Of a stretch of DNA of 64,000 bases, positions 1 to 64,000 are shown one piece after another; positions within the stretch are counted from its first letter, which is position 1; the number at the start of each line of letters is the position of its first letter. Under the pieces are notes generated by a model. It worked only from the letters and a program-made list of their open reading frames with translations, ran no database searches and was not told the origin of the DNA. The position numbers were made by a program, and so were the translations under genes. Origin of the DNA: Pseudomonas fluorescens (GTDB taxonomy: Bacteria; Pseudomonadota; Gammaproteobacteria; Pseudomonadales; Pseudomonadaceae). Location: positions 2,875,826 through 2,939,825 of the forward strand of contig NZ_OZ024668.1 of NCBI RefSeq assembly GCF_902497775.2, given 5' to 3'.

Positions 1-5
1 GTTTT

Positions 6-21
6 GTATTATGGTATACCA
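6..21. promoter_or_regulatory. Operator-like palindrome before the ribB paralogue
   Basis: Contains the perfect 10-bp palindrome TGGTATACCA (12-21) 32 bases before the ribB-like start codon. The stretch TATTATGGTAT (7-17) recurs in reverse complement at 1564-1574, ahead of the ABC transporter operon. The pattern resembles operators of GntR/FadR-type repressors. The regulator is not in the window. Confidence 0.45.
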
Positions 22-53
22 CAAAATCCAACCCGGACAGCGAGCACGCCGCA

Positions 54-1175
54 ATGCCCTTCAACAGCATCGAAGATATCCTCGAGGACTACCGCCAGGG
101 CAAGATGGTCCTGCTGGTGGACGACGAAGACCGCGAAAACGAAGGCGACCTGCTGATCGCCGCTGAACGCTGCGACGCCCAGGCCATCAGCTTCATGGCC
201 CGCGAAGCCCGCGGCCTGATCTGCCTGACGTTGAGCGACGAGCACTGCCAGCGCCTGGGCCTTGAGCAGATGGTGCCGGCCAACGGCAGCGCCTTCAGCA
301 CTGCCTTTACCGTGTCGATCGAGGCGGCGCGCGGGGTGACCACCGGCATATCCGCCGCTGATCGCGCCTGCACGGTCGCCGCAGCCGTGGCACCCGCTGC
401 CCGCGCCGAAGACCTGGTGCAACCCGGGCATATCTTCCCCCTGCGCGCCCGCGAAGGCGGCGTGCTGACCCGCGCCGGGCACACTGAAGCCGGTTGCGAC
501 CTGGCGCGCCTGGCCGGCTTCAGCCCGGCCTCGGTCATCGTCGAAGTGCTCAACGACGACGGCAGCATGGCCCGGCGCCCGGACCTGGAGGTGTTCGCCG
601 CCCGTCACGGGATCAAGATCGGGACCATCGCCGACCTGATTCATTACCGCCTGAGCACGGAGCAGACGGTCAAGCGCATCGGCGAGCGCGAGCTGCCCAC
701 GGTGCACGGCGTGTTTCGCCTGGTGACCTATGAGGATTGCATCGAAGGCGGCGTGCACATGGCCATGGTCATGGTCATGGGTGACATCCGCCGTGAACAA
801 CCGACCCTGGTGCGGGTGCATGTGATCGACCCGCTGCGCGACCTGGTCGGTGCCGAGTACAGCGGGCCGGCCAACTGGACCCTGTGGGCGGCGCTGCAGA
901 AAGTGGCCGATGAAGGCTGCGGGGTGGTGGTGATTCTGGCCAATCATGAGTCGTCGCAGGCGCTGCTGGAACGCGTGCCGCACCTGACCCAGCCACCAAG
1001 GCCCTACCAGCGCGGGCAATCACGCACGTACTCGGAAGTGGGCACCGGCGCGCAGATTCTTCAGGACCTGGGCGTGGGCAAACTGCGTCACCTGGGCCCG
1101 CCACTGAAATACGCCGGCCTTACCGGCTATGACCTGGAGGTGGTACAGAGCATTGCATTCAGCACTGCCTTGTAG
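54..1175 (+). CDS. ribB: 3,4-dihydroxy-2-butanone 4-phosphate synthase with degenerate GTP cyclohydrolase II domain (RibBX-type)
   Basis: Cytosolic enzyme that converts ribulose 5-phosphate to 3,4-dihydroxy-2-butanone 4-phosphate for riboflavin synthesis. The first ~200 residues carry the intact synthase signatures: the acidic motif [11 protein letters not shown], the [11 protein letters not shown] stretch and [14 protein letters not shown]. The C-terminal ~165 residues align with GTP cyclohydrolase II in outline (LVRVH near its start, [13 protein letters not shown] near its end). They lack the zinc cysteine cluster (SxCxTGD...CDC becomes [13 protein letters not shown]) and the RQEGRGIGL catalytic loop. 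The second domain is therefore probably inactive, as in the RibBX proteins of Proteobacteria. The gene stands outside any rib operon, next to an ABC importer that shares its operator-like sequence, so it looks like an accessory, conditionally expressed copy. Confidence 0.88.
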
Positions 1176-1181
1176 GGCCTA

Positions 1182-1232
1182 TTGCGGGTCAAGCCCGTTC
1201 CCACGGATGTGGGAACGGGCTTGACCCGCGAT
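1182..1232. repeat. REP pair forming a long hairpin (putative terminator)
   Basis: Perfect 21-bp inverted repeat (1184-1204 and 1209-1229) with the 4-base loop GGAT. It is a variant of the Pseudomonas REP core with GTCAAGCCCGTTCCCAC. It lies 8 bases after the ribB stop, between convergent genes, and could end transcripts from both sides. Confidence 0.85.
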
Positions 1233-1239
1233 CCCCTGC

Positions 1240-1428
1240 CTACTCCTCAGCCTCGGGAAAATGGCGGCAGCTCTTGCGCTCGGCCAGCTCCTTGTCGGTA
1301 GGACGCTGCTCGACGAACACCGCGCGGCCATCCTTGTAGATCTCCAGATAACCCCATTCCAGATCCTGTTCGTGCTGACCAGGCTTGGGCGGATTACGCC
1401 ACCAGGGCTCGCGACTGATCAACTGCAT
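1240..1428 (-). CDS. Small hypothetical protein (62 aa)
   Basis: Starts at the internal ATG, preceded by a weak GAGAG Shine-Dalgarno; an upstream GTG at 1452 would add 8 residues. The protein is charged and rich in Trp, Pro and Glu (REPWWRNPPKPGQ near the N-terminus), with no signal peptide or membrane segment. I recognise no domain. It is convergent with the ribB paralogue across the REP hairpin and divergent from the ABC transporter operon, so it may simply be a bystander. Confidence 0.6.
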   Translation of the reverse strand: MQLISREPWWRNPPKPGQHEQDLEWGYLEIYKDGRAVFVEQRPTDKELAERKSCRHFPEAEE

Positions 1429-1560
1429 GGCAATGGCTCTCGCTTGAAACACAATACTTCACTATAGACGGTAGACCGCGAGGGCTCTGCCTCGGGCATC
1501 CGCGCCTGCGCAGCGGTGCCGGGTGATAGCCGGTAGCGGGCAGGCTCTTGTCAAAAACTT

Positions 1561-1583
1561 GGAATACCATAATATGATATCCC
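1561..1583. promoter_or_regulatory. Imperfect palindrome before the ABC transporter operon
   Basis: A 23-bp near-palindrome of the form GGRATAYCATAWTATGRTAT followed by YCC, centred at 1572, about 85 bases before the substrate-binding-protein start. Its left 15 bases match, in reverse complement, positions 6-20 at 13 of 15 places. This suggests one regulator for both the ribB paralogue and the importer. Confidence 0.5.
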
Positions 1584-1667
1584 GTAGACCTAAAAACGTT
1601 TGATGCTCCCCACTACAAGGCGGGCAATACAAAGCCCGCTCAAAACACAAGAAATGAGGGCGTACCT

Positions 1668-2693
1668 ATGCTGTTCTCCAAACGCGCAAGCGCAGTGCTG
1701 GCTGCCAGCCTGCTGACATTGACCTGCCAGGCTGCCCTGGCCGCCGACAGCCTGAACTTCGTCAGCTGGGGCGGCACCACCCAGGATGCGCAAAAGCAGG
1801 CCTGGGCCGAGCCCTTCACTGCCAGCAGCAAGATTCGCGTAGTCCAGGACGGCCCCACCGACTACGGCAAGCTCAAGGCCATGGTCGAAAGCGGCAACGT
1901 GCAGTGGGATGTGGTCGATGTCGAGGCGGACTTCGCCCTGCGTGCAGCCAGCGAAGGCCTGCTCGAGCCGCTGGACTTCAACACCATCAAGCGTGATCGC
2001 CTCGACCCGCGTTTCGTCTCCGATCACGGCGTAGGGTCGTTCTTCTTCTCGTTCGTTCTGGGCTACAACGAAGGCAAGCTCGGCGCCAACAAGCCCCTGG
2101 ACTGGAGCGCGCTGTTCGACACCAAGACCTACCCCGGCAAGCGCGCCTTGTACAAATGGCCAAGCCCCGGCGTGCTCGAACTGGCCCTGCTGGCCGACGG
2201 CGTCGCCGCCGACAAGCTCTATCCGCTGGACCTGGACCGCGCCTTCAAGAAACTCGACACCATCAAGAATGACATCGTCTGGTGGGGCGGCGGCGCCCAG
2301 TCGCAGCAGTTGCTGGCCTCCGGTGAAGCGAGCCTGGGCCAGTTCTGGAACGGTCGGGTCTATGCCCTGCAGCAAGATGGCGCACCGGTCGGGGTAAGCT
2401 GGAAGCAGAACCTGGTCATGGCCGACTTCCTGGTCATCCCCAAAGGTGCGAAAAACAAAGACGCGGCGATGAAGTTCCTGGCCAATGCCAGCGGTGCCCA
2501 GGGCCAGGCCGACTTTGCCAACCTCACCGCCTACGCGCCGGTCAACCTCGACAGCATCAGCCTGCTCAAGCCTGAACTCGCGCCCAACCTGCCGACCGCC
2601 TACGCTCAGGATCAGGTGACCCTCGATTTCGCCTACTGGGCCAAGAACGGCCAGGCCATCGCCACCCGCTGGAATGAGTGGCTGGTCAAATGA
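1668..2693 (+). CDS. ABC transporter substrate-binding protein, spermidine/putrescine (PotD/PotF) type
   Basis: Periplasmic solute receptor of 341 residues. The N-terminal ~25 residues are a signal peptide (MLFSKRASAVLAASLLTL, cleavage after ALA). The mature protein begins with LNFVSWGGTTQDAQKQAW, the opening typical of the PotD/PotF-like cluster. The FWNGRVYALQQDGAPVGVSW region is typical of polyamine-type receptors. It is the first gene of a four-gene importer operon, and its stop overlaps the start of the first permease (ATGA at 2690). The real ligand cannot be told from sequence. Proximity to ribB and the shared operator argue that the ligand need not be a polyamine. Confidence 0.85.
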   Translation: MLFSKRASAVLAASLLTLTCQAALAADSLNFVSWGGTTQDAQKQAWAEPFTASSKIRVVQDGPTDYGKLKAMVESGNVQWDVVDVEADFALRAASEGLLEPLDFNTIKRDRLDPRFVSDHGVGSFFFSFVLGYNEGKLGANKPLDWSALFDTKTYPGKRALYKWPSPGVLELALLADGVAADKLYPLDLDRAFKKLDTIKNDIVWWGGGAQSQQLLASGEASLGQFWNGRVYALQQDGAPVGVSWKQNLVMADFLVIPKGAKNKDAAMKFLANASGAQGQADFANLTAYAPVNLDSISLLKPELAPNLPTAYAQDQVTLDFAYWAKNGQAIATRWNEWLVK

Positions 2694-3607
2694 AAGTCGC
2701 CATCAATACCCTGCAAACCCCGTCCGGCGCCGTCGGCGCCAAGGGAGCAGCGATGCAGCACACGCCACCCTTGCGTGAACGCTGGCGCGGCAGCCGCAAC
2801 CTGCTGCCGGCCTTGTTGTTCCTCGGCCTGTTCTTTTTCGCGCCGCTGATCGGCCTGCTGCTGCGCGGCGTGCTCGAACCCGTCCCGGGCCTGGGCAACT
2901 ACGAGCAACTGTTTGCCAACTCGGCCTATGCCCGGGTGCTGTTCAATACCTTCTCGGTAGCCGGCCTGGTCACCCTGATCAGCGTGCTGCTGGGCTTTCC
3001 CCTGGCCTGGGCCATTACCCTGGTGCCACGTGGCTGGGGCCGCTGGCTGCTGAACATCGTGCTGCTGTCGATGTGGACCAGCCTGCTCGCCCGCACCTAC
3101 TCCTGGCTGGTGCTGCTGCAGGCCTCTGGGGTGATCAACAAGGCGCTGATGGCTATCGGTATCATCGATGCGCCGCTGGAGATGGTGCACAACCTCACCG
3201 GCGTGGTGATAGGCATGAGCTACATCATGATCCCGTTCATTGTCCTGCCGCTGCAGGCGACCATGCAGGCGATTGACCCGATGGTGCTGCAAGCCGGTTC
3301 CATTTGCGGCGCCAGCCCCTGGACCAATTTCTTCAAGGTGTTCCTGCCGCTGTGCCGTTCCGGGATGTTCTCCGGGGCCTTGATGGTGTTCGTCATGTCC
3401 CTGGGGTACTACGTGACCCCGGCGCTGCTCGGTGGCGCACAGAACATGATGCTGCCCGAGTTCATCGTCCAGCAGGTACAGTCGTTCCTCAACTGGGGCC
3501 TGGCCAGTGCCGCCGCCGCGTTGCTGATCGCCATCACCCTGGTGCTGTTCTACTTCTACCTGAAGCTGCAACCGGAATCGCCGGTCGGCAACAGTAACGC
3601 GAGGTAA
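2690..3607 (+). CDS. ABC transporter permease, PotB type
   Basis: Inner-membrane permease subunit with about six hydrophobic helices, beginning at LLPALLFLGLFFFAPLIGLLL. The EAA-like loop is recognisable in the AGSICGASPWTNFFKVFLPL segment, which contacts the ATPase. I use the ATG at 2690, which overlaps the upstream stop and implies translational coupling. An in-frame ATG at 2753 has a better Shine-Dalgarno (AAGGGAG, 2741-2747) and removes a polar 21-residue leader, so it is a strong alternative start. It pairs with the next permease to form the channel. Confidence 0.85.
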   Translation: MKVAINTLQTPSGAVGAKGAAMQHTPPLRERWRGSRNLLPALLFLGLFFFAPLIGLLLRGVLEPVPGLGNYEQLFANSAYARVLFNTFSVAGLVTLISVLLGFPLAWAITLVPRGWGRWLLNIVLLSMWTSLLARTYSWLVLLQASGVINKALMAIGIIDAPLEMVHNLTGVVIGMSYIMIPFIVLPLQATMQAIDPMVLQAGSICGASPWTNFFKVFLPLCRSGMFSGALMVFVMSLGYYVTPALLGGAQNMMLPEFIVQQVQSFLNWGLASAAAALLIAITLVLFYFYLKLQPESPVGNSNAR

Positions 3608-3613
3608 GCCAAA

Positions 3614-4423
3614 ATGCTCCTGACCCCTAATGCCATGAGCCGGCGCCTGCGCTTGGGCCTGTACACCACCACCGGGGTGATCGCGCTGTTCTTGCTGTTG
3701 CCGATCGTGTTCATCGTTCTGTTGTCGTTCGGCTCGTCACAATGGCTGGTGTTCCCGCCCCCGGGCTGGACACTGAAGTGGTACGGGCAGTTCTTCTCCA
3801 ACGCCGAGTGGATGGACGCGGCCCTGGCCAGCCTCAAAGTCGCGGTGCTGACCACGGTGTTTGCCGTGGCCCTGGGCCTGCCCACCGCTTTTGCCCTGGT
3901 GCGCGGACGCTTCCCCGGCCGGGAGATGCTTTATGGCCTGTTCACCCTGCCGATGATCGTGCCGCTGGTGATCATCGCCGTGGCGGTGTATGCGCTGTTT
4001 CTCAAGCTCGGCTACACCGGCACGCTGTTTTCCTTCGTGGTCAGCCACGTGATCGTCGCCCTGCCCTTTACCATTATTTCGATCATCAACTCGCTGAAGC
4101 TGTTCGACCAGTCGATCGAAGACGCCGCGGTGATCTGCGGCGCCTCGCGGCTGCAGGCGATCGTCAAGGTGACCTTCCCGGCGATTCGCCCGGGGATGAT
4201 CGCAGGCGCCCTGTTCGCCTTTTTGGTGTCGTGGGACGAGGTGGTGCTCAGCGTGATGATGGCCAGCCCCAACCTGCAGACCCTGCCGGTAAAAATGTGG
4301 ACCACCCTGCGCCAGGACCTGACTCCGGTGATCGCTGTCGCTTCGACGCTGCTGATCGGCCTGTCAGTGCTGGTGATGATGATTGCCGCCGCTCTGCGCC
4401 GGCGCAACCCGGTTAGCGCCTGA
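3614..4423 (+). CDS. ABC transporter permease, PotC type
   Basis: Second inner-membrane permease (269 aa), starting six bases after the first permease and preceded by GAGG. Six predicted membrane helices are visible, starting with GVIALFLLLPIVFIVLLSF. The cytoplasmic EAA loop is seen as DAAVICGASRLQAIVKVTFP. Length and layout are those of PotC/PotI family members. It should form a heterodimeric channel with the preceding permease, energised by the downstream ATPase. Confidence 0.87.
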   Translation: MLLTPNAMSRRLRLGLYTTTGVIALFLLLPIVFIVLLSFGSSQWLVFPPPGWTLKWYGQFFSNAEWMDAALASLKVAVLTTVFAVALGLPTAFALVRGRFPGREMLYGLFTLPMIVPLVIIAVAVYALFLKLGYTGTLFSFVVSHVIVALPFTIISIINSLKLFDQSIEDAAVICGASRLQAIVKVTFPAIRPGMIAGALFAFLVSWDEVVLSVMMASPNLQTLPVKMWTTLRQDLTPVIAVASTLLIGLSVLVMMIAAALRRRNPVSA

Positions 4424-4442
4424 GCCCCTGGAGAACAACAAG

Positions 4443-5591
4443 ATGAGTGCAGTCCTCAACGACAAGCAAGCGGCCAAGACCCTGGTCAGCCTGCGCAACC
4501 TCAACAAGCACTATGGCGACTTTGCCGCCGTGGATGACATCAGCCTGGACATCCAGGACGGTGAATTCCTCACCTTCCTCGGCTCCAGCGGCTCGGGCAA
4601 GAGCACCACCCTGTCGATGCTTGCCGGCTTCGAGACGCCGAGCAGCGGCGAGATCCTGGTCAAGGGTGCCTCCCTGGTCAACGTGCCGCCGCACAAGCGC
4701 GATATCGGCATGGTGTTCCAACGCTATTCGCTGTTCCCGCACCTGTCGGTGCGCGACAACATCGCCTTCCCCCTGGCAATCCGCAAGCGCAGCACCGCCG
4801 AACGCGACAAACAAGTGGACGCCATGCTCAAGCTGGTACAACTGGACAGCTTTGCCCACCGGCGCCCGGCGCAACTGTCCGGCGGCCAGCAACAGCGGGT
4901 GGCGATCGCCCGGGCGCTGGTCTACGAGCCACGCATCCTGTTGATGGACGAACCCTTGGGGGCATTGGACAAAAAACTGCGTGAAGACCTGCAGGATGAA
5001 CTGCGCCAACTGCACCGGCGCCTGGGCATCACCATCGTCTACGTCACCCACGACCAGGAAGAAGCGATGCGCCTGTCCCAGCGCATCGCTATCTTCAGCC
5101 ACGGCAAAATCGTCGGCCTGGGCACCGGCTATGACCTTTACCAGAACCCGCCGAATGCCTTTGTTGCCTCGTTTCTGGGCAACTCCAATTTCTTGCGGGT
5201 CAAGGCCCATGGCAACGGCGCGGCGAGTTTCGAGGGACAGCCGCTGGCGATGCGGCTTACGCCGGGGCTGGCTGAGGGCCAGGAGGTGCTGTTGATGGTC
5301 CGCCCGGAAAAAGCCCTGGCCCTGAGTGTCGAGCAAGCGGCGCGTGAGGCCTTGCCCGCGGGCTGGAACGAGGTCACGGCAAGGGTCGGAGAAGTGCTGT
5401 TTCTGGGCGAGAGCCAGACCTGCAGCGTGGTGACCACGGGTGGCACGGCGATGACGGTCAAGGCGCTGTCAGCGGCGGGGATGCCGATGCAGTCGGGCGA
5501 TACGGTGAAGGTGCGCTGGGCGGTGGCGGATGCTTGCGTGTATACCCAGTGGACCGAGAGTGATTTGAACAAGGCCGCTGGGGCGCATTGA
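4443..5591 (+). CDS. ABC transporter ATPase, PotA type
   Basis: Cytoplasmic ATPase of 382 residues, starting at the ATG after CTGGAG. It has Walker A GSSGSGKST, a Q-loop ([12 protein letters not shown]), signature LSGGQQQR, Walker B ILLMDEP, the D-loop GALD and a switch His in VTHDQEEA. A C-terminal TOBE-type domain follows (LMVRPEKALAL and VLFLGE), as in PotA and other iron/sulfate/polyamine importers. It is the last gene of the operon, which ends at a strong REP hairpin five bases downstream. Confidence 0.9.
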   Translation: MSAVLNDKQAAKTLVSLRNLNKHYGDFAAVDDISLDIQDGEFLTFLGSSGSGKSTTLSMLAGFETPSSGEILVKGASLVNVPPHKRDIGMVFQRYSLFPHLSVRDNIAFPLAIRKRSTAERDKQVDAMLKLVQLDSFAHRRPAQLSGGQQQRVAIARALVYEPRILLMDEPLGALDKKLREDLQDELRQLHRRLGITIVYVTHDQEEAMRLSQRIAIFSHGKIVGLGTGYDLYQNPPNAFVASFLGNSNFLRVKAHGNGAASFEGQPLAMRLTPGLAEGQEVLLMVRPEKALALSVEQAAREALPAGWNEVTARVGEVLFLGESQTCSVVTTGGTAMTVKALSAAGMPMQSGDTVKVRWAVADACVYTQWTESDLNKAAGAH

Positions 5592-5595
5592 AACC

Positions 5596-5650
5596 ATCGC
5601 GGGGCAAGCCCGCTCCTACCTAGTCTGTAGGAGCGGGCTTGCCCCGCGAT
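5596..5650. repeat. REP pair / bidirectional terminator
   Basis: Perfect 24-bp inverted repeat (5596-5619 with 5627-5650), loop of 7 bases, arms containing GCGGGGCAAGCCCGCTCCTA. It lies between the convergent ABC ATPase and ahpF, where a hairpin this strong probably stops transcription from both directions. Confidence 0.9.
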
Positions 5651-5658
5651 AAGGCCGG

Positions 5659-7221
5659 TCAGGCTGGCGCCGAGGAGCGGATCAGGTGATCAAAGGCCGC
5701 CAACGAAGCCTTGGCCCCCTCGCCCACGGCAATCACGATCTGTTTGTACGGCACAGTGGTCACGTCACCGGCAGCGAACACGCCCGGCAGGTTGGTCTGG
5801 CCGCGGGCATCGACGATGATCTCGCCACGCGGGGTCAACTCGACCGTGCCTTTGAGCCAGTCGGTGTTGGGCAGTAGGCCGATCTGTACGAAGATCCCTT
5901 CCAGCGCGATGTCATGCAGCTCATCGCTGTTGCGATCCTTGTAGCGCAGGCCGTTGACCTTCTCGCCATCACCAAGCACTTCGGTGGTCAGCGCACTGGT
6001 GATCACCTTCACGTTCGGCAAACTGTGCAGCTTGCGCTGCAGCACCGCGTCGGCACGCAACTGGCTGTCGAACTCGATCAGCGTCACCTGGGCGACGATA
6101 CCGGCCAGGTCGATGGCCGCTTCCACACCGGAGTTGCCGCCACCGATCACCGCCACGCGCTTGCCCTTGAACAGCGGGCCATCGCAGTGCGGGCAGTAGG
6201 CAACGCCACGGCTGCGGTATTGCTGCTCGCCCGGCACGTTCATTTCGCGCCAGCGCGCACCGGTGGCGAGGATCACGGTCTTGGCCTTGAGCGAGGCACC
6301 ACTGGCCAGGCGCACTTCGTGCAGGCCGCCGTCGGTGGCCGGGATCAGCGCTTCACCGCGCTGCAGGTTCATGATGTCGACGTCGTACTGCTTGACGTGT
6401 TCTTCAAGGGCCATGGCCAGTTTCGGCCCTTCGGTTTCCTGCACCGAGATGAAGTTTTCGATGGCCATGGTGTCGAGTACCTGGCCACCAAAGCGCTCGG
6501 CGGCAACGCCGGTGCGGATGCCCTTACGCGCGGCATAGATCGCCGCCGCAGCGCCCGCCGGGCCACCACCAACGACCAGGACGTCGAAGGCATCCTTGGC
6601 GTTGATCTTCTCGGCCTGACGCTCGCCGGCGCTGGTGTCGAGCTTGCTGAGGATCTCTTCCAGGCCCATGCGGCCCTGGCCAAACACTTCACCATTGAGG
6701 TAGACGCTGGGCACGGCCATGACCTTGCGGCTCTCGACTTCGGCCTGGAACAGCGCACCGTCGATGGCGACGTGGCGAATATTGGGGTTGAGCACCGCCA
6801 TCAGGTTCAGCGCCTGGACCACGTCCGGGCAGTTCTGGCACGACAGCGAGAAGTAGGTTTCAAAGTTGAATTCACCCTTGAGCGCACTGATCTGCTCGAT
6901 CACCTCTGCGCTGGCCTTGGACGGATGACCGCCGACCTGCAGCAGGGCGAGCACCAGCGAGGTGAACTCGTGGCCCATGGGGATGCCGGCAAAGCGCAGG
7001 CTAGTGTCAGCGCCCGGGCGATTGAGCGAGAACGACGGGCGACGGGCATCGCTGCCATCTTCACGCAGGGTAATCAGGTGCGATAGGCCGGCGATTTCCA
7101 CCAACAGGTCGCGCAATTCGCGGGATTTCGCGCCGTCATCGAGGGAAGCAACGATCTCGATCGGCTGAGTGACCCGCTCCAGGTAGGCTTTCAACTGAGT
7201 TTTAAGCGTGGCGTCCAACAT
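5659..7221 (-). CDS. ahpF: Alkyl hydroperoxide reductase subunit F
   Basis: NADH-dependent flavoprotein disulfide reductase of 520 residues that reduces AhpC. The N-terminal double thioredoxin-fold domain carries a CxxC ([14 protein letters not shown]). The FAD-binding [10 protein letters not shown] motif follows near residue 215. The thioredoxin-reductase-like domain has the redox-active CPHC (VAYCPHCDG) and the NAD-binding [10 protein letters not shown] motif. I chose the ATG with AAGGAA upstream (MLDATLKTQ); a longer in-frame start 12 codons earlier is unlikely. It lies downstream of ahpC on the same strand, as usual for this peroxidase system. Confidence 0.97.
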
Positions 7222-7255
7222 ACGGGCGATTCCTTTTTCAAACGGTAGAAATAAC

Positions 7256-7283
7256 AACGCCCGGGCGAAAGCGCCCGGGCGTT
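7256..7283. terminator. Intercistronic hairpin between ahpC and ahpF
   Basis: Perfect 12-bp stem (AACGCCCGGGCG, 7256-7267, with 7272-7283) and loop AAAG. On the minus strand it lies after ahpC and before ahpF. The U-run is short there, so it probably acts as a partial terminator or RNA stabiliser that sets more ahpC than ahpF. On the plus strand it is followed by TT. Confidence 0.7.
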
Positions 7284-7342
7284 TTGCGGGGCGGTGACAA
7301 CGTCAGGTGCGGTAGCCCACCGCCCTCGGCTGGCTCACGGTC

Positions 7343-7906
7343 TTAGATCTTGCCGACCAGGTCCAGCGATGGCGCCAGGGTCGCTTCGCCTTCTTTCCAC
7401 TTGGCCGGGCAGACTTCGCCTGGGTGGGCGGCAACGTACTGGGCAGCCTTGACCTTGCGCAGCAACTCGCTGGCGTCACGGCCTACACCACCGTCGTTGA
7501 GTTCGACGATCTTGATCTGGCCTTCAGGGTTGATCACGAAGGTGCCACGGTCAGCGATACCGGCTTCTTCGATCAGCACGTCGAAGTTGCGCGAGATGAC
7601 GTGGGTCGGGTCACCGATCAGCGGGTACTGGATCTTGCCGATGGTGTCCGAAGTGTCGTGCCAGGCTTTATGGGTGAAGTGGGTGTCGGTGGACACGCCG
7701 TAGATTTCCACGCCCAGGTCTTTGAACTGCGCGTAGTTGTCGGCCAGGTCGCCCAGCTCGGTCGGGCAGACGAAGGTGAAGTCGGCCGGGTAGAAGAACA
7801 CCACGGACCATTTGCCTTTCAGATCGGCATCCGAGACTTCGACGAACTTGCCCTGGTGGTAAGCGGTAGCTTTGAACGGTTTAACCTGGCTGTTGATGAT
7901 AGGCAT
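7343..7906 (-). CDS. ahpC: Alkyl hydroperoxide reductase subunit C (2-Cys peroxiredoxin)
   Basis: Cytosolic peroxiredoxin of 187 residues, the normal AhpC length. It reduces H2O2, organic peroxides and peroxynitrite. The peroxidatic cysteine is in [13 protein letters not shown] and the resolving cysteine in GEVCPAKW near the C-terminus; the GGVGRD segment of typical 2-Cys enzymes is present. The start [12 protein letters not shown] follows AAGGAG; a longer in-frame opening with 26 extra residues lacks support. It is followed by ahpF. Control by OxyR is usual for the family, but I did not identify a convincing OxyR site. Confidence 0.97.
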
Positions 7907-8045
7907 GAGTGACGCTCCTTCAGGGGGTTGAAAAAACTGATGGGAGAATCGTAGCCAATGCATTGGATTAATGCTCATTGGCAAAGCTCATGTTGCTGAT
8001 TGGTTTTGGCTATAAGGGGGGCGTATTAATAGAGGGTTTGAAGCT

Positions 8046-8098
8046 ATCGCGGGCAAGCCCGCTCCTACAGGCCTGTAGGAGCGGGCTTGCCCCGCGAT
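8046..8098. repeat. REP pair
   Basis: Inverted pair of REP cores (GCGGGCAAGCCCGCTCCTAC, then its complement) meeting head to head at CAGGCCTG. It sits between the gor stop and the ahpC promoter region and would act as the gor terminator. Confidence 0.88.
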
Positions 8099-8110
8099 TG
8101 CAGGCGCCGC

Positions 8111-9466
8111 TTAACGGGTCGGCGTACGCAAGGTGACGAACTCTTCCGCCGCCGTCGGGTGCACGCCAATAGTCTCGTCGAACTGCTGCTTGGTCGCCCC
8201 GGCCTTGAGGGCAATGCCCAGGCCCTGGATGATCTCGCCGGCGTCCGGGCCGACCATATGGCAACCCAGCACGCGATCGGTGTCGGCATCGACCACCAGC
8301 TTCATCAGGGTCTTTTCCTGAACCTCGGTGAGAATCAGCTTCATCGGCCGGAAGCGGCTTTCGAAGATCTGCACCTTGTGGCCCTGCTCCAGGGCCTGCT
8401 CTTCGGTCAGGCCAACGGTGCCGATTGGTGGCTGGCTGAACACTGCAGTAGGGATGTTCTGGTAATCCACCGGGCGGTATTGCTCAGGCTTGAACAGGCG
8501 CCGTGCCACGGCCATGCCTTCGGCCAGGGCCACCGGGGTCAGTTGCACCCGGCCGATCACATCGCCAATGGCCAGGATCGACGGCGCGGTGGTCTGGTAC
8601 AGGTCATCGACGCGGATAAACCCACGCGGGTCGAGTTCGACGCCGGTGTTTTCCAGGCCCAGGTTGTCGAGCATCGGCCGCCGGCCAGTGGCGTAGAACA
8701 CGCAGTCGGCCACCAGCTCGCGGCCATCCTTGAGGGTGGCCTTGAGGCTGCCGTCGTCCTGGCGCTCGATACGCTGGATGTCGCTGTTGAACTGCAGGTC
8801 CATGCCGCGTTTTTCCAGCTCCTCCTTGAGGTGCTCGCGCACGCTGGCGTCGAAGCCGCGCAGGAACAGGTCGCCACGGTACAGCAGCGAAGTCTTGGCC
8901 CCCAGGCCCTGGAAGATCCCGGCGAACTCCACGGCGATATAGCCGCCGCCAACCACCAGCACGCGCTTGGGCAGGTCCTTGAGGTAGAACGCCTCGTTGG
9001 AACTGATCGCCAGTTCTTTGCCGGCAATGTCGGGGATCTGCGGCCAGCCGCCGGTGGCAATGAGGATATGCTCGGCGCTGTAGCGCTGGCCATCGACTTC
9101 CACCTCATGGGCGCCGGTGAGCTTGGCGTGGCCTTCAAGCAGGGTCACGCCGCTGTTGACCAGCAGGTTGCGGTAAATACCGTTGAGCCGCTCGATTTCG
9201 CGGTTCTTGTTGGCGATCAACTGGCCCCAGTCGAACTGGGCATCTTCCAGCGACCAGCCAAAGCCTGCAGCCTGCTCGAAGTCATCGGCAAAATGCGCCC
9301 CATAGACCAGCAGTTTTTTCGGCACGCAGCCGACGTTGACGCAGGTACCACCCAGGTAGCGGCTTTCGGCAACCGCCACTTTTGCACCGAAGCCTGCGGC
9401 AAAGCGCGCAGCGCGCACACCGCCAGACCCGGCACCAATCACGAACAGATCAAAATCGTAGGTCAT
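8111..9466 (-). CDS. gor: Glutathione reductase (NADPH)
   Basis: FAD-dependent disulfide oxidoreductase of 451 residues that regenerates GSH from GSSG. It shows the N-terminal FAD fold ([14 protein letters not shown]) and the redox-active disulfide [13 protein letters not shown]. The NADPH Rossmann motif is [11 protein letters not shown]. The C-terminal dimerisation domain has the catalytic HPTAAEE (His-Glu pair). The arginines expected for NADPH preference follow the second Rossmann motif ([12 protein letters not shown]). It sits beside ahpCF, so the neighbourhood reads as thiol and peroxide defence. Confidence 0.96.
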
Positions 9467-9477
9467 TTCGAGGGTCT

Positions 9478-9563
9478 CAAGCTACAAGTATCAAGCTACA
9501 AGCTACAAGAAGAAGCAGCCATGCGCGATCCACTTGCAGCTTGAAGCTTGCCGCTTGAAGCTT
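9478..9563. repeat. AGCTTG/CAAGCT short-repeat cluster
   Basis: Three direct copies of CAAGCTACAAG-like units (9478-9511) face several inverted units of the CAGCTTGAAGCTTG type (9533-9563). They lie between gor and galU and reach the galU stop codon. This is a second class of Pseudomonas intergenic palindromic repeat, distinct from REP. The unit can form a cruciform or hairpin and may act as the galU terminator. Confidence 0.75.
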
Positions 9564-10402
9564 TAGTAAGCCTTGCCGGTCTTGTAGAAGTTCTCGAAGC
9601 AGAAGTTGGTTGCTTCGATGTAACCTTCGGCGCCACCGCAGTCGAAACGCTTGCCCTTGAACTTGTAGGCAATGACGCAGCCGTCCTGAGCCTGTTTCAT
9701 CAGGGCGTCGGTGATCTGGATTTCACCGCCCTTGCCCGGTTCGGTTTCTTCAATCAGTTTGAAGATGTCCGGGGTCATGATGTAGCGGCCGATGATCGCC
9801 AGGTTCGACGGAGCATCTTCAGGCTTTGGCTTCTCGACCATGTTGCGCACGCGGTACAGGTCGTCACCGATCAGGTCACCGGCGATCACGCCGTATTTGC
9901 TGGTCTCCTGCGGGTCGACTTCCATGATGGCAACGATGGTGCAGCGGTACTGTTTGTACAGCTTGACCATCTGCTTGAGCACGCTGTCGCCTTCGAGGTT
10001 GACGCACAGGTCGTCAGCCAGGACCACGGCGAACGGCTCGTCGCCGATCAGCGGGCGACCGGTGAGGATTGCGTGGCCCAGGCCTTTCATTTCGGTCTGA
10101 CGGGTGTAGGAGAAGGAACACTCGTCAAGCAGGCGACGGATGCCGACCAGGTACTTTTCCTTGTCGGTGCCCTTGATCTGGTTTTCCAGCTCGTAGCTGA
10201 TGTCGAAGTGGTCTTCCAGAGCGCGCTTGCCGCGACCGGTGACGATGGAAATCTCGTTCAACCCAGCTTCCAGCGCTTCTTCAACGCCATACTGGATCAG
10301 TGGCTTGTTCACCACCGGCAGCATTTCCTTGGGCATGGCTTTGGTAGCGGGCAGGAAGCGAGTGCCGTAACCGGCTGCAGGGAACAAGCATTTCTTGATC
10401 AT
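9563..10402 (-). CDS. galU: UTP--glucose-1-phosphate uridylyltransferase
   Basis: Makes UDP-glucose from UTP and glucose 1-phosphate, for lipopolysaccharide, exopolysaccharide and trehalose synthesis. The 279-residue protein has the nucleotidyltransferase signature KCLFPAAGYGTRFLPATKAMP and the acid metal-binding segment VVLADDL. The MVEKP motif and the FDCGGAEGYIEA end are those of bacterial GalU. The start is MIKKCLF; five codons of in-frame sequence upstream are unlikely to be translated. Confidence 0.97.
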   Translation of the reverse strand: MIKKCLFPAAGYGTRFLPATKAMPKEMLPVVNKPLIQYGVEEALEAGLNEISIVTGRGKRALEDHFDISYELENQIKGTDKEKYLVGIRRLLDECSFSYTRQTEMKGLGHAILTGRPLIGDEPFAVVLADDLCVNLEGDSVLKQMVKLYKQYRCTIVAIMEVDPQETSKYGVIAGDLIGDDLYRVRNMVEKPKPEDAPSNLAIIGRYIMTPDIFKLIEETEPGKGGEIQITDALMKQAQDGCVIAYKFKGKRFDCGGAEGYIEATNFCFENFYKTGKAY

Positions 10403-10547
10403 ATACGTCCTTAACAAGGGCTTTGCGTACGAAATTCGGCGCAGTCTAATCAGGCGGCGGTCACCTTACAATGCCCCGCCACCACTGGCCGATGCCATCA
10501 TAGATGAAATCCCGGGGTGGATAGTTCCCCGGGACCACAAATAATGC

Positions 10548-10567
10548 GCCGGTGACTGACCACCGGC
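10548..10567 (-). terminator. Possible terminator of the tsdBA operon
   Basis: Seven-bp stem GCCGGTG/CACCGGC with a 6-base loop, 27 bases after the tsdA-like stop, followed on the minus strand by GCGCATTATTT. A second stem (TCCCGGGG with CCCCGGGA, 10510-10534) follows. The U-tract is weak. Confidence 0.4.
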
Positions 10568-10593
10568 AGGTAAAACCTCGGGCATCGAGGCCT

Positions 10594-11499
10594 CTACAGG
10601 CCCTGCCCTACCAGCACACCGTCGACCTTCTGGCCATAGAGGTTGACGCCATCATTGGCATGGAACTTCAGCCGGGTCTTCTCGATCGAGCCGTCGACCA
10701 GGCGCGGATCCTGCGGCCGTTCGTGGCGGTTGATGTACGCCGCCACGTCCCAGGCCTGCTGGTCGCTCAGGCTGCCGGGCTTGCCCAGGGGCATATTGTG
10801 CTTGATGAAGGAGGCCGCAGTGTTGATCCGGTGCATGCCGGCACCCCAATTGTAGGAGTCCTTGCCCCACAACGGCGGCATCACGTAGTCCTTGGCCACT
10901 TTCTGCCCTTCGCCATTGGCGCCGTGGCAAATGGAGCACTGGGCCTGGTACACCTGCTCACCCCGTTTGAAGTCATAGCCTTCAGCCGATTGCGGCACGT
11001 CCGGGTAGCCGCGGCCAGCGCTCTCGACACCAATCGGCGCCTTGCTTGCCAACCAGTAGGCATACACCGACAAGGCAGTCATCTGCGGGCTGTCAGCCGC
11101 CGGTGGCTTGCCGTTCATGCTGAACTGAAAGCAGCCCTGGATGCGCTCGGCAAAGGTATTGACCTTGTCGTTTTTCTTGCGATAGGCCGGATACATCGGG
11201 TACGCGCCCCACAGCGGTGCCGAGTTGCCCAGGCGGCCCTGGTCGAGGTGACAGTTGCTGCAGTTAAGGCCGTTGCCGACGTAGTCGGGCATCAACCGGC
11301 GCGTGTCGACAAACAGCGCATAGCCATCACGGACCATCTTGCCGTAGGCGTTGTCGGGCAGTTCGCTCTCCGCGGGCGGGGTGAAGCCTGGCGCCGCGGC
11401 CGGCGGGGTCTTGAGTTGCGACTGGTCTTCCATTGCAATCGGCGCGGCATGGACATTGCCCAGGCTCAAGGCCAGGGCGGCGAGAATCATCGGCTTCAT
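10594..11499 (-). CDS. tsdA: Diheme c-type cytochrome, thiosulfate dehydrogenase (TsdA) family
   Basis: Periplasmic enzyme proposed to oxidise two thiosulfates to tetrathionate (or the reverse). A signal peptide of ~18 residues ends in VHA. Two heme c sites are visible, CSNCH (residues 80-84) and CSICH (188-192). TsdA-like landmarks are ERIQGCFQFSMNGKP between the hemes and NMPLGKPGSLSDQQAWDVAAY after the second heme, which supplies a Met ligand. The start overlaps the stop of the upstream diheme cytochrome by four bases (ATGA), giving the tsdB-tsdA order described in P. stutzeri. I call the family with fair confidence; the direction of the reaction is unknown. Confidence 0.78.
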   Translation of the reverse strand: MKPMILAALALSLGNVHAAPIAMEDQSQLKTPPAAAPGFTPPAESELPDNAYGKMVRDGYALFVDTRRLMPDYVGNGLNCSNCHLDQGRLGNSAPLWGAYPMYPAYRKKNDKVNTFAERIQGCFQFSMNGKPPAADSPQMTALSVYAYWLASKAPIGVESAGRGYPDVPQSAEGYDFKRGEQVYQAQCSICHGANGEGQKVAKDYVMPPLWGKDSYNWGAGMHRINTAASFIKHNMPLGKPGSLSDQQAWDVAAYINRHERPQDPRLVDGSIEKTRLKFHANDGVNLYGQKVDGVLVGQGL

Positions 11500-12146
11500 G
11501 GCTTGACCTCCGGGCTGACAGGGTTTGCGAAGTAATTGGCCACGGCCTTTATTTCGTCATCGGTCATGGACTTGGCCACGCCGACCATCAGTTGGTTGGG
11601 GTCGTTGCTGCGGCTGCCGTCACGCCAGGCGTTGAGCTGGGCAATCAGGTAGGTCGCCGGTTGATGGGCCAAGGGCGGGAAATGCTCGCCGACACCGCCC
11701 CCTCCAGGCCCGTGGCACTGCACGCAACCGGGGATCTTGCGGTTCCAGTCGCCATACAGCGCCAGCTTCTGCACAGGATCCGCAGCCATTTGCTGGCGGT
11801 GAAGATCGCTGGCGGGTTCGCTGGGCATGGCGGCCAGGGTTGTGCTGACCGCCTGGATTTCTTCAGCACTCAGGGCCTTGGCCAGCGGTTCCATGATCGG
11901 ATGCTTGCGGCTGCCGTTTTGAAAGTCATGCAGTTGCTTGCTCAAGTACGCCGCTGGCAAGCCGGCCAGGCGCGGAAACCCGGCAGGCGCTATGCCCTTG
12001 GCATCTGGGCCATGGCAGCCCAGGCAGGCCATGGCGGCCGGGTTCTGGCCGCCTTGGGTGAATATTTTCTGACCATCGGCGGCGTGAGCGGCAGGCAGTG
12101 AAAACAGCAGCAAGCTGCTGATCAGGATGCGATCCAGTGGGATCAT
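11496..12146 (-). CDS. tsdB: Diheme cytochrome c4-like protein, TsdB-type electron partner
   Basis: Exported diheme cytochrome of 216 residues with a signal peptide (IPLDRILISSLLLFSLPAAHA) and two CxxCH sites (CLGCHG and CVQCHG), one in each half of a c4-like duplicated fold. Met ligands are likely in the HPIMEPLAKALS and NQLMVGVAKSMT segments. I use the ATG with GGAG six bases upstream rather than the ATG four codons earlier. Translational coupling to the TsdA-like gene suggests it accepts electrons from that enzyme and passes them to the respiratory chain. Confidence 0.8.
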   Translation of the reverse strand: MIPLDRILISSLLLFSLPAAHAADGQKIFTQGGQNPAAMACLGCHGPDAKGIAPAGFPRLAGLPAAYLSKQLHDFQNGSRKHPIMEPLAKALSAEEIQAVSTTLAAMPSEPASDLHRQQMAADPVQKLALYGDWNRKIPGCVQCHGPGGGGVGEHFPPLAHQPATYLIAQLNAWRDGSRSNDPNQLMVGVAKSMTDDEIKAVANYFANPVSPEVKP

Positions 12147-12279
12147 CACGGACTCCATTTTCTTGTTATAAGCTTAGGCTTAATAAGTATAAGCCTATGG
12201 ATAGTAGGCCTATCCGCCGTGAGCTACAACGCAGAAAGATGGCTAGATGCCAGCTGAATCGGTTAGGTGATTAAAGAAA

Positions 12280-12630
12280 TTACCCGGAGATGCAGCGCGT
12301 CGCCGCAGTCTTCACATCACCCAGGCGCAGCGGGAAGTTGTTCAACCGCTCATACAGCTTGATGCTGCTGCCGCTGCCACGCTTGTCAATGTCCACCAGT
12401 GCGGCCGGGCCGGCACCAACCTTTTGTGGCACGACCAGACGCAGACCGTCGTGGCGCTCTTCAACTTCCAGCTGCCCGCGACTCTCCTTCAACTGCTGCT
12501 GTACGCAGTCGGCATATTCCTGGGGTTTCTTGCCAGAAATAACGTTGAGGGTTTCCGGGCTACTCTCCAGTTCAGACACACTGACACAACCACCCAGCGT
12601 TACTGCCAACGCTGCTACGACCCACTTCAT
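12280..12630 (-). CDS. Small lipoprotein, function unknown (116 aa)
   Basis: The N-terminus MKWVVAALAVTLGGCVS has a lipobox (LGGC), so the mature protein should be anchored through its Cys to the inner or outer membrane. GGAGG lies 8 bases before the ATG. The remainder contains a Cys pair (DCVQQQL and TRCISG) that may form a disulfide. No named domain is recognised. It is divergent from the small gene pair at 12789. Confidence 0.8.
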   Translation of the reverse strand: MKWVVAALAVTLGGCVSVSELESSPETLNVISGKKPQEYADCVQQQLKESRGQLEVEERHDGLRLVVPQKVGAGPAALVDIDKRGSGSSIKLYERLNNFPLRLGDVKTAATRCISG

Positions 12631-12788
12631 CAAACACACCTCCACCACGGAAAAAGATTAAGACCACGCGCAGACCATTTTGCTCCCTTGAATGGCAGTT
12701 TTATCCTGGGCCTGGCACGAAGGCCGACAGTGTAACCGACATCATGGTATCGTTTTGATTTGCTGACAGATCCAATGCGGAGTGCAAC

Positions 12789-13091
12789 ATGAAATTCGTA
12801 CACCAGCGCGAGCACCTCAACGAGGATGACATCGTGGTCATCCATTGCTCTCAGCGCTGCAATATCCGCCTGATGAACGACGCCAACTTCCGCAGCTTCA
12901 AGAACGGCGGCCGTCACACCTACCACGGCGGCGCCTTCGTCGACTTCCCGGCCAAGATCACCGTGCCCAGCACTGGTTTCTGGAACATCACCATCGACAC
13001 GGTCGGCCCCCGGGCCCTGTCGGCGGTGACCAAGCCAACCTTCACCCATACCATCAAGTTCATTCGCCGTTCGTCGTCGAAGCTGAGATAA
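12789..13091 (+). CDS. DUF1883-family protein (100 aa)
   Basis: Compact, probably all-beta protein without signal peptide. The segment MKFVHQREHLNEDDIVVIHC, followed by RLMNDANFRSFKNGGRHTYH, matches the conserved DUF1883 pattern as I remember it. Its function is not known. The gene is followed five bases later by a 56-residue gene, which is probably co-transcribed. Confidence 0.82.
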   Translation: MKFVHQREHLNEDDIVVIHCSQRCNIRLMNDANFRSFKNGGRHTYHGGAFVDFPAKITVPSTGFWNITIDTVGPRALSAVTKPTFTHTIKFIRRSSSKLR

Positions 13092-13095
13092 GCCC

Positions 13096-13266
13096 ATGAG
13101 CCAGACCACCAAGTACGTCATCAAGTACAAGATCGACGGCGAACAACGTTTCGACTTCGCCCAGATGATCAGCGATGCACCAGAACATGTGCAGGCAGCG
13201 CTGCAGCAGCTCCACGGCGAAGACGCCAAGAAGATCACTGATATCAAGGTGAGCAAAGCGCTGTAA
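13096..13266 (+). CDS. Small hypothetical protein (56 aa)
   Basis: Starts four bases after the DUF1883 stop and ends 33 bases before the nitronate monooxygenase gene. The sequence begins MSQTTKYVIKYKIDGEQRFD and ends in KKITDIKVSKAL. It is acidic-basic mixed and probably one small alpha/beta unit. No family is recognised. Tight spacing supports a real gene expressed with its neighbour. Confidence 0.65.
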   Translation: MSQTTKYVIKYKIDGEQRFDFAQMISDAPEHVQAALQQLHGEDAKKITDIKVSKAL

Positions 13267-13299
13267 AACCACCCTCAGCACACACAAGGAACCCCAGGC

Positions 13300-14373
13300 A
13301 TGAGCCAATGGCCGGACACCCGTCTGCTCGATCTGCTCGGTATCGAATTGCCGATCCTTCAGGCGCCAATGGCCGGCTCCACCGGTTCGGCCATGGCCAT
13401 CGCCGTGAGCAACGCCGGCGGCCTGGGTTCGCTGCCGTGTGCGACCTTGAGCCTGGAACAGATCCGCGCCGAGCTGCAAGCCTTCAGCGAGGCCAGCAAC
13501 GGCCCGCTCAACGTCAACTTCTTCTGCCATCAGCCGCCGCAACCAGACCCTGCCCACGACGCAGCCTGGAAGCAGGCGCTCAAACCGTACTATGAAGAGC
13601 TGGGCGCCGACTTCGAGGCGCCCACGCCGGTCTCCAACCGTACGCCGTTCGACGACGCCAGCTGCCAGCTGATCGAGCAATTCACGCCGGCGGTGGTGAG
13701 CTTTCACTTTGGCCTGCCCGAAGCCAGCCTGCTCAAGCGGGTCAAGGCCACGGGGGCCAAGGTGCTGTCCAGCGCCACCACGGTCGACGAAGCCCTGTGG
13801 CTGGAAGATCACGGCTGCGACGCAATCATCGCCATGGGCTACGAAGCCGGGGGCCATCGCGGGATGTTCCTCAGCAGCGACCTCAACACCCAGGTCGGTA
13901 CCCTGGCGCTGGTGCCGCAGATCGTCGATGCGGTGAACGTGCCGGTGATCGCCGCTGGCGGCATTGGCGACCATCGCGGCATCGTCGCCGCCCTGGCCCT
14001 GGGCGCCTCGGCGGTGCAACTGGGCACCGCCTACCTGTTCTGCCCCGAGGCCAAGGTCTCGGCAGCCCATCGCCAGGCCCTGCACAGCGCCAAGGCAAGC
14101 GACACGGCGCTGACCAATCTGTTTACCGGGCGCCCGGCACGCGGGATCAGCACACGAATCATGCGCGAACTGGGGCCCATGAGTGAGCTTGCGCCACACT
14201 TCCCCCTGGCCGCAGGTGCGCTGATGCCGCTACGAGCGATCAGCGAACCAAAAGGCAACAGCGATTTCAGCAACCTCTGGTCGGGCCAGGCACTGCGTCT
14301 GGGCCAGGCCCTGCCGGCTGGCGAACTGACCCGCAGCCTGGCTGAAAAAGCCCTCGCCCAGCTCAAGCGCTGA
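13300..14373 (+). CDS. Nitronate monooxygenase (class I, NMO family)
   Basis: FMN-dependent TIM-barrel enzyme of 357 residues that oxidises propionate 3-nitronate and other alkyl nitronates, a detoxification role. Landmarks are ILQAPMAGSTGSAMA at the N-terminus, GCDAIIAMGYEAGGHRG around the active-site region, IAAGGIGDHRG for phosphate binding and ASAVQLGTAYLFCPEA. The catalytic His of this class is expected in GYEAGGHRG. It could have been called 2-nitropropane dioxygenase in older annotation. It is preceded by two small genes in the same direction. Confidence 0.92.
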   Translation: MSQWPDTRLLDLLGIELPILQAPMAGSTGSAMAIAVSNAGGLGSLPCATLSLEQIRAELQAFSEASNGPLNVNFFCHQPPQPDPAHDAAWKQALKPYYEELGADFEAPTPVSNRTPFDDASCQLIEQFTPAVVSFHFGLPEASLLKRVKATGAKVLSSATTVDEALWLEDHGCDAIIAMGYEAGGHRGMFLSSDLNTQVGTLALVPQIVDAVNVPVIAAGGIGDHRGIVAALALGASAVQLGTAYLFCPEAKVSAAHRQALHSAKASDTALTNLFTGRPARGISTRIMRELGPMSELAPHFPLAAGALMPLRAISEPKGNSDFSNLWSGQALRLGQALPAGELTRSLAEKALAQLKR

Positions 14374-15212
<839 letters not shown>

Positions 15213-15213
<1 letters not shown>

Positions 15214-15893
15214 TGCCACTGGATGCCAGCGACCTCGGCGCCATCTGGCTGACCTTCAAACTGGCCAGCCTGACCACGCTGATTTTGTTGCTGGTCGGCA
15301 CCCCCATCGCCTGGTGGCTGGCGCGCACGCGCTCATGGCTGCGCGGGCCGGTGGGCGCGGTGGTGGCGCTACCGTTGGTGCTACCGCCGACCGTGATCGG
15401 CTTTTACCTGTTACTGGCCCTGGGCCCCAACGGCTGGATCGGCCAGACCACCGAAGCGCTTGGGCTGGGCACCGTGGTGTTCAGCTTCAGCGGCCTGGTG
15501 ATCGGTTCGGTGGTGTATTCCATGCCCTTTGTCGTACAGCCACTGCAAAACGCTTTCAGCGCCATCGGTGAGCGACCGCTGGAAGTGGCTGCGACCTTGC
15601 GCGCCAGCCCCTGGGACACCTTCGTCCATGTGGTATTGCCCTTGGCCCGCCCAGGCTTTATCACCGCCAGCATCCTCGGCTTTGCCCACACCGTCGGTGA
15701 GTTCGGCGTGGTGCTGATGATCGGCGGCAATATTCCCGACAAGACCCGGGTGGTCTCGGTGCAGATCTTCGACCATGTCGAAGCCATGCAATACCTGCAA
15801 GCCCATTGGCTGGCCGGGGCCATGCTGGCGTTCTCTTTCCTCGTGCTGCTGGCGCTGTACTCCAGCCGCCGGGGCAAATCGGCCTGGAGCTGA
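15213..15893 (+). CDS. modB: Molybdate ABC transporter permease
   Basis: Inner-membrane permease of 226 residues with about five hydrophobic helices ([20 protein letters not shown] first). The EAA loop is seen as [25 protein letters not shown]. Its ATG shares one base with the modA stop (TGATG), indicating translational coupling. It forms the homodimeric channel for molybdate and couples to ModC. Confidence 0.96.
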
Positions 15894-15895
15894 GC

Positions 15896-16984
15896 ATGGC
15901 GGCGATGATTCATGCCCGATTGAAACTTGCCCGTGACGACTTCACTCTGGATGTCGACCTGCAACTGCCCGGGCACGGCATCAGTGCCTTGTTCGGCCAT
16001 TCCGGCTCTGGCAAGACTACCTGCCTGCGCTGCCTGGCCGGGCTTGAGCGCGCGCCCGAGGCCTATATCGAGGTTAACGGCGAGATCTGGCAGGACTCGC
16101 GCCGCGAGCACTTCATTGCCCCGCACCAGCGCCCGATCGGCTACGTCTTCCAGGAGGCCAGCCTGTTTCCTCACCTGTCGGTGCACGCCAACCTGACGTT
16201 CGGCTACAAACGCATCCCTGCCCAGCAGCGCAAGGTCAGCCTCGAACAGGCCTGCGAACTGCTCGGCATCGAGCATTTGCTGGAGCGCAAGCCTGCCACC
16301 CTTTCCGGCGGTGAAGCCCAGCGCGTGGGCATTGCCAGGGCGCTGCTGAGCAGCCCGCAACTGTTGTTGATGGACGAGCCGCTGGCGGCCCTGGATGCTC
16401 CGCGCAAGCGCGAGATCCTGCCGTACCTGGAACGCCTGCACAGCGAGCTGGAGATCCCGCTGATTTATGTCAGCCATGCCCAGGATGAAGTCGCGCGCCT
16501 GGCCGATCACCTGGTTCTGCTGGAACAGGGCAAGGTCCAGGCCAGCGGACCGATTGCCGCCACCCTCGCCCGCCTTGACCTGCCACTGGCCCAGGGCGAT
16601 GACGCCGGGGTCATCATCGAAGGCCAGGTCAGTGCCTACAACCGCGACTATCAGTTGCTCAGCCTGCAACTGCCGCACAGCGAGCTGCAACTGCGCCTAG
16701 CCCACGAGCCGTTGGCGGTCGGCATGCCGCTGCGCCTGAAGGTCCAGGCGCGGGACGTCAGCCTGAGCCTGGGCGCCGACCAGCAATCGAGCATCCTCAA
16801 TCGTCTGCCGGTGACCGTCAGCGGCCATCGCCCGGCGGACAACAGCGCCCACGTACTGGTCAGCCTGGACGCGGCCGGCACCACCTTGCTGGCGCGCATC
16901 ACCCGCTACTCCGCCGACCAGCTCCAACTGCACGCCGGGCAGTCGCTGTGGGCACAGATCAAGTCGGTGGCACTGTTGGGTTGA
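15896..16984 (+). CDS. modC: Molybdate ABC transporter ATPase
   Basis: ATPase of 362 residues with Walker A GHSGSGKT, signature LSGGEAQR, Walker B LLLMDEP and switch His in [12 protein letters not shown]. The C-terminal region ([14 protein letters not shown]) is the Mop/TOBE oxyanion-binding domain that lets ModC sense cytoplasmic molybdate. The start is two bases after modB; an ATG three codons later is an alternative. With modA and modB it completes the importer that supplies molybdenum cofactor enzymes. Confidence 0.95.
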
Positions 16985-17026
16985 GGCTGCGGTCCATAGT
17001 ACAAATCCCGCAACCGGACCTGCGCC

Positions 17027-18040
17027 ATGCCCGAAGCCGTCCTGCCCGCCGCCCTGCATTATGTCGATGACACCCAGCCCGGCCTGCGCCGCAAGACCCT
17101 GCGCGGCCAGTTCGCCTACTTCGATGCGCAAGGCGAACGGGTCATCGACCCGACTACCCTTGAACGAATCAAGTCTCTGGTGATTCCCCCGGCCTACAGT
17201 GATGTGTGGATCTGCGCCGACCCGCAAGGTCATCTGCAGGCGACCGGCCGTGACGCCCGCGGGCGCAAGCAGTATCGCTACCACGCCGACTGGCGCAGCT
17301 ACCGCGATAGCCACAAGTACGCACGCATGCTGGCCTTCGCCAGCCTGCTGCCCAAGCTGCGCCGGCAACTGGACCGTCACCTGGCGCGGCCGGGGCTTGA
17401 TCGGCAAAAAGTCATGGCCCTGGTGGTGAGCCTGCTCGACAGCACCTTGATCCGCATCGGCAACCGCCAGTATGCCCGCGACAACAAGTCCTATGGGTTG
17501 ACTACCCTGCGCAACCGTCACGTCAAGGTCAACGGCAGCGCCATACGCTTTCAGTTTCGCGGCAAGAGCGGCATCGAGCATCAGGTGACGGTGAAGAACC
17601 GGCGCCTGGCCAACCTGATCAAGCGCTGCATGGACCTGCCCGGCCAGGACCTGTTCCAGTACCAGGATGATCAGGGCCAACGCCACAGCGTCGGCTCGGC
17701 CGACGTCAACGCCTACCTGCAGGAGCTGACCGGCAGCGACTTCACCGCCAAGGACTACCGCACCTGGGCCGGCAGCGCCCTGGCCCTGAGCCTGTTGCGC
17801 CAGCTCGAGTGGCAACCGGAGCAGGAGGCCAGGCGGCAGATCATCGAGACCGTCAAACAGGTTGCCAGCCGCCTGGGCAACACCCCGGCGGTATGCCGGC
17901 GCTGCTATATCCACCCGGCGCTGTTCGAGCATTTCACCCTGGGCGAGCTGGCCAAACTGCCGCGAGCCCGCACCCGCAAGGGGCTTGAGGCCGAGGAAGT
18001 GGCCCTGGCGCTGTTTCTGCAAAACCTCCCTGCCCCTTGA
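17027..18040 (+). CDS. DNA topoisomerase IB (poxvirus-like)
   Basis: Monomeric type IB topoisomerase of 337 residues that relaxes both positive and negative supercoils through a 3'-phosphotyrosyl intermediate. Family landmarks include the N-terminal RKTLRGQFAYFDAQGERV and KQYRYHADWR region, then IRIGNRQYARDNKSYGLTTL with the first catalytic Arg. The Lys follows in QFRGKSG, and the nucleophile Tyr is in CRRCYIHPALFEHF near residue 293. It is probably a stand-alone gene; 42 bases separate it from modC. Confidence 0.92.
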   Translation: MPEAVLPAALHYVDDTQPGLRRKTLRGQFAYFDAQGERVIDPTTLERIKSLVIPPAYSDVWICADPQGHLQATGRDARGRKQYRYHADWRSYRDSHKYARMLAFASLLPKLRRQLDRHLARPGLDRQKVMALVVSLLDSTLIRIGNRQYARDNKSYGLTTLRNRHVKVNGSAIRFQFRGKSGIEHQVTVKNRRLANLIKRCMDLPGQDLFQYQDDQGQRHSVGSADVNAYLQELTGSDFTAKDYRTWAGSALALSLLRQLEWQPEQEARRQIIETVKQVASRLGNTPAVCRRCYIHPALFEHFTLGELAKLPRARTRKGLEAEEVALALFLQNLPAP

Positions 18041-18322
18041 AAAGCCATTCAGCCAAACCCACCTTGACTATCATGCAGAGAAATTTCCCATATTCCTTCA
18101 ACCCCCCTATGCTTGCGGGTACGGGCAGCACTCGCTGTTCCGGAGTGCTCATCCAGCCAATCGGCACCTGCGACTAAAGACTCACTACAGAATCTGTGTT
18201 CGGGGGAATTAATATCCGCCGAAAGCGTCTTTAATGAAGGGAAAGAGGGATACACCCCCTGTGTGATCCCGGCTTATGCGGGCTGCGCCTGCAAGGCAAC
18301 TTACGTTACCAAGGAGAAATAC

Positions 18323-18520
18323 ATGCTGATACTCACCCGCAAGGTTGGCGAAAGCATCGTCATCAACGATGACATCAAAGTCACCATTCTGGGCGTCAAA
18401 GGGATGCAAGTGAGGATCGGCATCGATGCACCGAAAGATGTACAGGTGCACCGCGAGGAGATTTTCAAACGCATTCAGGCCGGTAGCCCGGCACCGGAAA
18501 AAGGAGGCGACGAGCACTAA
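18323..18520 (+). CDS. rsmE: Carbon storage regulator CsrA / RsmE-like post-transcriptional regulator
   Basis: Dimeric RNA-binding protein of 65 residues that represses translation by binding GGA motifs in leaders and is antagonised by RsmX/Y/Z RNAs under GacA control. [20 protein letters not shown] is the canonical first half; the RNA-binding end contains [19 protein letters not shown] with the key Arg. The extended tail ([13 protein letters not shown]) is longer than RsmA and closer to RsmE-type paralogues. AAGGAG lies six bases before the ATG and itself carries a GGA that could allow autoregulation. The 282 bases upstream hold no other gene. Confidence 0.93.
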
Positions 18521-18596
18521 GTAGCCCCCAGCTGACTCAAGCCGCACGGATGCGCTTGATCCTGTACCGACAGCCTGCAGGCTGCGCTATCAGGTC

Positions 18597-18968
18597 TCAA
18601 GGCACCTCGGGTGCGCCGACCAGTTCCTTCACTTTGGCAATCAGTTGTTCGATGTCGAAGGGTTTGTCGAACACGGCAGCGAACAGCCCAGGTTTGTCCC
18701 GCCCCTTGTGAGCCTGCGCCCCGCTCATCAGTATCACTGGCAAGCCCTGCAATTGCGGCTCTGCGTGGATACTGGTCGCCAACGCTTCGCCATCCATCAC
18801 CGGCATCATGTAATCGGTGATCACCAGCTCCACCCGCTTTTCTTTCAACAAATCCAGAGCCTTCTGCCCATTGCCGGCCAGTTCCACGTCGAAGCCTTCG
18901 TCTTCCAGGGCCCAGCCGAGGATGTTGGCGATCAGGTACTCGTCGTCGACGACCAGAATGGTACTCAT
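18597..18968 (-). CDS. Single-domain response regulator (CheY-like receiver)
   Basis: 123-residue receiver without output domain. The acidic pair is D8-D9, the phosphoacceptor D52 (TDYMMPVMDG), the signalling Ser is in ILMSGAQ and the conserved Lys is K102 in FDKPF. It is the third gene of an operon with a PAS histidine kinase and a KaiC-like ATPase on the same strand, so the likely phosphodonor is the kinase two genes upstream. Its output is probably protein-protein, perhaps with the KaiC-like protein. Confidence 0.92.
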   Translation of the reverse strand: MSTILVVDDEYLIANILGWALEDEGFDVELAGNGQKALDLLKEKRVELVITDYMMPVMDGEALATSIHAEPQLQGLPVILMSGAQAHKGRDKPGLFAAVFDKPFDIEQLIAKVKELVGAPEVP

Positions 18969-18987
18969 GGTGTTGCCACCCCCATCC

Positions 18988-20430
18988 TCATGATCCAGGC
19001 GCCTGCGAAGGCGTGCCGGACATCACGGCGGTGGCCTGGGTAAAGGCCTTTTGCAAATCGATACCGTGGTCGCTGATGATCAACTCCAGCAGGGCCGGAT
19101 CGTAATAGCTGTCGCGCACCTTGAGGATCGACAACAGGCGCTTGAGCTCGGATTCAAGCTCGACGAAGCGCATCAGCAGCAGGTTGTCGACGATGCTCGA
19201 GAGGTCGGGCGCCGGCGCGTTGATTTCCGAACCGAAAATATCGCGCATCTCCCAGGTTGCCAGGACGCTGACGTCGCGGGCACGCAGTTCGCCGGTCAGG
19301 GCGCGGAAGAACTCGTTCAGCCGCGTCGGATTGTTGGCCAGGCGGGTGAAAGCGCCGAGGCTATCGATTAGTACGCGCTTGATGTCGTGCTGCTCGACCA
19401 GGCGCAACAAGCGCATGCCGACATCATCAAGCACGCCTTCGGTGGTCGGCTGCCAGGCAATATGCAAGGCCCCGGAGCGTTCCATGGCGGCAAAGTCGTA
19501 GCCCAGGGCAGCAGCTTTGAGACGCAGGCGTTGTGGCGTTTCGTAAAAGCCAAAATGCAGGCCGGGCTCTGCGGCTGTCGACGCCCCGAGAAAGCTCACG
19601 CCCAGGGAGGTTTTGCCAATACCCGACGGGCCCATCACCAGGGTTACCGAGGCCGCAGGCAGACCACCGCCAAGCAGGCCGTCGAACACGGGTATGCCGC
19701 TGGGAATGCGCGAGAGTTCACCGCTGCCGTGGCCGGACGGATGGCTGAACAGCGACTCCAGGCGCGGATACACCTGCAGGCCATCTGCAGTGATTTCGCA
19801 TTCGTGAATGCCCGACAACGCCCCGCTGCCACGGGTCTTGCGCAACTGGATGCGGCGGACCGAGCGGCTGCCGAGCAGCTCGTCACCAAGCTCAATGACG
19901 CCGTCGACCATGGTGTGTTCCGGGCTGCCATCCTCCAGCCGCGAGCTGGTCAGAAACAGGACGGTGCAACCGGCGAACGCGGCATGGCCATGCAGTTCGG
20001 CGATGAATTTCTTGGTGTCCAGCGGCGTTTCCGCGCGCGAGCGGGCGTTGAGCAAGCCGTCAACGATCAGCAGGCTGGCCTGGTGGCGGCTGATCTCGCC
20101 GCGCAGCAGTTTCACCACTTCTTCCAGGCCTTCCTGCTCAAGCGTGTCGAAGGCGCTGACGAACTGCAACTGTGCACCGATTTTGCTCGGCTCGAAAAAG
20201 CTCAAGGTGGACAAGTACTGGAACAAACGCTCGTGGGATTCGCTCAACAGCGTCGCAACCAGCACCCTTCCACCCTGGCTCACGTGATTGAAGGCCAGCT
20301 GATTGGCGAGGATGGTCTTGCCCGAACCTGGCCGCCCCTGGACGATGTAGGAGGCGCCGACCACCAGCCCCCCCATGAGCAGGTCATCAAGCCCGGGGAT
20401 GCCGGTGGCGAGACGCTTGAGCTGTTCCAC
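18988..20430 (-). CDS. KaiC-like double-domain RecA-fold ATPase
   Basis: 480-residue protein with two tandem KaiC/RadA-like modules. Walker A motifs are GRPGSGKT (32-39) and GPSGIGKT (267-274), and Walker B-like strands are LLIVDGL and RVLIDSLGAF. A catalytic-type Glu lies at 297 (GFYETPQRL). Cyanobacterial KaiC is the clock ATPase/kinase; kaiA and kaiB are absent here, so a rhythmic role cannot be assumed. I choose the GTG at 20430, four bases after the kinase stop. GGAGG in the last kinase codons serves as its ribosome site. A GTG at 20496 would overlap the kinase. The protein lies between a PAS kinase and a lone receiver, which suggests a signalling module. Confidence 0.9.
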   Translation of the reverse strand: MEQLKRLATGIPGLDDLLMGGLVVGASYIVQGRPGSGKTILANQLAFNHVSQGGRVLVATLLSESHERLFQYLSTLSFFEPSKIGAQLQFVSAFDTLEQEGLEEVVKLLRGEISRHQASLLIVDGLLNARSRAETPLDTKKFIAELHGHAAFAGCTVLFLTSSRLEDGSPEHTMVDGVIELGDELLGSRSVRRIQLRKTRGSGALSGIHECEITADGLQVYPRLESLFSHPSGHGSGELSRIPSGIPVFDGLLGGGLPAASVTLVMGPSGIGKTSLGVSFLGASTAAEPGLHFGFYETPQRLRLKAAALGYDFAAMERSGALHIAWQPTTEGVLDDVGMRLLRLVEQHDIKRVLIDSLGAFTRLANNPTRLNEFFRALTGELRARDVSVLATWEMRDIFGSEINAPAPDLSSIVDNLLLMRFVELESELKRLLSILKVRDSYYDPALLELIISDHGIDLQKAFTQATAVMSGTPSQAPGS

Positions 20431-20434
20431 GATG

Positions 20435-21601
20435 CTATGCACCTCCGCGTTCAGGGTGGGGATCAATGCTGGCGGTGTAGACTGGCAGGTAGACACTCAT
20501 GCAAGTGCCTTTGCCCGGTTCGCTGCTGACGCTGACCGTGCCATTGCTCTGCTTGGCAAAACCGTAGACCTGGCTCAGGCCCAGGCCGGTGCCCTTGCCG
20601 AAACTCTTGGTAGTGAAGAACGGCTCGAAGATACGCGGCAGTATCTTGCTGTCGATGCCGCGGCCGGTGTCGTCGACGCTGATGCACACATAACGCCCGC
20701 TCAGCCCGTCGGGGCGGCCCTCCAGCGTGCAGTTGCGCGCCTGCATGCGGATCAGGCCTTCGCCATCGATGGCATCACGGGCATTGAAGATCAGATTGAG
20801 CAAGACCATCTGCAACTGCCCGGCGTCGACTTCGACCTCCCACAGTTCATCCGCCAGCGCCACCTGCAACTCCACCGAGATGGGTAGGGTCTGGCCGAGA
20901 AGCAGGCGGGTCGACTCGATCAGTTCAGGCACCTTGACCCGGCCGAACTTCAGCGCCTTGTGGCGGGCGAAACTGAGCAGTTGCTGGGTCATCTGGCTAC
21001 CGCGCTCACCGGCATCGAGAATGTGTTCGAGCAGGCGCCGGGTACGTTGCGGGTCACGGCTGTTGAGGGCCAGACGGGCCGAGCCGATGATGATGGTCAG
21101 CAGGTTATTGAAGTCGTGAGCCATGCCCCCGGTCAATTGACCGAGGGCTTCGAGCTTTTGCGCCTGGAACAGTTGCGCACGCATTTCATCGAGTTGCAGC
21201 GCAGCATCACGCCGATCGGTAATGTCCCGGGTAATCTTCGCCAGGCCGACGATCTCGCCATCCGGAGCGCGGATAACATCCAGCGCCACCAGCGCCCAGA
21301 ACTGGGTACCGTCCTTGCGCAGGCGCCAGCCTTCATCCTGGGCACCACCGGTGCTCAAGGCCCGTTCAAGGAGCCAGGCCGGCTTGCCGTCGGTGCAGTC
21401 TTCGGGAGTAAAAAACATCGAGAAATGCTTGCCGATCACTTCCTCGGCACGGTAGCCCTTGATCCGTTGGGCACCTGCATTCCAGGACACCACGTGACCT
21501 TCGAGGTCGAGCATGTAGATGGCGTAATCGACGACGGTTTGCACCAGTTGCTCGAAGCGACTGGCCTGCATGACATGAAGTTCGGAGTCGGATGAGACCA
21601 T
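20435..21601 (-). CDS. PAS-domain histidine kinase
   Basis: Cytosolic kinase of 388 residues without membrane segments. An N-terminal PAS domain ([22 protein letters not shown] to [12 protein letters not shown]) is followed by a short coiled linker, the H-box with H162 ([11 protein letters not shown]), and an ATPase domain. The ATPase has its N-box ([12 protein letters not shown]), G1 (VDDTGRGI) and G2 (GKGTGLGLS). The AHDFNNLL box is typical of stand-alone PAS kinases. It leads the operon with the KaiC-like ATPase and a receiver. The sensed signal is unknown; a soluble PAS suggests an internal cue such as redox, light or a small molecule. Confidence 0.93.
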
Positions 21602-21852
21602 GGCTGCCCCACGAAGCCGCAGATGGCTTGTCTGGATATGACAGCATACGCTGGAAGCGATTCCCTGCGCTGGTCTAAAACTTAGTCGGATTCTGCGTGA
21701 ACTGCCAACTGACAGCGCGCCCGGCGGGAACGGTTTTCAGCCGATTTTTGGATCCAGAATTAAACAAGCAGTGGCCCAATGACAGCAGGGAATCAATTGC
21801 TCTATAGTCGCCCCGCACTCCAGACCTGCCACCTACCTCGAGGGAACGACGC

Positions 21853-22065
21853 GTGGCCGCAGACCGACGAATGAAAACCATACACGACGACCTGCAGACG
21901 GCCGCTGCCGACCTTGAGCGGGTCTCGCTCGACCTGCGCGGGCACGTATTGTACCTGCAGCACTCCATCCACCAGGCCGACGCCGCCGCCGTGCTGGGCA
22001 GGATTGCCGGCCTGAAAACCTCGGTGGATGACTTGCGTGGCGTTGCCGGTACCATCAGCTACTGA
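21853..22065 (+). CDS. Small helical hypothetical protein (70 aa)
   Basis: Starts at a GTG with GAGGGA eight bases upstream; an in-frame ATG at 21871 is the alternative. The protein is almost wholly helical, with heptad-like spacing (TAAADLERVSLDLRGHVLYL then HQADAAAVLGRIAGLKTSV), so it probably forms a coiled coil. No family is recognised. Its last seven bases overlap the convergent AraC-family gene. Confidence 0.55.
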   Translation: MAADRRMKTIHDDLQTAAADLERVSLDLRGHVLYLQHSIHQADAAAVLGRIAGLKTSVDDLRGVAGTISY

Positions 22066-22868
22066 TCGCGCAGGCTGCGTGGTGTCTGCCCCAGGGTCCG
22101 GCGGAACATGCTGGAAAACGCCGCCGGGCTGTCGTAGCCCAGGTCCAGGGCAATACGGGTGATCGCCTCGCCCTGGGCCAGCCTGGCCAGGGCCAGCACC
22201 ACGCAGGTACGCTGGCGCCACTGACTGAAGCTCATCCCGGTTTCGGCGCGAAACCAGCGCCCGAAGGTGCGAAGGCTGACGTGCAGCTCGGCGGCCCAGT
22301 GCGCAGGCGACTGGTGCACGTCAGGCCTGAGCAGGAAGGCCTGGCAGCGCTGGAGCAGCGCCTGATCCTGCGGCAGCGGAATGTGAAACGGCAAGCTTGC
22401 CGCGGCACGCAGCTCATGCAGCAGCAGATTGACCAAGGCTGCGTCCCTGCCGTGCAGGTCGTACTCCAGGTCCATCTCCACCGCCGCCAGCAGCAACTGG
22501 CGCATCAGTGCTGAAACCTCCAGCACCTGGCACTCGCCCGTCAGCAGCAGCGCATCGGCTTCGATGTAGAGGCTGCGCGTGCTGACGCCAAGCATCAGCA
22601 CCTCATGCTCCACCCCCGGGGCAATCCATACCGCCCGCTGCGGCGGCACGACCCAGTCGCCGGCAGGTGTACGCACCTGCATCACCCCGGTAGCGCCGTA
22701 GAGCAATTGCGCGCGGCGATGGCTGTGGCGCGCCAGCAGGTAACCGTCGGGATAGTCAGTGCCAATGGCGACCACGGCGCGAGGCGTGGCATCGAGCAGG
22801 TTGATCGAGACGTTGTACATGGGCAGGTCCGTGGCCGATTCACGATCATTATTGACCGATTTGCTCAT
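22059..22868 (-). CDS. AraC-family transcriptional regulator with cupin sensor domain
   Basis: About 269 residues. The N-terminal cupin-like sensor (LLARHSHRRAQLLYGATGVM, then WIAPGVEHEV) is followed by a C-terminal double helix-turn-helix ending in ITRIALDLGYDSPAAFSSMFRRTLGQTPRSLR. It is divergent from the TauE-type exporter, so it probably controls that gene and itself. The start is uncertain: ATG at 22868 is used, while ATG 22883 and GTG 22910 are in frame and would shorten the intergenic space. Confidence 0.88.
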   Translation of the reverse strand: MSKSVNNDRESATDLPMYNVSINLLDATPRAVVAIGTDYPDGYLLARHSHRRAQLLYGATGVMQVRTPAGDWVVPPQRAVWIAPGVEHEVLMLGVSTRSLYIEADALLLTGECQVLEVSALMRQLLLAAVEMDLEYDLHGRDAALVNLLLHELRAAASLPFHIPLPQDQALLQRCQAFLLRPDVHQSPAHWAAELHVSLRTFGRWFRAETGMSFSQWRQRTCVVLALARLAQGEAITRIALDLGYDSPAAFSSMFRRTLGQTPRSLRDQ

Positions 22869-22927
22869 GCAGGCCAAAAGCATGCTGGATAACCTGTCGC
22901 CCCTGATCACCCAACGGACGACTTTCC

Positions 22928-23722
22928 ATGCTCTTTGTGCTCCTGACCCTGTTCGGTTGCCTGAGCGGCATCACCAGCGTGCTGTTCGGCTTCGGCGGTG
23001 GCTTCGTCGTCGTGCCGTTGCTGTATCACCTGCTGCGCCTGCAACCGGCCACCGCCGATTCGGCCATGCAGATCGCCGTGGCCACCTCCACCTGCGTGAT
23101 GATCGTCAGCGCAGCACTGGCCACCTTCAAGCACCAAAGCGCCGGCAACCTCAAGCGCGAATACCTGTGGCCGCTGGCAGCGTACATCGCTGTAGGCGCG
23201 GTGATCGGTGCCAGCCTGGTGGGCGCCCTGGCCAGTGACTGGCTGCGCTGGGCCTTTATCCTCTACCTGGGGTTTACCCTGCTCGACTGCCTGTTGCGCG
23301 AAGGCTTTCTGCAGCACGGCGGCCAAGCCTCAGCTCGCCCGCTCGGGCACTTGAAGAGTGCGGGGTCCGGCGTGCTGATCGGCACCGTCGCCAGTGTCCT
23401 GGGTGTGGGTGGTAGCGTCATGAGTGTGCCGCTACTGCGCCGCAGCGGCCTGGGCATGACCCAGGCCACGGCGATGGCCAGCCCATTGAGCTTGCCGGTG
23501 GCACTGGCGGCGACGGCGACCTATGTAATCAGCGCCGGTAGCGATTTCGGTGCGGGGTTTGTCGGTTATGTCGACCTGTCGGCGTTTGCCCTGCTAGCCC
23601 TGGGGGCCTGGTTCGGTACCCGGCTGGCGGCGCGCTGGATCGGCAGGATCGATGACCGCAAGCACGCGCAGGTCTATCTCGGGCTACTCGCCCTGGTCCT
23701 GCTGAGCATGCTCTGGAGTTAG
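22928..23722 (+). CDS. TauE/SafE-family sulfite/anion exporter
   Basis: Inner-membrane protein of 264 residues with about eight hydrophobic segments and the two-fold repeat of the family. The first half begins LFGCLSGITSVLFGFGGGFVVVPLL; the second has GVLIGTVASVLGVGGSVMSVPLL, each with the glycine-rich GxGGG/GVGGS loop. Members export sulfite, sulfoacetate or related organosulfur anions. The divergent AraC regulator suggests substrate-dependent induction. Confidence 0.88.
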   Translation: MLFVLLTLFGCLSGITSVLFGFGGGFVVVPLLYHLLRLQPATADSAMQIAVATSTCVMIVSAALATFKHQSAGNLKREYLWPLAAYIAVGAVIGASLVGALASDWLRWAFILYLGFTLLDCLLREGFLQHGGQASARPLGHLKSAGSGVLIGTVASVLGVGGSVMSVPLLRRSGLGMTQATAMASPLSLPVALAATATYVISAGSDFGAGFVGYVDLSAFALLALGAWFGTRLAARWIGRIDDRKHAQVYLGLLALVLLSMLWS

Positions 23723-23825
23723 CCACAGGCGCCGCCCAGAGCCCTGCGCGCGGTTGACTCGAATATAACGATGGGTTATAAAGCTCGCTTGATTGAGGGA
23801 ACAAATGAATTTTCCTCAAGCCAGT

Positions 23826-23910
23826 GCGAGTGTGGTGGAATTGGTATACACAGCAGACTTAAAATCTGCCGGCGTGAGCCTTGCGGGTTCGAGTCCCGCC
23901 ACTCGCACCA
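23826..23910 (+). tRNA. tRNA-Leu (anticodon TAA)
   Basis: 85-base tRNA with encoded CCA. The acceptor stem is GCGAGTG/CACTCGC. The anticodon stem GCAGA/TCTGC encloses the loop CTTAAAA, giving anticodon TAA for UUA codons. A long variable arm (class II) and the T-loop GGTTCGAGTCC are present. A rho-independent terminator follows directly. Confidence 0.97.
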
Positions 23911-23917
23911 TCTTCTG

Positions 23918-23943
23918 AAAAGGCGCCTTGATGGCGCCTTTTT
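23918..23943 (+). terminator. Rho-independent terminator of tRNA-Leu
   Basis: Stem AAAAGGCGCC (23918-23927) with GGCGCCTTTT (23933-23942), loop TTGAT, then a run of five T, eight bases after the CCA end. Confidence 0.9.
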
Positions 23944-24055
23944 GCTGCCTGGCGTTTGCCCAGCGCTGCTCTTATGCCCTTTTTGTACGGGACCGGCCGC
24001 AAACCCTTCCGGCAACTGCTAAGGTAAAATTGCCCAACAACAAAGGAAGGCCACC

Positions 24056-24469
24056 ATGCGCTATACCCTGTTCGACAACCAGCGCGACGTTATCATCCTG
24101 CTAGCGCGGATTCTGCTGATGATCCTGTTCGTGATGTCCGGCTGGAGCAAGCTCACCGGCTTCGAGGGTACCGTCAGCTACCTGGCCTCCCTCGGTGCGC
24201 CCGCGCCGACGGTGGCAGCTGCGGTGGCGGTGATCATGGAGTTCTTCGTCGCCATCATCCTTATCCTCGGCTTCTACACCCGCCCGCTGGCCTTCCTCTT
24301 TGCCCTGTTCGTGATCGGTACCGCGCTTATCGGCCACCCGTTCTGGAACATGGTTGAGCCGGCCAAGGCAGCCAACACCGTACAGTTCTTCAAGAACATG
24401 AGCATCGTCGGCGGCTTGCTGTTGCTGTCGGTCACCGGTGCCGGACGCTTCTCGGTGGATGGTCGCTAG
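24056..24469 (+). CDS. DoxX-family membrane protein
   Basis: 137-residue inner-membrane protein with four hydrophobic helices. It carries the DoxX signature region LARILLMILFVMSGWSKLTGF and GFYTRPLAFLFALFVIGTALIGHPFW. DoxX/YphA proteins are linked to redox and detoxification functions, but the biochemical role here is unknown. A good Shine-Dalgarno (AAGGAAGG) precedes the ATG. It stands alone. Confidence 0.9.
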   Translation: MRYTLFDNQRDVIILLARILLMILFVMSGWSKLTGFEGTVSYLASLGAPAPTVAAAVAVIMEFFVAIILILGFYTRPLAFLFALFVIGTALIGHPFWNMVEPAKAANTVQFFKNMSIVGGLLLLSVTGAGRFSVDGR

Positions 24470-24508
24470 CCACCATCGGCCTCATGGCGTCAGCAGCACT
24501 GCTGGCGC

Positions 24509-24709
24509 CTAGAGGTCGTCGAGGGTGTCTACACCTTCATCCCAGAACGCATCATCACCTGCACCCTCGCGGGTATCTTCCTCATCGTCATCCTGCGGAT
24601 CGAACAGCGGGTTGACCTCGTCCTGCCCCTCGTAATCGTCCTCGGCAAACTCGTGGTCAAGCAAGTGATCATGTTCGGGTTCGTGAATATCCAGATCGTC
24701 GTCGTTCAT
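24509..24709 (-). CDS. Hyperacidic small protein (66 aa)
   Basis: About half of the residues are Asp or Glu, with His in the first third (DIHEPEHDHLLDHEF) and runs such as DPQDDDEED. It is predicted to be disordered and to bind cations or basic partners. No signal peptide, no clear Shine-Dalgarno and no recognised family. Uniform acidity over the full length suggests real coding, but this could be over-called. Confidence 0.5.
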   Translation of the reverse strand: MNDDDLDIHEPEHDHLLDHEFAEDDYEGQDEVNPLFDPQDDDEEDTREGAGDDAFWDEGVDTLDDL

Positions 24710-24778
24710 TGCAGGGTCTGCCTTGCCGGTGTGAGGGCGCCTGTATAAGCGCCCTCTGCCCTGCCGTCAACCGTGGTT

Positions 24779-25228
24779 TCAATCGAGTACGTGGGTCAGC
24801 ACTTCGTAGATGATACCGGTGGCGATCGCGACGAGAATCAGGTCGGTCCCGGCCTGGCGCCATTCGTAGCCATCGTAGTGCGGCAGCCTGCCGATCAGGC
24901 GGTCATCGAGCTTTTTCGCGATGCCCGGTGGCAGAGGCTTGCCGCGTGCCAGGTTCTTGCGCACACCCGGGGGCAGGTCGGCGCCGCGGCTCCAGTAATC
25001 GGGGTAGCCATGCAGTACGTTGATGATATTGGTGCGGTCGATGGACGGGCCATGATTCCATTGTTCAGCGCCCTTGCCGCCTTTCTGGCTGGCGCCCTGC
25101 CCGCCCTGTTTACCCTGGCCATGCCCAGGATTACCTTTGCCATTGCCCGGATCGGCAACAGCGCCCAGCGAACCGAATGCCAGGCCCAGTGAAGTAACAG
25201 CGACAACCAGCAAGCGTGATCTGAACAT
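24779..25228 (-). CDS. CigR/RcnB-like exported protein
   Basis: 149-residue secreted or periplasmic protein. The signal peptide (MFRSRLLVVAVTSLGLAFGS...VADP) is followed by a Gly/Gln/Lys-rich low-complexity segment. The conserved tail has two LPPG repeats (GADLPPGVRKNLARGKPLPPGIAKKL) and the GYEW..AGTDLILVA ending seen in CigR and RcnB-type proteins. Salmonella CigR is an antivirulence regulator; here the role is unknown. The start MFRSRLL is preferred over an ATG ten codons earlier. Confidence 0.75.
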   Translation of the reverse strand: MFRSRLLVVAVTSLGLAFGSLGAVADPGNGKGNPGHGQGKQGGQGASQKGGKGAEQWNHGPSIDRTNIINVLHGYPDYWSRGADLPPGVRKNLARGKPLPPGIAKKLDDRLIGRLPHYDGYEWRQAGTDLILVAIATGIIYEVLTHVLD

Positions 25229-25337
25229 GATGATGTGCTCGAGAATGGGACATCCCACAGCAGCTTAGACGTTGTGCAGGCACAAGGTTCCATGCCAGGG
25301 TAATGCTCTCAGGGAGCGGGCAAGCCAAGGAGCGACA

Positions 25338-25580
25338 GTGAAATACCTGCTGATAGTCATCGCCAGCTATGGCGCCACATTCTTTGTCGTCGGCTCGGTC
25401 ATCGAGGCTCGGCTGCAGGACCTGGCCGAGGACCTGCGCTACCGCGAACAAGCACCGACCAAGGCCCAGTACCTGCGCAAGGTCAGGCCCAGCGTGCAGC
25501 GCTCCAAGTTCGAGGCCGGCGCCTGGCTGGGTACCCTGTTGGCACTGGGCGCATCATTGTTGGTCTGGCTGCTGAGCTGA
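25338..25580 (+). CDS. Small membrane protein (80 aa)
   Basis: GTG start with AAGGAG five bases upstream. Two membrane segments, at the N-terminus (YLLIVIASYGATFFVVGSVI) and the C-terminus (LGTLLALGASLLVWLLS), enclose a charged helical loop of ~35 residues. A hairpin topology is likely. No family recognised. Confidence 0.7.
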   Translation: MKYLLIVIASYGATFFVVGSVIEARLQDLAEDLRYREQAPTKAQYLRKVRPSVQRSKFEAGAWLGTLLALGASLLVWLLS

Positions 25581-25642
25581 GCGGCCTGCCTGCGCGCTAG
25601 CGTCTATCCTCCACCGGTAGGCACCTCGCGGAGCAGCGCGCC

Positions 25643-26308
25643 ATGTGCGGCAGGCTATCCCAGTACCGTGGCATTCACGACTTCGTCGACGCCCTGAGCA
25701 TGCCCGGCGCCCTGCTCAACCATGTCGGCGATCAACCGCTTGCGCACTACAACGTCGCGCCGACCACTCGCGTGGCGCTACTGCATATCGAGGCAGGCAG
25801 CCTGCAGGCTGACCTGCTGCCCTGGGGCTGGCGCCCGCACTGGGCCACGGATCGCGCAGCACCGATCAATGCGCGGATAGAAAAGGTCGCCCACGGCGCG
25901 TTCTTTCGCGCCATCTGGCCGCAGCGGGCCATCGTGCCGATCGACAACTGGTTTGAATGGGTCGATGAAGGCGGCCGAAAAAAACAGCCCTACCTGATTC
26001 GCCGCAGCGATGGCCGCCCTGCCCTGTGCGCGGCCATCGGCCAGTTCAGTGGCGAGCACGCGGGGTTCGTGATGCTTACGGCAGACAGTGAAGGCGGCCT
26101 GCTCGACGTGCATGACCGCCGCCCGATCGTACTGGCACCGGCTGTCGCCCGGCAATGGCTGGACCCGACCACCGTTGGCGAGCACGCCGAGCAGATGGCC
26201 TTGAACCTGGGCGAGCCGGCCGCGCAATTCGAGTGGTACCCGGTCAGCGCTGCAGTCGGCAATGTGCGCAATCAGGGCGTCGAGTTGATCGCCCGCACCC
26301 CGGTATAA
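25643..26308 (+). CDS. SRAP (YedK/HMCES-type) abasic-site processing protein
   Basis: 221-residue DNA-repair protein that crosslinks covalently to abasic sites in single-stranded DNA through Cys2 (MCGRLSQY) once the initiator Met is removed. Other family marks are YNVAPTTRVALL, LLPWGWRPHWA, INARIEKVAHGAFF and RAIVPIDNWFEWV, with the catalytic Glu in the FEW motif. The usual His near the C-terminal half is less clear: the segment reads LDVHDRRPIVL, equivalent to IHxRMPVIL. The last 37 bases overlap the convergent gene at 26272. Confidence 0.93.
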   Translation: MCGRLSQYRGIHDFVDALSMPGALLNHVGDQPLAHYNVAPTTRVALLHIEAGSLQADLLPWGWRPHWATDRAAPINARIEKVAHGAFFRAIWPQRAIVPIDNWFEWVDEGGRKKQPYLIRRSDGRPALCAAIGQFSGEHAGFVMLTADSEGGLLDVHDRRPIVLAPAVARQWLDPTTVGEHAEQMALNLGEPAAQFEWYPVSAAVGNVRNQGVELIARTPV

Positions 26309-26604
26309 GCATTGCGCGAAGGTAATTCGTGGAGTTCGATGACTTCAGCGGCAATCGCCCGGCAGCGTTTTACGCCCCAGACCATGGCCCGCGTCACCGT
26401 GACTTCATCGAGTTGATCGTGATACTCCTCGACGACAGGTAAGCCGGCACTGGTATAAACCCCGAGAAACAACTGAGTACATCCACTGCGCGAGAGCCGC
26501 GCCTTGACATCAAGTGTGATTCCAGACTCCAGCGATTCTTCATGCTCCTGGCTGTGCAGTTGGCAGTCTGCCCAAGCCCAATAGTGCGCGCCTCTGTACC
26601 TCAT
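26272..26604 (-). CDS. Hypothetical protein (110 aa)
   Basis: AAGGA lies eight bases before the ATG. The N-terminus is aromatic (MRYRGAHYWAWADCQLHSQE), and the middle has alternating beta-like segments (LFLGVYTSAGLPVVEEYHD). No signal peptide or membrane segment. Not recognised; the pattern is of a small soluble domain. It overlaps the end of the SRAP gene tail to tail. Confidence 0.68.
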   Translation of the reverse strand: MRYRGAHYWAWADCQLHSQEHEESLESGITLDVKARLSRSGCTQLFLGVYTSAGLPVVEEYHDQLDEVTVTRAMVWGVKRCRAIAAEVIELHELPSRNAYTGVRAINSTP

Positions 26605-26731
26605 TATTATTTTCCTTGGTGAGTCGGCAGCACACGAAAGATATATAAAAAAAGTATGAAACAGAAGAACTCAATCGGCCACTGAACAAGGTGTGATAGA
26701 GCCAGTCGCTATAAAGCCTGCGGCCCCGGTT

Positions 26732-27019
26732 TCACATCATCGACACATACCAGCCAATAAAGGCGACAAGCCCTATTGCCTGCAAAATCAATAGCGTACC
26801 GGCCCCTGCCGGCTTGCCGGCGAGCAACCAGTAAGTACCGACCAGTGGCAGGCATACACCGTTGGTGACGCCCAGGGTAAATATTGCGAGCGCGCCGCCA
26901 AGGCTCGGGAACGGCCCGCCTGGACTTAACAGGATAAACACGAAAATACCGCCGCCTATTGCCGCGACAATAATCGCAGCCACGGCAAACAAACGTTGCG
27001 CCAGAGAAGAGTCGTCCAA
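26732..27019 (-). CDS. Small integral membrane protein (95 aa)
   Basis: Starts at a TTG with AGGA six bases upstream. Three hydrophobic helices are visible (FAVAAIIVAAIGGGIFVFILL, LAIFTLGVTNGVCLPLVGTYWLLA and ILQAIGLVAFIGWYVSMM). A different reading frame over the same bases is rejected because it lacks such structure. Function unknown. Confidence 0.68.
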   Translation of the reverse strand: MDDSSLAQRLFAVAAIIVAAIGGGIFVFILLSPGGPFPSLGGALAIFTLGVTNGVCLPLVGTYWLLAGKPAGAGTLLILQAIGLVAFIGWYVSMM

Positions 27020-27256
27020 GATCAGTCCTTTGCTTTGTGGAGGCAGGCATCTTACCCTTGGGCTGCACTTTTAGCACGCCACCGTGCTGCCCGACCTGAA
27101 GTGACCGCCCCGAGGACGCCCGAGTTTTCCGGGCGGGTAAACGTGCTCAAGGAGCGGCGGGAGCATCACATCGAGAAAGAAGAAAGAGATGTCCCCCCAG
27201 ACCAAGAAGCTGCTCGGCAAGGCAACCCTTGAGGCTCCCGTTCAAGCGAAGATTGG

Positions 27257-28840
27257 CTAGGTACTGGCGCTCGCCCGCCCTTCGGCCAGACCATCGACCA
27301 GGCACCAGCCATTGCGGCCGTTATCCTTGGCCCGATACAGCGCCGAGTCGGCAGCGCCCATCAGCGTGTCGGCAGCGACCGGCTCCTTGACCGGGTAGCC
27401 CAGGGCAATACCGGCACTTGCCGTGACCCGCCCGGTGGGACTTTTGACATGTTCGATGGCCAGCGAGCGTATGGCCTCGAGGATGTCCTCGACAATCCTG
27501 CTGGCCCCTGCCGCGTCTGTGTTAGGCAGCAGCAGGGTGAATTCCTCGCCGCCGTAGCGCACGGCCAGATCGCCGGGGCGCTTGAGGCTGCCTTGAATGG
27601 CGGCGCCCACCGCACGCAGGCAGTCGTCGCCTGCAGGATGCCCATAGTTGTCGTTGAACAGCTTGAAGTAATCCAGGTCCATCATCACCAGCGCCAACGG
27701 ATAGCGTTGGCGTTTGGCCCGGCGAATTTCTTCTGCCAGGGCATTGTCGAGCCGGCGTCGATTGCCCAGGCCCGTGAGGCTGTCGCTTAACGCCAGGTCA
27801 CGAACCGTCTGGTGTGCACGGCGCAAGGCCGCCTCCATCACGATGCGTTCGCGCAACTGCCTGAGCACCAACGCGCCGAAGCTGCCCAAGCCCACCAGCA
27901 ACAACAGCAACACCACCGCCGTCTTGATCAGGTCATCACGCCAGGGGCCGATGATCGAAGTCCTCGACAGCCCCGCCTCAACCACCAGCGGGTAGGCGTC
28001 CAAGGCCTTGTAGGCGTAAAGACGCTGAGTACTGTCGACCACTGCGGTGGTTTCGACAACGCCCTCGGGTGAGTACGGAAGGTAGTCCTGGAAGATCTCA
28101 CTACCGGCCAGGCTGCCGCCAATGACCCGTTCGACAAAAGGCCGGCGAACCAGGATGGTGCCGTCCCGTTTGGCCAGCACCAGCGCGCCACGGTCATCGA
28201 TCTTGAACGCGCCGTAGAATTCGACGAAGTAATCGACCTTGACGGTGCCCAGCAGCACGCCGAAAAAAGACCCGTCGGGATTGTTGAGGCGTCTGGAAAT
28301 GGGAATGATCAAATCGCCGGTCGAGCGGCTTTTGACCACCGCACCGATGTAGACACCGCGGTCATCATGGGTGCGGTGATACTCGAAATAATCGCGGTCG
28401 GCGTTATTGGCATTGGTGGGGGTGTCGATCTTGTCGGTGACGATCCAGTGGCCGTCCGAGCCGTACACGAACAACCCGTGCAACTGCGGCATCAACTTGG
28501 CTTGCTGCTTGAGCAACTGGTGCAGCCGTGGCAGGTTCATCCGCGCAAATCCGTCGCCTTCGAGCCGCTCGCCCAGCATCGCGGTCACCACATCGACCTG
28601 GCGGATAGCGTCTTCGGCATGCTGGGCGGTGGCGCTGGCCAGGTTGGTGACCGAGTCATGGGCACTGGCGAAGGCGTGCCGGTAGTCACGCCAGATCCGC
28701 CAGCCCTCGATGCCGACGAACAACAGCACGACCACCAACATGAAGCTCAGAATCAAGCGGAACAACGGTGCCGAACGCCCTTCGCGTGGCGAGAACGAAT
28801 CGGCGGTTTGTTGCCCGTTCAGGTCATCGGATGGGTGCAT
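27257..28840 (-). CDS. Cache-domain diguanylate cyclase (GGDEF)
   Basis: Membrane-bound sensor of 527 residues. TM1 (LFRLILSFMLVVVLLFVGIEGW) is followed by a large periplasmic dCache region (~50-300) and TM2 (KTAVVLLLLLVGLGSFGALVL). The GGDEF domain has active site YGGEEF and an RPGD allosteric I-site five residues upstream. It should make cyclic di-GMP from two GTP with product inhibition, in response to an external ligand, probably a small organic acid, amine or amino acid. No EAL domain. Stand-alone gene. Confidence 0.94.
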   Translation of the reverse strand: MHPSDDLNGQQTADSFSPREGRSAPLFRLILSFMLVVVLLFVGIEGWRIWRDYRHAFASAHDSVTNLASATAQHAEDAIRQVDVVTAMLGERLEGDGFARMNLPRLHQLLKQQAKLMPQLHGLFVYGSDGHWIVTDKIDTPTNANNADRDYFEYHRTHDDRGVYIGAVVKSRSTGDLIIPISRRLNNPDGSFFGVLLGTVKVDYFVEFYGAFKIDDRGALVLAKRDGTILVRRPFVERVIGGSLAGSEIFQDYLPYSPEGVVETTAVVDSTQRLYAYKALDAYPLVVEAGLSRTSIIGPWRDDLIKTAVVLLLLLVGLGSFGALVLRQLRERIVMEAALRRAHQTVRDLALSDSLTGLGNRRRLDNALAEEIRRAKRQRYPLALVMMDLDYFKLFNDNYGHPAGDDCLRAVGAAIQGSLKRPGDLAVRYGGEEFTLLLPNTDAAGASRIVEDILEAIRSLAIEHVKSPTGRVTASAGIALGYPVKEPVAADTLMGAADSALYRAKDNGRNGWCLVDGLAEGRASAST

Positions 28841-29021
28841 ACAGGTCCCTGTTCCATAAAACTCCCACCACAGTGATAAACCACCTCCAAACTGACTGAT
28901 AACACGTGCCGTTTAACATAGACCACCGGTGCCCGCTCACCTAGCACCGACATGCAAAAAAGCGCGCTACGTCGCCGTTTTGTGAACGATACTGATCGTT
29001 GCGACAAACCCGGGACAGCGC

Positions 29022-29270
29022 ATGACCGACACCCTGCTAAACGAAATCTGTGCATTGGAAACCGCGCTGCAGCAAAGCCAGGTCAGAAACGACCGCATCA
29101 GGCTCGATGGCCTGTTGCATGAGTCATTCGAGGAAATCGGCCGCTCGGGCAGACATTATTGCAAAGCCACCGTGCTGCAGGATTTGAGTCACGCTTTGAA
29201 AGCCTGGCACTCAGCCGCTAGCCGCAGAATGCGTCGAGAATCTGCCGCTGCTCATTCACCTCAAGATTGA
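29022..29270 (+). pseudogene. Truncated NTF2-like (DUF4440/SnoaL-type) protein
   Basis: The first ~55 residues (EICALETALQQSQVRNDRIR, then LHESFEEIGRSGRHYCKATV) match the start of the ~125-residue NTF2-like family. After DLSHALKAWHSAASRR the family core is missing and the frame ends 82 residues in, inside the convergent gene. The usual beta-sheet half is absent, so the product is unlikely to fold normally. Truncation by an old deletion is the simplest reading. Confidence 0.6.
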
Positions 29271-29574
29271 GCCGATCAGGCACATAGCTGAGGTCGCGAC
29301 CCGGCGCCGACAGCACCCGTACCGAGCTCACGCCCGACAGCACCTTGGCAACCAGCAGCACTTCCTTGCCGACTTCCTGGCCGAACAAGATCTGCACGGC
29401 TTCAGACGAGCACTCCTGCACATCGCTGGTGTAAGCACTGGAGTCATCGGTGATGGCATCGGCGAGCTCGACGATCACCACGCGAAACACCAGCCAGCCG
29501 ACCAGCGCCAGGGCGAGTCCGAGAATCAGGGTGGGGAGCGCGTCGAGCACACTACGTGCTGCACTGTTGTCCAT
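29218..29574 (-). CDS. Membrane-anchored I78-type peptidase inhibitor-like protein
   Basis: 118 residues. An N-terminal membrane segment (LPTLILGLALALVGWLVFRVV) is followed by a domain with the I78 inhibitor pattern: Cys then SEAVQILFGQEVGKEVLLVA, then VRVLSAPGRDLSYVPDRLNLEV and a terminal Cys (ILDAFCG). The two Cys may form a disulfide, so the domain probably faces the periplasm. It likely protects against a serine or subtilisin-like protease. It overlaps the truncated NTF2-like frame by 53 bases. Confidence 0.78.
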   Translation of the reverse strand: MDNSAARSVLDALPTLILGLALALVGWLVFRVVIVELADAITDDSSAYTSDVQECSSEAVQILFGQEVGKEVLLVAKVLSGVSSVRVLSAPGRDLSYVPDRLNLEVNEQRQILDAFCG

Positions 29575-29634
29575 AAGAAGAGCGCCTTGAAAGTCAGCTC
29601 AGACCGAGTAGACAAAAGCGAGTTCCCTGACCGA

Positions 29635-30075
29635 TCAGCGGATGCGTTTGAAGTAGACGAGCTCCGGGTCCTGCTCGTCGAGGTTTTCAATGACACCGCT
29701 GGGCTCGAAACCGGCCTTGAGAATGAGCCGGCGCGAAGGCAGATTGGACTGGTTAGTCGAGATGAATAGCTTTTGCGTCGTGCACCTTGCCTCGGCTGCG
29801 AGCAGGAGCCGACGCGCGATGCCCTGACGTTGATACCCAGGAGCAACGACGACCAGGTTGATAAACCCGTAGTCGAAAAAGCTGTAGGTGAGCACGACAT
29901 AGCCAATCACCACGCCAGACTGCACTGCAACCTGGCATTGCTGCTGATCGACGGATTCACCAAGAAACTGCCCACGCCTGGCGTCAGTGCTGGCGTAGGC
30001 ATCGAATGTGAGCATTGCGCTGACATCGTCGGGTGTGGCGGTACGGATTGAGGTTTGATCGTGCGTTGCGCTCAT
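29635..30075 (-). CDS. GNAT-family N-acetyltransferase
   Basis: 146 residues, single GNAT fold. The acetyl-CoA pyrophosphate loop is in LVVVAPGYQRQGIARRLLLAAE (Q-x-x-G-I-A); motif B is seen in NLPSRRLILKAGFEPSGVIENL. Substrate unknown. A TMH-free soluble enzyme, probably transcribed alone. Confidence 0.88.
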   Translation of the reverse strand: MSATHDQTSIRTATPDDVSAMLTFDAYASTDARRGQFLGESVDQQQCQVAVQSGVVIGYVVLTYSFFDYGFINLVVVAPGYQRQGIARRLLLAAEARCTTQKLFISTNQSNLPSRRLILKAGFEPSGVIENLDEQDPELVYFKRIR

Positions 30076-30111
30076 TTCGCTTCCTGCTTTGAGTCAGAGT
30101 CCAAGCGCAGT

Positions 30112-30306
30112 CTACCCCTGACCCAACAATGCCGCATTCGCCTGACGAACCATGGCCACCCACTCCCCCGGACTGACCAGACCGGACTGCTCGAGATGCT
30201 GCGCGGCCATCAGGGCCTGGTCGTAATCAGCCTCTTGCAACGAACCTTCCCCCAGGAAGCGGGCCCTCCACTCCAGAATCGCCGCCATCCCTTTCTTCGT
30301 CTCCAT
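30112..30306 (-). CDS. Small hypothetical protein (64 aa)
   Basis: Starts METKKGMAAILEWRARFLGE at an ATG behind a G-rich stretch; an in-frame TTG at 30318 is the alternative. Helical, mildly amphipathic, no signal. The ending (PGEWVAMVRQANAALLGQG) looks like a regular helix. Not recognised. Confidence 0.55.
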   Translation of the reverse strand: METKKGMAAILEWRARFLGEGSLQEADYDQALMAAQHLEQSGLVSPGEWVAMVRQANAALLGQG

Positions 30307-30444
30307 CCCCGCCCCCAAAATGCACTGAAAACAGGTGAGACTGGGTCGCCACCTGAGCGGCGGCGAGGTTACAGGAGAACGACAGTTTTGAGAATGCTTC
30401 GTAATACCGTTTGTCGTCTGACGTCGCGTAGCCGCATACAGCCA

Positions 30445-30849
30445 CTAGCCCCGCGCACGTCCACGTTGCTCAAGGAAAACAGCCAGCCCCGCCAGCAAGA
30501 TAGCCACGCTGTAGGCAAACAGGCCGAGGTTGATACCCAGAATCATCTTTTCTGAACCGTCGCTAAGCACCATCGATCCACCGTAGCCATCACGCAACCA
30601 GTAGGCCATCAAGAATCCACCGGTGACGAACAACGTGAACAAGCTGGCAAGCTTGAGATCATCTCTGATCCACACCAGCCATACGCTATAGGCGCCAATT
30701 GCGGTGTTGGTAAACAGTTGCCAAGTCTCATGCAGCCGCGCGTGAGGCTCCCACGCCGGGTTGAACACATGAGTCTGGTTGATTTCAAGAACGGGCACCA
30801 CGACGGCGTAAAAAACGATACCGATCGACACCAGCAGCTTCGCTATCAT
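30445..30849 (-). CDS. Integral membrane protein (134 aa)
   Basis: AAGGAGG lies six bases before the ATG. Four hydrophobic helices are visible (LLVSIGIVFYAVVVPVLEIN, LFTNTAIGAYSVWLVWI, LASLFTLFVTGGFLMAYWL and NLGLFAYSVAILLAGLAVFL). The NPAWEPHARLHETWQLF loop after TM1 is shared by small DUF-type membrane proteins, but I cannot name the family. Confidence 0.78.
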   Translation of the reverse strand: MIAKLLVSIGIVFYAVVVPVLEINQTHVFNPAWEPHARLHETWQLFTNTAIGAYSVWLVWIRDDLKLASLFTLFVTGGFLMAYWLRDGYGGSMVLSDGSEKMILGINLGLFAYSVAILLAGLAVFLEQRGRARG

Positions 30850-31037
30850 GACCAACCTCCTTGTCCGCTTCTCGTCCTTGCAAGGTGATTACCATAGCCG
30901 ACTTGAGGACAGTTGCGTCGAGGCGATATGCGCTGGTACGCCGACGCGCAAGCTGCGCAAAAATGAAAAGCCCTGCAAGGCTTCAGTTGAGTGATGCGAC
31001 AAAGGCAACAGCACCCTTGCGATAGCCGCTGGGTTTT

Positions 31038-31211
31038 TCAGTTTTTGGGTTGCTCTGGATCATCCGCAGACTTGCTGTGCGCATCAGGTTGCTGCATCTG
31101 CAACGAGGGCTTGCTTCGGTCAGTGTCCTTGTCAATATGCTTGGGCTCATCGAAGCAGCCCTGGAGCAGAACCACTGCCGATGTGACAATCAAGGCTTTG
31201 GCGATGCGCAT
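31038..31211 (-). CDS. Small lipoprotein (57 aa)
   Basis: MRIAKALIVTSAVVLLQGCF has a lipobox (LQGC). The mature part is short, charged and probably disordered (DEPKHIDKDTDRSKPSLQ). GGAGGGA precedes the ATG. Small entericidin-like or envelope-stress lipoproteins look like this, but no family is assigned. Confidence 0.65.
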   Translation of the reverse strand: MRIAKALIVTSAVVLLQGCFDEPKHIDKDTDRSKPSLQMQQPDAHSKSADDPEQPKN

Positions 31212-31255
31212 CTTCGCTCCCTCCTGAATGAATGCTCGTGTGCGGCCTAATGGCT

Positions 31256-31507
31256 TCAAGCGCCTGATTCTGGGTCGCTGGCAGGTACGCCCCGCGGCTC
31301 CCGGGTGTTTTCGCCCGGATCGTTGATTTTTGCATCAGCATCAGGCGCGTCGTTTCTTGCGGTGTTGCCGGCTGGCGGATGCTCACTGGATACCGAGTTA
31401 TTGGAGTCCACATCCGTCATGTCTTGCTCGACAGAGGTTTCATTGTCTGTCGTGCGCGTTACGGCCTGCTGCGACCTGTTGCCGGGCGCGTTTTCGTCAA
31501 TGTCCAT
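31256..31507 (-). CDS. Disordered hydrophilic protein (83 aa)
   Basis: Composed almost entirely of Asp, Glu, Asn, Ser, Thr and Pro (DNETSVEQDMTDVDSNNSVS, later DAPDADAKINDPGENTREP), with no hydrophobic core and no signal. Weak ribosome site. Composition is what small disordered Pseudomonas proteins show, but a non-coding reading is possible. Confidence 0.45.
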   Translation of the reverse strand: MDIDENAPGNRSQQAVTRTTDNETSVEQDMTDVDSNNSVSSEHPPAGNTARNDAPDADAKINDPGENTREPRGVPASDPESGA

Positions 31508-31674
31508 GGCGGCTCTGCGTTGTGTTGCGCGCGATACCCGTGCTTACAGTTGAGAGGCGCCAGAACACGGCGAGTGCCAAGCACTGGACGAACGGCGGCT
31601 AGACGGTAACGCAACCGCAGTCTCTTGCGTATCATGTTCGGATCTGAAGGAATCAGGGCACTTGAGTACACATC

Positions 31675-32097
31675 ATGACTGACCGTGAACTGCTGAAACT
31701 GGCGGCCAGGGCTGCCGAATATGAACTCATCGAATGGACAGACGCCTGGCAAAGCGATCCTGGGAACCCACAAATCGCTAAACAGGGCTTTGTAATGCTC
31801 GTTGACGAGCATCGAGTGCTCTGGAACCCATTGGTCGATGATGGCGATGCGCTGCGCCTGGCGGTGAAGCTGCGCATTCATATCGATTGCGCGTTTCTGT
31901 GCGCAATGCCGAGAGACCTTTTTGGCAAGAACCCGGACGACTGGACGGATGGATCAGACCTCGACACTGATGACGAGTATGAATCCATGCGCCGCGCCAT
32001 TGTCCGCACTGTGGCCAAGATCGGAAAATCCAAATGCGCGCCGGCAAACCTGCAAGCATCAATAAAACGCCCGGCCGAGCCGGGCGTTAAGGGTTAA
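31675..32097 (+). CDS. Phage-like hypothetical protein (140 aa)
   Basis: Soluble protein beginning MTDRELLKLAARAAEYELIE with the core VLWNPLVDDGDALRLAVKLRI, a pattern common in small Pseudomonas prophage genes. The last codons run into the stem of the terminator at 32066-32088, so the natural C-terminus may be altered or the stem fortuitous. It supports a mobile origin for this stretch. Function unknown. Confidence 0.65.
   Translation: MTDRELLKLAARAAEYELIEWTDAWQSDPGNPQIAKQGFVMLVDEHRVLWNPLVDDGDALRLAVKLRIHIDCAFLCAMPRDLFGKNPDDWTDGSDLDTDDEYESMRRAIVRTVAKIGKSKCAPANLQASIKRPAEPGVKG
32066..32088 (-). terminator. Rho-independent terminator, minus strand
   Basis: Ten-bp stem AACGCCCGGC with GCCGGGCGTT, loop TCG on the minus strand, followed by TTATTG after the final TT. 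It lies six bases after the stop of the beta-barrel remnant and was probably its terminator. Confidence 0.7.
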
Positions 32098-32330
32098 AAC
32101 TTGACCTTGATACCAATCATCCCTTCATAGCTTCTGCCATCGTCGCCAAACGCCTTTTGATAACCGAGCGAACGACGGTGAGGTTCTGGTGATTGCCACC
32201 CAGCGGAGCGCTGAAGTCGATCAGTAACGTCAGCTTGAAGCCCATCATTCGAAGCACGCGATTGGCACCAGAACTCTGCGTGATATCGGTCAACATAAAA
32301 CCGGTCGTCCAGGCCATGAAAATCGCCTAA
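32094..32330 (-). pseudogene. C-terminal remnant of an outer-membrane beta-barrel protein, frameshifted
   Basis: Two minus-strand frames join into one sensible tail. One reads GFKLTLLIDFSAPLGGNHQN then LTVV; the other continues SLGYQKAFGDDGRSYEGMIG and ends IKVKF-stop. Alternating strands and a final Phe are the mark of a barrel C-terminus. The frame change falls near 32175-32185. No start or upstream barrel is seen, and a fitting terminator follows the stop. Family not identified. Confidence 0.55.
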
Positions 32331-32349
32331 ACGCAGGACTTGGCGAACG

Positions 32350-32706
32350 CTACTTCGTGAAGTCTTTTGGACATACGCTGATCTGCCCGGACGCTCGCGA
32401 GATCGGGTCGCGGTATCTATTACCAACCCACAAAACCGACTGCTGACTGTCCTTCTCAACGACCATAGCGGCACAGCCCAAGTTGCAAGGCTCGCTGGAG
32501 GTGAAACATATATTCTGACCGGTGAACCGGTATAGGCCCTGTGGCCAACCCGAACAATCGTACATTCCTAGCCCTGGGCAGGAATACTCTTCAACGCCTC
32601 CCACGGCGACAACAGTGGATCCAATAACACCCTGAAGGCCATTTTCCGCCACAGCCAGATGGCACATACATACTGAAGCGAGGAGCAGGAGCGATTGTTT
32701 GAACAT
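32350..32706 (-). CDS. Secreted Cys-rich hypothetical protein (118 aa)
   Basis: Signal peptide (MFKQSLLLLASVCMCHLAVA) followed by a ~98-residue mature part with six Cys (YSCPG, YDCSG, NICFT, EPCNLGC, SVCPK), which suggests three disulfides and export. No family recognised. Base composition is lower in GC than the flanking core genes, fitting the accessory region. Confidence 0.65.
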   Translation of the reverse strand: MFKQSLLLLASVCMCHLAVAENGLQGVIGSTVVAVGGVEEYSCPGLGMYDCSGWPQGLYRFTGQNICFTSSEPCNLGCAAMVVEKDSQQSVLWVGNRYRDPISRASGQISVCPKDFTK

Positions 32707-32848
32707 GAAATTCTCGAGCAAGCTAGAAATAACTAAGTGTTCTTAAAATACCGAATTTATATTCCAAGTTAAATAGTACCGAATAGCCACCACGGGACCA
32801 TCCAATGCGGCACTCTCATTCAAGGACTCGCAGGACAAAACGACGCTC

Positions 32849-33082
32849 TTAGCGTTGAGCATCCTGCACAGTGACTCTCACTCCCGTGGCCACAATCTCG
32901 TACTCGGTTTCAGAAATCTTTCTCACGTCACCACCGAATTGCATTTCGAAATGCCTCAGGCCTTCATGTCGAACCATGCCATGTGGCGAGCGCTCAACGG
33001 TCTCGTCCTGATAGATGTTAATCACGTACTCCACATTATCCGTGCCGACACCAATGAGTTTTCCAACATATTTATCTGCCAT
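32849..33082 (-). CDS. Small soluble hypothetical protein (77 aa)
   Basis: ATG with GGGAG upstream (MADKYVGKLIGVGTDNVEYV). The pattern is beta-rich and ends EYEIVATGVRVTVQDAQR. No signal or membrane segment. An in-frame start nine codons earlier lacks a ribosome site. Not recognised. Confidence 0.62.
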   Translation of the reverse strand: MADKYVGKLIGVGTDNVEYVINIYQDETVERSPHGMVRHEGLRHFEMQFGGDVRKISETEYEIVATGVRVTVQDAQR

Positions 33083-33232
33083 GTCCGAACTCCCTGCGTG
33101 AAGCCTCAAAGTAGCTGGTGTGGACAGATTGATCCACTGCCTTGAGCGGTTTGGCTGACCATGCTATTGGTCTGTGCGCGAGCGTGCTCGTACCACAGAG
33201 GTACGCCCCGGCCCAATCAGCGAAGGCGAAGC

Positions 33233-33709
33233 ATGGATCTGCAATTCGAGCGACTAAGCGAAATCAGTTACGCGGACCTCATTGAGCTCAATAATAACCC
33301 CCTTGTCTTGCGCCAGATGCCCTTGGGCCGCCCTGATTTTGACGAAGTCAAATGCTCGGCGTGGGTCGAGCAGAAGGAGTCGCAGTGGGCGCTCAATGGC
33401 TATGGCCTTTGGGCGTTCATCATTGATCAGAAATTTGCAGGCTGGGGTGGCTTGCAGCAAGAAGAAGGCGATGCAGATCTGGCCATGGTGCTGCATCCAA
33501 ACTACTGGAGGTTCGGTAAAGCCATTTATGACGAGATCGTTCGGCGGGCCTTTGAAGAAATGGGATTAAAATCCATCACTATCTTGCTTCCGCCTACAAG
33601 AACGCGCGTCAAGGGTGTCCTCAGGCTCGGGTTTCGACAAGACGGCGAGATCAATGTGGATGGCTGTCATTTTATTCGCTACCGGCTCCTCGCCAATCTC
33701 ACCCGTTGA
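33233..33709 (+). CDS. GNAT-family acetyltransferase (RimJ/RimL-like)
   Basis: 158 residues beginning MDLQFERLSEISYADLIELN. The order FAGWGGLQQEEGDADLAMVL, PNYWRFGKAIYDEIVRRAF, then RVKGVLRLGFRQDGEINVDG is that of RimJ/RimL-type acetyltransferases, but the acetyl-CoA loop (YWRFGKA) is divergent. Substrate unknown. It precedes a chorismate-mutase-like gene by 40 bases. Confidence 0.7.
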   Translation: MDLQFERLSEISYADLIELNNNPLVLRQMPLGRPDFDEVKCSAWVEQKESQWALNGYGLWAFIIDQKFAGWGGLQQEEGDADLAMVLHPNYWRFGKAIYDEIVRRAFEEMGLKSITILLPPTRTRVKGVLRLGFRQDGEINVDGCHFIRYRLLANLTR

Positions 33710-33749
33710 GCGCCTTTAAAACCCCGCTCATTACAAAGGAAATTATTAA

Positions 33750-34085
33750 ATGGACGTAGAATGCACATCAATCGAAGACGTTCGTCAGCATATCGATAAA
33801 ATCGACCGCGCTGTCGTTTCGCTCCTCGCTAGCCGGGGGAGATTTGTCACGCAGGCGGCGAGATTCAAGAAAACGTCCGATGACGTGCGTGCTCCTGCAC
33901 GGGTAGAGCAGGTAATCAAAAAGGTTCGCGAATTTGCTAACGATACTGGCGCCTCGCCAGAGGTCGTAGAGAAGGTGTACAGGGCCATGATCGCAGCATT
34001 TATTGAGGAAGAGCTGAGGACTCACGCAACCTACGAGTCGGTGCCCCTCGTGCAGACATGCCACGAATCCAACGGCAGTGTTTGA
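33750..34085 (+). CDS. AroQ-class chorismate mutase-like protein
   Basis: 111-residue all-helical protein. The pattern VRQHIDKIDRAVVSLLASRG, FVTQAARFKK and the R-x-x-x-V-I-K-K helix ends in AFIEEELR; this is the CM_2/AroQ fold. PchB-type isochorismate-pyruvate lyases share it, so salicylate chemistry is possible. Active-site candidates are the Arg of SRGRF, Lys40-41 and the Glu of IEEEL. It is an orphan, without pheA, pch or other shikimate genes nearby. AAGGAAATTATTAAATG gives a clear start. Confidence 0.78.
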   Translation: MDVECTSIEDVRQHIDKIDRAVVSLLASRGRFVTQAARFKKTSDDVRAPARVEQVIKKVREFANDTGASPEVVEKVYRAMIAAFIEEELRTHATYESVPLVQTCHESNGSV

Positions 34086-34204
34086 CTCTGCCCCTTAGGA
34101 CAACCCGCGAGTGCGGCATGGATTGGCTGTGCCTTGCGGTCCACGACCAACGAAAACTCCGACTGAGGATCCAGTCGGAGCGCTGGGATTGCTCCGCGGT
34201 TAAA

Positions 34205-34591
34205 TCACGGCCGACCGTAAACAGCAAAGTTCAGGTTGGTCGAGCTCTTGCCCGCAGCGAAAAGCCCCCGCAGGTTTTTCATTGAAACAGAACGGATGTT
34301 GAACGATTCGGAGGATACGCTGGGTGTCACTTCGACGTAGTGGAGGTTCTTGTCGCTGCCGCCGGAGTAGTCCAGCCGAACCATGAAGGTCCCTGACCCG
34401 GCAGCCGAAACCAGTTTGAAGGATTTGTACTGCTGGATTGCAGACTCAACAAAGTTGGGGCCTGCCCTCTCACCTTCTTTGCTTTTGATTTCGCAACGAC
34501 CATTGCCCAGGAAAGTGAATCCATCCAACTCTGCCTGCACTGCGGCAGTAAAGGATTCGCGCGGATCAATCGCACCTTGTTCATCAAGCAT
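34205..34591 (-). CDS. Hypothetical protein (128 aa)
   Basis: AAGGAG seven bases before the ATG. Begins MLDEQGAIDPRESFTAAVQA and ends with beta-like segments (SGTFMVRLDYSGGSDKNLHY and SSTNLNFAVYGRP). No signal. It might be a lipocalin or small immunity-like fold, but no family is recognised. Confidence 0.62.
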   Translation of the reverse strand: MLDEQGAIDPRESFTAAVQAELDGFTFLGNGRCEIKSKEGERAGPNFVESAIQQYKSFKLVSAAGSGTFMVRLDYSGGSDKNLHYVEVTPSVSSESFNIRSVSMKNLRGLFAAGKSSTNLNFAVYGRP

Positions 34592-34874
34592 GACTCATCT
34601 CCTTATGAGTTGAACTTCCTTACAGCACTGTAAATTCTAGTCTGGGGCCGACTGGCATCAAGGTCAGGTGCCCCACTACTGACGGACGGTGCCCTCCCTC
34701 AGGCGGTGTGTGCGCAGGCACCTGAAGGGTTGAAGGATGCGACGGATCAGGCGTGCGTGACCGCTCGTTCGAAAAGGGAACCACCGAGCGTTTAGCGTCG
34801 CGTCTGCCCCATGAGATCTTTACCCAGACGCTAATCGAGTGCCCCCGGCGCAATCACGTGGTGAGGTTTCGCGA
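34592..34874. other. Gene-free stretch
   Basis: 283 bases between two minus-strand genes. It contains several short direct and inverted GGTGCC/GGCACC-like words but no convincing gene, tRNA or terminator. It probably holds the promoter of the 34205-34591 gene. Confidence 0.4.
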
Positions 34875-35207
34875 TTAGCGCAAGCTGATAACAACCTTGC
34901 GCGCGAGCATGCCCACGAGCATGCCAGCGATGGTCAGGAGCACATCGGCGCTGAACTTTGCCGAGTAATCAGGCGCATAAATACGGTCATGGGTGTAGAA
35001 GGTCGGGCCCGTGTTGAACACCGCGTGGTAGCCATTGGGAAAGAATGCCACCAGGCACAGCACCACGATCAAACCCAGGGTCCAGGCACCGGTACCGTCA
35101 TAGGACTGGCTGCGGAACCAGAGGAGAATCCAGGTGAGTACGGCAGCGAAGATGGGGGTCCAGAATTGCGAGGTAATGGCGTCGTAGAATTCTATGGGGA
35201 AGTACAT
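34875..35207 (-). CDS. Small integral membrane protein (110 aa)
   Basis: ATG with AAAGGAATC upstream. Helices are FWTPIFAAVLTWILLWF, WTLGLIVVLCLVAFF and VLLTIAGMLVGMLARKVVI, separated by a periplasmic-looking loop (NTGPTFYTHDRIYAPDYSAK). Not recognised. A much longer in-frame opening upstream is rejected as unlike the rest in composition. Confidence 0.68.
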   Translation of the reverse strand: MYFPIEFYDAITSQFWTPIFAAVLTWILLWFRSQSYDGTGAWTLGLIVVLCLVAFFPNGYHAVFNTGPTFYTHDRIYAPDYSAKFSADVLLTIAGMLVGMLARKVVISLR

Positions 35208-35649
35208 GGCGTTGCTGATTCCTTTCAATGACTCGGGTCGAGAAGGTTCCCGCGATGCGTGTACCACCCTGAGTGCACGGGTTTTACACTGTTGGCTGCA
35301 TAGCGCGGGGAATTCTATCAACCTGGGGAGGAATGTCACCCAAGGCCTGGAGCTTGTGGAAAAATGAGAATCGTCTGATGTCGAATTCAAGGTGGCGCAG
35401 GTAGCTTGACCTACCCTTTTGAACCAGTACGAATTAGCAATGAACATACACAATTCGGAATTAACGCAAAGCAAGCAATTATAAGCTAAAGATAGTATCG
35501 CTTGCAAGTGTTTTTACTGCACTTTCCGGGTGCACGCCCGCCAATCTTCCTGATATAAAACAAAACAACCTTAACAACTATTATTACAACGAACTCAAGT
35601 CTGAAAATCCTGATTACCACTGGGAATTTGTTGAGAGGTCATACAGCCA
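35208..35649. other. AT-rich gene-free stretch
   Basis: 442 bases, the AT-richest part of the window with A/T runs at 35540-35600. No gene seen. It should hold the promoter of the fimbrial adhesin remnant. The composition is that of acquired, H-NS/MvaT-silenced DNA. Confidence 0.5.
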
Positions 35650-36593
35650 ATGACTCTCCAAAACAATAGAGAAGCAGATAATACAACACCTTCAAACAGC
35701 CTATCAAAAAGACCTTATCTTATCAGGATTGAACGCATTACACTTGCATTGTTACTACAATGCGCCAGCCTTAATGCAATCGCTGCTTGCAATCTTACCC
35801 CTGGGGACAGCCCAGCCTCCCTGACGATAAGTTTACCCACAACTCTGCCTTTCCCGCGCGACACACCAGATAACACTGTTCTTTATGAATCTGGGGCAGT
35901 CACTGCTGGCGGCCCGTCTTTTAACTGCACCACAGATACAAAATGGGGCATAAAAAACAAACTAGGCACGGACTCCCCCACGAGCAAATTATTCCCAATA
36001 GGAGACACCGGCATCTCATGGCAGTGGCTTTACAATAGTTCGCCGATATCGGGCGACGGCGGCATATCGTCTGTAAGCGGGGAACAGTTTACACCTTCAA
36101 CAACACGACACATGCGCTTCGCCTCGTAAAAACGGGCGCAGTAAAAAACGATGCTAAAATCCCAGCAGGCGAAATAGGTAATATGAAGATTGGTACGACT
36201 TATCCAGTCGGCATGAAAATCAATACCGAACTAAGATTCGTCGCCCAATCCTGTGAAACTCCTGACGTCAAAGTCGACATGGGGGAGTATGATCTTGGCG
36301 TGTTTTCCGAAATCGGCGATGTCTCGAAGGCAACGACATTTAGCATTCTGCTTAACAAGAGCTCCACGGCGAAAGGCGTTGCACTCCAACTATTAGACAG
36401 CAATCAAATGCCATTGGCGCTGAATAGAGATCACGTAGTTAACGACTACAGTTCTGCGGGTGGCAATTTTCGGATACCTTTAAGTGCACGATATTATCGA
36501 ACCCTGCCAGCCAGCAACGGAAGCAGCGGGGATTCGGGGGTAGCGCCCGGAACGGCAAATAGCGAAGTGTCATTCGTAATGAGCTATCTATGA
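35650..36593 (+). pseudogene. Type 1-like fimbrial adhesin/subunit disrupted by a frameshift
   Basis: Part 1 has a leader and signal (LALLLQCASLNAIAACNLTP) and runs to ISSVSGEQF, then leaves frame and stops at 36129. Part 2 is open in another frame from before 36063: GTVYTFNNTTHALRLVKTG, AGEIGNMKIG, and it ends PLSARYYRTLPAS ... VSFVMSYL, the fimbrial pilin C-terminal pattern. Adding one G to the GGGG at 36079-36082 joins the halves (SVSGGTVYTFNN). The full protein would be ~314 residues. No usher or chaperone is next to it. Confidence 0.75.
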
Positions 36594-36884
36594 GCGCTCG
36601 CTCACATGACGTGCGGCGCGCTCAGTGCAGTGAGCATGCAGGCCCGCCAAGTGGACGCATGCAACTTGACCATTCTCTGCCTCGCAGGCGTCATGGCCGA
36701 GAAAACTCAGTTGCTCGCGCAACACTTGGCGATTAACTCGGTGATCATCCACCACCAGCACTTGCAACCGATACCGCGGCCTTGTCTGGGCCAGGACTGG
36801 CACGTGGCGTACATCAATGTGTTCAAGGACCTGCAGACGCATTTCGACATCAATCCGGGTTCCACGCCCCAAATTGCTGGTCAA
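36588..36884 (-). pseudogene. Fragment of a BvgS/EvgS-like hybrid histidine kinase
   Basis: Minus-strand fragment with a kinase end (SNLGRGTRIDVEMRL) followed by the start of a receiver: LQVLVVDDHRVNRQVLREQL, SFLGHDACEAENGQVA. The acidic pair of the receiver is present, but the phosphoacceptor Asp region and everything beyond are lost. The upstream edge is cut at about 36884, where the integrase tail begins on the other strand. Confidence 0.65.
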
Positions 36885-36887
36885 CAG

Positions 36888-37031
36888 TTCCAGTTCAGGG
36901 ACATCCGACCGAAGGCGGCGTCAGAGATCGAGGACATCAGCCAGGCCAGCAGGCTGCTGGGCCACTCCACGCAAGAGATCACGAAGCGCGTTTACCGCCG
37001 CGTTGGCAAGGTGGTCAGCCCGAGCAAGTAA
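36888..37031 (+). pseudogene. C-terminal tail of a phage-type tyrosine integrase
   Basis: 47 residues matching the end of phage integrases: FQFRDIRPKAASEIEDISQA, SRLLGHSTQEITKRVYRR, then VGKVVSPSK. The second catalytic Arg (DIR), the GH motif and the nucleophile Tyr (VYRR) are recognisable. The rest of the gene is gone. It ends about 100 bases from the 3' end of tRNA-Cys, the natural attachment site for such enzymes. Confidence 0.75.
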
Positions 37032-37093
37032 CGCGCTGATGCGGAAACGGTGCCTGTTTATGCTGAAATGATGGGCTTTTCCGACCCACAAAG

Positions 37094-37122
37094 AAAAACC
37101 CCGCAGACGTTAATCTGCGGGG
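37094..37122 (-). terminator. Terminator of tRNA-Cys
   Basis: Nine-bp stem CCCCGCAGA/TCTGCGGGG with a 6-base loop, followed on the minus strand by five T (plus-strand A run at 37094-37098), eleven bases beyond the tRNA. Confidence 0.85.
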
Positions 37123-37132
37123 CTTTCAATAA

Positions 37133-37206
37133 TGGAGGCCGAGGTCGGAATCGAACCGGCGTAGACGGATTTGCAATCCGGAGCATAACCACTTTGCTAC
37201 TCGGCC
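37133..37206 (-). tRNA. tRNA-Cys (anticodon GCA)
   Basis: 74-base tRNA on the minus strand with encoded CCA. The acceptor stem is GGCCGAG/CTCGGCC with discriminator U. The anticodon stem CGGAT/ATCCG encloses TTGCAAA, giving GCA. The T-arm GGTTCGATTCC is present. Its 3' end faces the integrase remnant, so it is probably the attB of a lost element. Confidence 0.96.
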
Positions 37207-37514
37207 TCAAATGCCCGAGACCCTGAAACTGCGATCTCAAACATGTACAACTCTTTAAGGAAACAACTGAATAAAACCGCTATCCCCTTGAAAACGCTAG
37301 GCTTTTTTCGTGCCTCGTTTTCGATGGACGCAATTATGTACTCATTCCCAAGCTCTGGCAACCCCTTGAATTCAAAAAGTTTTATTTTTTTCTTCGAGGG
37401 GCCCCGGGCGCGCTGAAGTGTGGGCTTTGCGCGCAACAAACAGGGGACGGCACAGGTGCCAAAGCGCGTTACTATACAGGCTATGCACCCAGCCCGCTGT
37501 CTGAATCGCCGCTT
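37207..37514. other. Gene-free stretch upstream of tRNA-Cys
   Basis: 308 bases with an AT-rich core (T-run around 37378-37392), followed by a GC-rich GGGGCCCCGGGCGCGC stretch. It should contain the tRNA-Cys promoter on the minus strand and the alkB promoter on the plus strand. No gene seen. Confidence 0.45.
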
Positions 37515-38171
37515 ATGATGCAAACCGAACTGGATCTGTTCAACCCCACCAGCCCCGCCGAGCCGCAATGGATCGGCAAGCACGCGGTGGTGTTGCCCGG
37601 ATTTGCCCTGGCCTGGGTAGATGCCCTGCTGCCTGAGTTGCGCCGGGTCATCGCCGACGCGCCATTTCGGCATATGGTGACGCCCGGCGGCCTGAACATG
37701 GCCGTGGGCTTGACCAACTGCGGGGCGCTGGGCTGGATCAGTGATCGCCGCGGTTACCGCTACAGCCCGGTCGATCCACTCAGCCAGCAACCCTGGCCGA
37801 CGTTGCCGCCTGCGCTAAGCGAACTGGCCGCCCTCGCCGCTTCGGCGGCAGGCTTTGCCGATTTTCAGCCGGATGCTTGCCTGGTCAACTGTTACAAGCC
37901 CGGCAATCGCCTGAGCCTGCACCAGGACCGTGATGAACGTGATTACAGCCAGCCGATTGTCTCGGTATCGCTGGGTTTGCCCGCGGTGTTCCAGTTCGGC
38001 GGGCATAACCGCGGCGATTCCTGCCAACGCATCGGCCTGCGCCATGGTGACGTGATGGTCTGGGGCGGTGAAGACCGTTTGCGCTTTCATGGGGTGCTGC
38101 CGCTTAAACCGGGCAGCCATCCCGTGCTAGGCAGCCGGCGGATCAATCTGACCTTGCGCAAGGCGGGCTAG
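37515..38171 (+). CDS. alkB: AlkB-type DNA oxidative demethylase
   Basis: Fe(II)/2-oxoglutarate dioxygenase of 218 residues that removes 1-methyladenine and 3-methylcytosine lesions. The metal ligands are the HxD in LHQDRDE and the distal His in LRFHGV. The 2-oxoglutarate Arg lies in SRRINLTLRKAG. NCYKPGNRLSLHQD is the AlkB signature. The next codon (ATG at 37518) is an equal start. It is not joined to ada here. Confidence 0.94.
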   Translation: MMQTELDLFNPTSPAEPQWIGKHAVVLPGFALAWVDALLPELRRVIADAPFRHMVTPGGLNMAVGLTNCGALGWISDRRGYRYSPVDPLSQQPWPTLPPALSELAALAASAAGFADFQPDACLVNCYKPGNRLSLHQDRDERDYSQPIVSVSLGLPAVFQFGGHNRGDSCQRIGLRHGDVMVWGGEDRLRFHGVLPLKPGSHPVLGSRRINLTLRKAG

Positions 38172-38183
38172 GTAGCACGCAAT

Positions 38184-38209
38184 CACGGGGCAAGCCCGCT
38201 CCTACAGGC
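38184..38209. repeat. Single REP element
   Basis: One copy of the core CGGGGCAAGCCCGCTCCTAC between alkB and metY, internally palindromic (GGGCTTGCCCC-type stem). Confidence 0.8.
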
Positions 38210-38274
38210 CTTGACCGTCGCTCCCTGGCCGCTCCATGCTCTAACCCCCTTCCCGACTTTCAAGGAACGATTGC

Positions 38275-39552
38275 ATGAAGCTGGAAACCCTGGCCATTCA
38301 CGCGGGCTTCAGCCCCGACCCGACCACCAAGGCCGTCGCGGTACCGATCTACCAGACTACCTCTTTTGCCTTCGACGACACCCAGCACGGTGCCGACCTG
38401 TTCGACCTGAAAGTCGCCGGCAACATTTATAGCCGGATCATGAACCCTACCAACGACGTGCTTGAGCAACGCATGGCGGCGCTGGAAGGCGGCGTCGGTG
38501 CCCTGGCGGTGGCCTCGGGCATGGCTGCGATCACCTACGCGATCCAGACCGTGGCCGAAGCTGGTGACAATATCGTCTCGGTGGCCAAGCTCTACGGCGG
38601 CACCTACAACCTGCTGGCCCATACCCTGCCGCGCTTCGGCATCCAGACCCGCTTCGCCACCCATGACGACATCGCCGCCCTCGAAGCGCTGATCGACAGC
38701 CGCACCAAGGCGGTGTTCTGCGAGTCGATCGGCAACCCGGCGGGCAATATCGTCGACCTTCAGGCGCTGGCCGATGCCGCCCATCGCCATGGCGTGCCGT
38801 TGATCGTCGACAACACCGTGGCCACGCCAATCCTCTGCCGCCCTTTCGAACACGGCGCCGATATCGTCGTGCACTCGCTGACCAAGTACATCGGCGGCCA
38901 CGGCACCAGCATCGGCGGTATCGTCATCGACTCGGGCAAGTTCCCCTGGGCCGACAATAAAGAGCGCTTCGCCCTGCTCAACACCCCAGACCCGTCCTAC
39001 CACGGCGTGACCTACACCGAAGCCTTCGGCCCTGCCGCCTTTATCGGCCGCTGCCGGGTGGTGCCGCTGCGCAATACCGGGGCTGCACTGTCGCCATTCA
39101 ACGCCTTCCTCATTCTGCAAGGCCTGGAGACCCTGGCCCTGCGCATGGAACGGCACACCGAGAACGCGCTCAAGGTCGCCCGCTACCTGCAAGACCACGA
39201 GCAGGTCGCCTGGGTGAAGTACGCCGGCCTGCCCAGTCATCCCGAGCACGAACTGGCCCGGCGCTACACCGAAGGCAAACCGGCTTCGATCCTGTCGTTC
39301 GGGATCAAAGGCGGCCAGGAAGCTGGCGCACGCTTTATCGATGCACTGCAGCTGGTAGTGCGCCTGGTCAATATTGGCGATGCCAAATCCCTGGCCTGCC
39401 ACCCCGCCTCCACCACCCACCGCCAGCTCAACGATGAAGAGCTCGAGCGCGCCGGCGTGCCGCGGGACATGGTGCGCCTGTCGATCGGCATCGAGCACAG
39501 CGATGACATCATTGCTGATCTGAGCCAGGCGCTGGAGGCCAGTCGCGGCTAA
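38275..39552 (+). CDS. metY: O-acetylhomoserine sulfhydrylase / aminocarboxypropyltransferase
   Basis: PLP enzyme of 425 residues that makes homocysteine from O-acetylhomoserine (or succinyl analogue) and sulfide, a direct-sulfhydrylation route to methionine. The opening LETLAIHAGFSPDPTTKAVA, IYSRIMNPTNDVLEQRMAAL and the PLP Lys in VVHSLTKYIGGHGTSIGG are MetY-type. The longer insert NKERFALLNTPDPSYHGVTY and the ACHPASTTHRQL end separate it from MetB/MetC. Stand-alone gene. Confidence 0.95.
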   Translation: MKLETLAIHAGFSPDPTTKAVAVPIYQTTSFAFDDTQHGADLFDLKVAGNIYSRIMNPTNDVLEQRMAALEGGVGALAVASGMAAITYAIQTVAEAGDNIVSVAKLYGGTYNLLAHTLPRFGIQTRFATHDDIAALEALIDSRTKAVFCESIGNPAGNIVDLQALADAAHRHGVPLIVDNTVATPILCRPFEHGADIVVHSLTKYIGGHGTSIGGIVIDSGKFPWADNKERFALLNTPDPSYHGVTYTEAFGPAAFIGRCRVVPLRNTGAALSPFNAFLILQGLETLALRMERHTENALKVARYLQDHEQVAWVKYAGLPSHPEHELARRYTEGKPASILSFGIKGGQEAGARFIDALQLVVRLVNIGDAKSLACHPASTTHRQLNDEELERAGVPRDMVRLSIGIEHSDDIIADLSQALEASRG

Positions 39553-39558
39553 GCGCGC

Positions 39559-41934
39559 TCACCTGCGCAGCGAAGGAGGGGCCTTGGCAAGCGTCAACCA
39601 CGCCCCTTTTTCATCGTGCAAGGTTGCCTGCGCAACTGCCACCCTCAAGCGTCCTGCCGGGCCGACCACCTCAACCTCGGCCCCACGTGAGCCGACGCCG
39701 ACACGCGTGACGATCGCAGCCTGGCAGGTTGCTTGAGTGCCACGAGCATGCCCCGAGCTTGGCATGGCAGCCAGTTGCCGGGGGGTGAACGGGAGATGGG
39801 CAACCACGGCGGGGCTACTGACACTTGTTGCGAACGACAGCGTCTGAGGCTGCAATCCTGTGCTGGTCAACACCCGAACCGGCACACTGAACGTCGTGTT
39901 GACAAGCGTCCCGCCAGAATTGCTGCTCACCCCGACCCGCCCCGCCACCCCACACCGGGCCAGGTCGCTGTAGTTGCCGGGTCGCCTGTCGCCCCAGTCA
40001 ATACTGTGCAGTGCCGCCACAGGTATACCGTCTACCTGTGGGCCTTGCGCCAGGGCAGGCAGCGAGAAACTCGCGCCCCGCAAGGCGGGGGAATGACTCG
40101 CCGGTGAACTCTGCACGGCTCTCCCCTGTGGTTCGATGGTTCTTTTTCTGGCCTGCTTATGCACCTCAGCTTCATAGGCCGCCACCGACTGCTTCGCCAT
40201 CAGGGCATTGTCATGACGCCGCTGCTCCCGGCGCTGCTCGGCCACCTGCAACTTGTGTTGCACATCGCGCGATTGCGCAGCGATGGCCTCTTCGGCCCTG
40301 GCCTGCGAACGCGCCGCTGCCAGTGCATTCTCGCGACTATTGTGTGCCTGCAGGTGACCATGGGCTTCTTTATCCAGGCGGGCGTGTCTATCTTTACGCA
40401 CCTGTTCCTGACGCTGGTGTTGAGCACTCAAGGTGATCTTGGCGGGCTTTGCAGCCCCGGCATTGGCGCGAATGACCTCGTTCAGGTTTTGAGCGTACAG
40501 ACCGGGGGCCATCAGTGCGGCAGCCGGAGCGGTAATGGGCAGGCCCTGCTTCAGCTGATACCTGAGCGTGTCGAACCTGAGGCGGACATCACCGCCCGGG
40601 CCGGGATGGCCCTTTTGTTCAAGCAGCTTTGCCAGGCCTATGGGCTTTCGTCCCGCGATCCCCAGCCACTGCCTGGCCGTATCGCGCAACTCGGGGGCTG
40701 CTGCCAGGCTGGCTTGCAGCACATCCAGCAGCGCCAGGCACGGCTTGATCATGCCGGCCTGGCGATGCTGGGCGGCGATGCCCTCGGCCAACCCGGCGCG
40801 CGGCTCGAACAAGCGCTGCAGGGCCGTTCGGGCCAAGCTTGTCCGCTGCCCGCCGTGTGGCTCGGTGGCAATAGCGTGCGCGATCCGGTGCAAGGCCAGG
40901 GCCAGCGGTGCGGTTGACTCATGAGACGGGCGCACGAGGCATTCATCCACGATCCGCTTGAGGGTTGCTGGAACCAACAGGGCATAAACTTTTTCGGCCG
41001 AAGACAACGGGGCCATTTCCGGCCCCTGCGGCTGAAGGCGCTGTGGATTGGCTTTTTGCAACAGCTCAAGCGAAAAATCGGCCAGCGCGGACTCCGCTGT
41101 CAACCAGGCTATTCCAGGTTGGGATGAATCAGAGCGCACAACGCCAGGCCCGCTTCGCTCACACCGTGGTGGCTCACTGTCTTCGGTTGCCGTGGATAGG
41201 CGCAATGGCTCGATCAATGCCTTGAGCTCAATCAATCCCTCGCAGGGAAACTCGCGACACCAACTCTGGAGTTGCTGACGGAAATTACAACTGGCGTCGT
41301 CATCGGCGTGCTGGTGGGCCAGCACATGAATGAACGTCATCACCGAGTCGGCGTTCCTGCTTGCCTCTGGCCCCGTTTGGTAAGCGTGGACGGCCAGCGC
41401 ACTGACGTCCACAGTGTCAGGTTCATCCTGGCTGTAGCAATGGTCGACCGTATGCAGTCTTGCGTGCGTGGCTTCATGCAACACGGTCATGGCTGCCAGC
41501 TTCACCGTCCCGCCGATAGCCTGGTGGTAGTCACCATTGATGAATATCCGGTCTGTGCCTGGCTCGTAGAATGCCGCAGTGGCCAAGCCGCTATCCCCCA
41601 GACGCTGAACAAAGAAACCCGCGGACTCGATGAGCAGCGTGCGTCCCTGCTCCAGCGCCCCGATATAGGTTTGCAGTGTTTTGAACGAGTCAGTGAAATC
41701 TTGTGATTGATCACAACCACCAAGAAATAGCATTGCTGCCTGCTCGACAGCCTCCTGTTGCGCAGGATCACAACCCACCTCGCCGGCCCGCTGCAGCCAG
41801 GCTTGCGCTAGCAAGAGTGCTTGCCGGTAATCTTCGCTGACTGCGCCATAGTGTTGGCCCGCTGTCAGGGGAGTCGAGCTGGCGGGCTGATCGGTTGAAT
41901 ACGTGGATGGGCGGGCGGCCGGGTTCGAGATCAT
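39559..41934 (-). CDS. Large protein with N-terminal aspzincin-like (M35/Lys-MEP) metalloprotease domain; candidate effector
   Basis: 791 residues, no signal peptide, starting at the ATG with AGGAG eight bases upstream. The N-terminal domain has HEATH (153-157), then TVDHCY (162-167) and NAD in SRNADSV (194-196); this is the HEXXH + (G)TxDxxY + NAD order of aspzincin peptidases. The middle (~200-490) is helical and unrecognised. A long charged coiled region (KDRHARLDKEAHGHLQAHNS to EAEVHKQARK) comes next, then a Ser/Pro linker and a beta-rich tail (AGRVGVSSNSGGTLVNTTFS, VGVGSRGAEVEVVGPAG). No known secretion tag or immunity gene is next to it. Function is inferred only from the protease signature. 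Confidence 0.75.
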   Translation of the reverse strand: MISNPAARPSTYSTDQPASSTPLTAGQHYGAVSEDYRQALLLAQAWLQRAGEVGCDPAQQEAVEQAAMLFLGGCDQSQDFTDSFKTLQTYIGALEQGRTLLIESAGFFVQRLGDSGLATAAFYEPGTDRIFINGDYHQAIGGTVKLAAMTVLHEATHARLHTVDHCYSQDEPDTVDVSALAVHAYQTGPEASRNADSVMTFIHVLAHQHADDDASCNFRQQLQSWCREFPCEGLIELKALIEPLRLSTATEDSEPPRCERSGPGVVRSDSSQPGIAWLTAESALADFSLELLQKANPQRLQPQGPEMAPLSSAEKVYALLVPATLKRIVDECLVRPSHESTAPLALALHRIAHAIATEPHGGQRTSLARTALQRLFEPRAGLAEGIAAQHRQAGMIKPCLALLDVLQASLAAAPELRDTARQWLGIAGRKPIGLAKLLEQKGHPGPGGDVRLRFDTLRYQLKQGLPITAPAAALMAPGLYAQNLNEVIRANAGAAKPAKITLSAQHQRQEQVRKDRHARLDKEAHGHLQAHNSRENALAAARSQARAEEAIAAQSRDVQHKLQVAEQRREQRRHDNALMAKQSVAAYEAEVHKQARKRTIEPQGRAVQSSPASHSPALRGASFSLPALAQGPQVDGIPVAALHSIDWGDRRPGNYSDLARCGVAGRVGVSSNSGGTLVNTTFSVPVRVLTSTGLQPQTLSFATSVSSPAVVAHLPFTPRQLAAMPSSGHARGTQATCQAAIVTRVGVGSRGAEVEVVGPAGRLRVAVAQATLHDEKGAWLTLAKAPPSLRR

Positions 41935-42013
41935 GCAAGCGCTCCTGATAATGACCACTACGTTGTAACCCGGCAGCAATCAGTACGCTTGCATAGACCG
42001 CTCAGCAGCCTGG

Positions 42014-43864
42014 TCAGGCGAGCATCAACTGACCTGCAGACAGGCTGTCCGCCGACACCCCGACCAGGGTCACGCTATCGCTACCAAAACTCAGTACCGC
42101 ATCGTTGCCTACCTGGCTCAGGTGCTGGCGAATGTCTGGCTGCGCGGTGCCGCCATCGACGCCGATGAACACCAGCCGATCATCCGCGGTGAAGCCTTGA
42201 ACCTGATCCTGGCCAAAGTGGCCGGTGAACAGGAAGGTGTCCTGCCCGCCGCCTGAAACCATTACATCATTGCCGGCGCCGCCGACGAACACATCGTTGC
42301 CACGCCCACCCTGCAAATGGTCATTGCCATCCAGACCGAACAGCCAGTCTCCTTGTGCACCGGCCGTCAGGCTGTCATTGCCCGCCGTACCATTGTGGCT
42401 GGCGGCGTAGACCTGGAGCTTGCCGCTGGTCAGCAGACCCTGCGCGTCGATCTGGTGACTGACTTGCTTGCTGAAGAACACCAGGCTCGTCTCCTTGCTG
42501 ACCAGGGTTTCGACCTGGTTGACCAGGCTGATACCGCCCGCTGCATCGCGCAGGTACAGGGTGCCGTTGCCATCGCGGGCAATGTCGAAGTTGCCCAGGG
42601 TTTGGCCAAGTTCCAGGGTGTCGTGCCCGGCGCCGCCATCGATCAGGTTGAAGCCGCCGCCGTCACGAAACGTGTCGTTGCCGGCGCGCCCTTCCAGGTA
42701 GTCATTGCCATCCCCGCCGCGAATCAGGTCGCCGGCGTCGGAGCCGATGATGAAGGTGCTGCCCTTGTGCGCTTCGGCGTTGCGATTCAGATCCTCGACC
42801 CAGGTCGAGCCACGGCTAACGTCGGAGAGGTTGCTGACGACGATGGTCGAGTCCTTGGCCGTCCAGGCGTAGAACTTCGAATCCAGCACCCGGCCCAGGC
42901 CGTCACCGTACGCCGTGGGCAAATGCGACAACCAGGTGGCGATATTGCCGATCGAATACGGCAGCAGGTTCCAGGCATCGGAGGCGTAATGATCGTTGAA
43001 GTTGACGATGTTGTCGGTACTCGAGGGCTTGGCGCCGTCGTGCACGCCGAAAGTTGCCCAGTCGGCGCTAGAACCATTGAGGGCGCGAAATACCGGATCG
43101 TTTTCATAACCGATGTTCAGTACCTTGCTGCTGTCGCTGGCCTGGCTCGGTGAGGCAAAGGCGACGTAGCGTGCGTCCTGATAGAACCCGCCCCACTGGT
43201 CATTGCTGAGCTCGGCCAGGCTGTTGACGCCCAAGCCGCCCAGGCTGTGGCCGCTGACGGTGATGTCGGCCCCCTTCAGGCCGTTGGCCTTGGCGAAGGT
43301 GGCGACATCATCGAACAGCCGGCCAAAGGCATTGGCAGCGTAGTGCTTGGCGTAGTCGGCCGGGCCGAACGCGGCCATCAGGTCGTGGATGGCGTCGCCG
43401 ATGGTGTCGCCAATCAGGTTTTCCCGTGGCCCGCTGGTGCCGCGAAAGGCGATGCCCATTGCGCTCAACTGGCCCGCGGCGTCGTACTTGCCGAGGATCT
43501 CGACCTGGGCACTGGTGTAGCCGCTGGTTTCACCGTGGAAGGTTCCGCGAACATCCATGCTGCCCTGATAGCCCAGCTGCTTGGCGCTGATCGGCGTCCA
43601 GCCTGCCGCTTTTACCGCGGCCAGGGCCTGGGCTTCGGAGTTGGTGTTCCAGGGGATCCCGGGGATCACGCCCTGGCTGTCGGTGCCGCCGATCAGGGCT
43701 TTGACCAGGGTGGCGGGCAAGCCCAGGCCGAAACCGTACTGCTGGTAACCCACGGCAAAACCGTTGTCGATGCCGTGATAGGCGTACAAGCTCAAGGCCA
43801 TGGCGTCGCCGTACAGGGCCTTGGAGGCGCCGCTGTCGAGGTTGCGATAGTCGAAAACTGGCAT
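42014..43864 (-). CDS. lipA: Extracellular RTX lipase / polyurethanase (family I.3)
   Basis: 616-residue secreted lipase of the TliA/PueA type, the usual family length. It has no signal peptide. Nucleophile Ser is in GHSLGG near residue 207, with the acid in the SDAWNLLPY region and His downstream. About residues 370-560 hold the calcium-binding RTX repeats (GGDGNDYLEGRAGND, GLDGNDHLQGGRGNDVF). The C-terminus (LVGVSADSLSAGQLMLA) is the type I secretion signal type. The ABC secretion genes are not adjacent. AAGGATG precedes the ATG. Confidence 0.93.
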   Translation of the reverse strand: MPVFDYRNLDSGASKALYGDAMALSLYAYHGIDNGFAVGYQQYGFGLGLPATLVKALIGGTDSQGVIPGIPWNTNSEAQALAAVKAAGWTPISAKQLGYQGSMDVRGTFHGETSGYTSAQVEILGKYDAAGQLSAMGIAFRGTSGPRENLIGDTIGDAIHDLMAAFGPADYAKHYAANAFGRLFDDVATFAKANGLKGADITVSGHSLGGLGVNSLAELSNDQWGGFYQDARYVAFASPSQASDSSKVLNIGYENDPVFRALNGSSADWATFGVHDGAKPSSTDNIVNFNDHYASDAWNLLPYSIGNIATWLSHLPTAYGDGLGRVLDSKFYAWTAKDSTIVVSNLSDVSRGSTWVEDLNRNAEAHKGSTFIIGSDAGDLIRGGDGNDYLEGRAGNDTFRDGGGFNLIDGGAGHDTLELGQTLGNFDIARDGNGTLYLRDAAGGISLVNQVETLVSKETSLVFFSKQVSHQIDAQGLLTSGKLQVYAASHNGTAGNDSLTAGAQGDWLFGLDGNDHLQGGRGNDVFVGGAGNDVMVSGGGQDTFLFTGHFGQDQVQGFTADDRLVFIGVDGGTAQPDIRQHLSQVGNDAVLSFGSDSVTLVGVSADSLSAGQLMLA

Positions 43865-44116
43865 GAGAGAACATCCTTGTGCAGGTGGCAGGAAACCCTG
43901 GCGACATCGTCCATTGACACACCCAAGGGCAAGGGCAAACGCTGCCACAAGGGCAATCTTCCCGTCCACGGCCACGTCGAGGGCAAGCTGGCCAAATGCG
44001 AGGAGTTTTCGTTGCCACAGGCGGCAACACCAGGCTGTATATCCATACAGATAAAACTTGCCTTGCCCTGCAATCCTGCGCATCCTATGGCCTTCACCCG
44101 CCATAGATCGAACGGC

Positions 44117-46054
44117 ATGCGCCTGTTTCTCTGCGAAAAGCCTTCCCAGGCCAAAGACATCGCCAAAGTCCTCGGCGCCAACCGCCGCGGCGACGGCTGC
44201 TGGGTCGGCAGCGACGTAACCGTTACCTGGTGCATCGGCCATTTGCTCGAGACCGCCCCACCCGACAGCTACGACGCACGTTACAAGCGCTGGGTGCTGG
44301 CCGATCTGCCGATCGTGCCCGAGAAGTGGAAGATGCTGGTCAAACCCAAGACCGCCAGCCAGTTCAAGGCCGTCAAGCGTCTGCTCGGCGAGGCCCGCGA
44401 GCTGGTGATCGCCACCGACGCCGACCGTGAAGGCGAGATGATCGCCCGTGAGCTGGTCGAGCACTGCCGCTACCGTGGGCCAATCAACCGCCTGTGGCTG
44501 TCGGCGCTGGACGACGCGTCCATCCGCAAGGCCCTGGCGGCGCTCAAGCCCGGTAGCGAAACCTTCAGCCTTTACCATTCGGCCCTTGGCCGTTCACGGG
44601 CCGACTGGCTGATCGGCATGAACATGAGCCGGCTGTTTACCCTGCTCGGCCGCCAGTCCGGCTACCAGGGCGTGTTGCCGGTGGGCCGGGTACAAACGCC
44701 GACGTTGCGTCTGGTGGTCGACCGCGACCGCAGCATCGCCGACTTCGTGCCAGTGGCCTACTGGGCCATTGAGGTGCAGTTGCAAAGCGTCGGCGAACAG
44801 TTCACCGCGCAGTGGCGGGCAGCCGAGGACGCCTGCGACGACCAGGGCCGCTGCCTGAACCAGGAGCTGGCCCGGCAGGCGACCGCGGCCATCGGCGCGG
44901 CCAGCAGTGCGCGGGTGATGAAAGTCGCCACCGAGCGCGTGCGCGAAGCGGCGCCGCTGCCCTTCGACCTCGGTACCTTGCAAGAGCTGTGCTCGAAGAA
45001 GTTCGGCCTTGGCGCCCAGGAGACCCTGGACATCGCCCAGGCCCTGTACGAAACCCACAAGCTGATTACCTACCCGCGCAGCGACTGCGGCTACCTGCCG
45101 CTGAGCCAGCACAGCGAAGCGCCGGCTATTCTCGCCGCCTTGCAACGTGCCGACGCCAGCCTTGCGCCCTTGCAACCGCACCTGCAAGCCCAGCGCCGTT
45201 CACGGGCCTGGAACGATGCCAAGGTCAGTGCCCACCACGGCATCATCCCCACGGCCGCCGCCAGCGACCCGTCGCGCTTGCCGGCCAAGCACAAGGCGGT
45301 CTACACCCTGATCCGCGCCCGCTACCTGGCGCAGTTCCTGCCCAACCACGAATACGACCGTACCCAGGCCGAGTTCGATTGCGCAGGCCAGGCATTGCGC
45401 GCGGTGGGCAAGCAGATCGTCGAGCCGGGCTGGCGCCGCGCCCTGCCTGAAGCCCTGACACCGGCAAAAGGCCGTGAAGCGCCGGCAGCCCAAGTGCTGC
45501 CGCTGCTGCGCGAAGGCCAGGACTGCAGCGTGGCCGGGGTCAACCTCAAGGACCTCTGGACCCAGCCACCCAAGCCCTTCACCGAAGGCGACCTGATCAA
45601 GGCGATGAAGAACGTCGCCAAGCTGGTGGACGACCCACGCCTCAAGCAAAAGCTCAAGGACACCACCGGCATCGGCACCGAGGCCACCCGTGCCGGGATT
45701 ATCCAGGGCCTGCTCGATCGCGGATACCTGGTCAAGAACGGCAAGGCCCTGAGCGCCACCCCGGCGGCCTTCAGCCTGATCGACGCGGTACCGCGGGCGA
45801 TTGCCGACCCGGGCACTACGGCGATCTGGGAACAGGCCCTGGACATGGTGCAAAGTGGTGAGATGAGCCTGGAAGAGTTCGTCGCTAAACAATCGGCCTG
45901 GATGAGCAAGCAGGTTGAACGGTGTGCCGGCATGCGCCTGACCATCAGCGGCCCGACGACCCCGGCCGGGCGTGGCGGTACGCCGTGGAAGAAGAAGCGC
46001 AAGAGCAGTGCTGCGTCGCCTAAGCGTACGCGTAAACCGAAGGCAAAAGCGTAG
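44117..46054 (+). CDS. topB: DNA topoisomerase III
   Basis: Type IA topoisomerase of 645 residues that decatenates and resolves recombination intermediates. The TOPRIM domain opens MRLFLCEKPSQAKDIAKVLG with VIATDADREGEMIARELVEH as the Mg2+ site. The active-site Tyr is in HKLITYPRSDCGYLP, and the SGYQGVLPVGRVQTPTLRLV core motif is typical. The C-terminus is a short basic tail (KKKRKSSAASPKRTRKPKAK) rather than zinc fingers. Start at the ATG; the longer upstream frame is not coding. Confidence 0.95.
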   Translation: MRLFLCEKPSQAKDIAKVLGANRRGDGCWVGSDVTVTWCIGHLLETAPPDSYDARYKRWVLADLPIVPEKWKMLVKPKTASQFKAVKRLLGEARELVIATDADREGEMIARELVEHCRYRGPINRLWLSALDDASIRKALAALKPGSETFSLYHSALGRSRADWLIGMNMSRLFTLLGRQSGYQGVLPVGRVQTPTLRLVVDRDRSIADFVPVAYWAIEVQLQSVGEQFTAQWRAAEDACDDQGRCLNQELARQATAAIGAASSARVMKVATERVREAAPLPFDLGTLQELCSKKFGLGAQETLDIAQALYETHKLITYPRSDCGYLPLSQHSEAPAILAALQRADASLAPLQPHLQAQRRSRAWNDAKVSAHHGIIPTAAASDPSRLPAKHKAVYTLIRARYLAQFLPNHEYDRTQAEFDCAGQALRAVGKQIVEPGWRRALPEALTPAKGREAPAAQVLPLLREGQDCSVAGVNLKDLWTQPPKPFTEGDLIKAMKNVAKLVDDPRLKQKLKDTTGIGTEATRAGIIQGLLDRGYLVKNGKALSATPAAFSLIDAVPRAIADPGTTAIWEQALDMVQSGEMSLEEFVAKQSAWMSKQVERCAGMRLTISGPTTPAGRGGTPWKKKRKSSAASPKRTRKPKAKA

Positions 46055-46077
46055 TGAGGCCCTAAAGGGCAACTGCC

Positions 46078-46902
46078 CTACCCCTGCTTGACCGCCTGCA
46101 AGGTATAGCTCAACGGCAAACGCCAGCGATCCTTGTCCAGCGACCACTCGCCTGCTGCGTCTTGACTCATCTGCCCCGGCAGCGCCTCCCAGGGAATGCT
46201 GTCATGCTCGACCAGCGCGGTAATCTGCAACCCATGCTTGAGCAAGGCACTGATGATCTCACCCAGGCCATGGTTCCATTCATGGGTGACCGTTTGCTCC
46301 AGCAACCTGTCGGTCTCGACATAGGTCTCGCCACTGTCCCACACCGTCGGCGCCTCGCGCTCGAAGTACGGATACTCGATGACCAGTTTGTCCTGATAGT
46401 CCTCGTTCACCGCCAGCAGCATCGGATGGCCTTCGCGCAAAAACAGCCGCCCGCCAGGCTTGAGCAAGGCCGCCACGGTACGCGCCCAGCGCTCGATGCT
46501 CGGCAGCCAGATCAACGCGCCGATACCGGTGTACACCAGGTCGAAAGAGCCCGGTTCCAGCATCTGGTCGGCGGCATACACATCCGACTCGACATAGTCG
46601 ATCCGGGCCCCGCAGCGTTCAGCCAGGGCCCGCGCCTGAGCCAGTGACTGCGCAGAAAAATCCAGGCCGCTGACCTCAGCGCCCAAACGCGATAACGACA
46701 AGGTATCGGTGCCGATATGACACTGCAGGTGCACGGCGCGCAGGCCATGGATATCCCCCAGGCGCGGCAGGTCGAAACGCAGCACTTCAGACAGGTGCTC
46801 GGGGTCTGCGACGAATTTTTCCACTTCGTAGTCGCTGGATGCCGCGTGCAACGGTGCACGTTCATCCCAGTTGCGGCGATTGAGTTCAATCGGGTCGATC
46901 AT
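46078..46902 (-). CDS. SAM-dependent methyltransferase
   Basis: 274-residue class I methyltransferase. Motif I is degenerate (AVHLQCHIGTDTLSLSRLGA), followed by VSGLDFSAQSLAQARAL and FDLVYTGIGALIWLP. This is the pattern of the UbiE/Methyltransf_25-like group, and the product is closest to uncharacterised bacterial methyltransferases. AAGGAGAGCCAAG gives the start. Substrate unknown. Confidence 0.85.
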   Translation of the reverse strand: MIDPIELNRRNWDERAPLHAASSDYEVEKFVADPEHLSEVLRFDLPRLGDIHGLRAVHLQCHIGTDTLSLSRLGAEVSGLDFSAQSLAQARALAERCGARIDYVESDVYAADQMLEPGSFDLVYTGIGALIWLPSIERWARTVAALLKPGGRLFLREGHPMLLAVNEDYQDKLVIEYPYFEREAPTVWDSGETYVETDRLLEQTVTHEWNHGLGEIISALLKHGLQITALVEHDSIPWEALPGQMSQDAAGEWSLDKDRWRLPLSYTLQAVKQG

Positions 46903-47000
46903 CTTGGCTCTCCTTTTCAACCGCAACCTTAGCGACGTACCCACGCCCCCGGCAAGTGCTGTATAAATCACCCACGCGCTCTTCAATCAAGGAAGCATTG

Positions 47001-47393
47001 ATGAAACTCGGATACACCATCATCTACGTCGCCGATGTCGCCGTTTCGCTGGCGTTCTTCGAGCAAGCCTTCGGCCTGAACCAGCGTTTTCTGCACGAAT
47101 CCGGCGACTATGGCGAGCTGGACACCGGCGCCACCACCCTCGCCTTCGCCTCCCTGGCTCTGGGCAACAGCCACTTCCCCGGCGGCGTATTGGCCGCCAG
47201 CGAATCGGCAAAACCGTTGGGCATGGAGATCGCCCTGGTGACCGACGATGTCGCCAACGCCCACGCGCGAGCGGTTAAGGCAGGCGCCGTGGAACTCAAG
47301 GCCCCCGAAGCCAAGCCATGGGGGCAAACCCTGTCATATGTGCGCTGCCCCGATGGCACTCTGGTGGAGCTGTGCAGCCCTGTAGGCAACTAA
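47001..47393 (+). CDS. VOC-family (glyoxalase/bleomycin-resistance fold) protein
   Basis: 130-residue single VOC domain. It has the opening KLGYTIIYVADVAVSLAFFE, QAFGLNQRFLHESGDYGEL and a final YVRCPDGTLVELCSP with the metal-binding Glu. Substrate unknown. It is followed 13 bases later by a GFA-family gene and probably co-transcribed with it, so the pair may act on reactive small molecules. Confidence 0.9.
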   Translation: MKLGYTIIYVADVAVSLAFFEQAFGLNQRFLHESGDYGELDTGATTLAFASLALGNSHFPGGVLAASESAKPLGMEIALVTDDVANAHARAVKAGAVELKAPEAKPWGQTLSYVRCPDGTLVELCSPVGN

Positions 47394-47406
47394 ACGGGAG
47401 CTAACA

Positions 47407-47787
47407 ATGGACGATGCAACCTACCATGGTGGCTGCCTGTGCGGGGCGATCCGCTTTGAAGCCATTGGCCCGGCACTGAATCCTCATTGCTGCTCGTGCA
47501 AGTGGTGCCAGCGCCATACCGGCGCGCTAACGGCCACCTGGGTCGAATTTGCCCGCGAGCAGGTTCGCTGGACCGGCCCCGGTGGAGCGCCAGCGACCTT
47601 TCGCTCATCGGACTATTCCAGCCGCGCCTTTTGCCCCAGCTGCGGCAGTTCGCTGGGCGCTATCGATGATCAACCAACGGTGGCCCTGCTGCTGGGCAGC
47701 TTCGACAGCAATCAACAGCCGGCCCTGGCGCCGGCGACGCACTCGTTCAACGACCAGTTGCCACGCTGGTGGTGCCCGGGCTCATAA
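47407..47787 (+). CDS. GFA-family (glutathione-dependent formaldehyde-activating fold) protein
   Basis: 126-residue zinc-binding protein. Cys motifs are GGCLCGAIRF, HCCSCKWCQRHTGA and RAFCPSCGSSLG, which hold one or two zinc ions. The Gfa enzyme and the many uncharacterised CENP-V-like relatives share this fold, so the catalytic activity is not proven. Its last bases overlap the convergent TonB receptor gene by six. Confidence 0.9.
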   Translation: MDDATYHGGCLCGAIRFEAIGPALNPHCCSCKWCQRHTGALTATWVEFAREQVRWTGPGGAPATFRSSDYSSRAFCPSCGSSLGAIDDQPTVALLLGSFDSNQQPALAPATHSFNDQLPRWWCPGS

Positions 47788-49875
47788 CGCCAGGCTCAGG
47801 CTGACCATCAGGTTGCGCGGCTCACCCGGCAGGTTCCACGCCGCGTTGTAACCGCGCTCGTAGTACTTGCGATCGAACAGGTTGTTCAGGTTCAGGCCCA
47901 CAGTGGCCTGTTCGCTGACCTTGTAATGCGCCAGCAGGTCAATGGTACTGTAGCCCGGTAGACGGAAACTGCTGCCGGCCTGGCCGGAGCGTTCACCGAC
48001 ATAGTTGGCCGCCGCGCCAATGTCCGAGCCGAGCAATGGCCCGCTCTGGAACTCATACACCGCCATCAGGCTGCCGCTGTGCTGGGGGATACCAAGCAGG
48101 TCGCTGCCTTTGGGCAAGGCGGCATCGCCCTTGGTCACCTCGGCATCGATATAGGCATAGGCGCCGATCACCCGCACGGTCTCGCTCAACTGGCCGCTGA
48201 ACTGCAGGTCGACACCCTGGCTGCGCGCCTTGCCGGCGGCGATGCTGTCGCCGAAGGCATCGGTGGTGATGACGTTTTCCTTGTCGATCTGGAACAGAGC
48301 AAGGGTCGCGCCCAGGCGACTGTCGAACAGGTCGAGCTTGAGCCCGGTTTCATAGCCCAGGCCCTTCTCCGGCTTGTAGATCTGACCCTGGGTACCGATG
48401 CTGTTGGGCTTGAACGAGGTCGAGGCATTGGCGAACACGCCGACTTCAGGGGTGAGCTGGTACAGCAGGCCCAGGCGCGGGGTGGCAACGTCCTTTTCCT
48501 GGCGGTTGCTGACGCGCGTGCTGCGGTTCTGCGCGGTCTGCTCGATGTGCTCCAGGCGCACGCCCACCAGGCCGCGCAAGCGGTCGGTAAAGGCGATCTG
48601 GTCCTGCAGGTTGAGCGCGTAGCTTTCGGTGCGCTCGAAAAAATCATTGGGGTTGATCAGCGGCGGTTTCGCCTGGCCGTACACCGGGTTGTAGATGTCC
48701 AGGCCATAGCCGAGCGACGTGGCGCTTTGCGGGTACTTCTGGCTGTTGCGGTAGTTCTCGTACTCAAGGCCCAGCAGGCTCTGGTGCTGCCAACCGGCGA
48801 ACTGGAACTGGCCGTGAAGTTCGGCCTGGGTAATGTTGTCGTTCCACTCGAAATCGCGCTCGCGGTAGAAGCGGCTGATGGTGGTGCCGACCACCCGCGA
48901 CGGTTCCGAGCTGTTGCCCTTGAGCCTGCCTTGAGTGTAGTGATTGGCCAGGCGCAGCTTCCAGCTGTCGTTGAGGGTGTGCTCCAGGGTCAGGTCGAGG
49001 GTCTGGTTGTCGTTGCGGATGCGCCCGTCATTGGGCTCGCCGAGAAAGGTCGAACGGCTGACCGAGCCCAGCTCATTGTTAACCGCCGGGATGCCCCGGT
49101 CGAACACCGACTCGGTGCGCGAGAACTCGGTGTCGATCGACAGCAGGGTCTCGGCGCTCAACTGCCAGCTCAGCGACGGGCTGACGATGCGCCGCTCGCT
49201 GCCGACGTAGTCGCGAAAACTGCCATTATCCTCCACCGCCATGTTCACCCGCGACAACACCCGGCCGTCTTCACTGAGCGGCGTGTTGACGTCCAGGCTG
49301 CTGCGGTAACGGTCCCAGCTGCCGGCGCTGGCCTTGAACCGGGTAAAGGCTTCGGCTTGCGGGCGCTTGGTAACGATATTCACCAGCCCGCCCGGATCGC
49401 CGCGCCCATACAAACTGGCTGCCGGGCCCTTGAGCACTTCGATGCGCTCGATGTTGGAGGTATCGGGGGCGCTGTAGCTGCCGCGATTGACGGCAAAGCC
49501 GTTCTTGTACAGCTCGCCGGTAGTAAAGCCGCGCACGCTGTAGTTGAGGAAGGTCAGGCCACCAAAATTGTTCTGCCGACTGACGCCGCCGGCAAAGTCC
49601 AGGGCGCGGTCGATGCGCGTGCTGTTCAGGTCTTCGAGCACCTGGCTGGGCACCACGGCGATGCTTTGCGGGGTGTCGCGCAGGTCGGTGTCGGTTTTGG
49701 TCGCGGTGCTTGAGCGGGTTGCGCGATAGCCCTGCACCGGGCCGGTCGCGGTTTCTTCGTAGTGGCGTTCGTTGACGTTAAGAGCGTCAAGCAGCACCGC
49801 GTCGGCGGCAGCGGCTGGCAGGGCAAGCAGCGAGGCGGACAGGCCGAGGGATAACCTTCCTACAGGGTAGTTCAT
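47782..49875 (-). CDS. TonB-dependent siderophore receptor (FhuE/FoxA-type)
   Basis: Outer-membrane receptor of 697 residues. A signal peptide (SLGLSASLLALPAAAA) is followed by the TonB box region and a plug (TKTDTDLRDTPQSIAVVPSQ, IERIEVLKGPAASLYGRGDP, GGLVNIVTKRP). The 22-strand barrel ends MVSLSLAL. The plug pattern is that of hydroxamate siderophore receptors. A palindromic operator lies just upstream. Its neighbours are aromatic hydroxylase genes on the same strand, so a catechol-containing ligand is also possible. Confidence 0.93.
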   Translation of the reverse strand: MNYPVGRLSLGLSASLLALPAAAADAVLLDALNVNERHYEETATGPVQGYRATRSSTATKTDTDLRDTPQSIAVVPSQVLEDLNSTRIDRALDFAGGVSRQNNFGGLTFLNYSVRGFTTGELYKNGFAVNRGSYSAPDTSNIERIEVLKGPAASLYGRGDPGGLVNIVTKRPQAEAFTRFKASAGSWDRYRSSLDVNTPLSEDGRVLSRVNMAVEDNGSFRDYVGSERRIVSPSLSWQLSAETLLSIDTEFSRTESVFDRGIPAVNNELGSVSRSTFLGEPNDGRIRNDNQTLDLTLEHTLNDSWKLRLANHYTQGRLKGNSSEPSRVVGTTISRFYRERDFEWNDNITQAELHGQFQFAGWQHQSLLGLEYENYRNSQKYPQSATSLGYGLDIYNPVYGQAKPPLINPNDFFERTESYALNLQDQIAFTDRLRGLVGVRLEHIEQTAQNRSTRVSNRQEKDVATPRLGLLYQLTPEVGVFANASTSFKPNSIGTQGQIYKPEKGLGYETGLKLDLFDSRLGATLALFQIDKENVITTDAFGDSIAAGKARSQGVDLQFSGQLSETVRVIGAYAYIDAEVTKGDAALPKGSDLLGIPQHSGSLMAVYEFQSGPLLGSDIGAAANYVGERSGQAGSSFRLPGYSTIDLLAHYKVSEQATVGLNLNNLFDRKYYERGYNAAWNLPGEPRNLMVSLSLAL

Positions 49876-49886
49876 GACGGCTCCTT

Positions 49887-49913
49887 AAATTATATGTAAT
49901 AACATATCAATTT
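49887..49913. promoter_or_regulatory. Palindromic operator upstream of the TonB receptor
   Basis: Perfect inner repeat ATATGT-AATA-ACATAT (49892-49907) flanked by AAATT and AATTT, one base off register. It lies 12 bases before the receptor start and would overlap its ribosome-binding and promoter region. It is not a match to the Fur consensus. Confidence 0.5.
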
Positions 49914-49947
49914 AAAGAGCAATGTAAAAGCAGCACGGCGCAAGCCC

Positions 49948-49976
49948 CTGTAGGAGCGGGCTTGCCCCGCGATTAG
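49948..49976. repeat. Single REP element
   Basis: One copy of the REP core in inverse orientation (CTGTAGGAGCGGGCTTGCCC) just after the flavin reductase stop. Confidence 0.8.
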
Positions 49977-49979
49977 CGC

Positions 49980-50927
49980 TCAACAGCTGCCAATCACCGC
50001 CTGCAGCACCGTCTTGAAGGTCGCGATCTGCTCTTCGCTGAACTGCCCGAAGATTTTGTCCTGCTGCTCGCGGGCAATGCTCCACAAGCCTTCGGTCTGG
50101 TCGATGCCGGCGATGGTCAGGCGCACATGCCCGGCCGCTTCGCTGTCGCACACCAGGCCCTTGCGCTTGAGGTTGGCCACCGCCTCGTCGATTTCCCTCG
50201 CCGGCATGGCGACTTCGCGCTGCAGGTCGCTGAGGTTCAGGCCGGCGTCGTTCTCCAGCACCATCAGCATCCGCGCCTCGCTGGTGCGCAGTCCACTGGA
50301 CAATTGTCGTGGCTGGTAGCTGCCCTGGTAGGCACGCAGGGCCTGGGTCATCAGGTAGTAAAGGTTGTGGCTCAGGCGCCCCTGGAAGTGGCTGCTCGGC
50401 GGCTGGCCTTCTTCGCGGCGGGTCATGCGGGTGTGTGGCAGCACCATGGAGTAGGCGCCCTGGTGATAGAGCAACGGCGAGCGGCCGCAGTCATCGAAGG
50501 CCACCACTTTGCCGAGCATGATCCAGTGATCGCCGCCGTCGATAATCTGGTGGGTTTCGCACTGAAAGCACGCCGAGCAATCGGCCAGGATCGGCGCTCC
50601 GCCCTCGCCTGCCTGGTAACTGATGCCGGCGAAGCGATCCTCCTTGGGCTTGGCAAAGTTATTGGACAGGTCGATCTGATCCGCGGCAAGGATGTTCACC
50701 GCAAAATGGCTGGCCGCCTCGAACACCGCCAGGCTGCTGGAGCGTTTGTCCAGGCTCCAGAGAATCAGCGGCGGGTCGAGGGAGACCGAGTTGAAGCTGT
50801 TGGCAGTGACCCCGACCAGGTTGCCCTGAGGGTCGGCGGCGGTGACCACGGTCACGCCGGTGGCGAAGTTGCCCAGGGCACGGCGAAAGGCGCGGCTGTC
50901 GAAGGCCGTTGCGGTTGCAGTAGACAT
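49980..50927 (-). CDS. Flavin reductase component of a two-component aromatic hydroxylase (C1-hpaH type)
   Basis: 315-residue protein with the same two-part design as the reductase (C1) of 4-hydroxyphenylacetate 3-hydroxylase. The first ~165 residues are a flavin reductase domain (FRRALGNFATGVTVVTAADP, GVTANSFNSVSLDPPLILWS, GDHWIMLGKV). The C-terminal ~140 residues are a MarR-like helical domain (RTSEARMLMVLENDAGLNLS) that senses the aromatic substrate in the known enzyme. It supplies FMNH2 to the oxygenase encoded upstream on the same strand. Confidence 0.87.
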   Translation of the reverse strand: MSTATATAFDSRAFRRALGNFATGVTVVTAADPQGNLVGVTANSFNSVSLDPPLILWSLDKRSSSLAVFEAASHFAVNILAADQIDLSNNFAKPKEDRFAGISYQAGEGGAPILADCSACFQCETHQIIDGGDHWIMLGKVVAFDDCGRSPLLYHQGAYSMVLPHTRMTRREEGQPPSSHFQGRLSHNLYYLMTQALRAYQGSYQPRQLSSGLRTSEARMLMVLENDAGLNLSDLQREVAMPAREIDEAVANLKRKGLVCDSEAAGHVRLTIAGIDQTEGLWSIAREQQDKIFGQFSEEQIATFKTVLQAVIGSC

Positions 50928-50985
50928 GCAAGACTCCCCGGCTGCCTTGCGCGGCAGCCGTCATTGTTGTTATTGGCGAGGCACT

Positions 50986-52155
50986 TCAGACCATGCTTGG
51001 ATCAGGCTCCAGGCCCATCAGCTCGCGGCCGAGAATCTGCGCGCACACGTCGTAGTCGGTGTAGGCATGGGCGCCGGTCATGTGCGCATCGCGCCACAGC
51101 CGCTGCATTTCGTTGCTGTCGAACCAGGCGGTGCCGCCCGCGGCTTCGAACAGGCGGTCGACCGCCTGGATGCACATCTTCACCGCATAGCCCTGGTTGG
51201 TGCGCCAGAACGCCAGGGTCTCGCGTGTTGGGTATTGGTGACGCTCGCTGTGCTCGGCGTGTTCCTGCCAGGTCTTTTCCAGCAAGGCCCGGGCGGCGGC
51301 AACCTGGTGGGTCGACTCGGCCAGGCGCATCAGCGCTGGGGTAGCGGCGCCAACGTTGACCCCGGTGTAGGCCCGCACGCGGTTCCTGGTTTTTTCGCGG
51401 AAGGCTTCGAGCATGCGCTCGGCAATGCCCAGGCTGACGGTTGAGAAGCCACTGGCAAAGTACGGCCGGTATGGCGAGTAGAACACCTTGCTGTCCGGGT
51501 ACAAGCCAAAGCCTGCCGACTTGCCTTCCATCATGTCCTTGGCTTTCTGGATGCGGTGCTCGGGGACGAACACCTTGTCGATCACCAGGGTCTTGGTGCC
51601 GCTGCCCTTCATGCCAGCGGCGAACCAGTCATCGCGAATCTCGTAATCACTGCGCGGCAGCACAGCGAAGCAGTAGTCCTGGGTGCCTTCGGCATTAGCC
51701 CGACGGCAGCCGACAATCGCCCACTCGGCATGGTCACTGCCGCTGCTCCAGCCCATCTCGCCGCTGAACAGCAAGCCGCCTGCGACCTCCTCGACCTTGC
51801 CAAACGGGGCGATACTGCTGCTGGCGGTGGCGTCGGGGTTGTCGCCCCAGATTTCTTCCTGCAGCTTGGCCGGGAACATCGCCAACTGATGGCTGTGGGT
51901 GCACAGCAGGCTCATGGCCCAGGCAGTACTGGCGCAGGCACCGGCGAGCAAGGCGATGCAGTCGGCGAACTGCGGCAGGGACATTTCCAGGCCGCCGTAG
52001 GGTTTGGGCAGGAAGGCGCGGTGCAGGCCGATGCTTTTGAGCAGGGCGATGTTTTCGTCCGGAACTTTGCGATCCTGCTCGGCACGGGCGGCATTGGCGG
52101 CGATGGCAGGCAGAATCGAACGAAGGTCTTCGAGCAGCGGGTTTGGCTTTTTCAT
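50986..52155 (-). CDS. FMNH2-dependent monooxygenase, acyl-CoA dehydrogenase fold (4-HPA 3-hydroxylase C2 type)
   Basis: 389 residues, N-terminal helices and central beta domain as in acyl-CoA dehydrogenases but of the oxygen-activating class. Landmarks are GLHRAFLPKPYGGLEMSLPQ, GACASTAWAMSLLCTHSHQL, GWSSGSDHAEWAIVG and GSGTKTLVIDKVFVP. With the C1-type reductase immediately downstream it should hydroxylate an aromatic ring, probably 4-hydroxyphenylacetate or tyramine/tyrosine-like phenols. A DszC/SfnC-like sulfur substrate is the main alternative. Confidence 0.82.
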   Translation of the reverse strand: MKKPNPLLEDLRSILPAIAANAARAEQDRKVPDENIALLKSIGLHRAFLPKPYGGLEMSLPQFADCIALLAGACASTAWAMSLLCTHSHQLAMFPAKLQEEIWGDNPDATASSSIAPFGKVEEVAGGLLFSGEMGWSSGSDHAEWAIVGCRRANAEGTQDYCFAVLPRSDYEIRDDWFAAGMKGSGTKTLVIDKVFVPEHRIQKAKDMMEGKSAGFGLYPDSKVFYSPYRPYFASGFSTVSLGIAERMLEAFREKTRNRVRAYTGVNVGAATPALMRLAESTHQVAAARALLEKTWQEHAEHSERHQYPTRETLAFWRTNQGYAVKMCIQAVDRLFEAAGGTAWFDSNEMQRLWRDAHMTGAHAYTDYDVCAQILGRELMGLEPDPSMV

Positions 52156-52302
52156 GAGGGGCCCTGCTTATTATTGGATGTCCGCCGTGGCCTGCGAAGT
52201 GGCAGGCAGCGGTGGGTGCAGGGGCCAGTATGGGAGGCTTGGCTCAGAGGGAAAATGCAACTTCCATAGGCAAGATTGTACTTTTCACAGGATTTTAAAA
52301 GC

Positions 52303-52374
52303 ATCGCGGGTAAAGCCCGCTCCCACAGGTCCGGTGTACACAGCTCTGTTGTAGGAGCGGGCTTGACCCGCGAT
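52303..52374. repeat. Diverged REP pair
   Basis: Two inverted REP copies (GCGGGTAAAGCCCGCTCCCA and, inverse, GTAGGAGCGGGCTTGACCCG) separated by ~30 bases, between the decarboxylase stop and the hydroxylase. Confidence 0.82.
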
Positions 52375-52378
52375 GAAA

Positions 52379-53791
52379 TTACTGCAGAACCACTTTTTGC
52401 AAATTGCGCCAAAGCTCAACCACATGCGCCCGCTCGGTTGGCAACGCCCCCACCGACACCCGCACCATCCAGCGGCCATTCAAGGTCGCCGGGGTGACAT
52501 AGGCCACACCCGACGCATTGAGCCGATCAGCCCAGCGGCGGGTATGCGCATCCAGTGCCTCCCCCTCCAGGGCATCGGCGCAATGGCGAATGCACAGGGT
52601 CTGCAACTGCACCGGCGCCAGCAACTCCCAGCCATCTGCCCCACGCACCTGCTCGGCCAGCCACTGGGCATTGTCCAGGTCGCGGCGCAAGCGTTGCTGC
52701 AGGCGCTCGATACCCTCGCTGCGCAGCATGAACCACAGTTTCAGGGCACGGAACCGCCGCCCCAACGGAATGCCCCAGTCGCGCAGGTTCTTGACCTTGC
52801 TGTCGACCGCCGACTGCAAGTAACTGGGGTTGGTGCTCATGACCCGGATCAGGTGCTGCGGATCACGGACGAAATACAGCGAGCAATCAAAGGCCACACC
52901 CAGCCACTTGTGCGCGTTGACCACGATCGAGTCGGCCTGTTCGATGCCATCCCACATCCAGCGGCATTCCGGGAGGATCATCGCGGAACCGGCCATGGCC
53001 GCGTCCACGTGCAACCACAAGCCATGCTCACGGGCGATCTCGCCGATTGGCTGCAGCGGGTCGATGGCGGTAGTTGTTGTAGTGCCGGTGGTGGCCACCA
53101 CCGCACAGGGTTGCAGGCCGTTGGCCAGGTCCTGTTCGATGGCCGCAGCCAGGGCCTGCGGGCGCATGGCGAAGTTATCGTCGGTTTCGATGTAGCGGAT
53201 GTTGTCCTTGCCAAAGCCCGCCAGCAACGCGGCCTTGTCCACCGAGCTGTGGGCCTGGGCGCTGGTGTAGATCATCAGCGGTTTGCCCTGCCCCTGCAGG
53301 CCGCCCTTGGCCAGGGCGTAGTCGCTGCTGCGCTCGCGGGCGCTGATCAGCGCCACCAGGGTGCTGGTGGAAGCGGTGTCCTGGATCACCCCACTCCACT
53401 GATCCGACAAGCCGACCATCTGCCGCAGCCAGTCCACGGTGGTTTCTTCCAGTTCGCTCAACGCCGGGCTGGATTGCCACGACAGGCCGAGTACGCCAAG
53501 GCCGGTGCTGAGGAAATCGCCGAGTACCGACGACAAGGTGCCGTTGGAGGGGAAGTAACCGAAAAAATCCGGATGTTGCCAGTGCGACAGGCCGGGCATG
53601 ACCAGTTGATCGACATCTTTGAGGATGTTTTCAAACGGCTCGCCCTGAGTCGGCGCCGAGCTGGGCAAGGCCGTCTTGAGGTAACCGGGCTCGACCTGGG
53701 CCATGACCGGCAACTCACCGACACCCTGGCGGTAGTCGGCGATCAGGTCGATCAATTGGTGGCCATGTTTGCGAAATTCTTCCGGGCTCAT
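52379..53791 (-). CDS. ddc: Aromatic L-amino acid / DOPA decarboxylase
   Basis: PLP enzyme of 470 residues, group II decarboxylase. The PLP Lys is in VVNAHKWLGVAFDC, and His ring-stacking in SAQAHSSVDKAA. The Asp for the pyridine N is in HVDAAMAG. The opening MSPEEFRKHGHQLIDLIADY and GYFPSNGTLSSVLGDFLSTG are typical. A P. putida member of this family is specific for L-DOPA. Here it lies with an aromatic hydroxylase pair, a LysR gene and an aldehyde dehydrogenase, so it probably yields dopamine or a related amine for catabolism. Start at the internal ATG; 20 extra codons upstream are unlikely. Confidence 0.93.
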   Translation of the reverse strand: MSPEEFRKHGHQLIDLIADYRQGVGELPVMAQVEPGYLKTALPSSAPTQGEPFENILKDVDQLVMPGLSHWQHPDFFGYFPSNGTLSSVLGDFLSTGLGVLGLSWQSSPALSELEETTVDWLRQMVGLSDQWSGVIQDTASTSTLVALISARERSSDYALAKGGLQGQGKPLMIYTSAQAHSSVDKAALLAGFGKDNIRYIETDDNFAMRPQALAAAIEQDLANGLQPCAVVATTGTTTTTAIDPLQPIGEIAREHGLWLHVDAAMAGSAMILPECRWMWDGIEQADSIVVNAHKWLGVAFDCSLYFVRDPQHLIRVMSTNPSYLQSAVDSKVKNLRDWGIPLGRRFRALKLWFMLRSEGIERLQQRLRRDLDNAQWLAEQVRGADGWELLAPVQLQTLCIRHCADALEGEALDAHTRRWADRLNASGVAYVTPATLNGRWMVRVSVGALPTERAHVVELWRNLQKVVLQ

Positions 53792-53875
53792 GCAGCGGCT
53801 CCTGTTGTTGGCGGTAAGTGGGCCTGAGTCTAGGCCCTGGCCACCCGCCAAAAAACGCCGCCCGGCGCATAGCTG

Positions 53876-54820
53876 CTATGGCGAATGCGCATGGCCGCCG
53901 TGCACACCGAACTGCGACTGCTGCCACTGCTCGAACACCAGGTTGCGCAACCAGCGGTGCTCGGCCGAGCCATGCAGGCGCTGGTGCCAGACCACCCAGT
54001 AGCGCTGGCTGTGCTCGACAAAGGCCAGCGGCCGCCAGGTCAGTGGGTGCAGGCGACTGAGCTGGCGGGCGATGTGCTCGGGCACGCTAACCAGCGCCTG
54101 GCTGCTGCCGACCACTTGCACCGCCGCCGAATAGAACGGCACCTGCAGGCTGATGCGCCGGCTCAGGCCCTGCTCGCGCAGATGGCGATCGATAAAGCTG
54201 TCCTTGTCGCCACCACCGGAAATACGCACATGGTTCCAGGCGCGGTAGTCGTCCTGGCTCAGTTCGGTTTTACCCGCCAACGGGTGCTCGCGATGCATCA
54301 GGCACACCGCGCGGTCTTCACCGAGCATGCGCCCATGCAGGTTGGCCGGGGCGTCGTCGAACAGCGTGGTGGCCAGGTCGATTTCACCGCTGGCCAGCAA
54401 CTCATACTGCCCCGGTTGCCAGGTGCGGTACTCAATCGACACCCCCGGCGCTTCGCGCTCCAGGGTGCTGACCAACAATGGCAGCATGTGCTCGGCGATG
54501 TAGTCCGAGGCTGCCAGGCAAAAGCGCCGCTCGCAGCGCTTGGGGTCGAAGGCCTGCGGTTGACGCAAGGCCTCAAGCTCGGCCAGCACCTGGCCCAGCG
54601 GCACCAGCAGGCTTTCGCCGCGTTCACTCAACACGTAGCCACGGCCCTGACGCACCAGCAGCGGGTCGTCGAACGCCTCGCGCATATGCGCCAACTGGCG
54701 GCTGAGCACCGACTGGCTGCTGCCCAGACGATCGGCGGCGTGACTGAGGTTTTTCAGCTGCAGCATGCTTTGCAGCGCGCGCAGGTGGGCGATGCTCAGG
54801 GAAGCGAAAATCGGGTTCAA
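53876..54820 (-). CDS. LysR-family transcriptional regulator
   Basis: About 314 residues. The N-terminal winged HTH (HLRALQSMLQLKNLSHAADR, LGSSQSVLSRQLAHMREAFD) is followed by a periplasmic-binding-like sensor. A TTG start is used because AGGAG lies six bases upstream; a GTG five codons earlier is an alternative. It is divergent from the aldehyde dehydrogenase and directly upstream of the decarboxylase, so it likely controls both in response to an aromatic amine or acid. Confidence 0.9.
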   Translation of the reverse strand: MNPIFASLSIAHLRALQSMLQLKNLSHAADRLGSSQSVLSRQLAHMREAFDDPLLVRQGRGYVLSERGESLLVPLGQVLAELEALRQPQAFDPKRCERRFCLAASDYIAEHMLPLLVSTLEREAPGVSIEYRTWQPGQYELLASGEIDLATTLFDDAPANLHGRMLGEDRAVCLMHREHPLAGKTELSQDDYRAWNHVRISGGGDKDSFIDRHLREQGLSRRISLQVPFYSAAVQVVGSSQALVSVPEHIARQLSRLHPLTWRPLAFVEHSQRYWVVWHQRLHGSAEHRWLRNLVFEQWQQSQFGVHGGHAHSP

Positions 54821-54979
54821 GGCGCGCTCCTGCACAGGCGGATGCCGCAGCCTAAGGCCAAACCCGGCAGATTACAAAGCACCTGGCAGACCGGTGCATG
54901 GCCGACGGCAGGCTCAGTCAAGCCGGCGCAGGTGCCCTGCGCTAGGGTCGAGGCTTTGTTTTGCATTGAGGTTCGTCCC

Positions 54980-56467
54980 ATGAGCAACATCAGCCTTTTA
55001 CCCCAGGTGCGCGGGTTTCTTGAGCGCGAACACAGCAGCTTTATCGACGGGTGCCAGCAGCCTGAGGCCAATGCCCACTACCTTGAGGTAATCGATCCGG
55101 CCAGCGACCAGGTCATCAGCCGCGTGGCCGAAGCCTGTACAAAAACGGTCGACGATGCCGTCGCCTCCTCCCGTCGCGGTTTTGCGCAGTGGTCGCAAAC
55201 CGCCCCCGCCGTGCGTGCCAGCGTGCTGCTGAAACTCGCCGATCTGATCGAACAGCACCGCGAAGAACTGGCGCAGCTGGAGACCTGCCAGTCGGGCAAG
55301 CTGATCAACATTTCGCGCAACTTCGAGGTCGATCAGGCCGCGCATTTCTTGCGCTACTACGCCGGCTGGGCGACCAAGCTCAGCGGCCAGACCCTCACCC
55401 CGTCGCTGCCCTCGTTCAACGGCGAGCGCTACACCGCCTTCACCCTGCGCGAACCGGTGGGTGTGGTGGTGGGCATCGTGCCGTGGAACTTCTCGACCAT
55501 GATCGCCCTGTGGAAGCTCGGTTCAGCGCTGGTAACCGGTTGCAGCATCATCATCAAGCCCAGTGAATACACTCCGCTGACCATCCTGCGCATTGCCGAA
55601 CTGGCCATTGCTGCCGGCCTGCCCCCGGGGGCGCTGAACGTGGTGACCGGCGCCGGCCTGGCAGGCAAGGCGTTGATCGAGCACCCGGGCACCGACAAGG
55701 TCTCGTTCACCGGCTCCGTGCCCACCGGCCTTGCCGTCGGCCAGAGCGCCATGGCCGCCAACCTGACCCGCACTACCCTGGAGCTGGGCGGCAAGAACGC
55801 TGCCGGGTTCCTGCGCGACGTGCCGGTGCACAAGGCGGTAGAGGGCATCATTGAAGCGGGCTTTTTGCATTCCGGGCAGATCTGCGCCGCAGCCGAGCGC
55901 TTCTATGTGCATCGCTCGCAGATCGAGGCAGTGACCGGCGCCTTGAGCGCGCGCCTGGCGAAGTTGAAGATCGGCGCGCCGCTGGATGAAACCAGCGAAT
56001 TCGGCCCGGTGAGCAACAAGCAGCACCAGGCCAAACTCGGCGCGCTGTTTGCCAAGGCGCGCAGCGAGAACAGCCAGATCATCCATGGCGGACGCCTGCT
56101 CGAAGGCCCGGGGTGCTACGTCGAGCCGACGGTGATCCTGGCCAATTCGGTGCACGACAGCCTGCTCAATGAAGAGACCTTCGGGCCGGTGGCGACCTTC
56201 TTGCCGTACGACGATGACGAGCAACTGATCACGCTGATGAACGACAGCCCCTACGGCCTGAGCGCCAGCCTGTGGACCAACGACCTGAGCAAGGTCCTGC
56301 GCCTGGTGTCGCAGGTGCAGGCCGGGACAGTGTGGGTGAACATGCATACCCTGCTCGACCCGGCGGTGCCGTTTGGCGGGGTGAAGGCGTCGGGAGTCGG
56401 CCGTGAATTTGGTGGGGCATTTATCGAGGATTACACCGAGCTCAAGTCGGTGATGATTCGCTACTGA
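54980..56467 (+). CDS. Phenylacetaldehyde-type aldehyde dehydrogenase
   Basis: NAD(P)-dependent enzyme of 495 residues. The nucleophile Cys is in FLHSGQICAAAERFYVH, the general-base Glu in TLELGGKN, and the NAD motif in VSFTGSVPTG. PWNFSTMIALWKLGSALVTG and the ending LLDPAVPFGGVKASGVGREF resemble FeaB/phenylacetaldehyde dehydrogenases. It could oxidise dopamine- or tyramine-derived aldehydes to (di)hydroxyphenylacetate. It is divergent from the LysR gene. Confidence 0.9.
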   Translation: MSNISLLPQVRGFLEREHSSFIDGCQQPEANAHYLEVIDPASDQVISRVAEACTKTVDDAVASSRRGFAQWSQTAPAVRASVLLKLADLIEQHREELAQLETCQSGKLINISRNFEVDQAAHFLRYYAGWATKLSGQTLTPSLPSFNGERYTAFTLREPVGVVVGIVPWNFSTMIALWKLGSALVTGCSIIIKPSEYTPLTILRIAELAIAAGLPPGALNVVTGAGLAGKALIEHPGTDKVSFTGSVPTGLAVGQSAMAANLTRTTLELGGKNAAGFLRDVPVHKAVEGIIEAGFLHSGQICAAAERFYVHRSQIEAVTGALSARLAKLKIGAPLDETSEFGPVSNKQHQAKLGALFAKARSENSQIIHGGRLLEGPGCYVEPTVILANSVHDSLLNEETFGPVATFLPYDDDEQLITLMNDSPYGLSASLWTNDLSKVLRLVSQVQAGTVWVNMHTLLDPAVPFGGVKASGVGREFGGAFIEDYTELKSVMIRY

Positions 56468-56532
56468 CACCGCCAGCGATGCAAGGCAAAGCCTTGCCCA
56501 ACCAGCCTATCGCCCGGGCCCGACACCTGAGG

Positions 56533-58752
56533 TTAAAAACGGGTCGTCGCGCTCACCCCGAACGTGCGCCGATCGCCGCGCGCGTCCCAGGCGATATCGA
56601 ACGGCAATGGCACGCTGTCGGTCTTGTACTGCTTGTCGGTCAGGTTGTTCACATATGCGGTCAGGTCCAGGTCATAGCGCCCACCCAGGTGATAGGTGGC
56701 ACTGGCATTGCCCAAGGTATAGCCGCCCTGGGACACGCTGTGATCCTGCTGCGCCGTCGGCAGGAAGTAAATCCGGCTCTGGTAGCGCCAGTCGGTGCCC
56801 AGGCGCACTTCATCGCCATTCTCCAGCGGTATCCGGTAACTGCCGCCCACCGCCAGGGTTCGCGACGGCGAGCGGGCAATGCGGTTACCCGAGTAATCCA
56901 CCCCGCCCGACTCGAAATCCTGCAACTCGGTGTGCAGCAAGCCCAGCGAGCCATGCAGCTCCAGGTTGCTGAACGGCAAGGCCTGCAGCTCGAACTCGGC
57001 GCCGCGAATCACCCCCTGGCCGCTGTTGGTCAGCAGCGACACCACCTGCCCGTCGCGCACCGACACAGCGTTGACCTGAATGTCCGAGTAGTCGTAGTAA
57101 AACACGTTGGCGTTGGCGATCAGGCGCTCGTCGAACCACTCGCTCTTGACCCCCAGTTCATAGGCATCGACGTTCTCCGGCGCCACCACCGAGGCCTCGG
57201 CCTGCACCTGCGCACCGCCGCTGAAACCACCGGAACGAAAGCCCTTGGCATAACGGAAATACACCCGCGCGTTGTCGTTGAGCTGGTACTCGGGGGTGAA
57301 GTCGTAGGTGAGCTTGTTCCAGGTGCGTTTTTCATCCTGCTCGACGCGGGTCACCAGGTCGCCGGTGTAGTTTTTCCACCAGTCGCGTTCGCTGTTGTAG
57401 CTGACCGCATCGGCATCTGGTGCGGCTACGCGGTGCAGGTCGATGTCCTTGGTTTCGCGGGTCCAGCGCAGGCCGGCGGTGAGGCTCAGGTTGTCGGTGG
57501 CCTGCCAGGTGCTGCTGCCGAAAATTGCGAAGCTGTCGGTGCTCTGGTCGATATCGGTACGGCCATAGTCAGCCACGCCAAAGGCCTGGTTGTAGGGCTT
57601 GGGCAACAGGCCGCTGTCGTTGCGGCTGTCGAGTTGTTCGTGGAACAGGTGAGTGCCGACGATCCAGCTGATCGGCTGGTTTTTTGCCGAAGACAAACGC
57701 AGCTCCTGGGACACCTGCTTCCAGCGATCATCGTTAAAACCGCGGCCGAATTCGTAGAGGCTCATGTTCGGGCTTTCGGCTTTTTCGTGGATATCGTCGA
57801 AGGCAGTGATCGAGTCCAGTTGCAGGTCGCCCAGGTCCCACTTCAGCGCCAGCTGCACACCGTTGTGCTCGATACGGTCCTCGGCTTTACCGGTAAACGC
57901 TGCCTCATCGGTATCGGGCTTGGGCGCCGGGCCAAACAGCGTAGAGCCCCCCGGCCCGGAGCCCCAGGCGCGGGTGGCTATGCCCTGGCCTTTGTAGTCG
58001 CGGCCATGCAGTTGCAGGGTGGCCTGCAGGTCATCGTTGATCTGTGCCAGCAACTGCAGGCGCAGGGCCTGATCGTGGAGATCGCCGACGCTGTGGCCAT
58101 CGACCTGATTCTCCAGTTGGCCATCAGCGCTCTGGTCGACAAACGCCACCCGCGCCGCCAGCTTGTTGTCGATCAGCGTATCGCCATAAGCGCCTTCGTA
58201 CAGGCGCGAATTGTAGGTACCCAGGTCGAGCTTGAAGTAACCGTTGGCCTTCTCGAAGTCCGGCTTGCGCGAAACGAAGTTGATCGCCCCACCGGTGGTG
58301 TTCTTGCCCCACAAGGTGCCCTGCGGCCCGCGCAGCACCTCGACGCGCTCCATGTCATAGAGCGGAAAACCGGTGGCCACATGCGGGTCGATGTACACGT
58401 CATCGGTGTAGATACCCACCGGGTAAACCGTGGTCGACGCCATGTCCCCCGAGCCCATGCCACGAATGTACCAACGCGGCCGCTGATGCCCGGCGAACTC
58501 CGGGGCGATGGCGTTGGGCACGTTCTGCAACGCCTTGCCAGCGCTGAAGCCGCCACCGCTGTCGGCAATCTGCTTGGCGCTGACCACGGAGATGGCCGAG
58601 GGTACGTCCTGCACCGACTCTTCGCGCTTTTGCGCGGTGACGGTGACGGTGGGCAGGGCTTCGGGGCTTGGCTCGGCGGCGAAGCTCGGTAGCGTGGGCA
58701 AGGCGGCGGCGATGGCCAGTAATAGAGGTAAGCGGGCGAAGGGAGCGGTCAT
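56533..58752 (-). CDS. TonB-dependent receptor
   Basis: 739-residue outer-membrane receptor. Signal peptide LPLLLAIAAALPTLPSFA, then TonB-box-like TVTVTAQKREE, plug YPVGIYTDDVYIDPHVATGF with LRGPQGTLWGKNTTGGAINF, and a barrel ending RRTFGVSATTRF. This plug pattern is the pesticin-receptor-like group widespread in sphingomonads and pseudomonads, used for siderophores or organic substrates. It is last in the aromatic-amine cluster. The ATG at 58752 is preferred over a TTG three codons earlier. Confidence 0.92.
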   Translation of the reverse strand: MTAPFARLPLLLAIAAALPTLPSFAAEPSPEALPTVTVTAQKREESVQDVPSAISVVSAKQIADSGGGFSAGKALQNVPNAIAPEFAGHQRPRWYIRGMGSGDMASTTVYPVGIYTDDVYIDPHVATGFPLYDMERVEVLRGPQGTLWGKNTTGGAINFVSRKPDFEKANGYFKLDLGTYNSRLYEGAYGDTLIDNKLAARVAFVDQSADGQLENQVDGHSVGDLHDQALRLQLLAQINDDLQATLQLHGRDYKGQGIATRAWGSGPGGSTLFGPAPKPDTDEAAFTGKAEDRIEHNGVQLALKWDLGDLQLDSITAFDDIHEKAESPNMSLYEFGRGFNDDRWKQVSQELRLSSAKNQPISWIVGTHLFHEQLDSRNDSGLLPKPYNQAFGVADYGRTDIDQSTDSFAIFGSSTWQATDNLSLTAGLRWTRETKDIDLHRVAAPDADAVSYNSERDWWKNYTGDLVTRVEQDEKRTWNKLTYDFTPEYQLNDNARVYFRYAKGFRSGGFSGGAQVQAEASVVAPENVDAYELGVKSEWFDERLIANANVFYYDYSDIQVNAVSVRDGQVVSLLTNSGQGVIRGAEFELQALPFSNLELHGSLGLLHTELQDFESGGVDYSGNRIARSPSRTLAVGGSYRIPLENGDEVRLGTDWRYQSRIYFLPTAQQDHSVSQGGYTLGNASATYHLGGRYDLDLTAYVNNLTDKQYKTDSVPLPFDIAWDARGDRRTFGVSATTRF

Positions 58753-58985
58753 GAACGTCAATGTTCCACAAGGGGGGAAGAGACGGGAGCCTTCGCAATG
58801 GTTGTGCCATTTATGTAACTAGTTATTTTTTATATGTTTTTTCAATTAACGATTGATGTGGTGCTGCCTGATGAACAGCTGGCCAGCACAGTTTGCGTGA
58901 GCATCAGCAAGAGCCGGGGCTGCAACTACGAGCGCATTCCAATCTTCCCTTGAATCCCCTCTGCAACCTCGCTCCCCTCCCCCAG

Positions 58986-59020
58986 TCGCTGTAAATCCAG
59001 CGACCGGGTTTGGTAGCCCG
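58986..59020 (+). promoter_or_regulatory. Two tandem leader hairpins, the second with loop TTTGGTAG (copy A)
   Basis: First hairpin TCGCTG/CAGCGA with loop TAAATC (58986-59003). Second hairpin CGGG/CCCG with loop TTTGGTAG (59005-59020). The loop is complementary to CTACCAA at 59143-59149. Confidence 0.6.
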
Positions 59021-59037
59021 AGTACTCTAAGGCGTGC

Positions 59038-59069
59038 AGACGCCGCTCCCGATCAGCCGGCGTTTTTTT
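59038..59069 (+). terminator. Terminator in competition with an upstream hairpin
   Basis: Eight-bp stem (59038-59045 with 59058-59065, one G-U pair), 12-base loop, followed by T4 (59066-59069). It shares CGCC (59041-59044) with an alternative hairpin GGCG-TGCAGA-CGCC (59031-59044). The two folds exclude each other, as in an attenuator. Confidence 0.6.
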
Positions 59070-59093
59070 GTGCCTGCTGTTTTGTGCTATGGC

Positions 59094-59162
59094 GGCTGTG
59101 CGTGGGGCGCATTCGTGCGCGCTGGGTTCCTAGAGTCCCGGTCTACCAACCTGCGTACAGCC
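59094..59162 (+). ncRNA. Candidate ~69-nt structured RNA exposing CTACCAA (P4 CI-RNA-like)
   Basis: Ends pair as GGCTGTGCG (59094-59102) with CGTACAGCC (59154-59162), 9 bp with one G-U. Inside is a GCGCA-TTCG-TGCGC hairpin (59107-59120) and the unpaired stretch CTACCAA (59143-59149). That stretch complements the loops of the hairpins at 59005 and 59168. The organisation resembles the CI RNA of phage P4, which is flanked by two sequences it pairs with. Inference from folding by eye only. Confidence 0.45.
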
Positions 59163-59167
59163 GTCAC

Positions 59168-59187
59168 CAATCGTTTGGTAGCGATTG
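59168..59187 (+). promoter_or_regulatory. Hairpin with loop TTTGGTAG (copy C)
   Basis: Stem CAATCG/CGATTG, loop TTTGGTAG, identical to the loop at 59009-59016 although the stems differ in sequence. AGGAG follows at 59207-59211 with ATC where a start codon would be expected, then an in-frame 20-codon frame (59227-59289). Confidence 0.6.
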
Positions 59188-59328
59188 TTGCTGGCTCCAC
59201 CACTCTAGGAGCACAACATCGAGCGAATGCTCATCCCCGTGAAAAACACGCTTGAGCAAACACGGCTAGGCGCAGCCACGCGGGTATAGTCGATTCTATG
59301 CCGACCGTACTTCCAAGAGCCTCCAGCC

Positions 59329-60198
59329 GTGCCCGACATCCCGCCCAACACCGCCTACACCCAGCGCTTCAGCGCTGTGCTTGCCTACATCGACGCCAAC
59401 CTCGAAGGTGATCTGTCGGTAAAAGCGCTGAGCCAGGTGGCGAACTTTTCGGTGTTTCACTTTCATCGTCAGTTCACGGCTTTCGTCGGGGTGCCAGTCT
59501 CGCGTTATGTGCAGTTGATGCGCTTGCGCCAGGCGGCGCATCGTTTGGCGGCCAATGCCGATTACGCGGTGCTGGAGGCTGCCCTGGCTGCTGGTTTCGA
59601 AAGCCCGGAGGCATTCAGCCGGGCGTTTCGGCGAGCGCTGGGCATGTCGCCGAGTGCCTTTCGCCGCCAGCCGAACTGGCAGGCCTGGAATACGGTGTTC
59701 GCTATCCCTCACTTTTCCAGGAGCGTCATCATGCAGGTGCGTATTGTGGAGTTTGTTCAAACCCGGGTCGCGGCGCTGGAGCACTGCGGCCCGGCCGCGC
59801 AGGTCAACGAGAGCGTGGGCCAGTTCATTGCCTGGCGCATGGCCAGCGGGCAGTCGCCAGTGGCGTCGAGCCGCAGCTTTGGCATCCCCTACGGCAACCC
59901 CGATACCACGCCAGCGGAGGATTTTCGTTTCGCCCTTTGTGGTGAGATTGATGAGGGGGTGGCGGCGAATGAATTCGGCGTGCACGAACGGGTGATTGCT
60001 GGCGGGCGTTATGCGGTAGTGCGGCATATGGGCTCGCCGGACCATATTGGTGAATCCATCTATCCGCTGTATCGCGACTGGTTGCCGGACAGTGGCGAGG
60101 AGTTACGCGATGAGCCGTTGTTTTTTCATTACCTGAGTGTGTATCCGCAAACGCCGCAGGAGCAGTGGCAGACGGATATTTATGTGCCATTGCGGTAG
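59329..60198 (+). CDS. AraC-family regulator with C-terminal GyrI-like domain
   Basis: 289 residues. N-terminal AraC double HTH (VLAYIDANLEGDLSVKALSQ, ALAAGFESPEAFSRAFRRAL) followed by a GyrI-like small-molecule-binding domain (VRIVEFVQTRVAALEHCGPA to QEQWQTDIYVPLR). The order is that of Rob/TetD-like regulators that bind drugs or amphipathic ligands. GTG start without a strong Shine-Dalgarno. Nothing in the vicinity shows its target. Confidence 0.9.
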   Translation: MPDIPPNTAYTQRFSAVLAYIDANLEGDLSVKALSQVANFSVFHFHRQFTAFVGVPVSRYVQLMRLRQAAHRLAANADYAVLEAALAAGFESPEAFSRAFRRALGMSPSAFRRQPNWQAWNTVFAIPHFSRSVIMQVRIVEFVQTRVAALEHCGPAAQVNESVGQFIAWRMASGQSPVASSRSFGIPYGNPDTTPAEDFRFALCGEIDEGVAANEFGVHERVIAGGRYAVVRHMGSPDHIGESIYPLYRDWLPDSGEELRDEPLFFHYLSVYPQTPQEQWQTDIYVPLR

Positions 60199-60214
60199 CG
60201 AGGCGTAATGGGGC

Positions 60215-60242
60215 CTGTGGGAGCGGGCCTTGCCCCGCGATC
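60215..60242. repeat. REP element
   Basis: REP core in inverse orientation (GTGGGAGCGGGCCTTGCCCC) after the AraC-GyrI stop. Forms a spaced pair with the copy at 60299. Confidence 0.78.
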
Positions 60243-60298
60243 GAGCGCGAAGCGGTCGTAAACCAGGCGCCGCCTAATGTGCTGGCTGGGCTGGCCTG

Positions 60299-60323
60299 AT
60301 CGCGGGGCAAGCCCGCTCCTACA
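60299..60323. repeat. REP element
   Basis: Direct REP core (GCGGGGCAAGCCCGCTCCTA), partner of the inverse copy at 60215 across ~56 bases. Confidence 0.8.
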
Positions 60324-60364
60324 ATGGATTTGCAAACCCCCGGTTTACCAACCGCTGAGGTCGA

Positions 60365-60841
60365 TCACAGGGCCCACAACCGCACCAGCGCAAACGCCAG
60401 ATCCACGCTGACGCATTCACGCCCATCCACCCATTCGTCCTCACGAAGGCGCCGCCCGGTAGTGGTTTCCCGTTCACCTTTGGCGATCACCAGCACGAAC
60501 AACCGGGTCGGGCACTCGAACGAGCGCAACCGATCGACATCAGCCCGAACCGACCAGTCGCCTTCCAGACACTTGGCTTGCGATACATCGCCCAGGCATT
60601 TGATTTCGGCAACCATGGCCGGGGCGCCATTGTCATCCAATGCGTACAGGTCAGCTTTGCGCCTGTCGCCTATCGGCAGCTCCGTCCAGATTTCAATGCC
60701 ATCTTCGAACCAGGCGTGAAGGCTGATTTCGGCCTGTATCCAGTGTTCGCGGCAACTGTTCAGTTGCACGACTTGCTCAAGTTTCTTTTCCATGTTGCGA
60801 AAAGCTCGCTCGAATAAGGCGAGCCATTGGGGGGTGTTCAT
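60365..60841 (-). CDS. Hypothetical protein with PD-(D/E)XK nuclease-like core (158 aa)
   Basis: AGGGAG precedes the ATG (MNTPQWLALFERAFRNMEKK). The middle shows KADLYALDDNGAPAMVAEIK: an Asp at a strand end and E-x-K in the next strand, the signature spacing of PD-(D/E)XK nucleases. A long amphipathic helix leads in. No partner methylase or helicase is adjacent. The assignment is motif-level only; other alpha/beta folds can mimic it. Confidence 0.62.
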   Translation of the reverse strand: MNTPQWLALFERAFRNMEKKLEQVVQLNSCREHWIQAEISLHAWFEDGIEIWTELPIGDRRKADLYALDDNGAPAMVAEIKCLGDVSQAKCLEGDWSVRADVDRLRSFECPTRLFVLVIAKGERETTTGRRLREDEWVDGRECVSVDLAFALVRLWAL

Positions 60842-60868
60842 TGAGTACTCCCTGTATGCGTTATCTGG

Positions 60869-60893
60869 ATCGCGGGGCAAGCCCGCTCCTACC
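60869..60893. repeat. REP element
   Basis: Direct REP core (GCGGGGCAAGCCCGCTCCTA) upstream of the 158-residue gene. Confidence 0.78.
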
Positions 60894-60995
60894 TGAAAAA
60901 CAGCGCCTACCTAGCCACAATTCTGATTCGCGCTTACTATAAGCCCAACTCGTATTACCGCGGCTGCTGAACCCGGTACTCACGAGGACAAGATC

Positions 60996-61190
60996 ATGCA
61001 AAGAACCCGCGCCTGGAGACGCTCACAGGCCCGTAAAAGTGGCAAAACCAAAGCGGTGCACCCGCTGGTGTTCAAGCCCGAAAAGAACTGGAAGCTGCTG
61101 TACACCCGTGCCGACAAGTTGCTGCGGGCACGCCAACTCGGCATGAGCTACCCCATCCGCTCCACCCGCCAACTGTTGGATCAAGAGTGA
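60996..61190 (+). CDS. Small basic protein (64 aa)
   Basis: Highly basic N-terminus (QRTRAWRRSQARKSGKTKAV), so it may bind nucleic acid. The middle reads LVFKPEKNWKLLYTRADKLL. The last bases overlap the GTG of the phosphatase-like gene, indicating coupled translation. Family not recognised. Confidence 0.68.
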   Translation: MQRTRAWRRSQARKSGKTKAVHPLVFKPEKNWKLLYTRADKLLRARQLGMSYPIRSTRQLLDQE

Positions 61191-61519
61191 CTAACCTCCT
61201 GTTCGTCTGCAGCCGCAACCAGTGGCGCAGCCCTACTGCAGAAGCGCTCTGGCGCCGCCGCCCCGGCTTCGATGCCCGGTCGGCGGGCACCAGCCCGAAT
61301 GCGCGCAAACCCATCGACCCAGCGGACATTCGCTGGGCCGATGTGATTTTTGTCATGGAACGCAAACACCACAATCGCCTGCAGGCACAGTACGCCCGGC
61401 TGCTTGAGCACAAGCGGCTTTATACCCTGGATATTCCCGATGATTTTCAGTACATGGACCCAGAATTGGTGGCCATACTCGAAGACACGGTCGCGTTCTG
61501 TCTTGCTACCCAGGGTTGA
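61187..61519 (+). CDS. Low-molecular-weight protein tyrosine phosphatase-like protein
   Basis: 110 residues. The P-loop VCSRNQWRSP fits C-x5-R-S, and a late acid pair (IPDDFQYMDPE) supplies a possible general acid. The family is usually ~150 residues; this short form is the group found widely in Proteobacteria with unknown substrate. GTG start overlapping the basic-protein stop. The pair may act together. Confidence 0.85.
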   Translation: MTNLLFVCSRNQWRSPTAEALWRRRPGFDARSAGTSPNARKPIDPADIRWADVIFVMERKHHNRLQAQYARLLEHKRLYTLDIPDDFQYMDPELVAILEDTVAFCLATQG

Positions 61520-61595
61520 TGCGCAGACGGTAGCAACCACAGCCAGTCGCCCCCCCCTCGACGATCCTGTCGTAGTCCTTTACGAGAAGGCCGCA

Positions 61596-61871
61596 ATGAT
61601 GAACTACAGGCACTTGGTTGGAACTGCCGCGTTGCTGTTTGCCTCAGCTGCCAGCGCGGGTATTCCACAGCTGAACTACGAATGCCCAACCCACATTGCC
61701 GTGCACGCCGACGAAGGTGGGCCGGTTTATATCAATGGCAAAGAGGCCAAGTTGAAGAAATTCAACGACAACGCCTACGAAGCCAGAGGCGCTGGCGTAG
61801 CCATTACCCTCACGCGTAATCCGGATCAGTCCTGGGATGCGTCCTATACCGGGGCGCAAGGCAAGCTCTGA
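61596..61871 (+). CDS. Small exported protein (91 aa)
   Basis: Signal peptide (MNYRHLVGTAALLFASAASA), then ~70 residues with a single Cys and a beta-rich pattern (HIAVHADEGGPVYINGKEAK, GVAITLTRNPDQSWDASYTG). GAGAAGG precedes the ATG pair. Periplasmic, function unknown. Confidence 0.75.
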   Translation: MMNYRHLVGTAALLFASAASAGIPQLNYECPTHIAVHADEGGPVYINGKEAKLKKFNDNAYEARGAGVAITLTRNPDQSWDASYTGAQGKL

Positions 61872-61985
61872 TCGATAGCGAAGCCCCCTTTTGTGAGTAG
61901 ACCTGCCGCCGAGGCCGCGCTATCTTCGCCGCGGCCCGGTAAGCCATCGCCATATCCCCGGCATTAATGAATTAAAGGATTGATC

Positions 61986-62483
61986 ATGGAACTCATAATG
62001 AGGAGCCGGCTTTTTGTGGTTCTGATTGGCTTGGGCTTTATCGCTGTGGACCAGTGGGTCAAGCTGCAGGCGCTAATAACGCTGCAATCGGAAAGTTTCA
62101 AACTGGGTGGCCGCTTCGCTTGGCTGGATATCGCGTTGAGCCTGAACCCCGGGGCGTTCCTGAGCCTGGGTGCAGGGTTGGCACCGGGCGTAAAGCAACT
62201 GATTTTCATCGTCGGCGTGGCGGTTGTAGTGGGCTGGGCCACCTGGTGGTCCCTGGCGCGTTGGACAAGCGCTCCCGCGAGAGCGGCGGCGGTTTACTTC
62301 ATTGCCTTGGGCGGCGCTTCCAACCTGATTGACCGAGTGTTTCGTGAAGGGCACGTGGTCGACTACATGGTGCTCAACGTCGGGACCGTGCACACCGGCG
62401 TTTTCAATATTGCCGATGTTGCCATCATGGTCGGGGCGGGAGTGTTGCTCTGGGTTGAGCTACGAAAAAGCCGGGAAGCTTAA
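61986..62483 (+). CDS. Signal peptidase II (LspA)-like paralogue
   Basis: 165-residue membrane protein with four hydrophobic helices. The LspA motifs are present in altered form: NPGAFLSLG for NxGAAF, ALGGASNLIDRVFREGHVVD for the first Asp region, and VFNIADVAI for the catalytic Asp of FNxADS. Both Asp are kept. It is not next to ileS or fkpB as the housekeeping lspA is, so it is probably a second copy with a narrower substrate set. Confidence 0.82.
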   Translation: MELIMRSRLFVVLIGLGFIAVDQWVKLQALITLQSESFKLGGRFAWLDIALSLNPGAFLSLGAGLAPGVKQLIFIVGVAVVVGWATWWSLARWTSAPARAAAVYFIALGGASNLIDRVFREGHVVDYMVLNVGTVHTGVFNIADVAIMVGAGVLLWVELRKSREA

Positions 62484-62688
62484 GTGTCGCAAGTGTTGCC
62501 GTTACGTCGGAGGCCAAGCTCTGATTGGCAGCGAAGCAACAACCACGGCGGCAGGCCAGGCTCCTGCCGCCGTCCGTGAGGGCGTTGGCCAGTCCCCGGC
62601 AAAACACCCAGCCATTGGCCGGGCCGCACTGTGTTGGCCAAGCGCGATCGCGATATGATCCGGCGACACCCATCGGACGTGCCAGCCT

Positions 62689-63579
62689 ATGCCCGTTGAC
62701 CTCCAAGCGCTGTACCCCAAACTGATCCATCTGATGCTGGACACGGTTTTCGTGGTCGACCGGGATCACCAGATTGTCTTTGTCAGTGATGCCTGCGAAG
62801 CGCTGCTCGGTTACCGCGCCGCCGAGCTGACCGGCACACCGATCACCGACTACATCCACCCTGACGACCTGGCGGTGACCCAGGCCTCGATTGTGCGGGT
62901 CATGAACGGTCAATCCCACGTCGATTTTCGCAACCGCTACATCCGCAAGGATGGCGGTGTCGTGCATATCCTGTGGGCTGCGTTCTGGTCCGAGGAGGTG
63001 GGTGCGCGCATCGGTGTGGCGCGGGACGTGACGGCCCTCAGGCAGGCCGAAGATGAACTGCGCTTCCTGGCCCATCACGATCCTTTGACGGCCCTGAGCA
63101 ACCGCGCGCTGTTCAACGATCGGCTGGAGTCGGCCGTGCAAGCGGCACAGCGCCACCAGAGCACACTGGCGTTGCTGTTTCTGGACATCAACGACTTCAA
63201 GGGTATTAATGACGTCCATGGGCACGCCATGGGGGACCGGATCCTCTGCATGATTGCCCGGCGACTGGAAGGCTGCGTACGCGCGACCGACACGGTGGCG
63301 CGGATCGGTGGTGATGAGTTCACCGTGCTGTTGCCGGGTATTCAGTCGCAGGATGCCGTTTTCGCCAAGGTGGGGGAGATTCTTGCGGCCATGGCCGAGC
63401 CCCTGGACACTGAATTTGGCGGGCTCAGTATGCCGTCGTGCAGTGTCGGCGTGGCCTTTTACCCCCAGGACGCAGAGAATGCCGATACCCTGCTAAGCCA
63501 TGCGGATGGCGATATGTACCGGATCAAGAAACAACGCGCCGCACAGCGAATAGCATTCAAGCATCTACAAGCCGAGTAA
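62689..63579 (+). CDS. PAS-GGDEF diguanylate cyclase
   Basis: Soluble 296-residue cyclase. An N-terminal PAS domain (DTVFVVDRDHQIVFVSDACE to RIGVARDVTALRQAEDELR) is followed by a GGDEF domain with RIGGDEF (207-211) and an RATD I-site (198-201) five residues upstream. It should make cyclic di-GMP with product inhibition. Five bases separate it from the following DUF2986 gene. Confidence 0.93.
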   Translation: MPVDLQALYPKLIHLMLDTVFVVDRDHQIVFVSDACEALLGYRAAELTGTPITDYIHPDDLAVTQASIVRVMNGQSHVDFRNRYIRKDGGVVHILWAAFWSEEVGARIGVARDVTALRQAEDELRFLAHHDPLTALSNRALFNDRLESAVQAAQRHQSTLALLFLDINDFKGINDVHGHAMGDRILCMIARRLEGCVRATDTVARIGGDEFTVLLPGIQSQDAVFAKVGEILAAMAEPLDTEFGGLSMPSCSVGVAFYPQDAENADTLLSHADGDMYRIKKQRAAQRIAFKHLQAE

Positions 63580-63583
63580 CAAC

Positions 63584-63742
63584 GTGAATCGTCAGAAGAA
63601 AATCAAACAGCTATTAAAGGCCCACGCCAAAAAGGCCAGCGCCAAACTGGCACCGAAGAGCAAGCCCAAATACATTAGCAAGGCTGACCGGTTGAAACTG
63701 GAAGCTGAAGCCAGCGACGCTGCTGTCACCCCCGCAGAGTGA
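63584..63742 (+). CDS. DUF2986-family small protein (52 aa)
   Basis: GTG start four bases after the cyclase stop. Lys/Ala-rich helical protein: NRQKKIKQLLKAHAKKASAK, LAPKSKPKYISKADRLKLEA. This matches my memory of DUF2986. Probably cytosolic and nucleic-acid-binding by charge. Role unknown. Confidence 0.75.
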   Translation: MNRQKKIKQLLKAHAKKASAKLAPKSKPKYISKADRLKLEAEASDAAVTPAE

Positions 63743-63777
63743 AAGCCCCATAGCTCAAGCACAGGCAAGCTCCTGAC

Positions 63778-64000
63778 TCATGCATCAAGCTCAGCAATCA
63801 CTTCTGCCCTGGTAATGACCTGACGGAAGTGATGCTTCCACAGATCGATGCCCAACTGACCTGACCGGTCGAGGGATGAGCCGACAGTCAGGTCGGTAAC
63901 CAGCGTGGGCGAGAGCCCGGCATCGAACAGTGCGAACCCGGCGGCGAGTACGCAGGTTTCGGTCTGGATACCGCAAACCAGCACGCGCTCGACGCCGAGT
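63778..64000 (-). CDS. Isochorismatase-family cysteine hydrolase (partial, C-terminal part)
   Basis: Runs off the window edge. The visible end reads LVCGIQTETCVLAAGFALFD, then VTDLTVGSSLDRSGQLGIDL. The nucleophile Cys is in QTETCVLA. The family (nicotinamidase, isochorismatase, ureidohydrolase) cannot be resolved from this fragment. Confidence 0.82.
   Translation of the reverse strand, partial: LGVERVLVCGIQTETCVLAAGFALFDAGLSPTLVTDLTVGSSLDRSGQLGIDLWKHHFRQVITRAEVIAELDA

Follow-up and report, generated by a model that had tools for sequence, protein, structure and literature searches.

The window, a 64-kb stretch of Pseudomonas fluorescens DNA, very probably holds an immunity module left by a former temperate element, either a P4-like satellite or a Mu-like prophage, and this module most likely persists as an inactive relic. 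The module is built around a C4 antisense RNA. As a relic of a known RNA the window copy offers little that is new; the novelty sits in its many relatives, in which both C4 loops co-vary with their own targets across 118 distinct copies. We consider it probable that Pseudomonas genomes carry up to ~42 C4 cassettes each, mainly outside recognisable satellites, that each cassette silences its own DUF3077/DUF6124 or BRO-N gene through a private two-part address with little crosstalk, and that the window copy is a dead outlier among them. In this way the window copy yielded a rule, open to testing, on DUF3077 and DUF6124, two families of unknown function whose genes stand behind C4. It makes testable the question of how tens of related antisense RNAs per cell keep to their own targets, and it raises the question of why bacteria keep so many phage-type switches.

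Parts and addresses of the window copy

Two Rfam families match the element above their cut-offs in searches of the 64-kb window: the C4 antisense RNA (RF01695; 79.8 bits, cut-off 45, E 5.2e-14) and, upstream of it, c4-a1b1 (RF03163; 56.9 bits, cut-off 46.7, E 1e-11). Both c4 and c4-a1b1 appear among the candidate RNAs of PMC2864571. The upstream part also scores 48.5 bits against isrK (RF01394), just under the cut-off of 50. In sequence, fold and order of parts the window copy is the same as the Rfam C4 and c4-a1b1 arrangement, and its C4 fold has a standard pair at each of the 27 paired positions of the model; it differs in having no gene in place and no -10-like box. A 73-aa ORF that runs across the element contains no Pfam domain.

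The first-pass annotation, made from the letters alone, had proposed a P4-type antisense element and was right in kind. The two hairpins with different stems and one shared loop (TTTGGTAG) that it described are present, as are the UUCG hairpin and the CTACCAA of the middle segment. Two details needed correction: the closed segment exists but is larger than the 59094-59162 given, the C4 model having a 17-bp stem, and the hairpin taken for a terminator ends in seven T rather than four.

Table 1 Features of the C4 module in the window
Feature	Position	Strand	Remarks
Degenerate promoter	58950-58978	+	-35-like TTGAAT (58950-58955), 17 nt, TCCCCT (58973-58978)
c4-a1b1 (RF03163) match	58972-59024	+	56.9 bits
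Leader hairpin GTCGCTG/CAGCGAC near expected transcript 5′ end	58985-59004	+	transcript start inferred
a1 hairpin, stem CGGG/CCCG	59005-59020	+	loop TTTGGTAG at 59009-59016
b1 (ACTCTAAGG)	59024-59032	+	complement of C4 b′ loop, one bulged A
Terminator-like hairpin with T7	59039-59069	+	isrK-like stretch is 58985-59067
C4 antisense RNA (RF01695)	59085-59171	+	79.8 bits; 17-bp stem
C4 loop b′ (CCTAGAGT)	59129-59136	+	
C4 segment a′ (CTACCAA)	59143-59149	+	
a2 hairpin, stem CAATCG/CGATTG	59168-59187	+	loop TTTGGTAG at 59174-59181
b2, putative Shine-Dalgarno (ACTCTAGGAG)	59202-59211	+	perfect complement of b′; AGGAG at 59207-59211
Probable deletion junction	59217-59218	.	Shine-Dalgarno leader joined to ATCGAGCG

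The C4 RNA carries two addresses. For the first, a′ is an exact match to the loops of both a1 and a2. The second, overlooked in the first-pass annotation, is the loop b′ (CCTAGAGT), which is complementary to b1 and to b2. With b1 (ACTCTAAGG) it forms eight pairs around one bulged A (−7.7 kcal/mol; exact run 6 nt), and with b2 (ACTCTAGG, 59202-59209) a perfect duplex (−12.3 kcal/mol) that overlaps the putative Shine-Dalgarno. A longer, 14-nt b′ segment makes 11 pairs with b2, at −17.0 to −18.4 kcal/mol depending on the stretch given. Against 58986-59035 the best duplex of this segment lies not at b1 but starts at 59005 (−10.2 kcal/mol), and b1 is therefore the least certain of the four pairings. 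The a2/b2 pair is situated downstream of C4, where b2 covers the putative ribosome-binding site (AGGAG).

The likely working of such a module, from transcription and processing to repression and termination, can be outlined by inference from the P1, P4 and Gifsy-1 systems. A functional copy would give one transcript that starts before a1, and the C4 RNA would be cut out of it. The C4 loops a′ and b′ would then pair with a1/b1 and with a2/b2. Pairing with a2/b2 would conceal the Shine-Dalgarno of the following gene; where a terminator is present, pairing would probably favour early termination after b1. The window copy, with the gene after the Shine-Dalgarno gone, by deletion on the simplest account, and the -10-like box gone too, would be inactive.

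In P1 and P7, c4 (reviewed in PMC12197685) is described as partly hiding a ribosome-binding site through its b′ loop, with a′ giving specificity (PMC5320573). The likeness to the c4-ant arrangement extends to a′ and b′ loops that would pair with their targets, b′ over the ribosome-binding site, and to five BRO-N-type genes behind C4; the difference is that Pseudomonas copies mostly stand ahead of genes of the DUF3077/DUF6124 type or of a 52-aa family. In P4, CI RNA is reported to pair with seqA and seqC to stop transcription (PMC4825925). The likeness to P4, which rests on the published description of CI RNA, lies in the A-B-C order, in sister copies within P4-like satellites and in the hairpin with T7, which is terminator-like and follows the upstream target as in the P4 CI region. 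The same source describes isrK as a structural homologue of P4 SeqA and, for the Gifsy-1 IsrK/STnc1160 pair, a downstream RNA complementary to the short RNA (PMC4825925); the upstream part of the window copy is isrK-like, although its score stays just below the Rfam cut-off.

An orphan copy between two chromosomal genes

The element is flanked by genes for a TonB-dependent receptor and an AraC-type regulator. Between these genes P. wadenswilerensis and P. donghuensis retain a1/b1 (52 bits) but have no C4, and in both the flank resumes at ATCGAGCG, the same letters that follow the Shine-Dalgarno leader in the window. AGGAG followed by ATC (59218-59220), as first annotated, is indeed found after the element. 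We rejected a reading of this ATC as an altered ATG start codon, because ATCGAGCG is ordinary flank DNA in these two C4-less species. In the sister loci (L071, 3828-3887, and L087), ~60 bases that are missing from the window lie between a1/b1 and the flank. Further along, window positions 60211-60332 are repeat-like, several partial copies standing in a row at the same place in the sister species; we take this sequence to resemble a REP-type element.

What stands behind the Shine-Dalgarno is thus flank DNA common to the sister species. It includes the only nearby ATG, which follows GGAG at a distance of 15 nt and starts a frame of 20 codons whose translation is possible in principle. GGAG-to-ATG spacing is 5-10 nt in the other 85 of the 86 copies with both in reach; 15 nt occurs only in the window. 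No antirepressor gene follows b2 in the window copy, as one does in P1/P7. The gene once behind the Shine-Dalgarno was most simply lost by deletion; its loss is read from the other copies, no relative with the gene at the same site having been found. The promoter appears to be degraded as well. A -10-like TAnnnT box is present in the promoter zone of 103 of the 107 copies with an a1 site, against an average of 17.8 of 107 in shuffled zones, whereas the window zone reads TTGAAT-17-TCCCCT and lacks it, as do both sister species.

Searching the 64-kb window for 14 proteins of three satellite elements, among them integrase, AlpA and primase, returned none, so as far as tested the setting is not that of a P4-like satellite and the element has no P4-like genes beside it, as the first-pass annotation had stated. 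A weak match at window positions 22771-22938 to one DUF-type protein (E 0.005) is probably due to chance.

With both the gene after the Shine-Dalgarno and the -10-like box gone, the window copy is most likely an inactive relic, and we expect it to yield no output. For the same two reasons, of the two fates originally proposed, domesticated or leftover, the second is favoured. A point that runs counter to this reading is that the C4 fold is intact and that a′, a1, a2, b′ and b2 still match. Such preservation is unexpected for an old relic, so the copy may be recent or may be transcribed from elsewhere.

The intact fold and addresses would also suit an orphan C4 RNA that continues to be produced and works in trans, giving RNA immunity to incoming phages or satellites with the same two-part address, which is one of the two possibilities named for the C4-like RNAs of Acinetobacter baumannii in PMC5320573. 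We regard this as improbable. The window copy is without the -10-like box, and the joint a2+b2 pattern occurs just once in its own genome, in the element itself. Among the at least 132 a2+b2 matches listed in viral contigs, one has a stem of at least 4 bp and none has the C4 a′ segment within 60 nt upstream. The C4-side pattern has 61 viral matches, four of which show TGGTAG in the next 100 nt; these four are all one sequence and are unlike the module by eye.

Less probable still is that the host adopted the element as a regulator of the AraC-type gene at 59329, acting by read-through transcription. The gene is on the same strand and its ORF start lies ~120 nt downstream of b2, but b2 lies away from that start. 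Both sister species keep this gene (best-segment identity 92 and 95%) without C4. Among 16 Pseudomonas AraC loci searched, out of 24 found, 14 have neither C4 nor c4-a1b1 at the gathering score and the other two have c4-a1b1 only.

Private addresses among C4 cassettes of Pseudomonas

That the element might have no other copies, a possibility entertained at the outset, proved false: its own genome holds 10 C4 copies, along with nine c4-a1b1 matches (six above the cut-off), each beside a C4. A covariance-model search located C4 in 138 of 149 genomes of the genus, the absence in 11 being scored under stricter filters that drop weak matches; of 398 genomes sampled across the phylum, 62 have it. 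Two genomes have 42 matches each: G019, which is complete at 6.7 Mb, with 41 above the cut-off, and G005, with 39.

For comparison of copies we took the best-scoring RF01695 loci, so that weak or decayed copies are under-sampled. A total of 126 were fetched, three were removed because they met a contig end and 123 were parsed, giving 118 distinct C4 sequences. The stems hold together in the fold test: in the 60 of 118 copies with a length of 87 nt, the only length that the test took in, 98.4% of cells at the model pairs are paired, compared with 86.8% when the 3′ sides are re-dealt.

The loops vary, and their targets vary with them. The 7-nt a′ segment has 38 versions among the 118 copies. Of these copies, 107 have an exact complement of a′ in the 40 nt downstream, 107 have one in the 200 nt upstream and 104 have both, which confirms for other copies the complementarity between loops and middle segment that was first noticed in the window. 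When a′ is re-paired among copies (1000 shuffles), the means drop to 8.6 downstream and 9.7 upstream, with maxima of 19 and 22. For b′ the mean longest run against its own downstream region is 7.8 nt, and runs of at least 8 nt occur in 73/118 copies versus a re-paired mean of 2.3. The match to the upstream target, b1, is weaker (at least 7 nt in 54/118, re-paired mean 8.0). The end of the b2 pairing falls 8-10 nt before the start codon in 49 of the 66 copies that have a b2 run of at least 7 nt and an ORF passing the filter.

Within single genomes the addresses largely keep apart. The 30 of 42 G019 copies examined have 17 versions of a′ and 30 different b′ segments; 23 of the 30 match themselves on both addresses, as does one of the 870 other pairings. 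Under this strict cognate test, defined as an exact a match plus a b run of at least 7 nt, only five of the 10 copies in the window's own genome match themselves and none of the 90 non-cognate pairings does.

A comparable abundance has been described in A. baumannii, with 21 C4-like RNAs whose proposed targets are phage and/or bacterial transcripts (PMC5320573). Those of Group 1 resemble the Pseudomonas set in being present in many copies per chromosome (21 versus 41 above the cut-off in G019) and in their variable a′, but in most Pseudomonas copies the match is to their own immediate surroundings, upstream of the gene that follows.

One cassette of the window's own genome is found at the same site and with the same flank in P. 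donghuensis, in blocks 91 and 98% identical. In two more genomes these blocks lie within ~3 kb of each other on one contig.

Genes behind C4 and the probable parent element

As the gene controlled by each copy we took the longest ORF whose ATG is 40-66 nt behind C4, and we clustered gene types by phmmer. Such an ATG is present in 116 of 118 copies, and 101 have an ORF of at least 45 aa; the window copy is among the 17 without one. The 101 ORFs comprise 59 of DUF3077/DUF6124 type, 21 of the 52-aa family, six of a 90-aa family, five BRO-N antirepressor-like genes and ten others. Five members of the DUF-type cluster were scanned with Pfam, three passing the cut-off for DUF3077 or DUF6124 and two missing it; the one BRO-N-type gene scanned matches antirepressor families, and the few 52-aa family members scanned gave no Pfam match. 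The DUF-type protein is predicted to form a helical hairpin (mean pLDDT 77.7), for which no PDB match was found at E 0.001 or better, and the 52-aa protein is predicted to have two helices; neither model was informative about function.

The link between C4 and the DUF genes is close. In G019, a same-strand C4 stands less than 1.5 kb upstream of 43 of the 47 DUF3077/DUF6124 genes, where ~0.2 would be expected by chance, and 38 of the 42 C4 are followed by such a gene over that distance. The same link (<1.5 kb, same strand) joins eight of nine DUF3077/DUF6124 genes and eight of 10 C4 in the window's own genome. Across the 149 genomes of the genus, C4 is present in all 118 with DUF6124, and DUF6124 is absent from all 11 without C4 (Fisher p 6e-9, a value that is too small because the genomes share ancestry). 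A literature search that left subscription papers largely uncovered found no report of C4 control of the DUF3077/DUF6124 families in Pseudomonas.

The DUF-type and 52-aa-type copies differ in two further respects. A run of five T between a1 and C4, scored with no hairpin required, is general in the 52-aa type (21/21) and found in a minority of the DUF type (12/54). Satellite proteins (14 proteins of three elements, including integrase, AlpA, Rha and primase) lie within 1.5 kb of 18/21 copies of the 52-aa type and 0/59 of the DUF type; the counts for the remaining classes are 0/17 for short or no ORF, 0/6 for the 90-aa family, 0/5 for BRO-N and 4/10 for others. DUF-type cassettes may nonetheless sit in prophages of other kinds, since the 1.5-kb test missed the prophage around one module (L011, below), which was recognised only after a wider fetch. 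Around the other eight copies of the window's own genome, 12 of 17 chosen flanking proteins have a Pfam match, mostly to ordinary chromosomal families, and none of the 17 is an integrase or AlpA by Pfam; they include a ParE-like toxin and proteins with ABC-3C and Tox-HDC domains.

There are hints that the DUF cassettes descend from satellite-type elements. Four copies of the window's own genome have their DUF3077 match at a later gene and not at the first. The satellite copy is one of these four, which shows that satellites, too, can hold DUF3077 genes. In G019, the 52-aa-type copy 905577 is similarly followed, after 249 nt, by a DUF3077 match. These later DUF3077 genes, in the own satellite and in the G019 52-aa copy, are the reason for suggesting such a descent. 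The own-genome satellite (~303.5-311.2 kb, within locus L376 at 303.5-312 kb) is P4-like, lies ~2.6 Mb from the window and has its own C4, along with an integrase, AlpA, a 52-aa gene, a DUF3077 gene and a DUF927 protein.

The nearest modules point to a parent element of the 52-aa-gene type. The closest, L011, is 77% identical to the window module, belongs to that type and has genes for a Mu transposase, a DNA-transposition protein and Mor nearby, which places it in a Mu-like prophage. L143, with a short ORF, and L166, of the 52-aa-gene type and in a satellite, come next, and L038 (75%), of DUF type, is fourth. Phage phiAH14b has a C4-like region 69% identical to that of the window; the ORF behind it is of the 52-aa family, and its neighbours include integrase, AlpA and primase genes.

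The window copy could instead have been a stand-alone DUF3077/DUF6124 cassette, outside any satellite or prophage. This kind outnumbers every other in the sample (59/118), and some DUF-type modules, L038 among them, are fairly close. We think this origin unlikely, since the two best-aligned modules with an ORF of at least 45 aa, L011 and L166, are of the 52-aa-gene type, and the T-run that the window copy shares is general in that type and a minority feature of the DUF type. An origin in a satellite or prophage is thus likely, though uncertain in view of the DUF-type L038 and the 12 DUF-type copies with a T-run, and it is the module itself that points to the parent element, no satellite protein being detectable in the window.

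Several observations were made beside other modules. The Mu-like prophage region of genome G008 (L386) shows that C4 also occurs outside P1/P4-type elements, its C4 module being accompanied by a 52-aa-family gene. ParE-type toxin genes lie ~2 kb or less from two C4 modules (L383 3398-3685; L386 8712-9107), and a Tox-HDC-domain protein (L384 4693-5322) adjoins the C4 cassette at G000:C1:3542589. A possible further case is PP_5401/PP_5402 of P. putida KT2440, described as a ~300-nt sRNA region with a fitness cost on overexpression (PMC7324555).
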